This document shows positions 1 to 64,000 of a stretch of DNA of 64,000 nt, one piece after another. Under the pieces are notes generated by a model. The model did no database searches, was not told the origin of the DNA, and saw only the letters and a list, made by a program, of their open reading frames with translations. This DNA comes from Bugula neritina. Lineage: Eukaryota > Bryozoa > Gymnolaemata > Cheilostomatida > Bugulidae. The stretch covers positions 20,027,995 through 20,091,994 of the forward strand of contig OZ037765.1 of assembly GCA_964035545.1 (NCBI GenBank). The letters are read 5' to 3'. Position numbers and translations under genes: made by a program. Numbering within the stretch: position 1 is the first letter of the stretch; each line of letters opens with the position of its first letter.

Positions 1-100
1 CATATACAACTTTATAATAGCTTAATCTTAACTCAAGTTAGTGATTTTATTGCATAAATTTTGTCATTTTCTTACCTTACTATCTATACATTTGTATTAG

Positions 101-3100
101 GTACGCCAGTACTTGTGTCAGAGGGAATGAGGATGTGCTGAGGAGCTTGGTTGCTGGTCACTATGATGCATCAAGTGTTTCAGTAGCCCGAAGAGCTCTT
201 CTTCAAAGTAAGAGGTTTATATTTTACATCTCTTATATTATATGATTATATAGATACAATAAGAAGCCAATGTGCATGTTTTGTAAAAGTCACAATTACT
301 TTATAATTCACCACGATTTTATATATCGTTTTAGTATTATAATATAGTCTCTATTTAAAACAGTGATTGTAACCAAGATGTTTGTTTCGGTGCAATAACC
401 ATCATATCTATATTCTCTGTTAACTGAAAAATATATGAAATAGCCATATTCACAAATGTTCAATTATATGCTAAGCCTATTATAAAAAGTATGATGCATA
501 TATGTGTGCTACAAGTTATAACTTTTTGTTATTATTATTGGTTAAAAATTATTTTGTTACATAAAGCTTTCGAAAACAAAACCCACATATACATACATCC
601 AAAAATATTATTGTAATTTAATAATATCAACTTTGGCTTTAGAAATTAATTGAATTTTCTAGACTAAGATCTCTGAAGTTGTATTATACAGGCGCTGGCA
701 TCTCAAACCTGGCTAATGCATTTGCAAGTCAAATAGGAACGCAACAAAAGTCGGCTGCTGTTGATGCTAAAGGAAGAATTCTACCTTACATTCCTCAGTA
801 CCAGATCTCTCAACAGACTAGTTATGTTGATAGTTGTCTTGGCTACACCAGAGGAAAGAGAGAATTCCTGCATCAGCTGTAAGTAAATATTAAATTACAA
901 GTGAAGTTTACAAACAATATTTATACTTATTTATACATTTCTAACTTAATAGGAACAAACATTGTTTGCTCAAAAATGAAGTTTTATTAATCTCATAGTG
1001 ATATTATATTTATGACAAATAAGGTACTTCTAATGTTGGTCAAAGCAAGCTATCAATTTCATTGCTTTAAATTAACTTTTTAAGTTCTTTTTTAACATTT
1101 GTACTCATTTGTACTCGGCCTTTGGCTTCATGTAGATTGCTATAACACTATTGTATTGTGAATTGTTTTTCAATTTAAACACTGTCTTCTCATAAAGTAA
1201 CTATAAGCTAGCGATTCAATTTTATTAGAAAAGTTAGTTCTATCATGTCATATATATAAATACTTTACTTTATATGCTCCTTGTGTACACTTTAAATGTG
1301 CATAATTCTAATTTTCAATAAAGTATATAACAACTTTTTTCGTTCTGGTTTTTTTTTTTGATAAATGAAATTTACTCCAGTGCAAAGAGAGAGGCAGTAA
1401 AGACTGCAAACAGAGACTTTGTGTTTGTCCTGGACACATCAGGAAGTATTTTGGGGTCGGAGTTTGTCTTGGCAAAAGAAGCCATCAGCTCGCTTGTGGA
1501 AGCATTCTGTCCAACTACTTTCGGTTTGTATAAATTGGGAGCTTTTCTTATAATAAACAGCAACTTCTTCATGCAGCACATCAATTAAATGCCAAAAATA
1601 CTTGTCTTTTATCAACCTTGTAATACCCGCATTGTTTTCAGCTTTATACCTAATTATAGAATGTGAAGCCATTAATAAATGGAAATTGCAACGTACATGC
1701 ATATATATACATTTAAATGCAGACACACACACATATAGCATGTACTTTAGGCAGTGAAGTTACAGAAGAAGGAACAAAGCAGATGGCTATGGTAGTCTTT
1801 GGTTCCAGAGTCACAAAAGTGATAGACTTTGCTGACAGTCATAAGGGTCTTTCATACATTCAAGACAAGATACTCAGCGTAAGGCACAGAAGAGAAAGCA
1901 AGACAAGTACAGCAACTGCCCTTAACTATGTCAGGGAGGCAATCCTTGGACAGGTTTGTGTTTAGCCTAAGGGTGTACCTTTTCTTCTACCAGACTTCAA
2001 CAAATATACCTAGGAAAACAACTGCAACAGCTGCCAGCCTGTAGGGGTAACGGGGGCACAACGGTCATAGGGGTACAAAAAGCCGGCCAAATTGTGAGAG
2101 AACTTATTGACTTAGAGTTTTGATTTTTTTTTCATAAAAAGGTATTGACATAATTATTCAGCCTTTGTAGTTTCAACACTTGCGGAACATACGTGTTGAA
2201 AAGGCGAGTAGAAAACTGTTTTTACCTACTTTTTGTAAAACTTTTAAGATGTCGTTAAAGCTTTATAACTTTTTACACTCAAAGGCAAGAAGCCTATATT
2301 TTACTAATATTGTTGCCATTGCTTGTCTCTACATTGCTTAACTAGTATAACAGCAAACTCTGAAATAAATTTTCCTCGAGGCACATTTATTTTCAATTTG
2401 GCCACACGGGGCACAATGGGCCACGCTGACCGGGGCACAACAGGCCACCTGATTATTGCACCCTGATCACTGTTATTAGTTTGTTTGCCCAAAAAGTTGG
2501 TTGAAATGTTACTAAAATCTATAAGCAGAGCCATTTCTGACCTTTTTGTAAAACATCAAAGACATCATGGTAAGAGTACCAAACTACAAGGTGAAGCTCC
2601 TTTAATATATACATCTGGTGAGGTTAAAGTTTTGCTATTTTATACATAATACAAAACACTCTGCTGTCACTACTAGTATAAATAGTCATGATATCCATTA
2701 TACATTATATCATTGAGAGAATAGACATATATCTGACTAAAATAAATTGTGATTTGCTCATTTGCTCCCCCTCCCCTCTTCCTTTCGTACTCCAGCCACA
2801 AACTGAAGCCATGCACCTTAGCTATAGTTCATAGAAAAAAGTCCACTCAAGATTTTGTAGCACATGTTACTAAAGTTTTTTTTCTGATAAAAGTTCCTCT
2901 GAATTGTAAATAAAGAAAAACATTTTTAGTTCTAAACAGTAATGATAATGGCACCGTAGAACCGAGTGATGTGCGTTTGATTTTGCCTTCCTCTGCTATC
3001 CGTCCGTGGTGGCGCAAACTGTACAGCTAAAACATGAATTTTGCTTTAGACCTGAAAGAATATTTTTATTTATTTGTAATATTAAATAAATAAAGATCAG

Positions 3101-4582
3101 ATGCAACAAAATCTGCAAAGCTTCAATATATTTGTTGTGACGAAAAAATTGGCCCATTGTACCCCGGTACCGGGGCACAATGGGCCGATTTTTTCGTCAT
3201 GGAAATTTCATTATTCTGAAAGTTGTGAGAGAGATAGAAACAACAAACTGATACCTGTAAAAGACAACAGATGCAGCATTAAGGCTAGAGATTATTGAAC
3301 TAGTAACTTGAAAAACAGACGAATGAGAGCAAAAAATGCAAAATTCGGCCCGTTGTGCCCCCGTTACCCCTATTATAGAAGAATAGCAGATAAACTTTGC
3401 ATTGAATTTGTGGTTGTCTACACTTTAATAAAAATTAACTTAGGGTGGGAAAGAGAAGGGGACTTTAATAGTCTCCCTCTTTATGAAAACTCCTAATGGC
3501 AATTTTTCAAGTAAACTAAAGAATTTTTATGCTGTAATAAAGAAGTAATTATGATTGGATGCTCTTTCTGACAACCAATAATTGTCTATGAGAATCTGAG
3601 CCCATGATGAGTGCACACTACGCAGCACTCTACCCATTAGAGTCTAGACCAGGGGTGTCCAACCTTTTCAGAGCAAAAGCTACTAAAAGGGAATATTAGC
3701 TTGTGCTAGGGGGTCACAGCATCAGCATTTTTCAAATAACTTTATCTCGAATTCCTATAAATCATTAATAATTGATGCAAGCTGCCTGTTTTGTAGCATG
3801 TGTATAAATAAGGCATAAGGTGATTTTTCACTCTAAGGTGTGAAAAATGAATCGTTCTATAAGCAGCTCCGAGTTGGTGGTCAATGTGTGCAGTAGTTTA
3901 GGGAGTCTCAAGTTTGAAGTTGGGAACATAACTCCAAACGTCAGACCTCCGAACTACTGCACTCATTCACCACCCACTTGGAGCTGCTTATAGAATCATT
4001 TTCGAAAAATAATGTTATGTGTTGCACTTTTGAGGGCCACATAAATGTAGGTTAGGACCACTTCCGGCCCCGAAGCCGTTTGTTGGACAGCCCTGGTCTA
4101 GAATATTGTAGCTTCCTCTACACTCCATTAGTGTTCCACTTAAATACTTTCTTTATAACCTATGCGCCTTTCTCTATTTTCACCATATAAACTTCTTTGA
4201 AAACTTCCAAGTGAACTCAATGTAGGTTGCTAGAATGAGTGATCTTATAATTATTCTTATGTAATATTTTTTCACATTGTAATTTAAGGGTGAAAGTAGA
4301 ATCAACAACCCGGATGTTTCCACTGATGTCATCATTATAACAGATGGGCGGTGCAACACAGACTGTAAAAACTTAGCCAAGGAAGCTGATGCAATCCGAG
4401 CTATGGGTCAAGGGGTCAACGTGTTTGCTGTCGGCGTAGCTGAGGCTAGAGAATGTGAACTCGACATCCTTTCTGGTAAAACGCCACAGTCTTCATTTGG
4501 ATTGGACGGAATGAAGTATTTCAAAGAGATGGCTGAATCAGTAATGGCAAAAGCTCAATCAACACCAGAGAAATGCGTTTGA
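101..4582 (+). CDS. von Willebrand factor A domain protein, 3' part (5' exons outside window)
   Basis: Five exons join in frame: 101-207, 692-878, 1381-1523, 1751-1953 and 4289-4582 (TGA 4580-4582), giving about 310 residues. The 5' end lies outside the window. The single vWA domain is clear: a hydrophobic strand FVFVLDTSGS gives the MIDAS motif DxSxS (exon 3). Exon 4 has the strand MVVFGS and a Thr-rich segment KTSTATAL, where the MIDAS Thr is expected. Exon 5 has VIIITDGR with the MIDAS Asp, then FAVGV. The part before the domain (exons 1-2) has two cysteines and no family I recognise. In this superfamily such domains bind ligands or matrix through a metal ion, usually outside the cell. The last residues end in a lone Cys with no membrane anchor, so a secreted or matrix protein is likely (inference). 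Paralogue-specific naming is not possible. Confidence 0.85.
2044..3370. mobile_element. Non-autonomous TIR DNA transposon, copy 1 (1.33 kb)
   Basis: The element starts GGGGTAACGGGGGCACAACG and ends with the reverse complement. It is bordered by TA on both sides (2042-2043, 3371-3372), consistent with a TA target duplication. The motif GGGGCACAAYRGGCC recurs inside on both strands (2408-2422, 2432-2446, about 3150-3164, about 3172-3186 and both ends), like subterminal transposase-binding repeats. A perfect or near-perfect 62-bp palindrome centred on GGTACC lies at 3138-3199. No long ORF is present. It sits in the vWA intron and is related, in inverted orientation, to 7540-8858. I cannot assign a superfamily. 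Confidence 0.8.
3541..3649 (-). repeat. Degenerate tRNA-derived SINE fragment
   Basis: Read on the minus strand this has an A-box-like GGGTAGAGTG, a weak B-box region (GGGCTCAGATTC) and then the tail AGAGCATCCAATCATAATTAC. That tail is shared with the better SINE copies at 34565 and 35945. It is truncated next to the hAT MITE at 3650. Confidence 0.5.
3650..4095. mobile_element. hAT-type MITE (446 bp) with 8-bp target duplication
   Basis: It begins CAGGGGTGTCCAACC and ends with the near-complement TTGGACAGCCCTG, typical hAT ends. The flanks are GTCTAGAC (3642-3649) and GTCTAGAA (4096-4103), an 8-bp target-site duplication with one difference. Inside lies a hairpin (about 3845-4003) whose arms share AAGCAGCTCCGA with the hairpin at 27808-27966, so a second small element may be nested here. 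There is no coding capacity. Confidence 0.8.
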
Positions 4583-5989
4583 GTGCATTGCACATACCTG
4601 TTATGTAAATATATATTAGTTGTAAAAATAAAGAAGCTGTCAATGACACCATGATAACCTGTCTCTAACTTGAATACATGCAACCCATTAACTGTACTTC
4701 TCTCTAATCTAACAAAATTTATAAATTAAGCAAATTAATAAAAACTTAAGAAACTAGAATATGCAAGAGACTAAATATGATTGAAAAAGCTTAATACTTT
4801 ATAGGTTAGTTAGCACAAAACATTTTAGTAAATATTTCATAAATGGCACAAACTGTTGACTGTACTGTACTCCTGTACTGTAATATTACTTTTATTGCAG
4901 TACAGGAGTTGACAGCATGTTTAATACTTTCCAATATGTACAGCTGATACAAAAGATTTTACAAGTTTTATAATTTTGAGCTAGAAGCTATAAAATTTTG
5001 AAGTTGTAACAAATATGATAAATATTAATAATAATTTGTGTATACACATTGAGCATTTTGCTCTGGCACTTTTACAGTGATTTTTAGTGCATAAACAACA
5101 CATATCATATAATGAAGCCATAAGCAGTGCATGCTATATATAGGTCAAATGTTCAAATGCAGCACAGTGGTCATATTATCTAAAATTATACGTTATGTTA
5201 ATTGTGATGCCAGTTGTGTAAATTTATGTACATATGGTGCCTAAGGTGGAGCCATATGCAAATATGGAACACTAACACACTTCCAATGCTGAAGTGAGTT
5301 TTAACAAACACCTTTCTTATAAGCATGCATGGGATCTAGCAAGTAACTAGTTCTCTATGCTTGAACTAAGAAAGCATTAAAGAATTTGTAAAAAATTGTA
5401 TTTTATGATTATAACTGCCCTCTCACTTCGTTCATAATTAGACAAATCTAAATTAAAAACATATTTATTTGCAATGTAAAATTAAACTAATGATTTGAAA
5501 CATTCTAATGCAAGACTGCTCACGGCAATAGTATTTATTATTGAGCGTATAACAGCATATAATTATGTGAAAAAAACAGTCAAAAATTAGCTTTAACTTT
5601 TAATCACAATTGAGAATGCTACAATAAGGCATAGCAGCATTGGCTAAATAATAAAAACTTAAAAGATACTCCCAAATTTCAATCTATTATACTAATTAGG
5701 CAATTGTACCAAAAATTTCATTTTAAAATGTGAAGTTTAGATAGCGCAGGTTTGTATTTATTCTGAATAATTTAGGTACTTATAAACAAAAGGAAAATGC
5801 AACCTATTAGTAGCAAAATGACTAAAAACTTGCCAATTGATGAAAAATAAAAGCAATAAATACTTTTTTCAAAATTATTTCATAAAGTAGCTAAAATAAA
5901 ATAATTGAAAGTTGGTAATCGTAGTTTGACATCTGTATGTAAATATCTGCCCACTGAGGGTCACATCATGTTTGTTCCCATGTGTCTGC
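4583..5989. other. Intergenic, no gene seen
   Basis: This AT-rich stretch lies between the convergent vWA and esterase A genes. I see no exon-like ORF with splice sites. A short hairpin lies at about 4868-4911: ACTCCTGTACTG pairs with CAGTACAGGAGT around a loop of about 20 bases. Confidence 0.5.
4627..4632 (+). terminator. poly(A) signal of the vWA gene
   Basis: An AATAAA hexamer lies 45 bases after the stop codon of the vWA gene, a normal distance for a short 3' UTR. Confidence 0.6.
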
Positions 5990-8900
5990 TTATCCAATGA
6001 CATTTATATTGTTGGCAGGTTTAGTCCCAGTAGTGCATGAAGCTGAAATGTTATGAAAGATAAACAAGTTTAATATAATAGATAAACTCTAATCAACGCT
6101 TGCACATTCTTAGTTGTTATTGCATTGCTTCAAGAGGACCTTCCTAATTTCAAAAATGTTTCATAAAAGTAAATTTATAGAACAATTGAATGAACCCAAA
6201 TTAAAATGAAACCTGAAACAATGCATCAAACCCTAAACATGCAACAAGAGCATAAAATTTTATTATGGAATAGAAACTACACAATCACCTACCAGGAGCT
6301 TTGTCAACATTGACTTGAGCAGTTCTTGCAGCAAACAGTGTTTCAGTCAAGTTGAGGAGTCTATCTTTTTCAGGAGTTGCGATTACTTTGAGTCCAGCGC
6401 TGTTGAATTCCATAACTGTGTCAGCGCTGACGTTAAACAGTGGCCATGTTGGTGTACCAACAGGAAGTGGTACTGGTAAGTTAGGGTTTCTAGAAGCTGA
6501 GTAAAATAGTTGTCAATAAAATTACAAGGTCATGTCGTCTCACCTAAAAACTAGGTAAAAATTAGGCAAAAATAAACTAATAAAACATTAAAGCATTTTT
6601 ATGATATTTAAACCAATGTGAAAGTTTATGTTTTATACATGTAAAGCGGCTATATTATAATATTTTAGTTTTATTTTACAGATAGAAAAACAAAGTCAGA
6701 AAATTAAATTTAAGTTTGTAGCAGCCATATAATTATCTGAATAGTAATTTAAGAGATTGAATGAATTATTATAATGCAACAATCATTACCCAGATTTAGC
6801 AAAGTTAGTCCAAGTTCTCATCATCACATCAGATAAAGGCTTTTCTTTGTCAGAGAATCCATTGAAAAAGTGATTTAACCAAAATTGAGCATCAGCTGGG
6901 ACACTGTCTCCAAAGTAAACTAAAGTTAGTAGAGAAATTTTTAAATTGCAATTTAGACAAATAAATATCAAGGATGGAAAATAATCCGCTAATTTAGAGT
7001 ATAATGGCGTGTGATCACCTGCATTGTGTATCTGAATTATCTGTAAGTTTAAATTTTTTACTTTAAGAAAGTTATTCAAAAAAAAGTAATTTTTACACAA
7101 TAGGTAAAAGTAATTTAAGTACTTTTGTCTAGAAAGTTCTCTTTGTTATATGGTGAGCCGAACACAAACGGTAGCTCATCACCATGGTTAGACTTATTGC
7201 CAAGCCAGGAGGGTAATGGTGTGAATGAAGGGGGATTTGGGTCAACTTCAGTGAAGTAGTAAGCATATGTAGACTTAGTCCCAGTGCTATGCTCTATCAG
7301 CTGCCGGAATGTGTCAGCATTTAATGATACTTCTCCTGAAATAAACCTGTATGCATGTAAATTATAGTTTTTGTTTAGAATATATATTATTAAGTACTAT
7401 TAGCTTTAATAAACTTATATAAAGCTTTTTATCAGCTTAGAAATTTCTGAAACAGACAGCTGTGTGTCACAGTAAATTTGTGACGCAATTTAAAATTCTA
7501 GCAGCCAGTTAACGTAAACTGTGCTTATATTAAGTAAGTGGGGTAACGGGGGGGGGGGGGGGGGGGGGGGGCACAACGAGCCGATTTTTGCATTTGTTGC
7601 TCTCATTCGTCTGTTTTTCAAGTTACTAGTTCAATAATCTCTAGTCCTAATGCTGCATCTGTTGTCTATTACAGGTACTAGTTTGTTGTTTCTATCTCTC
7701 TCACAACTTTCAGTATAATGAAATTTTCATGACGAAAAAATTGGCCCATTGTGCCCAGGTACCGGGGTACAATGGGCCACTGGGTGGGACACAACAAATA
7801 TATTGAAACTTTGCGTGTTTTGTTACATCTGATCTTTATTTATTTAATATTACAAATAAATAAAGATACTCTTTCAGGTCTACAGCAAAATTCATGTTTT
7901 AGCTGTACAGTTTGTGCCACTACGGATAGCAGAGGAAGGCAAAATCAAACGCGCATCACTCGGTTCTACGGTGCCATTATCATTACTGTTTAGAACTAAA
8001 AATTTTCTTTTATTTTCACTTCAGGGGAACTTTTATCAAAGAAAAAACTTTACTAACATGTACTACAAAATTTCGAGTGCACTTTTTTCTATGAACTGTA
8101 GCTAAGGTGCATGACTGAGGTTTGTGACTGGAGTATGAAAGGGAGAGGGGGGAGCAAATGAACAAATCACAATTTATTTTAGTCAAATACATGTATATTC
8201 CCTCAATGGTGTAATATATAATGAATATCATGACTATCTACTAGTAGCAACAGCAGAGTGTTTCGTATTATGTATAAAATGGCAAAGCGTTAACCTCACC
8301 AGATGTTTATATTAGGAGAGCTTCAACTTGTAGTTTTGTAGTCTTACCATGATGTCTTTGATATTTTACAAAAAGGTCAGAAACGGCTATATCTATAGAT
8401 TTCAGTAACATTTTAACCAACTTCTTGGGCAAACAAACTAACAACAGTAATCAGGCTCCAATAATCAGGTGGTCCATTGTGCCCCGTGTGGCCAAATTGA
8501 AAACAAATGTGCCTCAAGGAAAATTTATTTTGGAGTTTGCTGTTATACTAGTTAAGCAATGTAGAGACAAGCAATGGCAACAATATTAGTAAAATATAGG
8601 CTTCTTGCCTTTGAGTGTAAAAAGTTATAAAGCTTTAATGACATCCTAAATTTTTTTCAAAAAGTAGGTAAAAACAGTGTTTTGCTCGCCTTTTCAATAC
8701 ATATGTTCCGCAAGTGTTGAAACTACAAAGGCTGAATAATTATGTCAATATCTTTTTATGAAAAAAAATCACAACTCTAAGTCAATAAGTTCTCTCACAA
8801 TTTGGCCAGCTTTTTGTACCCCTATGACCGTTGTCCCCCCCCCCCCCCCTGTTACCCCTACTTGTTTTAGCAGATTTTTTATGTGGTGATAAATGCCATC

Positions 8901-11900
8901 AATTAAATCTCTTATTTACATAGGTATTTAAAATGCTGTGACATATGTAAAACCCTTCAGGTCGGTAAAACATACTTTTAAAAAAGGTAGGTGCAGCAAT
9001 AAAAACTAAAAGAAAATTCTGTGTTGTAGATGAAAAATGCAGCAAAACAAGTGACGCTATTTGGAATTTAAACTTATGACCAAGACAAAAAAGCACTTTT
9101 TTAAATGATAACAAAACAGGTATATTTTAGAAATTGTGAATTCACACTTCTTGAAAAAGCTGTGTGCATGTAGATTCTTAGCAAATTAATTGCAAACTCT
9201 ACAGCTATGCACCAAAGCTGTACATTTTACAGTACTAACAGCTAAAAATCCGAAACTGTTTAATGTCTGCATGTAATCGTTACACTAAGGCATGACGCTT
9301 ATAATTTTTAGCTATAGCTAAAAATTAAATCTTTGTTAAATAAGAACTCAAGTCGAAATTGCAATCACTTTTACATTCATTTTTATCATTTTTTAACTTT
9401 TTAGCATTTGCAAACCTAAATTTTAGAGGTTTTTAAAAGCTTCTATAGTTTCAAAGTGTAAAAATATAATTTATAATATAATATAATATAATAATTGCAT
9501 TTATAGAAAACATACCAACAAAATCACCAACTCTGTGTCCTCTTTCTATATCATTTTCCAGCCGATCTAATTCGTATGTGTCAACTAAAAACTTTACACA
9601 CAGCTGAACAGACAATGGTGTAAACATTTCACAATTTTCTTGTAAAATTCTGGAAGCAACCTCCATGCTTACACCAGCTTCAGGGTCTGACATGTTCAGC
9701 ATAGCGATAGAAGAAATGACTGCTAAAGCACCCTCATCTTTGTTCACACCAGCGAGCAAATCAAACCTGAAAAATTGTACGAGAAGTATGAGAATGTATA
9801 AGAAATGCAAAAAATGTCATGTAAAAACCATTTTTAAAAAATAAAGCGATTGTATACTGTTTATTCATAATTGAGTATACCTGACATGCAGATATTGAAT
9901 TGGTTAGCAATTATGTAAACGGTTAAAAATTGTTGCTATAATGACTATATGGCCTAAAATATTCATTATTATCATCATGGACAAACTATTCCAGAATATG
10001 CTTACCGTTTGGTTGCATTGTAGACCTCTTGTGAAGCATAACCTAGAAGGAAATCGTCATCTGGAACTGGATGCCAGTGATTTACCAATGGGTTGTCTGT
10101 AACCACAGTTGACAGTAACTCATCTACACTTTTATTCTCTAAGCACTTGTAGATGGACTCATCTTTTGAACAGTTGTGCTGATTTCTTATAGATTCTCTA
10201 ATTTCAAAAAGTTGGTTTTCTGAATTAAACCAGCCCCAGTGTGAGTATAAAGATCCTGACTGTAATTAACATGAGCAAAGATATACTTATTTAAAATGAG
10301 GCTTCTGTATTGTAAAATAGGATGATTGTAGCAATGCTAGCATTACAATCACAAATTGAATATAATGTACAAGTGGTCACACTGTTGAAACTCATTATTT
10401 AAACTTGAGTTTATTTCATATACCAACCCAAACTTCAATCTTTAAAGTAGCATATTTTACTAAACAATATGAACACCTCTTGAATAGCTCTTTGAAATAG
10501 TCCGCCATTATGACGACCCATCATTTGAGCTGAAACACTCCCAGCTCCTGCAGATTCTCCAAATATGGTAATGAGTTCTGGATCTCCTCCAAACTTGTCA
10601 ATATTTTCTTTTACCCACATTATAGCAGCTCTTTGATCCCACAAACCAAAGTTTCCAGTGCCTAAACATAGCCACTATTAATTTAGTTTAGAATATTGCA
10701 ATAAAATTAATGGCAATAGCCATCTAGAAAAAGCTGACTATAACTTTTGTTATGTTAAAAAATAGTTAGAGACTTGCATACCTGGACCATCATAGAGAAA
10801 CCCAAGCATAGCCAGCCTGTAATTAATAGCCACTACAATGACATCACCCTTAACAGCCAAAGTAGCTCCAAAATAACCATCTTTTGATCCTAATGTATAA
10901 CCACCACCATGGATCCAAACCATAACAGGCTTCTTCTTATTCACATCAACACCTCCAGGGACAGTGATGTCTAGGAACAGGCAGTCTTTGTTTGTAATCG
11001 AAAGCTTGACTGTAAGTGAACAATGCAGAAGATGAAGTCCTAGTATTATGATACAATATTATCATGTCCTTTAAAAGCTTTGTGAATTATTAGGAAAAAT
11101 ATATGTTAAAATATAATATGATATGAATATAATATAATATATTCAAAAAACCTTTTTATAGTACAAAATTTCATACATCTGAGTGTTCTCTGTGCACAGG
11201 GGTGGCCTACAGAAGTTGCATTTCTAACTCCTGTCCAGACATCCACTGGTGCTGGTCTCTTGAATCTCAGACTACCAACTGGAGGAGCAGCATATCTCAC
11301 TCCTGTAAGCATTAGTTCAGTATTGAGTAGTGAGATGAAACAACTCTAATAAATGTAACACCATTGGAAAACTCAATAAAACTGTTTACTCTTATATCAG
11401 GATAACGAAATGAACTACACAAGTTGCTAATAGTCTTACCAGACTTTATTTTCGTTGGAAATCATAAAGAAAGCTTTCTCTTGGATGTGTTAGCTTAATA
11501 AGCTAGAAACTTGAGGCGCATGGTATTAGAGAGATTAAATACAAAAATTATTTGAAAATGGCACTATAACACTTGAATTATTGTTTATATAGAGCTTAAA
11601 ATTTGAAAATATCGTGCATATCTTATACATCTTTACACTTATATATTGGTATTAATTCTACCATCAAATTGCATAGTATGCAGCGTGAAAATATGAAGTA
11701 AATTTTAATTTTCTAATAATACAAAAGTCGTTGAGTTGAAAGTTAGGTCAACACACCTTGTAATAGATGATGAAACTTACCTAGAAACAAATCTACAGGA
11801 ACATAACCATAATTAAACTGTTTACCACGAAGTTGGCCACCATGACTTAATGTAACCACAGGGTCAGCAGAGATACTGGGTGCTGTTATGGTAGTCAGCA

Positions 11901-11925
11901 CAAACAGCAACAATAACGTGACCAT
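5990..11925 (-). CDS. Secreted type-B carboxylesterase/cholinesterase-like protein, gene A
   Basis: Ten exons on the minus strand, in transcript order: 11781-11925, 11177-11302, 10782-11009, 10477-10661, 10006-10259, 9516-9766, 7123-7335, 6790-6919, 6293-6489 and 5990-6042. They give 593 aa with consistent phases and GT-AG ends. Residues 1-20 form a signal peptide ending SISA/DP. The alpha/beta-hydrolase esterase features are in order: HGGG oxyanion loop (exon 3), nucleophile elbow GESAG with Ser203, acid Glu324 in GVNKDEG, and His447 in NHGDE followed by PFVFG. C84 and C100 match the first disulfide of the family. The family hydrolyses carboxylic esters, but the substrate here is unknown. 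The C-terminus is short, with no GPI or tetramerisation tail. One oddity: the usual SENEDC before C100 reads SITNKDC. It shares its promoter and last-exon type with gene D. Confidence 0.92.
7540..8858. mobile_element. Same TIR DNA transposon, copy 2, inverted relative to copy 1
   Basis: Its whole length aligns with the reverse complement of 2044-3370: the same ends GGGGTAAC...GTTACCCC, the same internal palindrome (about 7735-7785) and the same internal unique sequence. The right side is followed by TA; the left side reads GT, so one target base may have changed. It lies in intron 6 of esterase gene A. The left terminal G-run has grown to 24 G (7548-7571) and the right C-run to 15 C (8835-8849); copy 1 has five. 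Confidence 0.8.
8982..9110. repeat. Dispersed GTAGGTGCAG repeat, copy 1
   Basis: The sequence starts GTAGGTGCAGCAAT and continues TGTGTTGTAGATGAAAAATG then CAGCAAAACAAG. It resembles blocks at about 21147, 27147 and 60472, so a short interspersed repeat family is present. No termini or target duplications are clear. Confidence 0.45.
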
Positions 11926-12045
11926 AATGTTCTTATGAAAAGCAACCTATGAGCTTGTGTATTTGTTATTAAATGATTAGAATGCTATATGAGTTAAGGT
12001 AACATTTCTTTTATCTTATCATTCTATATTTGAATAGTTTGACAG
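11926..12045 (-). promoter_or_regulatory. Conserved esterase promoter block, gene A
   Basis: About 110 bases upstream of the ATG are nearly identical in all four esterase genes. The block contains a doubled GATA site TGATAAGATAA (12010-12024 region, minus strand), then CTTAACTCATATAGCATTC (a possible TATA-like CATATAG) and AACAAATACACAAGCTCATAGG just before the ATG. Upstream, TAAGCTTCTAGTCAGCTG is shared only with gene D. Confidence 0.7.
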
Positions 12046-14164
12046 CTGACTAGAAGCTTATGTCACGAAGACAAGCAGTGGATTCCCGTCTATAAGCATT
12101 AGGCCAGTCACCTAATTAACAGAGAATTGAAGACAGAAAGTATTACAAAACTTGTAAGCCACCCTATGTTTTTTTAACATGCAGATGGAGTCAAACACAT
12201 TACATATCGCAGCTGACTCAGGTTGAGGCAGAGTGATGTCTATGTAGTACATGTCTAAAACACAAACCACTTGCTCAAGAGCCAAACAGTTGTAGTATCT
12301 ATTGCATGTTCATTCAAAAATATAGATAAATGAAAAAAATTGTTATGAACTTTGTAAATCATTATCACCATTACTCTTAAGATGCATTTATGCTTTCATG
12401 CAGTACAGCTCAGTCGGTACTGCTTCATAAAATTCTTTTTAAAACTAATATTTTGGCTTGTTTAAAATATTATTATAGAAATGTTTATATAAAAAATTTC
12501 AGCATTCAGCACTGTTTTATATTGCTGAGAAGTAAGAGGTTTATAAAATCTGTTTACATAAATATATGTGCATTAGAAAGATAAATCAAACGTTATTGGA
12601 GGCCAAAGGCATCATTAAAACGCATTCTTTAATGTCTAATAGTCTTTAAATAATATACTTTTTTAAAAGTGTTGCTTTCTTATGTTGCAAAATAAATTGT
12701 ATATAATTTCAATAATCATCTAAAAAACTGTTTATAGACATCACGAAATTTCTACAGTCAGAAATAATTTAACAGTACACAAGCTTCAGTTTTTTTGGCC
12801 GCTATCTTGAATGTACAGAATTAATATGAAGTAAGAAGGAATGTTGCACTTTGAATACAAAAAGCTGGTAACTTCTAGTAGCAAAAATCTCTGCCTATTA
12901 AAACTAGCACGTAATTAGTAAATGTTCTTTAGCATTTGAGATTTGAATGCAAACTGGACCTAATTATGTTCATATAGATAACTCAAAATTAGACTAGGTA
13001 AGCTGTTTAACTAAATTTTAAGCGGTTCAAAGCTTGCTATGTTAGAATTATATTCTCTTTTTTACAGATAAATGTGTAAACAGCTCCTATTTATTCCATT
13101 TTCTGTCTGTTGATTGGATAAGTACTTTTTGGCTGCAAATTGTGTTATATATTTTTAACATTCTTCTTTTGCCAACTTCCTCCTTAGATTTACACTCAAT
13201 ACTTATATAAATACTAATTAATAACATCAACACACAGAGCATGTACCAATTAACTGCACATTACATAACATTCATGTTTCTTGAATAGTAATTTACCAAC
13301 TAGAGACTTGGCATAATTATAGCTCCTCATAATTGATATAATGTCATGATACTATATTGTCTTTTACAAAAACGGCAGCATAATTTAAATATAAGCAAAG
13401 AATACATTATTAAAATTATAAAACTATTATTCTAAACCTGACAATTATGCTTGTGAATTATTCACTCAGTAAAAAAGTTAGAAAAGTGTGATCTTAGGTA
13501 AACTTTGTAAGACTAAACGTCTACATAAAAGACTGGCAGTTGAGATGAATTAAAATTTAATATAATAATTATATAGTAATACAACAATCGCGCTAGATAT
13601 AAAAATTATGGTAGCTAGACCCTTCTAATGGCTAATATTTTCAGTAAATTCTAATGAAAAAAGTTATTTAATTACACTATAGCAATTATTGTTTATTTTG
13701 TAGTTATGTGTTCAAAATTTCATTCTTAAGTATCAATGACCATCAACTCAAATGATATGAATTATAAATTGAAAGAAATGAAATTCATGTTTATCGTGTT
13801 TATGAAAATTATGAAGGTACTACAAACTTTAATTTTTACAAATTTTTACAAATTTTTCACAAATTTTTATAGTCATCTATATTTTTTTAAGACTGTTTGG
13901 CCATTTAACAATTAATGGCTTGTGTTTTAAGCATGCAGCACATAATAAATATCACTCTTGCTCCACTTTGGTCAGTTGTGCTATGTAATCTGTTTAACCA
14001 CCTATCCATTAGCATGGATCTTTAAATTACATAATCTTAGCTTACTAAAATACCATATGGTGGTTTACAAGCTGTGTAATGCATTTCATCATCAACTCTA
14101 CATTAAAGTAATTGTTTTCTTAATGATAGGAATCCACATACTGCTTGTCATCTTGACCATTAGG
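12046..14164. other. Intergenic region between divergent esterases A and B
   Basis: No gene is seen. The part from about 13060 to 14165 is a diverged copy of 26040-27465 upstream of gene C (for example CCATATGGTGGTTTACAAGC and GATAGGAATCCACAT in both), so it belongs to the B/C duplication. A small run of AATTTTTACA units lies near 13830-13865. Confidence 0.6.
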
Positions 14165-14287
14165 TTTTAGTCAAACTATTCAAATATAGAATGATAAGAT
14201 AAAAGAAATGCTACCTTAACTCATATAGCATCCCCGTCATTTAATAACAAATATAGGGGCTCATAGGTTACTTTTCATAAGAACATT
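14165..14287 (+). promoter_or_regulatory. Conserved esterase promoter block, gene B
   Basis: This is the same block as upstream of A, C and D, with TGATAAGATAA at about 14192-14203, the CATATAG motif about 65 bases before the ATG and CATAAGAACATT just before it. It differs slightly (CATCCCCGTCATT), in line with weaker constraint on a dead gene. Confidence 0.65.
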
Positions 14288-16154
14288 ATGATCAAGTTGC
14301 TGTTGCTGTTTGTGCTGACTACCATAATATCACCCAGTATCTCTGCTGACCCTGTGGTTACATTAAGTCATGGTGGCAAACTTCGTGGTAAACAGTTTAA
14401 ATATGGCTATGTTCCTGTTGACTTGTTTCTGGGTAAGTGTCATTATTTTTACTAAACTTTCAACTTAACAATTTTTGAACTATTAAAAATTTGAAATGCG
14501 CTTCATAATATTATTTTATCTTGACACACAATATACATTGTGTGCTTTGAGAATAGAGTTTATACCAACATCTAAGTTTATAACTGCATAAGTAATGCAC
14601 TATATTTTTAAAATATAAACCATATCTCAATGGCTTTTATAGTTAATCTCTCTTTTAGTGAAAAAATATAGTTTTTGATAAGCATAATATGTAACTTGCT
14701 GTAAACAAGCCAGGAGAAAGTTTTTATAATTCAACATTTGCCATAAAACTAAAATTGGGCAAGACCATTACACAGAGTTGAGTAGTTCACTACACTATTA
14801 TGATACAAGAGGAACTATGTGAATGAGCTTTTTAGTGACGTAACATTTGCTGGAGTTGTTTCATCTCACTACTCAATATTGAACTAATGCTTACAGGTGT
14901 GAGATATGCTGCTCCTCCAGTTGGTAGTCTGAGATTCAAGAGACCAGCACCAGTGGATGTCGGACAGGAGTTAGAAATGCAACTTCTGTAGGCCAGCCCT
15001 GTGCACAAAGAGATCCTTTATGTATGAACCTCTTTTTCATATGATATATGCAGCTATTTGGTTACATTGTATTATTTATAATGCACATATTTAGTTTGCT
15101 ACTTTATATAATGCAAAATGTTGAAACAATATTTTAATACTCATCTTTGATTAATTGTATATTTATTTGCAGTTGGGGCATCAAGTGAAAACGAAGACTG
15201 CCTGTTCTTAGACATTACTGTCCCTGGAGGTGTTGATGTAAATAAGAAGATGCCTGTCATGGTTTGGATATATGGTGGTGGTTATACTACTGGGTCAAAG
15301 AATGGTTACTTAGGAGCCACTTTAGCTGTTAAGGGTGATGTCATAGTAGTGACTATTAATTACAGGCTGGCTATGCTTGGGTTTCTCTATGATGGTCCAG
15401 GTAAGAGAGTCTCTTGTCTAACAAAAGCTATGATTCTAATTTTAAGCTATTCTCTTCATAAGCCTAGTCATCCGTCTATCACAACTTCCAAGTCATAACC
15501 ATATTTTAGGTACTGGAAACTTTGGTTTGTGGGATCAAAGAGCTGCTATAATGTGGGTAAAAGAAAATATTGACAAGTTTGGTGGAGATCCAGAACTCAT
15601 TACCATATTTGGAGAATCTGCAGGAGCTGGAAGTGTTTCAGCTCAGATGATGGGTCGTCATAATGGCGGACTATTTCAAAGAGCTATTCAAGAGGTGTGC
15701 ACATTATTATTTGCTAATAAAAAGCCTATTACTTTTGAACTTTTAAACATGGTGTGGCTAGGGTCTGAAATGCTTAAAAATTATTAAAATACATTGAAAC
15801 ATTGAGCAAGTATCGCGCACTACAATCGTATAATTTTTGTGACGAGCAGGGTTTAGACTGCAGTGATGCTCAACCTGCGGCCTTTTGACTTTTGGCGGCC
15901 TTTTGGGCTGGTAAATGTGGCCTTTTGGCCTCTTGTTGAAAATAAAAATTTTGTTCAGTTTCAATCCTTGTTGAATTTTGCTTTTTAATAAGGCAGTCAA
16001 GATTGCTATCAATCTGGAATTCCTAAGTTTACTATTATATGAAAAATCTGGATAAATGTGATGACAAAGGGAATCACCATTTTTCTTCCTCATTATGCTT
16101 GATTGATAATTAGCTGACTATTAGCATTAGTCAATTAGCAACCAAACTGTCAGC

Positions 16155-18215
16155 ATGAGCAAACGAGCGAGAACTGTAGAGCAGGAGACTAGGCAGTTCA
16201 ATGATGCTTGAACAGTAGAATTCCTGATGGTACCTCTGCCTGCAAGCGGGATGCTTTGCCTTAAATGCAACACCACAGTAAAAACTATGAAACGATCGAA
16301 TGCCAAGTCTCACTATGAGATGAAACATGGCCAAACTTATAATCAAATGAATCCAGAGTTTAGGAAAGAAAGAGTTGCCTCTTTGATAACTAGTCGTCAG
16401 AGACAACAATCAATGATGAGAGGGCCGACAGATGACAACAAGAAAGCACTGCTAGTTGGTTCAAAGATAACGTACCTCATAAACAAAAAAGGCAAGTTTT
16501 GTAAACTAAGTTTTAATTTTTAGATTCACATGCATTTCATTACAGTATATTTCTCAGCAAATTCAATTTTAATTCAAACCATGTGTAGTGTTGAGTTTAC
16601 CCTGTGGTCCCTGTGGTGTAATGGTTAGCACACTGGCTTGCAAGCCAGAGGTCTCGGGTTTGATTCCCAGGAGAGGACAATTATTTTTCACCATGTATCT
16701 AAGTTTATACTTATAAGACTCATTCTCTATTTCCCAGATAAACCGTTCATGGATGGTCAAATTATCAAGGAATGCATTGAAATTGCAGCTGACACTATGT
16801 GTGATAATGAGCAAGTTAAGCAGGTTTTTCAGAAAATCTCCCTGTCTCGACCCACAATAACACGTCGAACTGAGCAGTTGAGTGCAAATATCCAGGCTCA
16901 GTTGGCAGACAGGATGAAGGAATTCTTAGCTTACTCCATAGCACTTAATGAGTCAACTAATAAAGTGGACACAGCACAGCCGTCAATATTTATTAGAGGC
17001 GTAGACAAGAATCTCATTGTCACTGAGGATCTCTTAGCTTTACGAAGCATGAAGAGCACCACTACGGGTAAAGATGTTTACAATGAAGTCATGGCCACCA
17101 TAGAGACTAAAAATTTGGCTCTCGACAAACTCAGTGCTATTGTAACAGATGGGGCACCATCTATGAATGGTGTGAGGAATGGCTTCACCACCTTGCTACT
17201 TAACAAAATAAGAGAGGAGAAAATCAATCTTCTGCCTCTTGCATTCCATTGCATTATCCATCAGGAGAATCTTGCAGCTAAGACTCTCACGATGGACAAC
17301 GTTCTTCAGGTTGTGAAAGAAACTGTAAACTACATCAGATCAAGAGGTCTGAAACATCGACAATTTCGACAATTTCTTGATGAATTACAAGCAGAGTACG
17401 AAGATATTCTGTACTTTGCAGAGGTGCGATGGTTGTCAAAGAGAAAAATGATAAAAAGAGCATACAAGCTTCAAACAGAGATTCTTAACTTTTGTGAAAG
17501 TCATGGTAGCGAGCTACCTGAGTTCAGAGATTCAGAATTTTTGAATGACTTTGCATTCCTTGTTGCCATACTCACTCATCTCAATGAACTAATTACAAAA
17601 CTGCAAGGCAAGGACAAGCTAATATCTGACCTGTATCACTATGTGGGTGGATTTGACGGAATGTTGGAGCTTTGGATAGAGGAATTTGATAAATATTACG
17701 TTGACCGAGAGAGCTTTCCAACACTGGCAGGACGTCCTGGACTTGAAGAGAATTTTATAGTTATTAATCGTAATAAAACTATTTTATCAGAACTGAAAGG
17801 TGAGTTTGAGAATAGATTCATGGACTTCAAAAATATCAAGGACAATATCTCTGCTTTTTCAGCAATACTCCAAGTCAACGTACCTCGTCACTTGCAAATT
17901 GAGGTCATTCAACTGAAAAATAATCTGGTTTATGCTCCTCTCTTCGCACCTGACCAAGACCTGCTCAAAGCATACCAAAGCCTACCTTCAACCTACTACC
18001 CAAGGATCAAGAGTTTTGCTGCCAGATTTCTCAGCATGTTTGCTAGCACATATCGATGTGAGCAGCTATTCTCTCGAATGGGGTATGCCAAAAGCAAATT
18101 TAGATCGAGGCTAATGGACTCCCATCTGGCTGATCTCCTTCACATATCGGCATCGGACATTGAGCCAGATTATCAAAACATATTAAGCTCTGTTCAGTGC
18201 CAGCCTTCTCATTAA
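16155..18215 (+). pseudogene. hAT transposase (ZBED5/GTF2IRD2-like), inactivated
   Basis: The likely start is ATG 16155. Eighteen codons later, TGA (16209-16211) interrupts the frame, which then continues. The N-terminal part has a zinc-finger-like CLKCNTT...KSHYEMKH. The body (about 16738-18215) aligns by eye with hAT transposases. VTDGAPSMNG carries the second catalytic Asp, and the C-terminal RCEQLFSRM carries the catalytic Glu within the dimerisation region. The first catalytic motif, usually LDEST, reads LNEST, so the metal-binding Asp is lost. A segment of about 240 bp between roughly 16494 and 16737 breaks the ORF. It is either an intron (its donor would be GC) or an insertion, and it contains a tRNA-like sequence. 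The stop and the D-to-N change suggest a dead copy. Confidence 0.85.
16607..16679 (+). repeat. tRNA-like sequence (tRNA pseudogene or SINE head)
   Basis: The A box TGGTGTAATGG matches the pol III consensus, and the B box GGTTTGATTCC has one mismatch. CTGGC...GCCAG forms an anticodon stem, but the loop has only six bases (TTGCAA), and the acceptor stem has mismatches. A TGC anticodon would be read as Ala. It lies in the segment interrupting the hAT transposase. Confidence 0.6.
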
Positions 18216-21146
18216 TGTACAAAAATATGCTTACTGTCCTGAACAAATCAGGTTATTTTCCTGGATTTATTTTTCATAACAAATAAATGCATCTCAAATG
18301 CGAAAATAGTCTCTCATTAATAATATGTGGGGGGGGTTTGAAAGGGGAATTGACACTAAACTTTCTAGTGGCCTTTTTGGTGGCTGAAATTTTTTTTACG
18401 GCCTTTTCCTAAAAAAGGTTGAGCACCCTTAGAGTCTATTTCAGAGCTTTCTAACACCCATGCATTTTTGCCTTCTAGCTGTTTATGAGCACAAAAGCCT
18501 GCTAATCCACCGATCAATTATTCTAGTTGCTAGCATATTACATGCACCATTCTGCTTTTCATAAAACATGGTGCCTGACCTTACTGTTTATAAGTACCTA
18601 CATAATATTTATTTAAGCAGTGACTGCATGTAGCTAATACGAACATAAACTAACGATTTTAAAACTAACAGTAAAAGTTGACTCATCAACCAGTTGAATC
18701 AGAGTGGCTGAGGCATAGCAGTATTTTTAGTACTTTTCAACTCAAATAAATTTGCTATATGATAATACTAGCTAAGCTTTTTTTCAATGTTAGTAGCCTG
18801 TGGCACTTAAGATTTTTAATTAATTTATAGTCAGGATCTCTGTACACAGATTGGGGCTGGTTTAATTCAGAAAACGAACTTTTTAAAATCAGAGAATCCA
18901 TAAGAAATCAGCACAACTGTTCAAAAGATGAGTCTATCTACAAGTGTTTAGAGAATAAAAGCGTAGATGCGTTACTGTCAACTGTGGTTACAGACAACCC
19001 ATTAGTAAGTCACTGGCATCCAGTTCCAGATGACGATTTCCTTCTAGGTTATGCACCACAAGAGGTCTACAATGCAACTAAGCGGTAGGTATATCTAGAA
19101 TCGGTTGTTTTATATTAACAAGCAAGACATTATGCATATAGTAATAGTAGCAACTTGCCAAAACTGTTCATAACAGTATTGACTATCTACTTTTCATGGT
19201 TACTAGGTTTGACTTGCTTGCTGGTGTCAATAAAGATGAAGGTTCCACTACAGTAATTGGATACATTGGCATGTTAAACATGTCAGACCCTGAAGCTGGT
19301 GTAAGCATCGAGCTTGCTTTCAAGGTCCTAGAGCTATATTGTGAAATTATGACACCACTGTCTGTCCAGCTGTGTGCAAAGTTTTTATTTGACACATATG
19401 AGCTAGATAAGCTGAGCAACGATATAGAAAGAGGTCACAGAATTGGCGAATTTTTTGGTATGTTCTCTATAATTTCTCAACATTCTGCTTGCTTTGATTG
19501 CTTTGAATGAATTGTATACTTTAAGTGATTGCTCCTATCTCACATTAGTTTTGCAGTTTTTATGCAAGCTTATTAATTTTATTATGCAATTTAGTATTTA
19601 AATGGCATCTTAATACAATACTTTACTTTTTCAAGAGGCAACACAATATCAAAGCTTGCAATGCTTTTTTAGCAAAGTATACATATGTTTATTGCAGGAG
19701 AAGTATCATTCAATGCTGACACTTTCCGGCAGCTCATAGAGCATAGCACTGGTGCTAAGTCTACATATGCTTACTACTTCACTGAAGCTAAACAAGTAAA
19801 TTACACGTTTTTGCCAGTGCCTTCTTGGGTTGGGGAAAAATCAAACCATGGAGATGAACTTCCATTCGTGTTTGGCTCTCCATACAGCAAGGAAAATTCT
19901 TTGGAAAAAGGTAATAAAAATAGTTTTTCCCATTTAAACATTAACTTTAAATATAGAAAAATTTTCTTATAGGATAAGATTTTTTAAACTTTTCATCAGT
20001 CAGGTTGGTAGTTTATTAATTGAGAATCTAATGCGTAAATAAATTTTCAGAATTCTATAACAAAGCTTGCTATTTATTTTTTTCATTTTTATGTTATGTA
20101 AAAACTCACACAAGTTTATAGTCACTAAGCCTATGAGAATCCCTTATGGAGAAAATTTTCTCAAATTGGGCAAAACACTTCAGATAGATGACTGCATGAA
20201 TGCTCTTCCTAACATCGCCAATGGCCTTTGTTGAAGTTCAATCCCTAGACCACAGCTGCTCCCTAAAACTAATACATAATAAATATATGACTATTTTTAT
20301 TATATTCATTACACTGCAAAAAAGCATTTACACTGCAAAAACTTATCTTCTAATTTCAGTTTACTTTGGAGATAATGTCCCAGCCGATGCTCGGTTGTGG
20401 TTGAATTTTTTCAAAGGGCTCACAGACAAAGACAAGCCTCTATCTGATGTGATGATAAGAACTTGGACTAACTTTGCTAAATCTGGGTACTGATTATTGT
20501 AATATAATAATTTATTTAATGTTTTAAATTGCTATTCAGATAATTATCATTATCGTTATACAAACTGATTAGCTGTCCTCACTTTTCTATCTGTAAAAGA
20601 AAACTAAAATAATTTTTACCTAGTTTTCAGGTGAGACTACATGATCTTGTAATTTTATTGACAACTATTTGACTATGCTTCTAGAAATCCTAACTTACCA
20701 GTACCACTTCCAGTTGGTACGCCAACATGGCCACTGTTTAACGTCAGCGCTGACACAGTTATGAAATTCAACAGTGCTGGACTCAAAGTAATAGCAACTC
20801 CTGAAAAAGATAGACTCCTCAACTTGACTGAAACACTGTTTGCGGCAAGAACTGTTCAAGTCAATGCTGACAAAGCTCCTGGTATGTTTATTGTCTAGTA
20901 CTTACGACATTATAAATGTTTGTTTCATAAATTTAACAAAATTTATGTCGAGTTTTTTTTAAATTCAAATTTGACTACATGCAGTTTTTCTTTATAAAAA
21001 GTGTCATTAAAAACACTCATTATGTACCACTTCTTTACTTTTTTAATATTTTTGCATTATTAAAATAATCTTCAGGTAAACATTTTGCTTAAAACAGAAT
21101 TAATATAATTGAGTTATTCATAAATTTTATTAGACTTTAGCAAGAA

Positions 21147-21310
21147 GTAGGTGCAGTAATTGAGAACATGATAAAATCCTGTATTCTAGATTAAAAATGT
21201 AGCAAAAAAGTTATTTTTTATCAAGAATTTTAACTCTAGCCCCTAAGCCAAAGCTTAATAATAAAATTTAAGAACTTTGGCTATCTCATTTTCACCACTA
21301 CTGCTCCTAA
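21147..21310. repeat. Dispersed GTAGGTGCAG repeat, copy 2
   Basis: GTAGGTGCAGTAATTGAG, TATTCTAGATTAAAAATG and AGAACTTTGGCTATCTC align with the copy near 27147. It lies in intron 9 of gene B. Confidence 0.45.
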
Positions 21311-21403
21311 GTTTTTGGCAAGCTACTTTTAAACTTATGAAGCAAAGACTATTGGAAAGCAAATAGAGAGTTTTTAATAAACGGATGCAATTGGTGCTAA
21401 CTT

Positions 21404-23900
21404 TTGAAATTAAGTTTGATATTAAAGATTGGTTTTTTCATATACTTTTAGTCGCTTGTACTACGGCAAAAAAACCTGTCACCAATGAAAATGTCGTTGG
21501 GTAGACACTTGTGGCAGGAGGACTAGACAGGTGGCTGATGTCTTCATAAGTGACCGCTTTCAGACACTTTAAATTTGCCTTTTAGCTATTCCAGTGTTAT
21601 TTTTTCTATTAAATCACCAGTTGATACAATAAACTATGCTAATGATTATGCTCATATTTGAAATTTCAGTAAAAGCCAAACTGTGTGTATATGACAAGGT
21701 ACACACTATAGTAGCATCTCTAATATTGAAAATCATGCTCATTTAAGTGCTCTGATTTGGCAGTTAAAAGTTATTCGTTGCTTTTAAAACTTTGCTGTTG
21801 GAAAATTTATTGTAGCAAGACTGCACCAACAGTATATTGAACAACATGCAGAGTCAATTTAGTGATAACTCTAATACCAGTGAGCTAAGCTGTAAATCTT
21901 CTCCAGTGCAGCATTTTATGGTGTGTATATAAGACTGGCACAACTAAAACCAGCTATTAATTTCAAAGTACATGAACGTAGCATAAACTTTCAAAAACCA
22001 ATTAGCTGGTGTAGTAGCTGGGCAAACTAATTTTGCAATTTCTAGTAGTAAACTGGCTATTCTCCTAGTTGCGTTTGCAATTAGCATCTCCGCTAGGGGA
22101 GATTGCAATTGTCATCTCCACTAGAAGAGACTGCAATTGCCATCTCTCCTAGGATGATTTGGCATAATTACTAGAAGAATTGCTAATCCAACTAGGGGAA
22201 ATTGCAATTGTCATCTCCCCTAAACCGATTTGGCATAATTACTAGGAGAATTGCTAATCCAACTAGGAAAGATTTCGATTGGCATCACCACCTGGGGAGA
22301 TTGCAATTGGCATCACCAAAGAGTTGAAAGGTCAACAGCTATAAATTAAACATGACAGCTAGCATTAACAAATGATTTTTTGCAAGATTATTGAAAAAAG
22401 AAAATTTTTAAATTTTTTCTAGAACTGCTAATCCTTGTGCTTATGCCTAAATATTAATCTCAAAGAAAATAAAACTCGTACTAGCGATAGTTTTTACACA
22501 AACCTTAAACTTCTACTGATTTCATGTGCTTGTTTTATATATCATGGAGACTACACCTGACTCGTCTGGGAGGAGACAACTTCAAAATACAAATGCTCCT
22601 AGAGGGACTTGGGAGAATTCTTTATTGGTGCTAACTTTTGAAATTAAGTTTGACATTAAAGATTGGTTTTTTCACATACTTTTAGTCACTCGTACTACGG
22701 CAAAGAAATTCTAGTCACCAATAAAAATGTCTTTGGGTAAGCACCTGTGGCATGAGAGCTAGACAGATGGCTGTCACAACCGGATGAAGTCATCATAACT
22801 GGCAGCTTTCAGACACTTTAAAATTGCCTTATTAGCTATTCCAGCGTTTCTTTTTCTATTAAGTCATCAGTTGATACAATAAACTCTGCCAGTGATATAC
22901 AACAAATTATGCTAATGATTATGCTCATACTTGAAATTTTGATAAGAGCCAAACTGTGTGTATATGACAATGTACACACTATAGTAGCATCTCTAATGGT
23001 TAAAATCATGCTCATTTAAGTGCTTTGATTTGACAGTTGAAAGTTATTCGTTGCTTTTAAAACTTTGCTGTTGGAAAATTTATTTCCGCGTTAATGTGTT
23101 GTAGCAAGACTGCACCAACAGTCTATTGAACAACATGCAGTCAATTTAGTGATAACTCTAATACCTATATCTTTCTATGCTCTTAAATGGAACATCAAAA
23201 ATAATAAACATAGTACGCAGTGAGCTAAGCTGTAAATCTTCTCCAGTGCAGCATTTTATGGTGCGTATATAATACTGGCACAACTAGAACCAGCTATTAA
23301 TTTCAAAGTACATGAACATAGCATAAACTTTCAAAAACCAATTAGCTGGTGTAGTAGCTGGGCAAACTAATTTTGCAATTTCTAGTAGTAAACTGGCTAT
23401 TCTCCTAGTTGCGTTTGCAATTAGCATCTCCGCTAGGGGAGATTGCAATTGTCATCTCCACTAGAAGAGACTGCAATTGCCATCTCTCCTAGGATGATTT
23501 GGCATAATTACTAGAAGAATTGCTAATCCAACTAGGGGAAATTGCAATTGTCATCAGTTGATACAATAAACTATGCCAGTGATATACAACAAATTATGCT
23601 AATGATTATGCTCATACTTGAAATTTCGATAGCCAAGCTGCGTGTTTATGACAAGGTACATACTATAGTAGCATCTCTAATGGTTAAAATCATGCTCATT
23701 TAAATGCTCTAATTTTGCAGCTAAAAGTTATTCATTGTGCTTAAAACTTTGCTGTTGGAAAATTATTTCCGCACGAATATGTTGTAGCAAGAATACACCA
23801 ATGGCCTATTGAACAACAAGCAGTCAATTTAGTGATAATTCTAATACCTATATCTTTTTGTGCTCTAAAGTGGAACATACATTTAAATAGTTATACAGAA
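21404..23900. repeat. Tandem copies of the esterase last exon and 3' flank
   Basis: About 21404-22337 and 22628-23560 are two near-identical direct copies, and 23553-23900 is a third, partial one. The first contains the real last exon of B. The second contains a copy of it (22687-22742 region), but this has an in-frame TAG (AAGAAATTCTAG) and GGGTAAG where the first has the stop GGGTAG. The same 3' sequence occurs once behind gene C (32337-33030). Confidence 0.75.
22075..22320. repeat. Minisatellite of GATTGCAATTGKCATC units
   Basis: Six or so degenerate units of roughly 35-45 bases contain ATTGCAATTGTCATCTCC and CTAGGGGAGA, alternating with GATTTGGCATAATTACTAG. The same array, cut short, recurs at about 23400-23555 in the second tandem copy. 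The core ATTGCAAT is itself palindromic. Confidence 0.65.
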
Positions 23901-26900
23901 CAGGTACAGAAAATAAATATGTAAATAAAATACATAGAAACAATATTGCGAAAAAATCAAACCAACTTTCTACTCCAAAAATGTATAAGCAATCACAGTA
24001 AAATAAGGAAGACATCACCTTAATTTATAATCAATATTTACACATATTTGTGTGCATAAATCTGCATCTATGATACAATAGACAGAATTGTAAAAGAACA
24101 TATATGCATAGTTTTAGTTTTTTTCAACACAATATAGTATGGTAGCTGGCCATTTTCGTTCATCTTGTCAGCACCAAACTTACATGTAACCACCTCCACC
24201 CTATAGCATTCATGTTGCCCTGAGACGTCTACCCTCCTTCATGTGACAGGTGGTAGTTGATTACACAGTGCCATTAGCAGGTAGTATGGTATCTGATCTG
24301 ACCATTATCCCATTACCCATATCAAATCTATATTACATGTGTAACCTTAATTATTTCAGCATTTTTGCTATACTTTACTATAACACAGTTCTTGCAGTTT
24401 TTCTTCAAACATTGTTAGGGCCAAAATTAAGTTATTTCTTGGAAGCTTATTTATGTCTCGTTTTATGTTTAAATCACTTATTTTTTCACTACCAAACTGA
24501 ATTCCAGTCTATTGAATTATATATAAGTGGTTTAGCATAGACCAAGGGTGTTTTTGTTGCAATTTTAGCTAAATTTACATGCCTAAAAGTGGCTATACTA
24601 GATGCTATCTGATTTATAATTAGAAAATATTTTAATGGCAGTTTTAATGTTAGCATGACTGATTTACAACTCTAGGTGCATACTTCATGAAGTTTCTGTT
24701 TACTCAAAAATCCTCTATAGTGATAAACAAAATATGTTTTTAATTTATATTTTAGCACTTATGGTGTCTTACCAAGGCTTAGGCTGGTGCCAACACTTAC
24801 TGTACAAACTTTTGAACTCTCTAACAGTAATGTAGAAATGAATTTCAGGTAATAAATTTTTTCTGGCAGCTTCTAGACCTATACTAATAACAGAATGTGA
24901 GCGAGATAGCAACATTTACTTCAATACAAGCAATTACATTGTATGGAAATAAATATTTATTGTCGAAGACTGAAAGAGAATAGCAATGTACAAAGGGTTA
25001 TATTGTAGAGGAATTGTATATATTATATCGAAAGGATAACTCCACACCACTTGACTTAAGACATGATGCATTTTGCATCATGCAAATCAACTACTGCGAT
25101 GGTGCTATCGTAATGGCCAATCAGTGACTGCTAGTAATTAGTAGTAGGCGGAGCTGCATACTTGTAGTGGACGCTAGTCTAATTGACTAGCCGGCAGAGA
25201 GTGTTGGAAATTGCTAATGTAAAGTCCCGTGTATTATCTCTCTTATTATGTAACAACGTGTTTTTGATAGTTGTACATTTTATTAGTATCTTGAATTAAA
25301 TAGAATAAATTGTTAGCAATTGCAAATCTGGTGAAATAGCTTTGCCTAAATAGACTCAATAATTACAAGTGAAGCGTAAATTTACAACAATATCATAAGA
25401 TATAGTTGCAAGTTGCAAGTGGGAGATGCAAGTCGATAACTGAAAAATACTGGGTTTTTAGACTGGTCAAAAAGGTTAGCTTTTGCGTATTAGCTATAAT
25501 AAATGTGAAAAGGCATAATATAGCTGACATAGCTGAGATATATGTGAAAAGCTATCATGCACTAGGGAAACGCTTTCCCAGCTTATGTAAACTATGTAAA
25601 CTTATGTAAACTTTTGAACTTTTTGATAGTCATGTAGAAATAAATTTATGGTAATAAATTTTGCCTCTGCATGGCTGCTTCTAAACTGATACTAATAACA
25701 GAATGTGACCGAGATAGCAACATTGACTTCAATACAAGCAATTACAATAAGATAAAACTCTATAGTTACTGAACAGGCCTAATAGAAAATCAGAAACATG
25801 CAGTAGCAGTTCAATGGTCCGCTTAGTTTTGAAAAAAGCTCTGAATATATTTCACTTTCATGTAAATTTTGTTCCAAAAACCTTCCCAGCCACTTTTTAA
25901 AAAAACTAAACTTAGTGCCGACCAAATTGTAAGAAGAGATTTTTTCAGGTTTGCGTTTTATTGTTTGACTACATGATGGCTAGCAAGCATCGTTGTTGAC
26001 ATAATCACAGTTCATTAAAACAACATATTTATATATAAATGTGTAAACAACTATTATTTTTTCCATTTTATGTTTTTTGATTGGATAAGAAATTTTTTGT
26101 GTGCAAACCCTGCTACACATTTTTTTCTAACTTCGTTCTTTGTCATGTTTTGCTTATAAATAATACAAATAAATCTACACTCAGCATTTATCTTACTGTA
26201 TTTAGGAATATCAACATACACAGCATGTACCAGTTATAATTACACAAAACTCAACACAGGCCTCATGTTTTTAATAGTAATTTACCAACTAGAGACTATT
26301 GGCGTAATTCATTTACTCCTCTTACTTAACATAATGCAATGATACTATATATTGTCTTTTGCACATCGAAACCATAACCTAAATATAAACAAAAACAATA
26401 TTGTTAAGATTGTATAAGACTATTATTCTAAACCTGAAAATGATGCTTATGAATTATTCACTCAGTAAAAAAGTTATAAAATGTGATCTTAGGTGAATTT
26501 GCAAGAATAAGAGCCTACATAGAAAACTTGGCAGTTAGGCCGAGTTAAAATTTATAGGCCTTCCTTGAAGAATGTTTCCATGCTTTAGATTAAACTTAGT
26601 AAAATTTGTTCTATAATATACTTAACTACATAAAAGTCAATTATATTCTTGTGATTACTTGGGCATATTAGATTGTAATAATAATTATGTATTGCTAACA
26701 ATAGCATTAGATTTAAAGACCATGGTAGCTAGACCCTGTTTCTGACAAAAATATTCAATAAATTTTGGTTTAAAAAGCTGTACACTGATGATGCTATATG
26801 CTTAAGTGAATGTTGTTTGCTTTATAACCATGTTCAAAATTTCATGCATAAGTATCAACTCAGATGATATGAATTAGATTGAAAGAAATGAACTGTTAAC

Positions 26901-27464
26901 CATATTTACGAAAAATCATGAAGGTACTAAAACTGCACCTTTAAAAAAAAATATGTTGATTATTCTTTACAAATTATTTTACAGTTATCTATATATCTGA
27001 GTGAACAATTAAAAAATGTTAAGATCGTTTGCCATTAAACAAATGTTTTGCGCTTAGACATTCAACACATGATAAACATCACTCTTCCTCCACTCTCCTC
27101 GTTGTATTGCGTTAGAACAGCTGACCATCAGTAAGTATCTTAGAGGTAGGTGTAGTAAAGGAGAAATTGAGAAAAGCCTGTGTTCTAGATTAAAAATGTA
27201 GCAAAAGAAGTTATGTTCTCGCAAAAATTTCAACTCATGTCCCAAACCAAAATTTAATAATAAAATTATAGAACTTAGGCTATCTTAGTTTCTCCACTGT
27301 TGCTATTATATAAGTGGTATCTTAATTTACATAGTCATAGTTCACTAAAACTCCATATGGTGGTTTACAAGCTGCGTAATGCATTTCATCATCAACTCTA
27401 TTTTAAGGTTGTTTTCTTAATGATAGGAATCCACATGCTGCTCGTCATCTTGACCATAAGCTTC
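23901..27464. other. Intergenic region between esterases B and C
   Basis: No gene is seen. 24150-24213 matches 33608-33680 behind gene C. A block of about 150 bp at 24798-24950 is repeated at 25603-25760. 26040-27465 duplicates 13060-14165. A copy of the dispersed repeat lies at about 27147-27290. 25060-25260 is slightly richer in GC and looks like an inserted sequence, but I see no boundaries. Confidence 0.55.
27147..27290. repeat. Dispersed GTAGGTGYAG repeat, copy 3
   Basis: GTAGGTGTAGTAAAGGAG, TGTGTTCTAGATTAAAAATG and GAACTTAGGCTATC match copies at 21147 and 60472. Confidence 0.5.
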
Positions 27465-27582
27465 TAGTCAAACTGTTCAAATATAGACTGATAAGATAAA
27501 GGAAGTGTTACCTTAACTCATATAGCATTCTGATCATTTAGTAACAAATACACAGGCTCATAGGTTCTTTTACGAGAACATT
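27465..27582 (+). promoter_or_regulatory. Conserved esterase promoter block, gene C
   Basis: A doubled GATA site GATAAGATAA lies at 27490-27499. The block then has ACCTTAACTCATATAGCATTC and ACAAATACACAGGCTCATAGG before the ATG, as in A, B and D. Upstream sequence is shared with gene B only. Confidence 0.7.
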
Positions 27583-30500
27583 ATGGCCAAGTTACTGCTG
27601 TTGTTTGTGCTGACTACCATAATAGCGCCCAGTGTCTCTGCTGACCCTGTGGTTACATTAAGTCATGGTGGCCAACTTCGTGGTAAACAGTCTAATTATG
27701 GTTATGTTCCTGTAGATTTGTTTTTAGGTAAGTTTCATCATCTAATTGAAAGTGTGTTGACCTAACTTTCAACTCAACGAATTTTGTATTATTATAAACT
27801 TATGTACAATGAATGTTTCTTTAAGCAGCTCCGAATTAGGGGTGAATGAGAGCAGTAGTTTAAAGTTGGGGGCTCCGCTAAACTTTACCTCTAAACTCAA
27901 GAACCCCAAATTACTGCACTCAATCACCCCTAACTCGTAGCTGCTTATGGAACCATTCTTGCACAATATCATAATATACATCATTAGTGTCATATAATCA
28001 AAACGTATTTGCTGTCTGACTTTTCAGGTGACGTAACATTTGCTGGAGTTGTTTCATCTCACTACTCAATACTGAACTATAATGCTTACAGGTGTGAGAT
28101 ATGCTGCTCCTCCAGTTGGTAGTCTGAGATTCAAGAGACCAGCACCAGTGAATGTCTGGAAAGGAGTTAGAAATGCAACTTCTGTAGGCCAGCCCTGTGC
28201 ACAAAGAGAGCCTATATGTATATATGCATTTCATTTTATAAATGGCATCCATTTGGATAATAGTATAATGATTGCTTAAATATTTGCTACTAAAAAAACT
28301 CATGTTTCTTTAAAGTCCCCACTCTTGCGAAATTCCCTTATGATAAAAGTGAGAATTATGGTAAGAGTGAGAATCACCTAAGGTGAGAGCTTTTATGCTG
28401 GTTACGGACTGTGGCTCTCACTGAGTTGGCAACATGGTTTGAGAGAATTTCAACGTTGCATAACAGCATGTATGAACAGAAGCTGCTCTTGACAAACTAG
28501 CACTGGCTCTCACCTTGCATTAAACCTATGTTATAGCACATGCTAGACAGGTGCTCTAACTCTAAGCAATGACCGCCTCTTTAGTTATTTGCTACTAGAC
28601 AACCTAAAACGTTGATACTCACATTTCATTGATTGCTTCATTTTCTCACTTCAGTCAAAGCTTCAAGTGAAAACGAAGACTGCCTGTTCCTAGACATCAC
28701 TGTCCCTGGAGGTGTTGATGTGAATAAGAAGAAGCCTGTTATGGTTTGGATGCATGGTGGAGGTTATATATTTGGATCAAAGAATGGCTATGTTGGGGCA
28801 GCTTTGGCTGTTAAGGGTGATGTCATTGTAGTGGCTATTAATTACAGGCTGGCTATGCTTGGGTTTCTCTATGATGGTCCAGGTATGCAAGTCTCTAACT
28901 ATTTTTGTAGCATAACAAAAGTTATAGCCAGCTCTTTCTAGATTGTTATTGCCATTAATGCTTTTGCAATATTCTAAACTAAATTAATAGTGGCTATGTT
29001 TAGGCACTGGAAACTTTGGTCTGTGGGATCAAAGAGCTGCTATAATGTGGGTAAAAGAAAATATTGACAAGTTTGGTGGAGATCCAGAACTCATTACCAT
29101 ATTTGGAGAATCTGCAGGAGCCGGCAGTGTCTCAGCTCAGATGATGGGTCGTCATAATGGCGGACTATTTCAAAGAGCTATTCAAGAGGTAATCATACTT
29201 TATACGGTATACTTCAGTTTAAAAAATGAAAATGTGAGTGAAAATCTCTTCAGAGCTTTGGATAATTAATTTCTTAAATATAAAACATGAAGATGCAATA
29301 ATCTCAAAAACATGGACATCATTCATTTACATTTACAGTCAGGATCTCTGTATGCCACCTGGGGCTGGTTTAATTCAGAAAAAAAACTTTTTGATATCAG
29401 AGAATCCATAAGAAATCAGCACAACTGTTCAAATGATGAGTCTGTCTACAAGTGCTTAGAGAATAAAAGTGTAAATGAGTTACTGTCAACTGTGGTTACG
29501 GACAACCTATTAGTGAATCACTGGCATCCAGTTCCAGATGGTGACTTTTTCTTCCCCTTTGCTTCAAAAGAGGTCTACAACGCAACTAAACGGTAGGTAT
29601 ATTTAATATTGGCTGTTTTAAATCAACAGGCAAGATGTCAGCTATAATTTGCAGTCTTCTTTTTTTAAATTATTTGCGTAATTTTGTACTTGCAAAAGCT
29701 TTGTACTGTGTTTTCTCAGATTTGATTTGCTTGCTGGTGTCAATAAAGATGAAGGTTCTACTACAGTCATTGGATACATTGGTATATTAAACATGTCCGA
29801 CCCTGAAGCTGGTGTAAGCATTAAGCTTGCTTCCAAAATCTTGGAACTATACTGTGAAAGTTTGACACCATTGTCTGTCCAGCTGTGTGTAAAGTTTTTA
29901 ATAGACACATATGAGCTAGATCAGCTTGACAATGATATAGAAAGGGGACACAGAATTGGTGATATTTTTGGTACGTTTTTTAAAAACACTTCCTGGTAAA
30001 AACTCTATGTTAGTTTTGTGATCATAATTATCTCCAAAGTTTTTTTAGTAAAGTTTCATAATCAATCAAATGTTTAAGAAAGTTGTGACGCAATTTCATT
30101 ATTTATGAATGTATGTATTTGTCAATTTAGGTCTTAGAAAACTTAACATTATTTGATTTTATTTAAAAAATATACACATGTTTATTTCAGGAGAAGTATC
30201 ATTCAATGCTGACACTTTCAGGCAGCTGATTGAGCATAGCACTGGGACTAAGTCTACATATGCTTACTACTTCACTGAGGTTAACTCAAATTCCTTGTCG
30301 TTTGTACCTCTACCCTCTTGGCTTGGCAATAAATCTAACCATGGTGACGAAATACCATTTGTGTTTGGGTCACCATACAACAAGGAACATTCTCTGGAAA
30401 AAAGTATTTGCATTACTTCTACCCATTTTGTGCAAAAGTGGCTTTAATTTATAGCATAACAAACACATCTCTTATCAGCCAAATTATATAGGTGATTGGT

Positions 30501-32389
30501 TGAAAAGCTGCTACATGGTTGTATGTTCTCTATAGCATCATATTTCATATATAAGCAATTATAAATAAGTATACGAGAAACATTGTTGATTTATTACTTT
30601 ATTAGGCAAAGTAATTATACTGATATTTCGGACACCACTGTACCCATCTTCAGAGTAGCAATGAATGAAATTTTAAAATTTTTGAATTTTATTCATTGCT
30701 ACTCTGAAGATGGGTACAGTGGTGCCCGAAATATCAGTATAATTACTTTGCCTAATAAAGTAATAAATCAATAATATTTCTCATATACTTATTAATAATT
30801 AAATTGTTAGCTCGTAAAGATATATTTAAATATAAGTAATTGTATTTGACCCTTCTATCATGTTATGCCTGAACTCAATCTAAATGTCAACAACTTTAAA
30901 AAAAATTTAAGTGAAACATGAAGAAAACATAATGAAAAGCTAGCTCAGTATTCAATATACACACACTGTAAAAGCTCATCTATCAATTTTAGTGTACTTT
31001 GGAGACAATGTCCCAGCTGATGCTCAAATGCTTTTAAGCTTTTTCAATGGAGTTTCCGACAAAGACAAGCCCTTATCAGATGTAATAATGAAAACTTGGA
31101 CTAACTTTGCTAAATCTGGGTAATCATTGTAGTATTATACTTTTATGCAGTACTCTTATTTATTATTTTAAAAATCAAATAATTAAAAGTTTGGTTGTTG
31201 TCCTTGAACCTCTGTCAGTAAAATGAACCTAAAATATATATTAACCAACATAGTTTTGTTAACTTTTACTTAGTTTGTAGATGAGACAGTGTCATGGTCT
31301 CATCAAATTGACAACTATTTTACTCTGCTTCTAGAAATCCTAACCTACCAGTACCACTTCCTGTTGGTGCACCAACATGGCCACTGTTTAATGTCAGCGC
31401 TGACACAGTTATGGAGTTCAACAGCGCTGGACTCAAAGTAATAGCAACGCCTGAAAAAGATAGACTCCTCAACTTGACTGAAACACTGTTTGCTGCAAGA
31501 ACTGCTCAAGTCAATGCTGACAAAGCTCCCGGTATGTTTATTGTCTAGTACCTATTACATTATAAATGTTTGTTTTATAAATGCAGCGATATTTAAGTCT
31601 ATTTATTTTCAAATTAAAATTTGATCATATTTTCCAAAATCAGTGCTCTAGTATATACACTTGTACTGTAGCACCTCTTTACCCAACCAATATTTTTATT
31701 TTTCTTTAAATAGTCTTTAGGGAAGCATTTTGCTAAACACAGAAATATTATAATTGGGTCATTTTACTTAATTTAGTACACACTGGATATCTTCAGTTTG
31801 TGGCTATTTTTCACAATTTAGCTGGTAATGATCATGGTTTTTTGGCCAAAACTAGTAAAACACCAATAAATACACTTAAATAATCAAAGTTCTTTTTAAT
31901 TTTGCTTCATTTCCCATGTTTTTCCCTAATTATTCAGCTAGTTTTGGTTACAGACCGTTACGGTTTTTTCGTAACGGTCGCACATATAGAATATTAAGTG
32001 CATATGACAATGACCTGTGCTTTAATGTTGGGGAATCCCCTCCCAGCCTTTGCTGTTATGTGTAGTTAAAACCAGCACATAAAAATGCCATGTATAGTAA
32101 ATTTCAATTGATTTTGAGCAAACTTTAATGTTAGGTCATAAGTTGCTGGTGTGTACTAAATGAAGTAAACCGACTCAATTGAGTTATACATAAATATTGT
32201 TAGACCTTATAGTGAGTTGCTTTCAAACTTGTGAAACATATACTATTGGAATGCAAATAGAAACTTAAAAAAATGCAACTGGTGCTAACTTTCGTAATTA
32301 AGTTTGATATTAAAGATCATTTTTATATACTTTTAGTCACTTGTATTACGGCAAAGAAGGCAGTCACCAACGAAAATGTCTTTGGGTAG
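27583..32389 (+). CDS. Secreted type-B carboxylesterase/cholinesterase-like protein, gene C
   Basis: Ten exons: 27583-27727, 28092-28217, 28655-28882, 29004-29188, 29339-29592, 29720-29970, 30191-30403, 30993-31119, 31335-31531 and 32337-32389 (TAG). The phases are consistent throughout, giving 592 aa. The signal peptide ends SVSA/DP. Ser203 (GESAG), Glu324 (NKDEG) and His447 (NHGDE) make a complete catalytic triad, the HGGG oxyanion loop is present and SENEDC is canonical. The last exon ends NENVFG. Intron 1 holds a hairpin element, intron 7 a foldback element and intron 9 a MITE absent from gene B. It is probably a digestive or detoxifying esterase, judging only from the secretion signal and GATA-type promoter (inference). 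Its closest relative is B. Confidence 0.92.
27808..27966. repeat. Hairpin element in intron 1 of gene C
   Basis: The left arm (AAGCAGCTCCGAATTAGGGG) and right arm (CCCCTAACTCGTAGCTGCTT) are inverted copies of about 60-70 bases around a short centre. The arms match the hairpin nested in the hAT MITE at about 3845-4003. Confidence 0.65.
30558..30797. mobile_element. Foldback element (about 240 bp) in intron 7 of gene C
   Basis: Two arms of about 100 bases are almost perfect inverted copies: TTGATTTATTACTTTATTAG opens the core and CTAATAAAGTAATAAATCAA closes it, with a short AT-rich centre near 30672. The outer parts (AAGTATACGAGAAACATTG against its near-complement) also pair. The transcript would form a long hairpin. 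Confidence 0.75.
31759..32174. mobile_element. MITE (about 416 bp) in intron 9 of gene C
   Basis: The inverted ends are TTTACTTAATTTAGTACACAC and, read inward from the right, TTTACTTCATTTAGTACACAC. TAATTGGG lies to the left and CAATTGAG to the right. The paralogous intron of gene B (near 21109) has a single TAATTGAGTTA with no insert, the empty site. Confidence 0.7.
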
Positions 32390-33749
32390 GCACTTGTGTC
32401 ATGAGGACTAGACACATAGCTGTCAGTGGTCAACCACTCATAACCAGATGATGTCAGTAGAGCTCGCAGCTTGCAGATACTTTAAATTTTGTTATTGGCT
32501 AGTCCAGTGTTCCTTCTTTTAAATCGCTAGTTGATACAATAAATTATATTAATGATGATGCTCATATTTGAAAATTCAATCAGAGTCAAGCTGTATGTAT
32601 GACAAGGTACATATTATAGTGGCATCTCTATTAGTAAAAATCATGCTCATTTGGGTGCTTTGATTCAAAGAACAATGAAACGTTGACAGTTTAAAGTTGA
32701 CCATTTTTTAAGGCTTTACTATTAGAAAATTATTTCAAAGTCAATGTTTTGCACCAAAAGTGTACCTAAAATAATGGGTTATTAGGCAACAGTCAATTAA
32801 GGAATAACTTTATTACCTGTGTTTTATTTTGTAAAATGGAGTGTACATTTAGATATCTATGTGCATCAGATACAGATAGTAAATATACATATGCATAATA
32901 TACACAATAAAGCAAAAAAATTAAATCAATATAATTGTTACTCCAAAATGTATAAGCAATCACAGCAAAAAATAAAGAGTAAGTCCCATAGTTATTTACA
33001 AATATTTATCTGTATCTATTAATGATATAATTGACAGAATGGTGTACAAAAATAAACATAACTTTGGATATATTTTCTCTACACAATATTAATATATGGT
33101 AGCTATTCCATATATAGCCAACAAGCTAAAAAGCATTAAGTTGTTAACCATCAGGGCTATCTCTCTAGTCAAGGTCTTGCCGCCTTCACAGCCTAAAAGT
33201 AGGTTGGTCTGCGGCTCTATGCAGGCTTTTAGTGACTATCAGTATTAATACATAGCTTTCAAAACCTACCAGGCTTAGCATTTAAAGTATATTGCAGTAT
33301 TGTTGCTAAAGCTCAGGTAATCCTGGTCTACTCACATCTGTCTTTATAGATTCTCTATGCTGGTAATTTTAAGGCCTAGACTGTAAAATCATTGATGACG
33401 CAACAAGGCTGTGATCAGTGTCACAGTCAGCGCTATGGCAAGTTCTTGTATTCAGTACTTCAATTAGGTAACTTTTGCTAATGTTCACAGCGTCCTACTG
33501 GTGGCAATCCTTGGCTTGAGGATGGCACCAGGACACTTTCATGTGATGCTTACCAAGAAGAAGATTATTTGTGATGCATAGATTGTTTTTACTGCAGAAC
33601 TTCATTAGCAGCCGACCATTTTCATTCATCTTGTCAAAACAAACTTACATATATTCACCTCCACCCTAGCATTCATGTCTTTTAGAACATTGCACTCAGA
33701 TAGTGATTGTCTTCTTATGTGTGATTTTCTTCATGACATAAGCTTCTAG
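32390..33749. other. Intergenic region between esterases C and D
   Basis: The first 640 bases and 33608-33680 match sequence behind gene B and mark the edge of the B/C duplication. No gene is seen. Confidence 0.5.
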
Positions 33750-33873
33750 TCAGCTGTCAAACTATTTAAATATAGAATGATAAGATAAAAGAAATGCTAC
33801 CTTAACTCATATAGCATTCTAATCATTTAATAACAAATACACAAGCTCATAGGTTGCTTTTCATAAGAACATT
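33750..33873 (+). promoter_or_regulatory. Conserved esterase promoter block, gene D
   Basis: TGATAAGATAA at 33778-33788, CTTAACTCATATAGCATTC and AACAAATACACAAGCTCATAGG precede the ATG. TAAGCTTCTAGTCAGCTGTC upstream is shared with gene A rather than with B or C. Confidence 0.7.
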
Positions 33874-36800
33874 ATGATCAAGTTGCTGTTGCTGTTTGTG
33901 CTGACTACCATAATAGCACCCAGTATCTCTGCTGAGCCTGTGGTTACATTAAGTCATGGTGGCCAACTTCGTGGTAAACAGTTTAAATATGGCTATGTTC
34001 CTGTTGACTTGTTTCTGGGTAAGTGTCATTATTTTTCCCAAGTTTTTGGTAATATGTCGTAAATTTGGGGACTTATTTCTAGTACTATCGTGGGAAAGCC
34101 TAGTGGTTTTCATTTGCATTAGTTATTTTTCTTTGTGTTTGTTGATCCCTCGCAGGGTTCCTATTTTTGGTTGAGTCAAACACCCTTAACTAATTCAGAG
34201 TGTCCAACTCAGAGGTTCCGAATATCCGATTCAGGCTTGGCCATCCGATTCGGCCGATTCTGGCACCGATTCAGAAAGAGGGTGCCCGATTTGGGTGGTT
34301 CGGACGTCCGACAAACGATCTGATTTCCGAATTTGGACCTGTGGTGTAACAATTACTGCGGTTGTCTCATCTCACAACACAATACTGAACTAATGCTTAC
34401 AGGTGTGAGATATGCTGCTCCTCCAGTTGGCAGTCTGAGATTCAAGAGACCAGCACCAGTGGATGTCTGGACAGGAGTTAGAAATGCAACTTCTGTAGCG
34501 CAGCCCTGTGCTCAGAAAAATCCTTCATGTATGTAACTCTATTTAGACACATGCTATTTATGCAACCATGGTGTAGCAGTTAGCTAGAGTGCTAGCCTAG
34601 TAGCCATCAAGTCATTGGGTCAAGTCCCAAAATGGGTGTGATTCTAAGAAGATCATTCAGTCACAGTTGCTTCTGCAACACAATGGAAAAAATCCATAGC
34701 CAGTTTGAAAAGACATTTGGGTCAGGGGTTTTCACAGGCATGAAAATTTTAAACTCATGTGAGTTTTTGAATTTTATAAAAAAAATTTCCCATCAAGTCT
34801 TGTTGAAAATATTTTGTATCAAACAAGATGGTGAAATATCATTTGAATACTCAACTTCCATAAGTACTATTTATTTACAGTTGGGGCTTTAAGTGAAAAC
34901 GAAGACTGCCTGTTCTTAGACATTACTGTCCCTGGAGGTGTTGACATGAATAAGAAGATGCCTGTCATGGTTTGGATATATGGTGGTGGTTATGCTGTTG
35001 GAACAATGAATGGTTACTTAGGAACCACCTTAGCTGTTAAGGGTGATGTCATTGTAGTGACTATTAATTACAGGCTGGCTATGCTTGGGTTTCTCTACGA
35101 TGGTCCAGGTATAAGAGAGTCTTTAATCTAACAAAAACTATGATTCGAATTTAGTCATTCTCATTATAATTCCGGTAATCCTATTGCATTTCCCAAGCTA
35201 TTATTCTGTTTAGGCACTGGAAACTTTGGTTTGTGGGATCAAAGAGCTGCTATAATGTGGGTAAAAGAAAATATTGACAAGTTTGGTGGAGATCCAAAAC
35301 TCATTACCATATTTGGACAATCTGCAGGAGCTGGCAGTGTTTCAGCTCAAATGATGGGTCGTCATAATGGCGAGCTATTTCAAAGAGCTATTCAAGAGGT
35401 ATTCATATTGGTTAATCAAACTTTACTTTAAAGATTAAAGCAATGTTGAACATTAATTGATTCAATAAATATAAAAACATGGACATCATTTATCTATATT
35501 TACAGTCAGGATCTCTGTACACAGACTGGGGTTGGTTTAACTCAGAAAATAAACTTTTTGAAATCAGAGAATCTATAAGAAATCAGCATAACTGTTCAAA
35601 AGATGAGTCTGTCTACAAGTGCTTAGAGAATAAAAGTGTAGCTGAGTTACTGTCAACTGTGGTTACAGACAACCCATTAGTAAATCACTGGCATCCAGTT
35701 CCAGATGACGATTTCTTTCCAGGTTATGCACCACAAGAGGTCTACAATGCAACTAAACGGCAAGTATACTCTATAATAGGTTTTTATAATAATAAAAAAG
35801 AAAGAAGATGTTAGGCAAATATTAAAATAGCAACTATCCATGACTGTTTTCAGGGTCATTAGCCAACAGGATTATTAAAAAACAGTATACATGTAATTGA
35901 TTTATTTTCTAAAAGAGTAATTTATACATGACTTTTGATCACAGATCTCTAAGAGAGCAGCTGTGGTCTAGGGTTTAGACCGCTTGCGTAGTAAACACGG
36001 ATTCATGGGTTTGAACCCCAACAGAGGCCATTGGTGATAGTAAGAAGAGCATCCAGTCATAATTGCTCCTGTGCTTCATCTGAATAAGTCCTTAGCTCGA
36101 TTTAAAAACATCCTTTTCATCAGGGGTTTTTCACAGGGATGGTGGCTATAAACTTGCATGAGATTTTTTTACCGAAGATCTTTGTTTTTTGTCAGGTTTG
36201 ATTTGCTTGCTGGTGTCAATAAAGATGAAGGTGCTACTACAGTCGTTGGATATATTGGCATGTTAAACATGTCAGACCCTGAAGCTGGTGTAAGCATTAA
36301 GCTTGCTTCCAAAATGCTGGAACTATTTTGTGAAAGGTTGACACCACTGTCTGTCCAGCTGTGTGCAAAGTTTTTAATAGACGCATATAAGCTAAAGCAG
36401 CTTGACAATGATATAGAAAGAGCGCACAGAATTGGCAATGTTTTTGGTATGTTTTCTAAAAGTACTTCTTTAAACAGAATCTTTCTTGGTTTTGCAATTA
36501 TGACACCTTAAAATTTTCTTTGAAATGTTTAATAAGCAATTTAATTTTTAGGAGAACTGTAGCACAATTTAATTATTCATGAATGTATATGTTTTGTCAT
36601 TTTAAAATTTAGACAGCTACAATCTTTATTAATATCTAGTTCAAAAATTATAAATATTTATTTTAGGAGAAGTATCATTAAATGCTGACATATTCCGACA
36701 GCTGATAGAGCATAGCACTGGAACTAAGTCTACATATGCATTCTACTTCACTGAAATTGACTCAAATTCCTTGTCATTTGCATCTTTGCCCTCTTGGTTT

Positions 36801-38175
36801 GGCAATAAATCTAACCATGGTGATGAAATACCATTTGTGTTTGGGTCACCATACAACGAGGAACATTCTCTGGAAAAAAGTATTTGCATTACTTCTACCT
36901 ATTTTGGGGAAAATTGGTTTAAATTTATATCATAACAATCAGCCAATTCTTTACATCATATACCACATATTATATAAGCCTCTAATAATGTTTAATCTTG
37001 CATTATGTTATGATTAAAAAGTTATGTTGTACATAATATTTCATTAATTCAAATTCAATGCCAGTACTTTTTAAGGAAAAATTTAATACAGGTCTGCATG
37101 TGAGTAGATGTTTCATATACAACAAAATTAGATTAAGTAAAAAATAAAGCAAAATAATGAATTTTTAACTTGCAAAAATTGATATACTAATTTTAGTGTA
37201 CTTTGGAGACAATGCGCCAGTTGATGCTCAAGCAGTTTTAAATTTTCTCAATGGAGTCTCCAAGAAAGACAAGCCCTTATCTGATGTGATGATGAGAACT
37301 TGGACCAACTTTGCTAAATCTGGGTAATGGTTGTTGTATTAAATCTTTATGCAATACTCTTATGCATTAAATTCAAAATTATTATTATTGCTGCAATTTA
37401 AAGTGTTATTTTCTGTCTTTACGTTTCCATCTAAAAAAATAAAATCAATACATTAATCAATTTATTGGTTTAAGACATAAATTTTACATTTGTTCAAATA
37501 TTTCGTTTTATTTATTTGGCTTGTATAAATTTCGCATAGTTTTTAAGTGAGAGAATATCATGTTCTAGTCATATTGAAATTATTTGACTATGCTTTTAGA
37601 AATCCTAACTTACCAGTACCACTTCCTGTTGGTACACCAACATGGCCACTGTTTAACGTCAGCGCTGACACAGTTATGGAATTCAACAGCGCTGGACTCA
37701 AAGTAATCGCAACCCCTGAAAAAGATAGACTCCTCAACTTGACTGAAACACTGTTTGCTGCAAGAACTGCTCAAGTCAATGCTGACAAAGCTCCTGGTAT
37801 GTTTATTGTTGAGTATTTATTACATTATAAAGTAATTTAGCATCACATTGCAATGCATATGTAGATGTGATAGATAACATTATATAGCAACTTCTTTTAT
37901 TACATAGTTTAATTTTTAAAAGTATGCTTGCGATACTTTTATTTATTAGTTTTAAAAATTAAATCTTCAAGTATATTATTAAGCGTAAAAGCATGATTAT
38001 AGAGTGTTTAGAAACTGTTTAAAAATTTGAAAAGTAACATAATATAAAAAATTGGTTTGCAAATGTTACTTTTACTTCCACTTTTAGCATTGATCATACT
38101 TAATTGTTTCATAACATTTCAGTTTCATGCACTACTGGGACTAAGCCTGTCACCAATATAAATGTTATTGGATAA
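33874..38175 (+). CDS. Secreted type-B carboxylesterase/cholinesterase-like protein, gene D
   Basis: Ten exons: 33874-34018, 34403-34528, 34881-35108, 35214-35398, 35506-35759, 36196-36446, 36667-36879, 37197-37323, 37600-37796 and 38123-38175 (TAA), giving 592 aa. The signal peptide is as in the other copies. Glu324 (NKDEG) and His447 (NHGDE) are present. The nucleophile elbow reads GQSAG rather than GESAG; Ser203 is kept. The oxyanion loop is YGGG. Intron 5 appears to start with GC (ACG/GCAAGT), because only that site keeps the frame. SINE copies lie in introns 2 and 5. The last exon (GTKP...NINVIG) is of the A type. It is probably an active esterase, perhaps with altered kinetics (inference). 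Confidence 0.91.
34565..34790 (+). repeat. tRNA-derived SINE copy in intron 2 of gene D
   Basis: The tRNA-like head (ATGGTGTAGCAGTTAGCTAG, B box GGGTCAAGTCCC) is followed by a body AAGAAGATCATTCAGTCAC and CAGGGGTTTTCACAGGCATG. The body is shared with the copy at 35945. Confidence 0.7.
35945..36170 (+). repeat. tRNA-derived SINE copy in intron 5 of gene D
   Basis: The head has CTGTGGTCTAGGGTTTAGAC (A-box region) and GGGTTTGAACCCC (B box). The body AAGAAGAGCATCCAGTCATA and CAGGGGTTTTTCACAGGGATG aligns with 34629-34770. It ends close to the acceptor of exon 6. Confidence 0.7.
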
Positions 38176-39850
38176 GCAGAGACATGGAAAAAGACACACG
38201 GTACTCAATATATTGTCCTACTAAATATTTTGTCAATAATTTGTTAACTGCAGAGCTGGCAATTTAATAAGTTGTTTATTAGCCACTTGCATAAAAGTTG
38301 CTTATTCTGTTACTTTACCAGTTGACATAATACAGCACATAAATGGTTTTTATCAAGATTTAAATTTCTTGACTTGTTTAGTACTGTATAATACATCAAA
38401 AATATTAAGAATTCTATGTAGTTGTTTTGATTTGTTATAATATAGTAGTTGCTGAATGCCATAATATCTTGAATAAAATAATGCGCTTTAATTTCTTTTA
38501 TAAAGATGTGAAAATAATTGAGAGTTCTAATAGTCATTAGTATAATTCAATAAACAGTAGCACAACTTTTCTATCAATTATAAACTCTTGGAAATTAATT
38601 TAATGAAATAATTTTAATATTGAGTTAAGCTCAGATCTATGCATATATATAAAGTACTTAAATTGTTCAAAATGTCATAATCCATTGAATTTTCGCTGTC
38701 TAGAGATGCTTATATCAGTTGCTGTGGGTATCTTGTTGTGGTGGCTATATTGTAGAATACTGCAAAATGCAAACTCTTATCTTTCTCGAATATACAACTT
38801 ATAGTTGTTCTGAGTGGCTTTATTTAATATAAAATTCTGATAGTTTAAGTTCAGTCAAACCAATATAGCTAATAATATCTAATCAGTCTATAAATATTTT
38901 AGAATGACTTGTAAGCAATAGAACGTTTCAATTAGTTCCGCTTTTTTTTCTGTATCTGTATGAAGTAGATCCTGCAGCAGACCAGCAGACCAGCGGACCA
39001 TCGTGCAAGCATCAGAGATCAGAAAGTTACTATAATGTCAATTTTTTTTTTTATTAAATTTTTCTAATATATAAAGCAAAATAAAATATATTGATGTAGA
39101 ATTTTTTTTTCTGTTTTGTTTTCTTTCAAGTATAAAACAAAATAAATGTATTGATATAGAGATCTATTAGAAGAAAGCAATGGTAGGGACGCTCAATGGA
39201 AACAAAAGTGAGCAGTCTGCATAAAGCAAATAAAAGAGATAAAAGTGCAAAAAAGCAAAAATGTGAAATAAAGCAAACGCCAAACTAAAAGCTTTAAAAG
39301 CACGCTATGCCAAAAATATTATATTATTCAACTGTACCTAAGTAGAATTATTTATAAGAAAAACATGCAGCAGGACTATTTGCTATCTTCTTGTATTTAA
39401 TATTTGTTTTCTATATCTTTCATTGAGCCAGTCTCAATATTGTAAACTGTCAGGCTATATTTGTTGGGAAAAAATAATTGCAAATAGAATTGTTTGCATG
39501 TCTACCTTATAAGCACTTGATCACTTAAGTTCTCAATATTGTAATATAATTTCCATGAGTTTAGAATATTTTATGAACTAGCTGCAAACTCAATTAAACT
39601 GCTATACATTTATCCATTGTATACTCATATAATAAACATGAAAGCTTTTTCAAGCTTCCATATCATAATTACTGGCGTACTGTGAAACAAATAAATCAAT
39701 AATTATAAAGTATTCCAGAAAATATATTTCGATCACTCAACTGATGGATAAGATGATAGAGACAATGATAATAACACAATAACTATGTTATCAATAAACT
39801 TATGCACAGGAAAACAAAGTTTCAGCTAAGTACAGAGACACCTGATAGGA
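38176..39850. other. Intergenic, no gene seen
   Basis: AT-rich sequence after esterase D. There is a short CAGACCAGCGGACCA stretch near 38985, but I see no exon structure or clear repeat. Confidence 0.5.
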
Positions 39851-40044
39851 TGTGATTGTCTTCTCCTGAATATTAAATAATGTCGCTGCATATTCTAATA
39901 TTCTTCTTTGACTAAATAAATTTTAATTATATTTACTTCACTATCAACATTCATTATTGTGTTGACTGTCCATCATGCACTACATCTACACTGTGTTGAT
40001 CTCATCTATAGCAAGGAGTTGTCATACCAGAAACTTTATACAGC

Positions 40045-40830
40045 TCACCCTGCTCTTCTTACAGTCTGTAACAAGAAAACACCACTATTGTAATAATTGT
40101 AGATCATCTATTTGAAATAAAAGCAGCATTTCAATTGTGAAATATTTACAGTTTCATTCAACAGTGAGTAACGGGAGTATAGAAAACAATTGTCATATGC
40201 TTGTTTATGTAGAAACTTCTTGCATTGAAATCATAAAATATTCAACTGGTTGATATTTTGTTTAAACAGTGTACATATATGAATACATGACACCATAAAC
40301 AATGTATAAACTAAAATAATACGACTTCTTACCTGAGTCAATATAACTGTCATCAACTTGGTGAGCTGTGACTTTGATATGATTGAGCCATTGTATAATT
40401 TCTGTATGACATTCAACTCCTGCTCCATCTTTAATTTTTCATCCTGTTATAAATTACCAAAAAGTTTTAAGAGTTTTAATATCAAGTCACACGTTATAGT
40501 TTAAACTAGTAGAAAATTCAAAAGTTGAAAATTCAAATCAATTAATGTAATTTTCAGATGTGACGCGATGATAAACACAACATTTTACTCACTGCTGACT
40601 TATGTTGTAAAACTCTCTTAATCCACATTCTCTCTCCTTTACCAAACACAGTAAATGAGTACACAGTAGTTGAAGTGATAGACATGATGAGTGATAATAT
40701 TAGTTCAGTAAATCTCTGCTCAATAAACTCTCTTGGCTGATGCAAATCAAGTTTGCGACTTTGTGTTGTCGGAGTTATGTTTTTGATTGTTGAGTGTAAT
40801 GAAGTTAGCAATGCATTAAAATTTGAATTT
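40045..40830 (-). pseudogene. Last three exons of an unrecognised gene, left arm copy
   Basis: The minus-strand exons are about 40830-40593 (open at its 5' end), 40443-40333 (111 bases) and 40065-40045 (TGA). All junctions are in phase 0 with GT-AG ends. The peptide contains KNITPTTQSRKLDLHQ, then a hydrophobic, membrane-like stretch LILSLIMSITSTTVYSF, then a charged tail ending VILTQTVRRAG. There is no promoter or upstream exon before the microsatellite, so the copy is cut off at its 5' side. I do not recognise the family. Confidence 0.6.
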
Positions 40831-40977
40831 AAAATACTTTATATACCAACTATCATTATAATAATGTTTTAGATATATATTCTAAGAGTAATTTACATAA
40901 TTTATATTTTATAATATTGCATCATATATGCAGTGTTTATAACCCTATAAAGTTGTTTATAGCCTTTCTGGACATAT

Positions 40978-41260
40978 AATACATACATACACACATACAT
41001 ACATACACACATACATACATACATACATACATACATACATACATACATACATACATACATCCATACATCCATCCATACACACATACATACATACATACAT
41101 ACATCCATACATCCATATATATATATATATAGGCTATGTATATGTGTGTGTGTGTGTGCGTGCGTGTGTGTGTGTATACATATACATATATACATATACA
41201 CATATACATATGCCATATCATATTATATATATAATATTATATATATACCATATTATTTCA
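40978..41260. repeat. Microsatellite at the palindrome centre: (ACAT)n, (TA)n, (TG)n
   Basis: Long ACAT runs with ATCC variants (40978-41115) are followed by TATATA, TGTGTG/TGCG and TACATA runs. Six-frame ORFs across it are low-complexity artefacts. Confidence 0.95.
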
Positions 41261-41279
41261 TATACGTATTCAGTGATTT

Positions 41280-42554
41280 AAATTCAAATTTTAATGCATT
41301 GCTAACTTCATTACACTCAACAATCAAAAACATAACTCCGACAACACAAAGTCACAAACTTGATTTGCATCAGTGTGACAGCCGATAATGGATACTGTAT
41401 CAGCTGATAAGTTTTGCTGCGTCAGCACGGGTACTGTTTGGCACGGATGCCTATGTATTGTGATTCACTTAATGAAGGGTGAATGGATGGAGGACACAGA
41501 TGCAGGCCACAACTCTATTTTTTGTCTATTGCCAACAGTATATTTTCTAAGTTAGACTTCATTCATACTTAGACTCATACTCATACTCGTACTGTAACCT
41601 ATGACCATAAAAATTACAAAAATCTTGTTAACTTAACATTAATTACATAGCTGACAAAACATTTAGTTAATGAAGTTCAAAACAAAAGATAATATAATAC
41701 TTGATACTTACAATTATTTTGACAATTAAGTATAGATTGCCTGCATCTTTAGCAGGAGGAAAACTGAGCTACACTGACTCATCTACCAAAAACTGTCAGT
41801 AAATAGCTATCACGAAAGCTTTCACAAATAGCTTTCATTACACAATGATTTTTGGAAAGCTGCCAAAAAGCTACTGCAACAATCAGCCAAAAAAGTTTAT
41901 TGAGCAGAGATTTACTAAACTAATATTATCACTCATCATGTCTATCACTTTAACTACTGTGTACTTATTTACTGTGTTTGGTAGAGGAGAGAAAATGTGA
42001 ATTAAGAGAGTTTTACAGAATAAGTCAGCAGTGAGTAAAATGTTATGTTCATCACCACGTCATACCTAAATAATACCTTATTATTAAATTTGAATTTTCT
42101 ACTTTTAGAAATACAACTTCCTACTAGTTTGAACTATAAATAATACTGATTTTATTTTTTACCTGATATTAAAACTCTTAAAACATTTTGGTAATTTACA
42201 ACAGGATAAAAGAATAGAGATGGAGCAGGAGTTGAATGTCATACAGAAATTATACAATTACTCAATCATATCAAAGTTACAGCTCACCAAGTTGATGACA
42301 GTTATATTGACTCAGGTAAAAATCATATGATGTTTAAATAAAATATCAGCCCATTGGATATTTTCTAATCCAACACAAGAAGTTACTGTACATTAACAAG
42401 CATAAGACAATTGTCTGCACTATACCCACTACACTCATTGTTGAATGAAGCTGTAAATTATTCACAATCAAAACCCTGTTTTTATATCAAATAGATCTAC
42501 AATTATTACAATAGTGGTGCTTTCTTGTTACAGGCTATAAGGAGAGCAGGGTGA
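41280..42554 (+). pseudogene. Same gene end, right arm copy, disrupted
   Basis: The exons mirror the left arm: the first piece is split by an insert (about 41280-41370 and 41885-42030), followed by 42205-42315 and 42534-42554 (TGA). The Trp codon after GKGERM on the left is TGA here (41998-42000), and the insert breaks the first exon. The intron signals and the last two exons are kept. It is therefore a dead inverted duplicate. Confidence 0.65.
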
Positions 42555-42733
42555 GCTGTATAAAGTTTCTAGTATGACAACTCCTTGCTATAGATGAGAT
42601 CAACACAGTGTAGATGTAGTACATGATGGACAGTCAACACAATAATGAATGTTGACAGTGAAGGGAATATAACTAAAATTAATTTACTCAGAGAAGAATA
42701 TTAGAGTATACAGTTCAGGAGAAGACAATCATG

Positions 42734-44560
42734 TTATGAAGTTGCCTCTGAACTCTGCTAAGAATTAGTTTAGCCACAGTATATTCATTATAGTATAATT
42801 TTTGTCAGTCTGGTATTAAAATATATTTTCTTAAACATTATATAATTATTCTGTTTCTTATTGCATAGTGCCAGTACATATCGTACAAAAGTGTGAACAT
42901 ACTTAATTACATGTGGCATGTTCATTACACAGTAATTGAGTTTACAGTTAATAAAATATCCTATAATGTACTATTGAGGTCTTCAGGTAATGTCTCTGCA
43001 TGAGAGAACAACTCCAATTCTATTATATCCGAGTGTACTTGCATGTATTTTATTCCCTCCTATAACCAAGACAAACCAGCAGTAAACTGTATTATTTCTT
43101 GAAAGTCTAAAACCCGATCTCCAAAGCAGTACAACCTCAACCACTCACCTGCCTCTCAGTTGGGCAATTCTGCAGCTAATGAGCATTTTATTGCATGACA
43201 GAAATAACAATATTTCTTCTATAGCCTGATTTGATAAGGTTTAGTTTGGTGATTGCATTTGAAGAGATATTGTTGTATTACATAAACCTTCTAGAACCCA
43301 GACTATTCCAAACAAGCTGCAACTCCGTATTTGACTCCTAACTCTGTAATATGTATTGATATGATACTGTTTTTATTGAAGAGAGAACCAGACTTAGGCT
43401 CAGTTATGGCTAACAAGCTTTTTTTATAAAAGACACTGACATAGTAATTTAAAACTCTTATAAGAAACAGCTTATTTAACACCTTCTTGGAAATGGTCTT
43501 ACTCTAAAAAGTGGTTTAACCAAAAAGCTAGAACGTAACACTGAAACTAAAATTTGAACTTCATTGCCTGATCATAGCTAAAAGTTGACTCAACTGTAGC
43601 TTTAGCCTGTGCTACAAGAACTTTCACCCTTCTTACACAATATCAGTATGTGATCAATGGACCAAATGCTTGGACATGTATGGTTTAAGATATATTATGG
43701 CTGGAAACTAGAGAAATTAGCCCTATATATGTCACTGGGATCAAGGAAGTGTTGACAAATAATGATCCTTGAGCATATTTTTGAAGCCAGATAAGTAAAC
43801 GTGTGTTCTATTGTATTTAGTGTCCCTTACAGTGTAAGAGCTTGTCTTTTTGCTATACACACTGGAATTAGTGTGAACTGTGAAGAGATATTATTTCAGG
43901 TTTGCTTCAGCTTGTAATTAATCAATGCCTCTAAAATACACTCAAGGATTGACCTAAATAGTAACCTGGCATCGGTTGAGAGTTGTCTTTATATTTGAAA
44001 TGCAAATCAAATCTAATTGAAGTTCTATATAATATGCAATTAACCATATAGTTCTTTTTTCATGGTATTTGCTTGTTCGAACAATAAAAACCAATTTTGC
44101 AAAAATTTTTTTAAGCCAGTTTAACTTTATCACATATTACTATTTATTAGCTTTATTGGTGTAACAAAATTTGAATTAATATTGAATTAAGTTTCTCACA
44201 TGTGCAAACTGAATCAGCTGAAATGACGCCGATGTTATGCTTACAATGACAACCATCTTGTTGAAGATAATTTAATGCAACTTATACGTAAAGAAATAAT
44301 ATCAGTTGATCAATCAATTGTAACTTGAAGGAAAAAATTTTTTGTTGATATGACCTCAGCTGTTAAATAATAGTGCTGGCTGCTAATGCGTCACAAATCG
44401 TGTTAGCACAACTCTTCATTTAGACTCTCAGCTGCAAAACTGTAGTTCTATTCATGTAATTTATTCATGCATAGAATATTTTGATTGGATAACTCAGAAT
44501 ATGAAGATTAAACACACTTGAGTAGATAACTCACAAGTGGTAACAACGGAAACGGATATT
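42734..44560. other. Intergenic, no gene seen
   Basis: AT-rich, no splice-consistent ORF. It lies just upstream of the VDAC first exon. Confidence 0.5.
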
Positions 44561-44715
44561 TAGATTGTTTGCGCGTGCGTGCTTTTAATTATCCGGTTAA
44601 AGCAGTTTTTGAGAACGTTGTTTGCAAACTTGCGGAACTAGGACAGCCAGTCAGTATCTCACTGGTCTTCTACCACTTTGTTTTTGTCACATTTACTCAA
44701 CCCACATCAACAAAG

Positions 44716-47700
44716 ATGGTAAATACAGTAAATATTTTCATGATATTATGTTATAAAACTATTTTTGCTTTCTAATGAATAACGGTAATTGTAACTCAAA
44801 CTGTAAGACTAAGTCCAAGTGTTGGTGTAAGTCAAACTCAAATTAAAACTCTAAAAGTGCAGCATAACCATTGGGCTTGGCATTTGCATTTACTGATTTA
44901 GTTTTACAATTACTATTAGTATAAGAAGTACTAACTGTAATTCTAATCAATAACTTAGTGAGTCAGTAAAAATGAAATGACTGAAACTCCAAAAGCAAAA
45001 GTTAGGCTGGAACTGAAAGTGAAAATGCAACGCCAACTGAAAACTATCACTGTGATGGTAACCATGAGTGAATGACTGACAGTAAAACTAAAATTTAAAC
45101 TAGCCCTAGGTCTTCAACTTCAAGTATTCATAGTGAAGTAAGTTAAACTTAAATGATCAGTGAATGTGATACTCATACCAATCTACTTCTAGTTCTAGTG
45201 ATAATGCTCATGCTGATACTGATGGTGATAGTAATAGGCTACTAATAGTAATAGTGATACTTATGCTAATGATTATATGCTTAGCTTGACTTGCAACATG
45301 AACTTTTCAATTGGCATGGGCAGAACGAAGAGAAAGTCAAAGTGACACTTTTCACCTGTGACTTGACCTTGCAAAGAGTATAACTATAAGGAAAATCAAA
45401 CATTAATACTTCATTAGTCTTACCCTTACTCTTAGACTTGGTCACTTTTTAGTTCAGGCAATGCTTCATCACCATGAATGGCTGAAATTTAAGTATAAAG
45501 TATAAAAGATGCTTAGCAGCAAATGCATAGTTGCATCTTTGAATTGCTGGAGAACTTTAAATAATACTTGTCGAATTTTTCTTCACACTAAGCCACCCTG
45601 TTGGGTAGAAGGGGTGTGCCCCATTCTTAATCATGAGTTACATGTATGTACCTGTGGTCAGTAAAGATATATTTTTAAAAAAATAATGTACAGTGGATGC
45701 AAAGCAGGCCTGCTTAGCCTGTGTGTGGTAAGAGTGCAGTAAGGGACCGCGCTTTGGTTTACATATTTGAAAGATTTGTTTATATAAAACTCTTGACTTC
45801 ATGTTATCAATAAAATTAAAATAATTAATATATTATTAATGTTCAATAAGAAAATAATTTAACTTTTAAGGAGTGATTAAAGTTTTGAGAAAAAATTTGT
45901 ATCTGACAATATAATTTTGATGAAATCAAAAGGATTTGTGCTGGAAGAGCCTGTTGTAAACTGGCATATTTTTGCTAGCTCATCAATTTTCATTATCTAA
46001 CCATATCAGTATGTTAACAACTTTCTTACTATGTCAGATTTTTTCTTTACAACCATAGTTTTGATAATTCAGCAACCAGATGTAGTTTAATATATGTCCT
46101 GTAAATTCTTTAACTAGCTAAGCTACAGTAAAAACATTGCTTGTGACCTGAGAGGTTAAATAAATAGGGAAAACATAAATCGCATCTGTATTAATAAAGC
46201 AATAAAGAAAAAATGACGGATTGGTGATGCACCAGTTAAAGAATTCCTGACACACTTTACTTATATAGCATGAAAATATTCATCTATGTCTTAGCTATCA
46301 TTTTAACACTCTTTTAGGGTTTCAGGTCTAAACAATTTTGTTTTATAACAGTTTTAGTGCATGCATGTCCAAAAAACTTCGAGAATTTTTTTCGCCCTTC
46401 TGTGACGTATTACACCGCAGTTGCGAGAAATAGATGGAAACGCCGCCTGTAAGACATTCGGAAAATAAGTATAGGCTATATTTTCCGTTGCATGTAACCT
46501 TAGTTTTAGCATTTTTAATTTATCGGACGTCTGTCTAGTCCCCAATTAGTATTTTTTTGTGGAATTTAGGTTTTATTTCATAAACAAATTTCGCGGCAAT
46601 AAATACATAGCTACCAACTTACCGTGTCCGAGTCTGTGCAGTGTAATTGTGATAAAGATAAACCTAATACAGAAATAACATAAATACGATATCAATATGA
46701 ACATATCTGGCTCTGACGAAAAATACTTAGAGCACAGTGAGAATCGCAATGAGTATGACTATGACAATCACACTCACGCTGTCACTGAGATTTCTGAAGT
46801 AATGGGCTATCACTATCAGTTTGAGCCGTTTACGTATCAAGATGAAAATGGAGATGATAGTCATGACAAGGATTTTACTGTTACTGATGAGCAACAGGTG
46901 ATACTATTTATAATTTTACTGTATCAGTACGATTTAATTTTATAAACTATAGTGTTACTAATACCGTAATACTAATAGTAATACTAATACTAATAGTAAT
47001 ACTTTAACTTTAAGTTATAAGTATAAGCTAGTATAAGTTATAAATTATTATAATTATAATATTTCATTTTCATTTTGTAATCGTAATTCCAATGCTCAAT
47101 GCCAATGCTCGTATTGATCCTGGCTTAATTAGTTAATATAGCTGAGTTTTGTGCTACTAAAGCTTTAGAGCAAGCATGATATCAAATTACAAGCTAAATA
47201 TTTGATGATTGCTATCGGTTTATATAATATTATTAATAATAAAGTGATAATCATTAAATTTAATGATTACAAATTCCAGTCAAGTAATTAAATATTTGAT
47301 CAATACTAATTTTGTTATTACTACTACCAATACAGGTATTAGTATTAATTATTTGTAGTTAGATTTACCTGATAATTTAAGTCAAGGGAAAGACCGTATT
47401 TTTATAAATGCATAATAATGATAATTATTATTCACTTTTATTGTAATTGTGGTTATACCGATCCTTAACAAAATAAGTTAATCACATACATAATCATGTG
47501 AAACTTGCATTCACGATGATAGCATTTAGTATTTTATTTCTAAGCCCCCTATTTCTCTGAATTTCTGCTTTTATAGTATAACATATAGTACTAACAACAA
47601 TAAAATATTTTAAAATTTCTGAAAATTAGTTTATTTCATAGCAAAAATTATGAGTTTGTTTTAATATAAAAAATCTAATTAATTTTCAACTATAAATATA

Positions 47701-50700
47701 AAAATAGTTTGAACAGTAATGCAAACTTGGAATATTTTAAAACCCATGATTTTAAAGTATTTTCAAACTTCAGCCTCATTGGACTCAATTTTCAATACAA
47801 AGAAAAATACAGGAAACAAATTTAGACACAGTAATTAATGGACTTAATGTGGATGATACTGGTAATAACGTTTTTAGAAAAGCTTGTTTGTTTTGTAGAA
47901 AAATATAAGGCCAGCCACGGAGTGGTGCACTTGCCACCGCTGCCAAAATCAGCCTACAGTGGAACAGTCTGTTTGTTGCCGTGATCATGCTGCAAACCTT
48001 CGATTAGATAGCAGCATGGAATGTATAACACAGCACCCGGGAGTACAGCAATTGACGCAACCAGCTGTATTAGAAGTTGCATACAGCAGCTACCTGAGAT
48101 ATCATGGTTAGTCAATTGCTACTGTAGATCAGTAACTGTCATTGTTAGTTTTTCTAGATAGTCTTACTTGATTATTTAGCCAATCATTTATTTTGGTAGA
48201 TGATTTGTTTGATGAGAAGGCCCATTCTCTCAACACTAAAAAAAGGTTCTGCAGCTACCGGTTTTTGGTGTTCTGGCTGTTTCCAGATATTAAAAAGGGT
48301 GAGAGACGCCCTTTACCAGCTTGCTTATATGATTGGGTGCAAGCTACATTCCCCCCAACTGATGATGAGGAAGAATTTGCTGAATGGATGTTCAGCAAAT
48401 TCGTGTACAATGAAGATTTATGAACATTAACACTCTGGTGATTTTTAGTAGCAGTCAGTTGCTACTGCCTCTTGTAGTGTGTACAGCTTACTATGAGAAT
48501 AAACCTCATTATTTGCAATCTCCCTGACCTTTGAAATTAATTTACCGTTGAGTTTGAGTTGCAATATACTGTGAATATATATTGTGAATATACTTCAATA
48601 TGGTGACTATTTTTGCGCTGAACTTTTCAAGTGACTCTAAGATCATATTCTACAATATCTACATTTCAATGGAAACTGAGACTACAAGTAGATATATTGT
48701 CCAAATTTATTTTTGACACACCTTGAGGTGGAAAATTAAAAATATTATTTCCATTACACAAAAATATTTGGTTTTTTGTTGCATTAGAACATGCATTTTA
48801 AATAAAAATAAATATGGAGAAAAGCTATGAATTCAGTTTTTGAGCTAAGTGAACAATACTATTTCGCCATATTTCTATATACCAGCATTGAACAGCTTTG
48901 CTTCTAATCTTTTTCTGCATCCTTTTAGGTGTTTGCACATATTTGTTGTGTCCTATTCCTTTCTGTAGGCCCTTCTTTTCTGGCTTACGATGGAGAGCTG
49001 GTTTTTTTGTTTGACTTGGCAAAGCTCTAAAATATTATTATATATGAAGGTAACTGGAAAAGTATTATTGAAACAGCTGCAGAAAATCTCAATTGCTGTC
49101 TATATCATATTTCAATTTTATTGCTCAAGATCGCATTTTCAATATTATAATCCTTACAGAAAACCAGGGTCTGTTCTTTTTAACCAGCGAGCTTCTTTAG
49201 GTGTGATAGTGGCCGCCTGCTGACTTTGTTTCCGAGGAGTTAATGGAGTGCATCCAGTTGCACCCTCAGTTTCCACTAAATGAATAGTTGGGACTGCTGT
49301 TTTCTCTAAATGCAATCTAAAGAGTAAATCAAAGACAATGAATTTTTATTCTTTCAATAAGTGAACAATATTTACCATTAATTTTTACTGGTATTGATGA
49401 TGGGCACCATTACCAGTATCATACTCATAGCATGAGTATCAGTGCGTATGAATCATAATATTAATGGTATGTATCCAAGTGACTATGACACATTCTGATA
49501 ATCATAAGTCTTTCATATTATCGCCATTATAAATGAATTTCCTTACAATAATGGTTATCGTGTAAATCATAAATGCAAACTTGTACTTGCAAGTTTATGT
49601 CATAGTCACATGAAATTGAATCAACACGGTCATGACAATCCTATTGACTTATACCAACTTGTAGTAATACTTGATAGTTATAGTTATACTTATTGTTGAA
49701 AATCAACATTAAAAAAACTATCATTAGCCTATCGTCTAATTATATCACAATCACTAAGTCATTAGTCAGTATCACTATGACTATGACTATGAGTTTGAGT
49801 GAGTTATTCACTTACATGTTAATGAGTTTTGCTTTATACATGCCCATGTTTGTAAATTGTTCATCACCAAAATGAAAATGCTGAAAACACAAACGAGAGT
49901 TGTTATCAGGCAGAAAGTTTTTTCTTTTCGTATTGACAAACTTGGTCCATTTTTCACCACACGCAGTATCAGCAGGCCATTTAAACATGTGTTTTTCCTT
50001 GTACGAACACATTGCAGCTTCACACACTCTTCTTTTGCATTTGCCTTTAGAACTTGAAGCCATTCGTGTAGTCATGTCGACAGTAAGTGTAACTAGTAAT
50101 ATAGGTAATAAGTTTGTTCATTAGAGTCCAATGGCAATATGAATATGAAATCTAATTTATATAGATAGCGAGCGACTACTACTAGTAGTAGTACTACTAG
50201 GCACAGGTTATATTGGTAATATCCGGTTACGGTAATGATAATCTATTTGGAAGCGTAAGTTACATAATTGAATATGCAATTATTTGTAATGTTTTATAGA
50301 AAAGTTTACCACTCGTTGGATTTACCTAATTTCTTTCAACAATATCGCGTTATCGCCGTACTTAGCCACCCGTTCTAATTACATCGTGAGGGTGAGGCTA
50401 TTTCATTTTTCCGATGCTCAAAATTTCTAACGGAAGTAACTTTAGCTCTTAATATCAATAATAAAATGGTATCATTTGTTTTTTTCATTGAGCCTTAGTT
50501 GTACTCTGTGTTTTAAAATTTATGTCAGTTTAGTGATTTATCTGTGTGTTGCAGTGGCTAAAAATAAAACGCTGTGAAAGTATGCAATTATTACTATTAG
50601 TTATATAGTAACTAGGACTCGAAGCAGACCGGAAACCGGCGTAATACGTGTGCACTGAGAGCTTAGAAATCCGAAAGTTTTCTGGACATGCATGCACTAA

Positions 50701-53700
50701 TCTTGTTATAAAACAAAATAGTCTAGCCATCCACCCTCAAAGGGGTGGTCTAGTGATAGCTAAGATATAGATGAATATTTTCGTGCTATATAAGTAAAGT
50801 GTGTCAGGGATTCTTTAACTTTGCAAATTTTAAAACTGCACATTGTACAAGGATTAGTTTCTAGTACTAAGGGCCTGCAACATTGCCAGTCACCAAAAAC
50901 AAAAGTTGTAAAATATAAAAACCAGTTACAATTTAATGCTAAGTTAGTAACGTCTCGTGTATTTGTAAGATTTAGCTACATCACTTCATTCTCAAAATAA
51001 ATGGCATATTTTAAGCTTAATTTATTGTGCTTAAATCTCATGTATGTAGCTTTACGTTTAATCGGTGTATAGGTATTGAACTACCTACTATGTAAAAATA
51101 TGAATATGTTATCATTTTCATGTCCATATTTTAGTATTTTTGTGTGAATCAGTAGGCTAATTAATTTTTTGGTCATGATTTTAATACGACTTGAATCATA
51201 TTGCATTGTGTATTGCATTTGCATAAGTGGATGTTGCTGACATTGTTTACATACTGTGGTCAACCTAAACAGCTTTTATTTTTAACATTCCCATCAAGTG
51301 TTCAATCAATATTTTAGGCTCCACCATGTTATGGCGATTTAGGGAAAAAGGCAAGTGATCTTCACACAAAGAACTTCCGTGAGTGAAATCATGTTCTATT
51401 TTGTCAATTTTGCTTTTTTGTAAGACAGTGCTCCCCTCCGTAGCTCACAGAACCCTTTCTTACGAAGTTCCATAGGTCACAAGAAAGGTTTGCTCTCCCC
51501 CCCTCCCCTATTGTGTGTATAGAGACAAAATGGCTGAATTTAACGGATCTGTGAATTAAGTCTAATATTCTTCTATGTCACAAATTAAGGTTTCGGGATC
51601 TCCAGCTTAAAGAGATACAGAGGGAGCACTGTATTTAATAGTTTATCCATTTATGTTCTTATTTCTCAACTGTGATCACTTGACAAACCTGTCATTTCCT
51701 GCAGTCAACATACCTGTGCGTTTAGTTACATTGACATGTGAAGAATTTAGTGTTTAATAAGATCGTAAGATTGCTATAATTTCTAGCTTTGCTTGCTCTG
51801 AATTCATGATACTTTGTCATTATTATATGCAGAATGTGCCATCATAAAAAGCTTTCTTTTGCTTGTCTACCTACTCACTACATTGTTTTAGACCCCGGAA
51901 TGGTAAAGTTTGAAGCTAAAACCAAGACGCAAAGTGGCATAAAGCTGGCTACAACTGGGCAGTCCAATATTGAAAGTGGAAAGACTTTTGGTTCTATGGA
52001 ACTTACATACAGCTGTTCAGATTATGGTAAAATCTGATGTAATTGTATTAACCAATAGTATTGAACCAGTGGCTGCTAAGCAAATACTTGTATTATATTT
52101 AATATTGAATCTGTTTTAAAAGCTTTTTTGCTCTGTGTAGTTTGCTTTGGACACTTTTCAATAGAATGATTGCATTTAAAAAATTCTTAGTAATTTGCAA
52201 AACTGTGTCATACTCAGAAGTCATAGTTTTAATATATGTCTTTTTTTTTGTTTCAATTATGAATAAATCCTTTAGGTCTGAAGTATGTGGAGAAATGGAA
52301 TACAGATAATCTGCTGACCATAGACACGTCCATTGAAGACAAGATACTGAAAGGTCTGAAGACTTCGTTTATCACCTCATATAATGTATCAACCACTAAG
52401 AAAAAGGGCACTATCAAGGCCAGCTACAAACACGACTATGTCAATCTCAGCACCGATGTTGATTTGGACTACGCAGGTCCCACCATAAAGGGATCAGCGG
52501 TCTGTGGGTGAGAATCGGTTACTGTTTCTTTCAGCCATTTGCTTTTGCTCAGAATCAGTCTGTATGCTGACGCAACTCAACATGCAAACTGTAGTTACAT
52601 GGAGCCATACCATGCACTCAAATGGTTTCCACAAATGTGCAGCTACTGACTACTAGTTTACTCAAACATTTTTCAAGTTGTACAGCAAGTAGGATTGTTA
52701 CAAAGCTATCAAGCCTACAGCATTTATAAAATGACTAATGGAACTGCTATCAGTGCCATCTTATAGACTGTTGGGCCGTGGGTAAAATATATACTGTTTC
52801 TGCTAGGTACAAAGGTTGGTTGGCTGGCTACCAGGTGGCGTTGAATGCCTCACAGAATAAACTTACAGCTAATAATTTGACATTGGGCTATGATGCCGGA
52901 GACCATGTGTTCAACGCAGCTGTGTAAGTGTTATCTTCTCTCTTTGTAACATGATTCACCTCACTATTGAAATAAAAGTTCCTCTGCTTATTTTTTTCTG
53001 TTATTGTGTTTTGTTGTCTTGTTTTTTTTATATTATGTCATGATATCATTTGGATCGGTTTTAGAAATAACGGCAGCGATTTTGCTGGCTCTTACTACCA
53101 TAAACTGAGCTCCAGCATGGAAGGAGGCCTTCAGGTCGGCTGGTCATCTGCCACCAACTCCTCTCAGGCTAGCCTGGCAGCCAAATATAGCCTTTCTCCC
53201 GACACCTCAATGAAAGTAAAGGGTGCCATGAATGGCGAAGTTGGACTCTCTCTTCAGCAGAAAGTAGCAGACTGTGAGTATTAGTTTATATATTTACAGC
53301 AGCTGGTGTGTAACAACTTCTAAATACAGCTGAGTATTATAAATTTGGACAATGATTGATGATAGGGTCGAGAAGGGTGTTAACTGTTACTGTATTTCCC
53401 TTACGTGGGCTACCTTCCCATTTCATAACTGAAAGGTTTGTGCAATAAGTGCAGTTAAAGCTTGTCATATAGGTGACATTTTAATTAGATTCTAGGTCTT
53501 GTCCCCAGCTCACGTGTTTATTTCATGCCGAATGTGTCAACAATAAATTGCATGTTTAAAATAGTATAACAATATAATATAGCCAGTTATAAAATCATAC
53601 AATTGATACAAAATCTCACAATAGGGGAAGATGAAAAAATATTTTTTTAACCTAAATATATAAATTATGTACATATTATGTATAGAATTAATTAAATATT

Positions 53701-53861
53701 TAACCTCCTGTGTTGTACTCATACATCCCTTATATTTAAGAATAATATAGTCGTCACTTCTTTTCACAGGTCTCACTCTTACTCTCTCCAGTGTCCTGGA
53801 TGCCAAGAACTTCTTTGCTGGTGGACATAGAGTTGGCATGTGCCTTGACTTTGAACAATAA
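44716..53861 (+). CDS. VDAC: Voltage-dependent anion channel (mitochondrial porin)
   Basis: Coding exons: 44716-44718 (ATG only), 51318-51378, 51892-52026, 52276-52507, 52807-52923, 53065-53273 and 53770-53861 (TAA). They give 282 aa, the usual VDAC length. The protein begins M/APPCYGDLGKKASD, the N-terminal helix pattern of VDACs. It continues with YVEKWNTDN, LKGLK (the GLK motif of this family), GWLAGYQV and a C-terminal LDAKNFFAGGHRVGM strand. It forms the 19-strand beta-barrel of the outer mitochondrial membrane that passes metabolites and nucleotides. The ATG/GTAAAT junction matches the phase-0 acceptor at 51317, and the 5' UTR before it (about 44540-44715) has no other ATG. Intron 1 (6.6 kb) hosts a TTAA-flanked element with two genes. 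Confidence 0.93.
45170..45290. repeat. Degenerate GTGATA/ACTAAT-type simple repeat
   Basis: Degenerate units of six bases such as GTGATA, ACTGAT and AGTAAT run through this stretch in VDAC intron 1. A similar array of TAATAC/TAATAG units lies at about 46950-47000, inside the TTAA element. Confidence 0.6.
46697..48423 (+). CDS. Stand-alone P2X7-type C-terminal (ballast) domain protein
   Basis: Exons 46697-46897, 47899-48106 and 48200-48423 (TGA) give 210 aa. Residues 1-67 are acidic and Asp/Glu/His rich. From residue 76 the pattern WCTCHRC, then VCCRDH (93-97), CITQHPG (109-115), FCSYRF (153-158) and LPACLYDW (175-182) matches the zinc-binding cysteine-rich C-terminal domain of vertebrate P2X7 receptors. 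There is no P2X channel part: no transmembrane segment is seen. Single-domain versions are known from invertebrates, but their role is not established. The gene is convergent with a THAP gene inside a TTAA-flanked unit. An AATAAA lies near 48499. Family assignment is firm; function is unknown. Confidence 0.88.
48825..50075 (-). CDS. THAP-type zinc-finger protein
   Basis: The minus-strand exons 50075-49816, 49316-49158 and 49026-48825 (TAG) give 206 aa with consistent phases. The THAP C2CH finger is C18-x4-C23-x39-C63-x2-H66, with the conserved Trp43, a FKWP motif (31-34) and Phe67. The signature AVPT that closes THAP domains is at residues 94-97, right after the first splice junction. The rest is basic (KPALHRKPEKKG, RMQKKIRSK). 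THAP domains bind DNA and occur in transcription factors and in P-element and Kolobok transposases. No catalytic domain follows here. It could be a DNA-binding accessory protein of the surrounding element (inference). An alternative start is Met5. Confidence 0.9.
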
Positions 53862-54305
53862 TGATGTAATTTGATTCCAGTGTATGGCAAGTTAGGTGTT
53901 GCACTTTTTAACTGTTTTGTTGTTATACTTCTGTACTTGTAATGACAATTAGTTTTTCATTATTTTTGGAACTTTAGTAAATTTGTCACCATAATTTCTG
54001 ATGTGTATATTCGTCGATTCTGTTTGTATTTTGGAATAATACTTTGGCGTAAAACACTGTAGAGTCCTATTCTGTTCAAGCTTTTCCTCTCAATCTTGCT
54101 CAAAGTGACCATAAGCTTCAGGGTCTGCGAGACATTTCATGCTCTATCAGCGATGTCACACTATAAGTGATATTTCTTCCTCTTTTATAAAAGCATTGGA
54201 ATTCATTTCCTCAATTCTACATAACATAATTACCTGATATTCTTATAATCAAGTATAATATTGAAACTATTCCTCAACAGAATTGTCACTGAACCAAGTG
54301 ATCAA

Positions 54306-55591
54306 TTATAGTACTAACCGTTGGTTAGATTGGCTTTCTGACATATGAAGTCGTTCCCTCATGCTTTTCACCATTATTTGGCGAGCTGATAACTCCCTTT
54401 GTGCAACTTCATCTAAATATGAATGCAGCTGATTTTCATCAGTAGGCTTTGTTTGTAAAGACCTAATAACCATTTTCACAGATTAAATACATACATATAT
54501 TATACTATATTTCATAGTAACTGTAGGAGTTGTTTGTGTTGAGTAAACTCAACAACTGTAACTCATGGCATCAGAAAATATATATTTCTGAGCATAATTT
54601 AGTGAAACTGGTGAAGCTCATATTATAACTCAATCTGTGGACAGATGTATATGTATATCTGAAAAGTATTAACAAAATTTATAATAACTAGAGTAGTAAC
54701 TGTATTTTAAGGGGCTGGGACCTTGAAGCATTCACAAATTTCCAAAAAAGCTACTCCATGTATGAATGAGCACTGATTAATTGGGTAATTGAGCAGCAAT
54801 TTTGAAATAATTAACGTTCATTCCTATCATTACTTTTGCAAATTGACTTGGTTAACTTGCAAGCTCTGCGATCAATTTTGACCACAAAGTTAATCTGCCC
54901 ACTGTTCTATATAATAAAGCTAAAAACTTGTTTAATAATTCCAAGTGTAAGAGTCACCATATTTAGTAGTTATTTCAACTATTATATTGATTCAATAAAG
55001 CAAAAAGTTGCAAACTTATATAAGCCTATATAACTAGTTGCATTGATAGCATGCATTTTGTTTCCTCCTACATATATCAGCTATATATCCAAGAAATAAG
55101 TTATTTATTAAACACTTCATTGTTTATAGAATAAAGCAGAAAAACTAATTTTTTAAAATGCTAAATGGCACCTTACTTATCTTTTCATCTGAATTTGTAG
55201 TGTCTATGCAATAAAAAGTTAATAACTCACTTGATAAAAAAGAAAGCTAGAGAGAGCACATATATAGATATGACAACGAGAATATAAATGGCTGCATTGT
55301 CATCACCACTTGTTTTGGTCTGGTTTGCTGTTGCATTCAAACTTGAAGTATTACAACTAAAAAACCAATAAGAGAGAAACATTAACAAATGGTTTGCTAT
55401 AGTCTGTACATATAACATAAAACTACTCTCTTCAAAATATTTCATATTGTGAAAGTGTTATTCAAAACTTCAAATTTATAACTCATAACTATTTACTTTG
55501 CATGCATCAGACATAAAAAGATCCCTGAACAGAGTCAAATTACAAATAAACTAATTTGGACTTACTTTGTTGACAAAAGCGTTAGATTCAT
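54306..55591 (-). CDS. Small single-pass membrane protein, unassigned family
   Basis: Three minus-strand exons, 55591-55566, 55356-55231 and 54462-54306 (TAA), give 102 aa with GT-AG introns and matching phases. The short N-terminal part has several N-glycosylation sequons (NLT at residues 2-4, NTS, NAT, NQT). A hydrophobic segment follows (about residues 30-49, IYILVVISIYVLSLAFFF), then a charged C-terminal tail of about 50 residues with SYLDEVAQRE. The topology (outside N-terminus with sugars, one helix, cytoplasmic tail) resembles KCNE potassium-channel subunits, but I see no decisive motif. It is convergent with VDAC, with about 440 bases between the stop codons. Confidence 0.72.
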
Positions 55592-57528
55592 GTTTGTAGA
55601 GTGTATGGCAACTGGGCAGTAGTTTGGACACAAAGCTTATAGTCCCTGGCTACTCGAATGCAGAAACAGACTAGGTAGAGCCTAGGGCGGCTGCAGGCTA
55701 ATTGAGTGTACTGTTTATACATAAAGGTCAGCAAAAGCGAAATGCCACTGTTCTTAACTAATTGTTTAATGCCAACTCACTTTTGCAAGCATTCAAGTGT
55801 GAGCCTGTAATTTAGGGTTGGCTGAACTTTCTTTAGCTCTAGTAGGGAAGGAACTATTTGCCATAAAAAAATATGACCACAGAGTAAAATTGTAAAACAA
55901 GTTGCTCCCACCCTGAATGGACCTACAGTCTTTCAACTCGGACGCCAGTTGCTACCTATTACACTAGAAGGGGCTACTGGCAAACCACAACACAACGAAA
56001 ATTAGAATTTTTTTAATTTGAAAGAGCTTAATTTTTCTTCTCCACTGCAGGTAATTAGATTATAATAGTTTTAGTGAGCGTTTCCATGACTGCGCATAAT
56101 GCGAATGAATGCCCCGTACGGATTATTTGTGGTTTGTGGTTTCAATTAACTTATATTTGCGGTTTGATTCGATGTAACTGTTTCCATTAGCCGAATGAAA
56201 AAATCCATTCGCATAATGCGATAATGGAAACGCAGGGACAGTCCACAGTGCTGTCATAGCTGCAGTGTCCAGCTGTGCTATAACATAACTTTTTTAATTC
56301 AAATGGCTGCTTGCTTAAAGTTCTTCACATAAGTTGTACACCCGAGTGTTATAATAACCAGAACTTTAATTTCAGCTGCTCCTCTATATATCATACTACA
56401 GCACTTTTACCAAATTTTCCGAGCAAAATACTGATTCAGGGTCTGTGGTAATGCAGCATGAAATAAGACTCAAGTGAGAAATAGCAGTTGTGCTTGAGAA
56501 AAAAGCAGCTTGTTCAGTCGGTGCGATTTCTAAAGTGACGATTAGTTGTCTCCCCTGCTATGCAGAGAGCGCACAACTGTGAACTACAGTTATCTGGCCA
56601 AACTGATATATAACTTGTGTTGCAGGTGTGGTCAAGTAATATATGCATATGTAATACAATATGATATTCTATTACATGAGAGAGAGTGGATGTGTAGAAA
56701 TGTGGCTGCTGTGTGTGTGCGCGCCGTGTTGCCTATCTGGTTACAAACTGTCCATGCAGTGTTTATCCATGTGGTATAAAAGCTTCTGCATGATTCAAAG
56801 GTTTTTAAGATTCAATAGCTATATATTTAAAAAAAATTGATTTATATAGCACAGGATTCAAAATTGTTCAATTTTTTTCTTTTTTGTCACTGTTTAGTTT
56901 TTGGCATTAAGAACTTAGTGAGATACCTAAGCCCATTGTTTATGAGGTATATAGCCCACTTATCTCATAAGAGTTTTACATAAGTTATTTGAAAAAAAAA
57001 ATGATTGCTTCAGCCCGGTTTTATCTGCTGACTAGTAACATTCCATGAAGCATCACACCAGGAGAAGGTGCTTTTAGGCGCTTTGATCATTAAGCATTGT
57101 TGTTGAAACCAAGCCAAACAAATTATAATGTACATGCTTGAGACTTTGTGGAATCGTTACAGTTAACCATGCTTTCAAATTAGTCGCAGCTGAATTATCC
57201 AGTTTCACTATAATATGTTATTGATTAGATATATGGGTTGCATTATAAAAGTAGCCTAGGTGTTCTATTTTCTAAGAGCTATATATATGTCTTTAAATGA
57301 GGAAACATTCATACAAAATATAATTTGAAGAGGCCTTTAATATTTGTAAATTAAGGAAAAAAACATATAAATTAATAGTATAAAATATTGCTATAAAGAA
57401 AAATATAGACATCAACCTGCGAATAAGCATTCCATTTTATGCATTTGTGCGAAATCTCTTTTTGTGATTCATATAATCTTTACTTAATAAAACTTTCTGC
57501 ACTAATATCTCTAGCTACAATAACTCTT
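55592..57528. other. Intergenic, mostly without features
   Basis: Contains one MITE (56078-56233). The open frames near 56546-56779 lack splice support and similarity and are not called. Confidence 0.5.
56078..56233. mobile_element. Short MITE (156 bp)
   Basis: The inverted ends are GCGTTTCCATGACTGCGC and, from the right, GCGTTTCCATTATCGC, each followed inward by ATAATGCGAATG or ATTATGCGAATG. There is no coding capacity. Target duplication is unclear. Confidence 0.65.
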
Positions 57529-60500
57529 CTAATGTTGCGGCATTGCAGTTATAATCTCAAAATGCCTACAGTTTAGTACATTCCTACTCAACTCTGTTGA
57601 AAGACAAGATTGTAAAGCATAATTATAGTTTTCAGTTTCATCTGAATTACCTTCATCATCAGAGTAAACAATCTGTGAAGGTCTATCTCTTCTTTTTCTG
57701 TCCATATCTGATAGAAAGTTATTTGTATCCTCTATAGTCTTTAACAAGTTCTGGTGTACTCTTTCCTTCATAGCCTGAACATTCTCAGCTTCTGGTACAG
57801 GGGTGGGTGGTATTGGAGTGATATCCTCCTCCACATCACTACGTACGTCATTTAGATCACAGCTATGACCACTCAACTCCTCACTCAATGCTAAACTGTT
57901 AGAAGAGAACACACTAGAAGCTTCTCCGCCAGTTGGTATGCTAACATCTACTTGTCTAGCTGAAGAACTCCGTACAGGAGCTCTACCCACTGAGCTGCTG
58001 ACTTCTCGACCATGTGCTGCCGACCGAGAACTTCTTTGAGACAGAGCGCTCATTCGCCTTAATGACAGTTTTACTGGTTGTCCAATGTTCTGTACCGTGT
58101 TCATGTCCTCTAGTTTTGTGCCATCAGTATGATGATTGAATAGTTTATACTGTTCAGTACTCATAGTTTTAGATGACTCATGTTTTGCAGAAGAAGGTTG
58201 TCTTGCTGATCGCCTCTGATTTCTTTGCTGCTGCTTCAAACTTAAGCTGCTTTGAATCGTATCTTTTGGTAAGGCAAAATTCAGAAACACTTTGGAGCCA
58301 GAAGGCCCATTGACTGTTATTGTTGGTGTTGGAACCTTGCCAGTTCTCTGAAATACTGATTGATATACAGGTTTCGTTAGCAGTTTTCCTTTTGAAGCCA
58401 TTTTCTACAACAATACAGTATGACTAGGCATGTGGTACTGCAGCTGAGAAGCAAAATCTCTACAAGCATTGAACAGTTGGTGATATTTTTTATTAAATAT
58501 CAATTTCACGAATATGGAAAAATTAATACTAAAACATCTACAGACCTGCTGGTTACCATTCCCTTCGTCTGCTTCAGTTGAAGATGTCTCTGGCTGTTTA
58601 GGAATGACTTGGTAGGAAGGCATGCTGCACTGTCTTATAATGTTAGCTCTAACCACTGCTGGAACTGTGGGAGTCTTTATTCTATTTTTATCCGATTTAT
58701 TAGGACTAGAAAAACAAAACTTTGGTTGTTTCTTGCCTTTTGCCAACAATTTGGTTGAGTTTTCCGAATGTTTAGTGGAGGCTTTTGTTTGTTCAGCTGA
58801 GTCTTCTTGTGAGAATGGCAGATTTGTTTCGTTGTGCAAATTCAACAGCTCACCTTCGTACTCATCACCACTCATGGTAGAAAGAACTGGAGAGGAAATG
58901 TGAAGGTCTCTATTCTTAACAAACTCGGAAGTTACTTTCGGTGCAAGAGACACGACTTCATCATAAGTCAATTCATTCTCTGAGCTTTCCTGCAATAGAA
59001 TTATATATAACAATCAGCTATGGAATAGTTTATTATGTATAATATACAAATTTTAATTAATTGCTGCATCTAACATTTGCAAAAAGTTTCAATGATTTGA
59101 TCTAATTAATACCACTTAATTGCAGATTTTAGAAAAAATATCAAATGTTCCAGCTTTCATTATTTGATTTTCACTTAAATACACAGCTTTACTGTATTAA
59201 AATCTGACCTATTGCATTTAGTTTTTATCAATGTTTTACAGAATAAAAAAGAGAATTTTTATGATAAACTTGTAGCAAGCATTTAGTACGGTTAACATGG
59301 GCTATCTGTTGTCTAATAATCACTCAGTATATTACTACCATTGCAGCCGCAGTTTTCACTTCAATGTGTGTAATGGGAGTTTTCCTTCCAAACAAACCAG
59401 TCGTTTCACTTTTCTCACGATGGATTCTGTAGTTATCGGGTCTTCTTGTTGTGTTTGATGGTGAATATACATTTGGTGAATAGTCTTGGTTAAATACTAT
59501 TGGAGTTGTCTTATTTAAACTCTACAAATTCACAAATAACAATTTTTGAAATGTAGACAAAGTGCGGTGTTAATATATAACCTTACCTAATATATATACC
59601 TTGTGACTAGCTTATAATAAATTCACAGAATAAAAAAGTGAAGTGATATACACTAAAGATGATCACCAGCAACAAGTGCTGTAAAAGCTCAAATAGAATT
59701 TTAAGACAAGACTAGTTGCTATACTAGTTTGTAACAACAATTATATTGATAGAAAATAACTTGTAAGTAGAATAGGAAATCAATTAATTAATTCCTTTAG
59801 TTTATTTTAACTCCAATTATTATTTTAGGTTTCAAAAATTAGCATCCAACCATTTTTTGAATAACAATTGGCCGTAAAATGTTTTATAAAAATATATACA
59901 GACACTACACTTTTTAATAAATTTTCAATATGAATGCTGTAAGTTTTCAAATAACAGCTAATAGAGTGGTAACAGCTATTCTGGTGAAAATAAAGTACAA
60001 TATATAGCACATTTTTTAAATTAGCTCCTTCATTAAAAACTCCAACTTGATTGCGTTCACAGCTTCTATTCTCAATAACATATGTGATGTTGGAAATGCT
60101 AGTAAATGATTCAATAATTGAAACAAGTTATTGTTAAACAAACAGCAACATATCCGAAGCAAAAATTCATGTGAAATTGATGAAGAACAAACATAAAATC
60201 AACATAACAGATATTTATAGATTTAAAGATTTTAGAATAAGAAAATGCATAAATTACTGTTATTAAATATTCAAGTCAAAATTCTCAAGAAAGAGGTATG
60301 TAAATTTTTTATTACAAATGCATGCATCTTAATTTATAAAATCAAATTTCTTCATTAAGCAGTACACTTGAACTGCATGTTTTAAATCTAATTTTAAAAT
60401 CTCCAAAACATCCTCAGACTACTCAACAGAGATATTCAACATATCAACTATAACCTGGAGGTAAGTGCATTGACTGAAAATGGAGAAAAGTCCGTGTTCT

Positions 60501-62319
60501 AAACTAGAAATGCAGCAAAAGAAGTTGTGTTCTTGCAAAAATTTGAAACCCCTCTCCTTTATCGAAAATCAAATCTACTAAGAAAATAAAGAACTTAGGC
60601 TATTACAATTTCTCTACTCTTGCAACCAGACGTATAACTCACAGGTTTATCTTCAAGCTTTACTTCTCCAGTGGAATGGATTACTTTGCTAACAAGAGTA
60701 GCTTGTTCAAAAGATAGTGGCACTGCACTCTCTTCTCTGCAGAATACCACAACATGCAATCTACACAAACTACAGATATGCAACATAAATGCATACAAGA
60801 ATAAACATTTCCTTTGTAAATAATACCATCACTTTAGCAAATGGTGTGAACACTCAACCTTTTAGCTTAATATATACTCCTCTTTCATCAAAAACAAATA
60901 ACTACGCATCATACAGTAAGTGTGTATAGAAACAGATTTAATTAAATCAAACTGAAATAAAGAGCATCATTTTTTTCAGCAGTAACCTTTGCTTAAATTA
61001 TGAAACAAACTTGTAATACAATAAAATGCATTGTGGTTTAACATGAACTACTTGAAAAATAACTTTATTGAATTCATGTAATTGACATTGTGACATGACT
61101 GGTGATAGAAGTAGTTAGACCGTATTAGAGCACATACCGATCAGCTGTAGCAACTGATGGCGGTTGTAGCAGCTCATTTTCCGAATCTGCACGATTCATA
61201 CCTTTAGTTTTGCAATTGTTGCCTGTAAAAACGGTAAAAAATAACTATCAATACCAATTCTAGTAACTTAATACGTACGACTGAATTCATTACCTACAGC
61301 ATGCATGTAAAATACACCTCTTTTTAATAAGATTCATGTATATAATTAAAGTAAAACTCAACATTATTTTGCCTATACCATTGGACCAACATTGTATTGC
61401 CTATAGTCCTATACCATTGGATCAATGTCAATATAAATCATTAGTAACATTACCCATATATGATGTGTGGGGTCTTGGCTTCTTAGACTGAGCACCTACT
61501 GATGAACAATCCTGTGCAGCTTGAAAAAGTTTTTGAAGATGTAAAGAGGAAGTAGGGGGTGGGGCACTAACAGAGCGGGTATGAGTATCACGACATTTCA
61601 CATATCTCATGGTGTGTGTGTCCCATATAAGCTTTGTTACACCCACCACAGTAGGCTGTCCATAGTTGGACAAAGTTTGGTGAAGTTTGTATATGATAGA
61701 TTCACCGTCTGCCTCCGAAGCCTGACCTGATAACATTAGTGTAGTAGCATGTATATGTGTCATAGTTTTAGAAAGCAGTCTGAATGCTTTATAGGTAAGT
61801 TAAAAGTTCAAACTAAAATTGAAAATCATACTGAAAATGTTTTATAATTATATAAAGCCCGACCTGAACTACTTGGTCTAATTAATACATGTTGTAAATC
61901 ATTGTTAGACTATAAGGACAATAAATAAAAAGTAAATACCTTCAGAAGTTACATCACGAGATCGCTGAGAAGATGCTGTTATTGGCCTACTCTTTCCTTT
62001 TATTTTCCTAGACAAATGAGATAGATTATAATATTTCATTTCTAATAAATTGTGTAAATTCACACCTCTAAATGAAAATATATGAGGAACCATAAGCATC
62101 AAAGCTGACTTTTAGTGCAATTTTACGCACATAAATAATCATTCAAAAATTGCAAAATATAAGAGTCATGATAAAATATACATACTTTTGTATCTTTGAG
62201 TTCTTTTTCGAACACTCATTGTTCTGGGCTAAGAGATCAAATGGCTCTACAGTCATTGAAAGTTTTGGCTGTGCTTGAACCACATTAAACTGGGTCTCCA
62301 AGCTATCAAGAGGTTTTCT
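57529..62319 (-). CDS. Unrecognised protein, eight C-terminal exons (5' end not found)
   Basis: Minus-strand exons in order: 62319-62186, 62007-61940, 61726-61454, 61222-61138, 60736-60643, 59521-59339, 58989-58546 and 58404-57529 (TAA). All eight join in one frame with GT-AG introns, giving at least 718 aa. Most of the protein is Ser/Lys/Pro-rich and probably disordered, with clusters such as RRSARQPSS, RSSRSAAHGR and PPTPVPEAE. The only compact-looking part is exon 3, with SIIYKLHQTLSNYGQPTVVG and VTKLIWDTHTMRYVKC, followed by TRSVSAPPP. Near the C-terminus there is a possible helix (KERVHQNLLKTIEDTNNFL). I do not recognise the family. Upstream exons may lie beyond 64000 or in introns I could not read. 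Confidence 0.75.
60472..60605. repeat. Dispersed GTAAGTGCAT/TAGGTGCAG repeat, copy 4
   Basis: CCGTGTTCTAAACTAGAAATG, GCAGCAAAAGAAGTTGTGTTC, TTGCAAAAATTT and AAGAACTTAGGCTATT align with the copy at 27147-27290. It lies in an intron just downstream of exon 60643-60736. Confidence 0.5.
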
Positions 62320-64000
62320 CTACAAGAAAATGCTGATCCATGTAAACGTTGGTAATTTAATATTGTGAATATTATTATACATACATGTTTATAAATTGTA
62401 AGACCTCAAAACTTAAAATAGAATAGCTTTTAACTCAAATATGTTTTATTTTATTGTATGGACTAATAGTAGAGTGTAGGCACAAAAGAACATATAATAA
62501 CTAATATTTGTTTATATAGCAACAAAGCAATATTGGAAACTTTTTAAAATATTAGTGAAATAATTGATTAGATTACCTACTCATAAACTTCAACTTCAAC
62601 TGTCCAAGATTAACTTATAATCAGGGTATTTAAAAAATATAGCCATCTGCACCAGACTCCACACTGCAAACAGTTAAATTTTAGCAGGTGAAAAAACACA
62701 CTGGAAGGCACTTGGTATTTTCTATCCTAAGCAACAATGTTAGTTTGAAAGATGTAAATAAGCAACACGTTGTTACAAATAATGTCTTTACTAGGCACTC
62801 TTAGCTACCTAGTATATGCATTCTATTCTTTTACTTGAATTATGAGTAACATTATTACGTTATTGACTATTGGTTTGTGAATACAGTAACCTTCAGTGAA
62901 CAATTATTATTGTTCACAAGATGAGTGAATAACAAGAATAAATTTAATAAAAACAGGTGTAATAGTAATATGTACCATAAAATGATGCAAGGATCAGTCA
63001 TCATGGGACAATCTAATGCAAATACTTAATTTATCAATGTTTTCAAAAGGAATTTTTTGAATAATTCGTTCATTTTAACATTTTAAAAGACATAATATTA
63101 TTCTAAATACTGCGCCTGCTGATAATAATTTTGTACTTTCCATGTGCACCTTTAGTCTTCTATTCATGGTTATGAAGCCTTGTCTCAATTTTACCAATGA
63201 ATATAAATAATAATCTCTTTACAAACTGCAGTGCTACAGGTGCTTCTCTTACATAATGATACATAGTTAATTGCTAATTACTCTGTGCAAAAATATTAAA
63301 ACAACAAACAAATATTTTAAATATGTAGTTGCAACTTATAGTGCCATCAGCATACACAAAATGGATTATATGTTCTAAGATGCCATGCGCCAATATATGC
63401 ATATATAATGATGCAGCTTCATTTACATATATATAATTTACAATGTTCTTGTGCATTTCTTATTTTACTTTAAGTAAACAATATAAATACAGAAAGTTTC
63501 AATTTAGCTATTACTAAGTTATTAGAAAGGTTTGTTTTTAGTATTTAGAACAAGTTTCCACCAACAAATGTTTTTATTTCGTCCCAAAGAAAGTCTGCTA
63601 ACATTCTACTTGTTTTTGAGCCTTAGTAATTTCTAAGCTGGTAGTAATTAAAACAATCGCTTGTATAATTTTTTCCAAGTTGTAAATTGTTGACTATTTC
63701 TTAGTTTATTCAGCTGCCGATGAATAAATAGAGATAAAATCGATCAGGGTCAGTCAGCATCAATCTTACTTGACACTTACTAAGAAATTTCTGTTAATAT
63801 GAAGTTTAAAAATCTAGTCACTTTTATCTAAACACACCAAGTATTAGATGTTTATCAAATCAAACAAGTGATGCAATATATCAGGTTAGCAAATAGTTGT
63901 TAGCAAACTATGAATTGTGGTTAGATTTTTATGGATGTTAAAGGGCAGTTACTGGTCAACTGTTACTAAATTAACATTTTATCCATACCAATTCCCTGTA
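62320..64000. other. No gene seen; possibly upstream intron of the 57.5-62.3 kb gene
   Basis: Very AT-rich. No acceptor-donor-bounded open segment fitting phase 0 at 62319 was found. Confidence 0.45.

Follow-up and report, generated by a model that had tools for sequence, protein, structure and literature searches.

The segment at positions 46236-50818 (4,583 bp with the TTAA at each end, no strand assigned) of the window, the 64,000-nucleotide stretch of the Bugula neritina genome that was analyzed, was confirmed as a recently mobile, multicopy TTAA-type element with two convergent spliced genes. The locus very probably stems from a Kolobok DNA transposon of the Kol0 type, of which it would be a recently mobilized, non-autonomous copy with an internal deletion. 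An earlier note had described it as a Kolobok-like transposon, or a non-autonomous derivative of one, carrying a P2X7 ballast domain, and this description was borne out by the multicopy TTAA ends, the KolX (ballast) gene and the relatives of the THAP gene among transposases.

Direct comparison of the ends recovered the structure that the note had reported: TTAA at 46236-46239 and at 50815-50818, terminal inverted repeats matching at 58 of 61 positions (left, 46236-46296, plus strand; right, 50758-50818, minus strand; TTAA included in each) and two convergent three-exon genes. A weaker inverted repeat extends beyond the 61 bp, giving arms of about 146 nt with 85% identity (left arm to 46379, right arm from 50675). 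Inside the TTAA the termini read AG ... CT, in line with the 5'-RR/YY-3' rule given in the available part of PMC9587614 and unlike piggyBac, an identity that was therefore rejected. The left end was found in at least 27 places in the genome at 89-100% identity, with 40 of 313 candidates scored, indicating that the ends in the window are not a chance match. The refuting outcome named in the note, ends occurring once, did not arise, and the genome holds further TTAA-bordered copies of the two-gene unit. TTAA was present at both ends in all 21 copies whose ends were read, and the flanking DNA differed between copies. Six copies with the deletion junction of the window copy were about 99.5% identical to it. 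A relative of the unoccupied insertion site of one copy (L060) is also present in the genome, with 166 of 182 bases continuous across the junction; it has CTCGA where the inserted site has CTTAA and lacks 3 adjacent bases, and so is not a clean single TTAA. The spacing pattern of TTAA over the whole genome was uninformative.

The KolX gene lies on the plus strand, with exons at 46697-46897, 47899-48106 (cysteine motif WCxCxxC..CC..CIT) and 48200-48423 (motif FCSYR..LPAC and the stop), joined by GT-AG introns into a spliced ORF of 210 aa. Exons 2 and 3 matched the Pfam family P2RX7_C (PF20478; E 2.4e-11, 44.4 bits, the query having an additional residue where the two exons join), and the whole protein matched P2X7 structures in the PDB by sequence (E 1.6e-4), the best match being confined to P2X7 residues 470-591 (6u9v). 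No P2X channel domain was found, P2RX7_C being the only family returned by the Pfam scan of exons 2 and 3. The gene is thus predicted to encode the ballast-type protein expected of the second gene of the Kol0 lineage (Kolobok-1_XT type), which, in the part of PMC9587614 available, encodes a DDD/E transposase and KolX. The P2RX7_C profile run against the whole genome gave no match at the window locus or at 14 controls, probably owing to the intron that interrupts the matching region, so that the spliced protein is needed to detect the domain. Protein searches with KolX yielded no more than one and two relatives, all short and unnamed, and its spread outside this genome consequently rests on Kojima & Bao 2022.

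The predicted THAP gene, on the minus strand, is the truncated front end of a transposase gene, since DDE exons of a longer sister copy (L056) lie on the same strand at the point where the window copy is deleted. Its three exons (49816-50075, 49158-49316 and 48825-49026) are joined by GT-AG introns and encode 206 aa. Exon 1 matched the THAP domain (PF05485) at 24.8 bits, barely above the cut-off of 23.9, and aligned with the N-terminus of the transposase of a related family (L072) at 32% identity over 109 columns (E 2e-12 in a single comparison). Exon 2 carries AVPTIH, similar to the AVPTIF box described for Kolobok transposases in the available part of PMC6004289; the gene therefore has both the THAP domain and the AVPTIF-like box that mark the transposase N-terminus in the Kolobok superfamily. 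The frame ends at a stop in exon 3, which perhaps lies in sequence that is intronic in longer copies; L056 has further exons past this point. Several animal homologues among those listed combine THAP and PF20700 within one protein, and a THAP profile search of the genome gave 32 matches, including the C6 locus.

No DDE exons were found within the window copy, indicating that it is a derivative and not a complete Kolobok. Its internal deletion junction (class A; 48654-48656, no strand assigned) has a 3-bp overlap and corresponds to 2.85 kb present in L056 (7,427 bp), where DDE-transposase exons lie on the THAP strand. These exons contain TTDRH, FDTWH and SELESFHA, that is, the second-D, DxWH and E motifs, and the exon with the first catalytic D is absent; the longer copy with a DDE ORF foreseen in the note thus exists in this reduced form. 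Compared with the L056 exons, the L072 transposase gave a match of 58% over 66 residues (E 5e-18); pieces of L056 itself stayed below every Pfam cut-off, the highest-scoring family being MULE at 14.6 bits vs 27.6. L072 contains GDGRCDSPGH, TDRH, FDTWH and SELEAFHA, all four catalytic signature motifs as read by eye. These are accompanied by an exon encoding THAP and by an AVPSIRF box, in convergent orientation with KolX, and L072 scored above the Pfam thresholds of Mutator (1.2e-16), DDE_Tnp_ISL3 and THAP. No ends could be assigned to this complete-looking element, with TTAA 24-mers pairing at 17 of 24 positions at best. No complete copy of the window's own family was detected, other DDE segments being 32-77% identical to those of L056. 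The absence of a DDE transposase pointed out in the note therefore holds for the window copy, and the autonomous partner that it gave as one option is represented, among the copies detected in this family, by the exons of L056 and not by a complete element. Other copies or individuals are candidate sources of transposase for the family at present.

The parental layout, seen in L056 with its one absent exon and, for the related family, in L072, has KolX in convergent orientation to a transposase gene that is rich in introns and joins THAP to DDE. In the window copy the 2.85-kb deletion took out the DDE exons, whereas KolX, three exons on the THAP side and both ends remain. The element would move by cut-and-paste into TTAA when a transposase from another copy or individual acts on these ends. 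The protein encoded by its shortened THAP gene may attach to the ends and, more speculatively, act as a KP-like repressor.

An 8.0-kb copy (L071) was rejected as a complete element, its extra length resembling a nested LTR retrotransposon, as judged from polyprotein motifs recognized by eye without a family search, and the remainder being a deletion structure that has lost the genes. The 12-kb copy C5:11696106-11708416 (L064, read in part) has 7.5 kb inserted at about element position 1014, and neither this copy nor that at C1:34836506-34849095 gave a transposase match.

DDE exons were lacking in 19 of the 20 gene-bearing copies compared, a set that omits L069, L062 (left end only), L064 and L071; C7:9003065, C4:13249484, C1:34848938 and several places with a right end only also lay outside the classification. 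Class A and class B lack DDE exons and occupy 7 sites each, indicating multiplication in the absence of a self-encoded transposase; the case for movement in trans is built on this observation. Breakpoints were taken from BLAST because MAFFT misplaced some deletion ends. It is curious that six apparently separate deletions (A, B, C, D, E and G) took the DDE exons and spared THAP exons 1-3 and nearly all of KolX, G removing about its last 12 codons, and that three structures did not: the gene-less L069 (1.16 kb, both ends retained), L071 and a 0.4-kb copy on C4. Class F may derive from B, C or D.

Such a pattern would be expected if KolX plus truncated THAP were a selected unit, with KolX acting in cis or as an accessory and THAP as a repressor, so that DDE-only deletions become frequent; we regard this as unlikely, although not negligible. 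In its favor, finding 6 of 9 structures to be DDE-only would have a probability near 7e-5 if breakpoints fell uniformly, a figure to be read with the facts that the criterion was chosen once the data were known, that hotspots, gene conversion or ascertainment (40 of 313 scored) offer alternatives, and that the tree is what separates class A from B and E. THAP variants are also skewed to synonymous (17/43; pN/pS 0.39), a skew that weakens to p 0.07 after a transition-adjusted guess, and L077, one copy from an older related group, likewise lacks the DDE stretch. On the other hand, KolX variants among the 20 copies look neutral (pN/pS 0.92; gapped codons skipped per copy), subgroup ratios scatter widely (0.27 and 1.82 for KolX, 1.54 and 0.29 for THAP), and KolX is intact in 11 of the 20 copies, THAP in 11 and both in only 6. 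The broader proposal that the Kolobok elements in this genome repeatedly shed just their catalytic exons and keep KolX and the THAP end, since a self-regulating unit of THAP repressor and cis-acting KolX spreads better, is more doubtful still; if true, KolX would serve the very element that encodes it, which would be relevant to the role of the ballast domain before its uptake by P2X7. A 2-base KolX gap common to L057, L065 and L066 was rejected as the mark of a multiplied broken copy, as it lies in a GAGAGA run and is discordant with the tree; it may reflect recurrent slippage.

The note had also considered that the THAP and ballast proteins act jointly in a new way in place of a transposase. 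The multiplication of classes A and B and the rarity of DDE exons would agree with DDE-free movement, but it is very improbable, given that the THAP gene extends into DDE exons in L056 and L072, that homologues fuse THAP and DDE, and that the shorter gene-less L069 exists with both ends. A domesticated host gene pair has practically no chance of being correct: the spliced frames are intact in the window copy, but the number of near-identical TTAA-ended copies in different flanks and the related unoccupied site refute it.

The preferred reading, an internally deleted Kol0-type element, has known parallels. The KP repressor of Drosophila P elements and other internally deleted transposons keep the THAP DNA-binding end and have lost the catalytic core. 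The window element resembles them in this respect and in the short overlaps found where sequence was deleted; it differs in that repression is only a putative role here and in keeping a second gene, KolX. MITEs are short and gene-less, whereas the window derivative keeps two genes. In the available part of PMC6004289, T2-MITE and other Xenopus Koloboks are likewise Kolobok relatives moved by a transposase from elsewhere. With the Kol0 Koloboks, as far as the available text describes them, the element shares TTAA target duplication, 5'-RR/YY-3' ends, a THAP-bearing transposase gene (here a remnant) and the KolX ballast cysteines, and it differs in having lost the DDE exons; the convergent order of KolX and transposase was read in the present elements, published Kol0 families not having been compared for it. 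The WCxCxxC, CC, CIT and LPxC motifs are shared with ballast/ZCD proteins and the P2X7 C-terminus in the available part of Rump et al. 2020 (PMC7016195), and KolX differs from P2X7 as a stand-alone transposon accessory protein with no channel part matched. Kojima & Bao 2022 (PMC9587614, available in part) reported that the ballast domain occurs in Kolobok transposons and passed from them to P2X7; the note's suggestion that mobile elements brought the domain into its fusion with the P2X channel was sound and already published. With this ballast-Kolobok link known since 2022, the window element serves as a good further example and does not amount to a discovery. It lends independent whole-genome support to the view, already in print, of the P2X7 ballast domain as an accessory protein of Kolobok elements, and the family, which is young, multicopy and divided into several deletion classes, offers a genetic test bed for KolX function.

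The host gene beside the element is VDAC, whose coding exons (51318-53855, plus strand; tblastn and Porin_3 profile) lie downstream and are not part of it. The VDAC probe (tblastn, E up to 10) matched only to the right of the element, first at 51318 (a weak match of 20 residues, 55%, E 0.011) and next at 51897 (E 1.6e-6). The insertion is therefore upstream of the recognizable VDAC coding exons and not between them, contrary to the earlier placement in a VDAC intron; lying about 0.5 kb upstream of the first recognizable exon, it is possibly within an intron of the VDAC 5' UTR.

The DNA at 46236-50818 is a real, young and well-delimited mobile element. It has TTAA at each end, and the outermost 61 bases of its two ends match as a terminal inverted repeat at 58 of 61 positions; a weaker inverted repeat extends to about 146 nt (85% identity). 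The interior consists of two convergent genes with GT-AG introns: KolX (+ strand, 210 aa), the P2X7-ballast-domain gene of Kolobok Kol0 elements, and a THAP gene (- strand, 206 aa). In Pfam, KolX exons 2 and 3 hit P2RX7_C with 44.4 bits (E 2.4e-11); the first exon of the THAP gene hit THAP with 24.8 bits, the cut-off being 23.9. The 210-aa KolX protein also showed a sequence match to solved P2X7 structures (residues 470-591, E 1.6e-4), in which the WCxCxxC, CIT and LPxC cysteine motifs line up; both proteins also have a CC pair, which the aligner set at different positions. These results confirm the borders, repeats and gene pair described in the earlier note. Its placement of the element inside a VDAC intron was not upheld, since VDAC exon matches (51318-53855, the first, at 51318, being weak with E 0.011) lie solely to the right; the element is upstream of the first recognisable VDAC coding exon.

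The left end of the element occurred at least 27 times, with 89-100% identity, in the 215.8-Mb assembly, a lower bound because the best 40 of 313 candidates were scored. The 161-base left end was identical in six of these, the window copy included. TTAA starts and ends were present, with differing flanking bases, in all 21 copies whose ends were read (the window copy and 20 fetched), in agreement with the prediction of a multicopy element. The deletion junction of the window copy recurs in six other copies, whose ungapped columns agree with the window copy at approximately 99.5%. Two of the six, L058 and L059, lie on different contigs and were not distinguishable in the tree. At the insertion point of another copy, L060, a related stretch of contig C2 is continuous across the junction (166/182 bases, 91%), reading CTCGA at the target where the inserted site reads CTTAA, with three adjoining bases absent. 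The L060 left flank (G000:C1:32798750-32799043) puts this insertion in or beside repeated DNA, in part retroelement-like by eye; the repetition is what allowed the related, unoccupied stretch on C2 to be found. The near-identical copies, the TTAA ends in different flanks and the related unoccupied site therefore indicate that the element moved recently.

The stretch between KolX and THAP is short in 19 of the 20 gene-bearing copies. The 7,427-bp copy L056, whose ends are the same, has an additional 2.85 kb there; on the THAP strand this extra DNA has open frames with TTDRH, FDTWH and SELESFHA, taken by eye as catalytic-core motifs on comparison with L072 and with the D/CxxH signature given in PMC9587614. 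The L056 transposase pieces alone reached no Pfam cut-off; across 66 residues they matched the transposase of L072, a locus of a related Kolobok family (C6:5892900-5900700), at 58% (E 5e-18). The L072 transposase gene is convergent with KolX, as in L056, and its exon series reads THAP, AVPSIRF box, GDGRCDSPGH, TDRH, FDTWH and SELEAFHA; the joined exons exceed the Pfam cut-offs for Mutator-like transposase (1.2e-16), DDE_Tnp_ISL3 and THAP. Among named relatives, the L072 transposase came closest to one from Bugula neritina (89%, covering 62% of the query). THAP and PF20700 occur in one protein in several of the best 120 of 391 homologues, for example in fishes and lancelet, and the THAP protein of the element is 32% identical to the L072 N-terminus over 109 columns. 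Together, the two layouts, the fused homologues and this identity show that the THAP gene is the front part of the transposase gene.

By eye, the L056 reading frame stops within the exon preceding the first catalytic D and picks up again after that D. When the genome was searched with the L072 exons, first-D exons turned up at three related-family loci only, namely L072 itself (C6:5896192), C5:13491353-13494547 (C5:13493885) and C1:11885632-11887043 (C1:11886025), and none belonging to the element's own family. The remaining DDE segments of the genome were 32-77% identical to those of L056. Thus the longer copy with a DDE region that had been predicted exists in part: L056 carries DDE-type exons, but it is without the first-D exon and no complete copy of the family was detected. 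Copies without DDE exons would be mobilised in trans by transposase from elsewhere, and L072, complete-looking in its exons, may be a source; the ends of the L072 element were looked for and not found. Deletion classes A and B, both without DDE exons, each occupy seven sites, as expected if they were mobilised in trans.

Deletion breakpoints were measured against L056. Class A (seven copies including the window) has breakpoints 2427/5274 and class B (seven copies) about 2478/5034; classes C, D, E, F and G have one copy each, D with a second gap. The main junctions carry 1-7 bp overlaps. F may represent a B deletion that grew: its deletion encloses those of B, C and D, and in the tree it falls within the B copies, joined to the copy L065 with support 97. 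The A deletion encloses those of B and E, and was judged a separate event because the tree groups A with C and D and puts L056, B, E, F and G in another clade (support 99). In the remaining class pairs neither deletion encloses the other. Gene conversion aside, there were apparently six separate deletion events, all of which kept THAP exons 1-3 and KolX, the latter short of roughly its final 12 codons in G. The genes were lost in three structures: L069 (1.16 kb), C4:13249237-13249636 (about 0.4 kb, judged from end positions only) and L071 (G000:C5:11650124-11658766), an older copy interrupted by LTR-retrotransposon-like sequence. Under uniform breakpoints removing the DDE core, six gene-sparing structures out of nine have a chance of about 7e-5; as this criterion was fixed after the data were seen, the sample consisted of best-scoring ends with several places unfetched, and breakpoint hotspots are possible, we treat recurrent gene-sparing deletion as an open lead.

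Between families, KolX (64% amino-acid identity, 141 codons) gave pN 0.24 and pS 0.94, the latter saturated, pointing to strong constraint. Among the 20 copies, 40 replacement or stop versus 10 silent variants (pN/pS 0.92) are consistent with neutral-like drift of KolX. THAP showed a mild skew (26 replacement or stop versus 17 silent variants, pN/pS 0.39), with p 0.003 by plain site counts and p 0.07 by a transition-adjusted guess. Subgroup pN/pS values scattered widely (KolX 0.27 and 1.82, THAP 1.54 and 0.29). Variable sites made up 7.0-7.8% of exons, somewhat below the 11.1% outside. Intact frames were found in 11 of 20 copies for KolX, 11 of 20 for THAP and 6 of 20 for both.

Kojima & Bao (2022, PMC9587614) describe a ballast fold in KolX of the Kol0 lineage, derive P2X7 from a P2X4-like gene that fused with KolX, and regard Nanor as a likely domesticated KolX. 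The earlier proposal that transposons carried the ballast domain and were its vehicle to P2X7 is in keeping with that account and is not new; the interpretation of the element is largely published already. Literature searches pairing P2X7, ballast or KolX with Kolobok, transposition or domestication yielded that paper and, for P2X7 with Kolobok, one review as well. The ballast domain across animals was described by Rump et al. (2020, PMC7016195), whose main text has 0 occurrences of 'transpos' and 'THAP'. In the literature searched, a scope exclusive of Repbase and subscription papers, no description turned up of Koloboks that lack a transposase yet retain KolX and THAP.

An older group of KolX fragments has at least about 85 fragment rows (KolX exon 3), counted by eye. 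L077, the single copy read, can be aligned with L072 as far as 1764 and then from 5650 onward, and resembles the L072 family without the DDE stretch. Most of the listed fragments have one in-frame TGA, which, if it is the same TGA throughout, would suggest that a broken master copy multiplied. Elsewhere, G000:C6:12940873-12946177 holds six KolX-like matches on one strand, spaced by approximately 1 kb and matching at 45-49% along the latter half of the ballast domain, possibly a tandem host cluster of ballast-protein genes.
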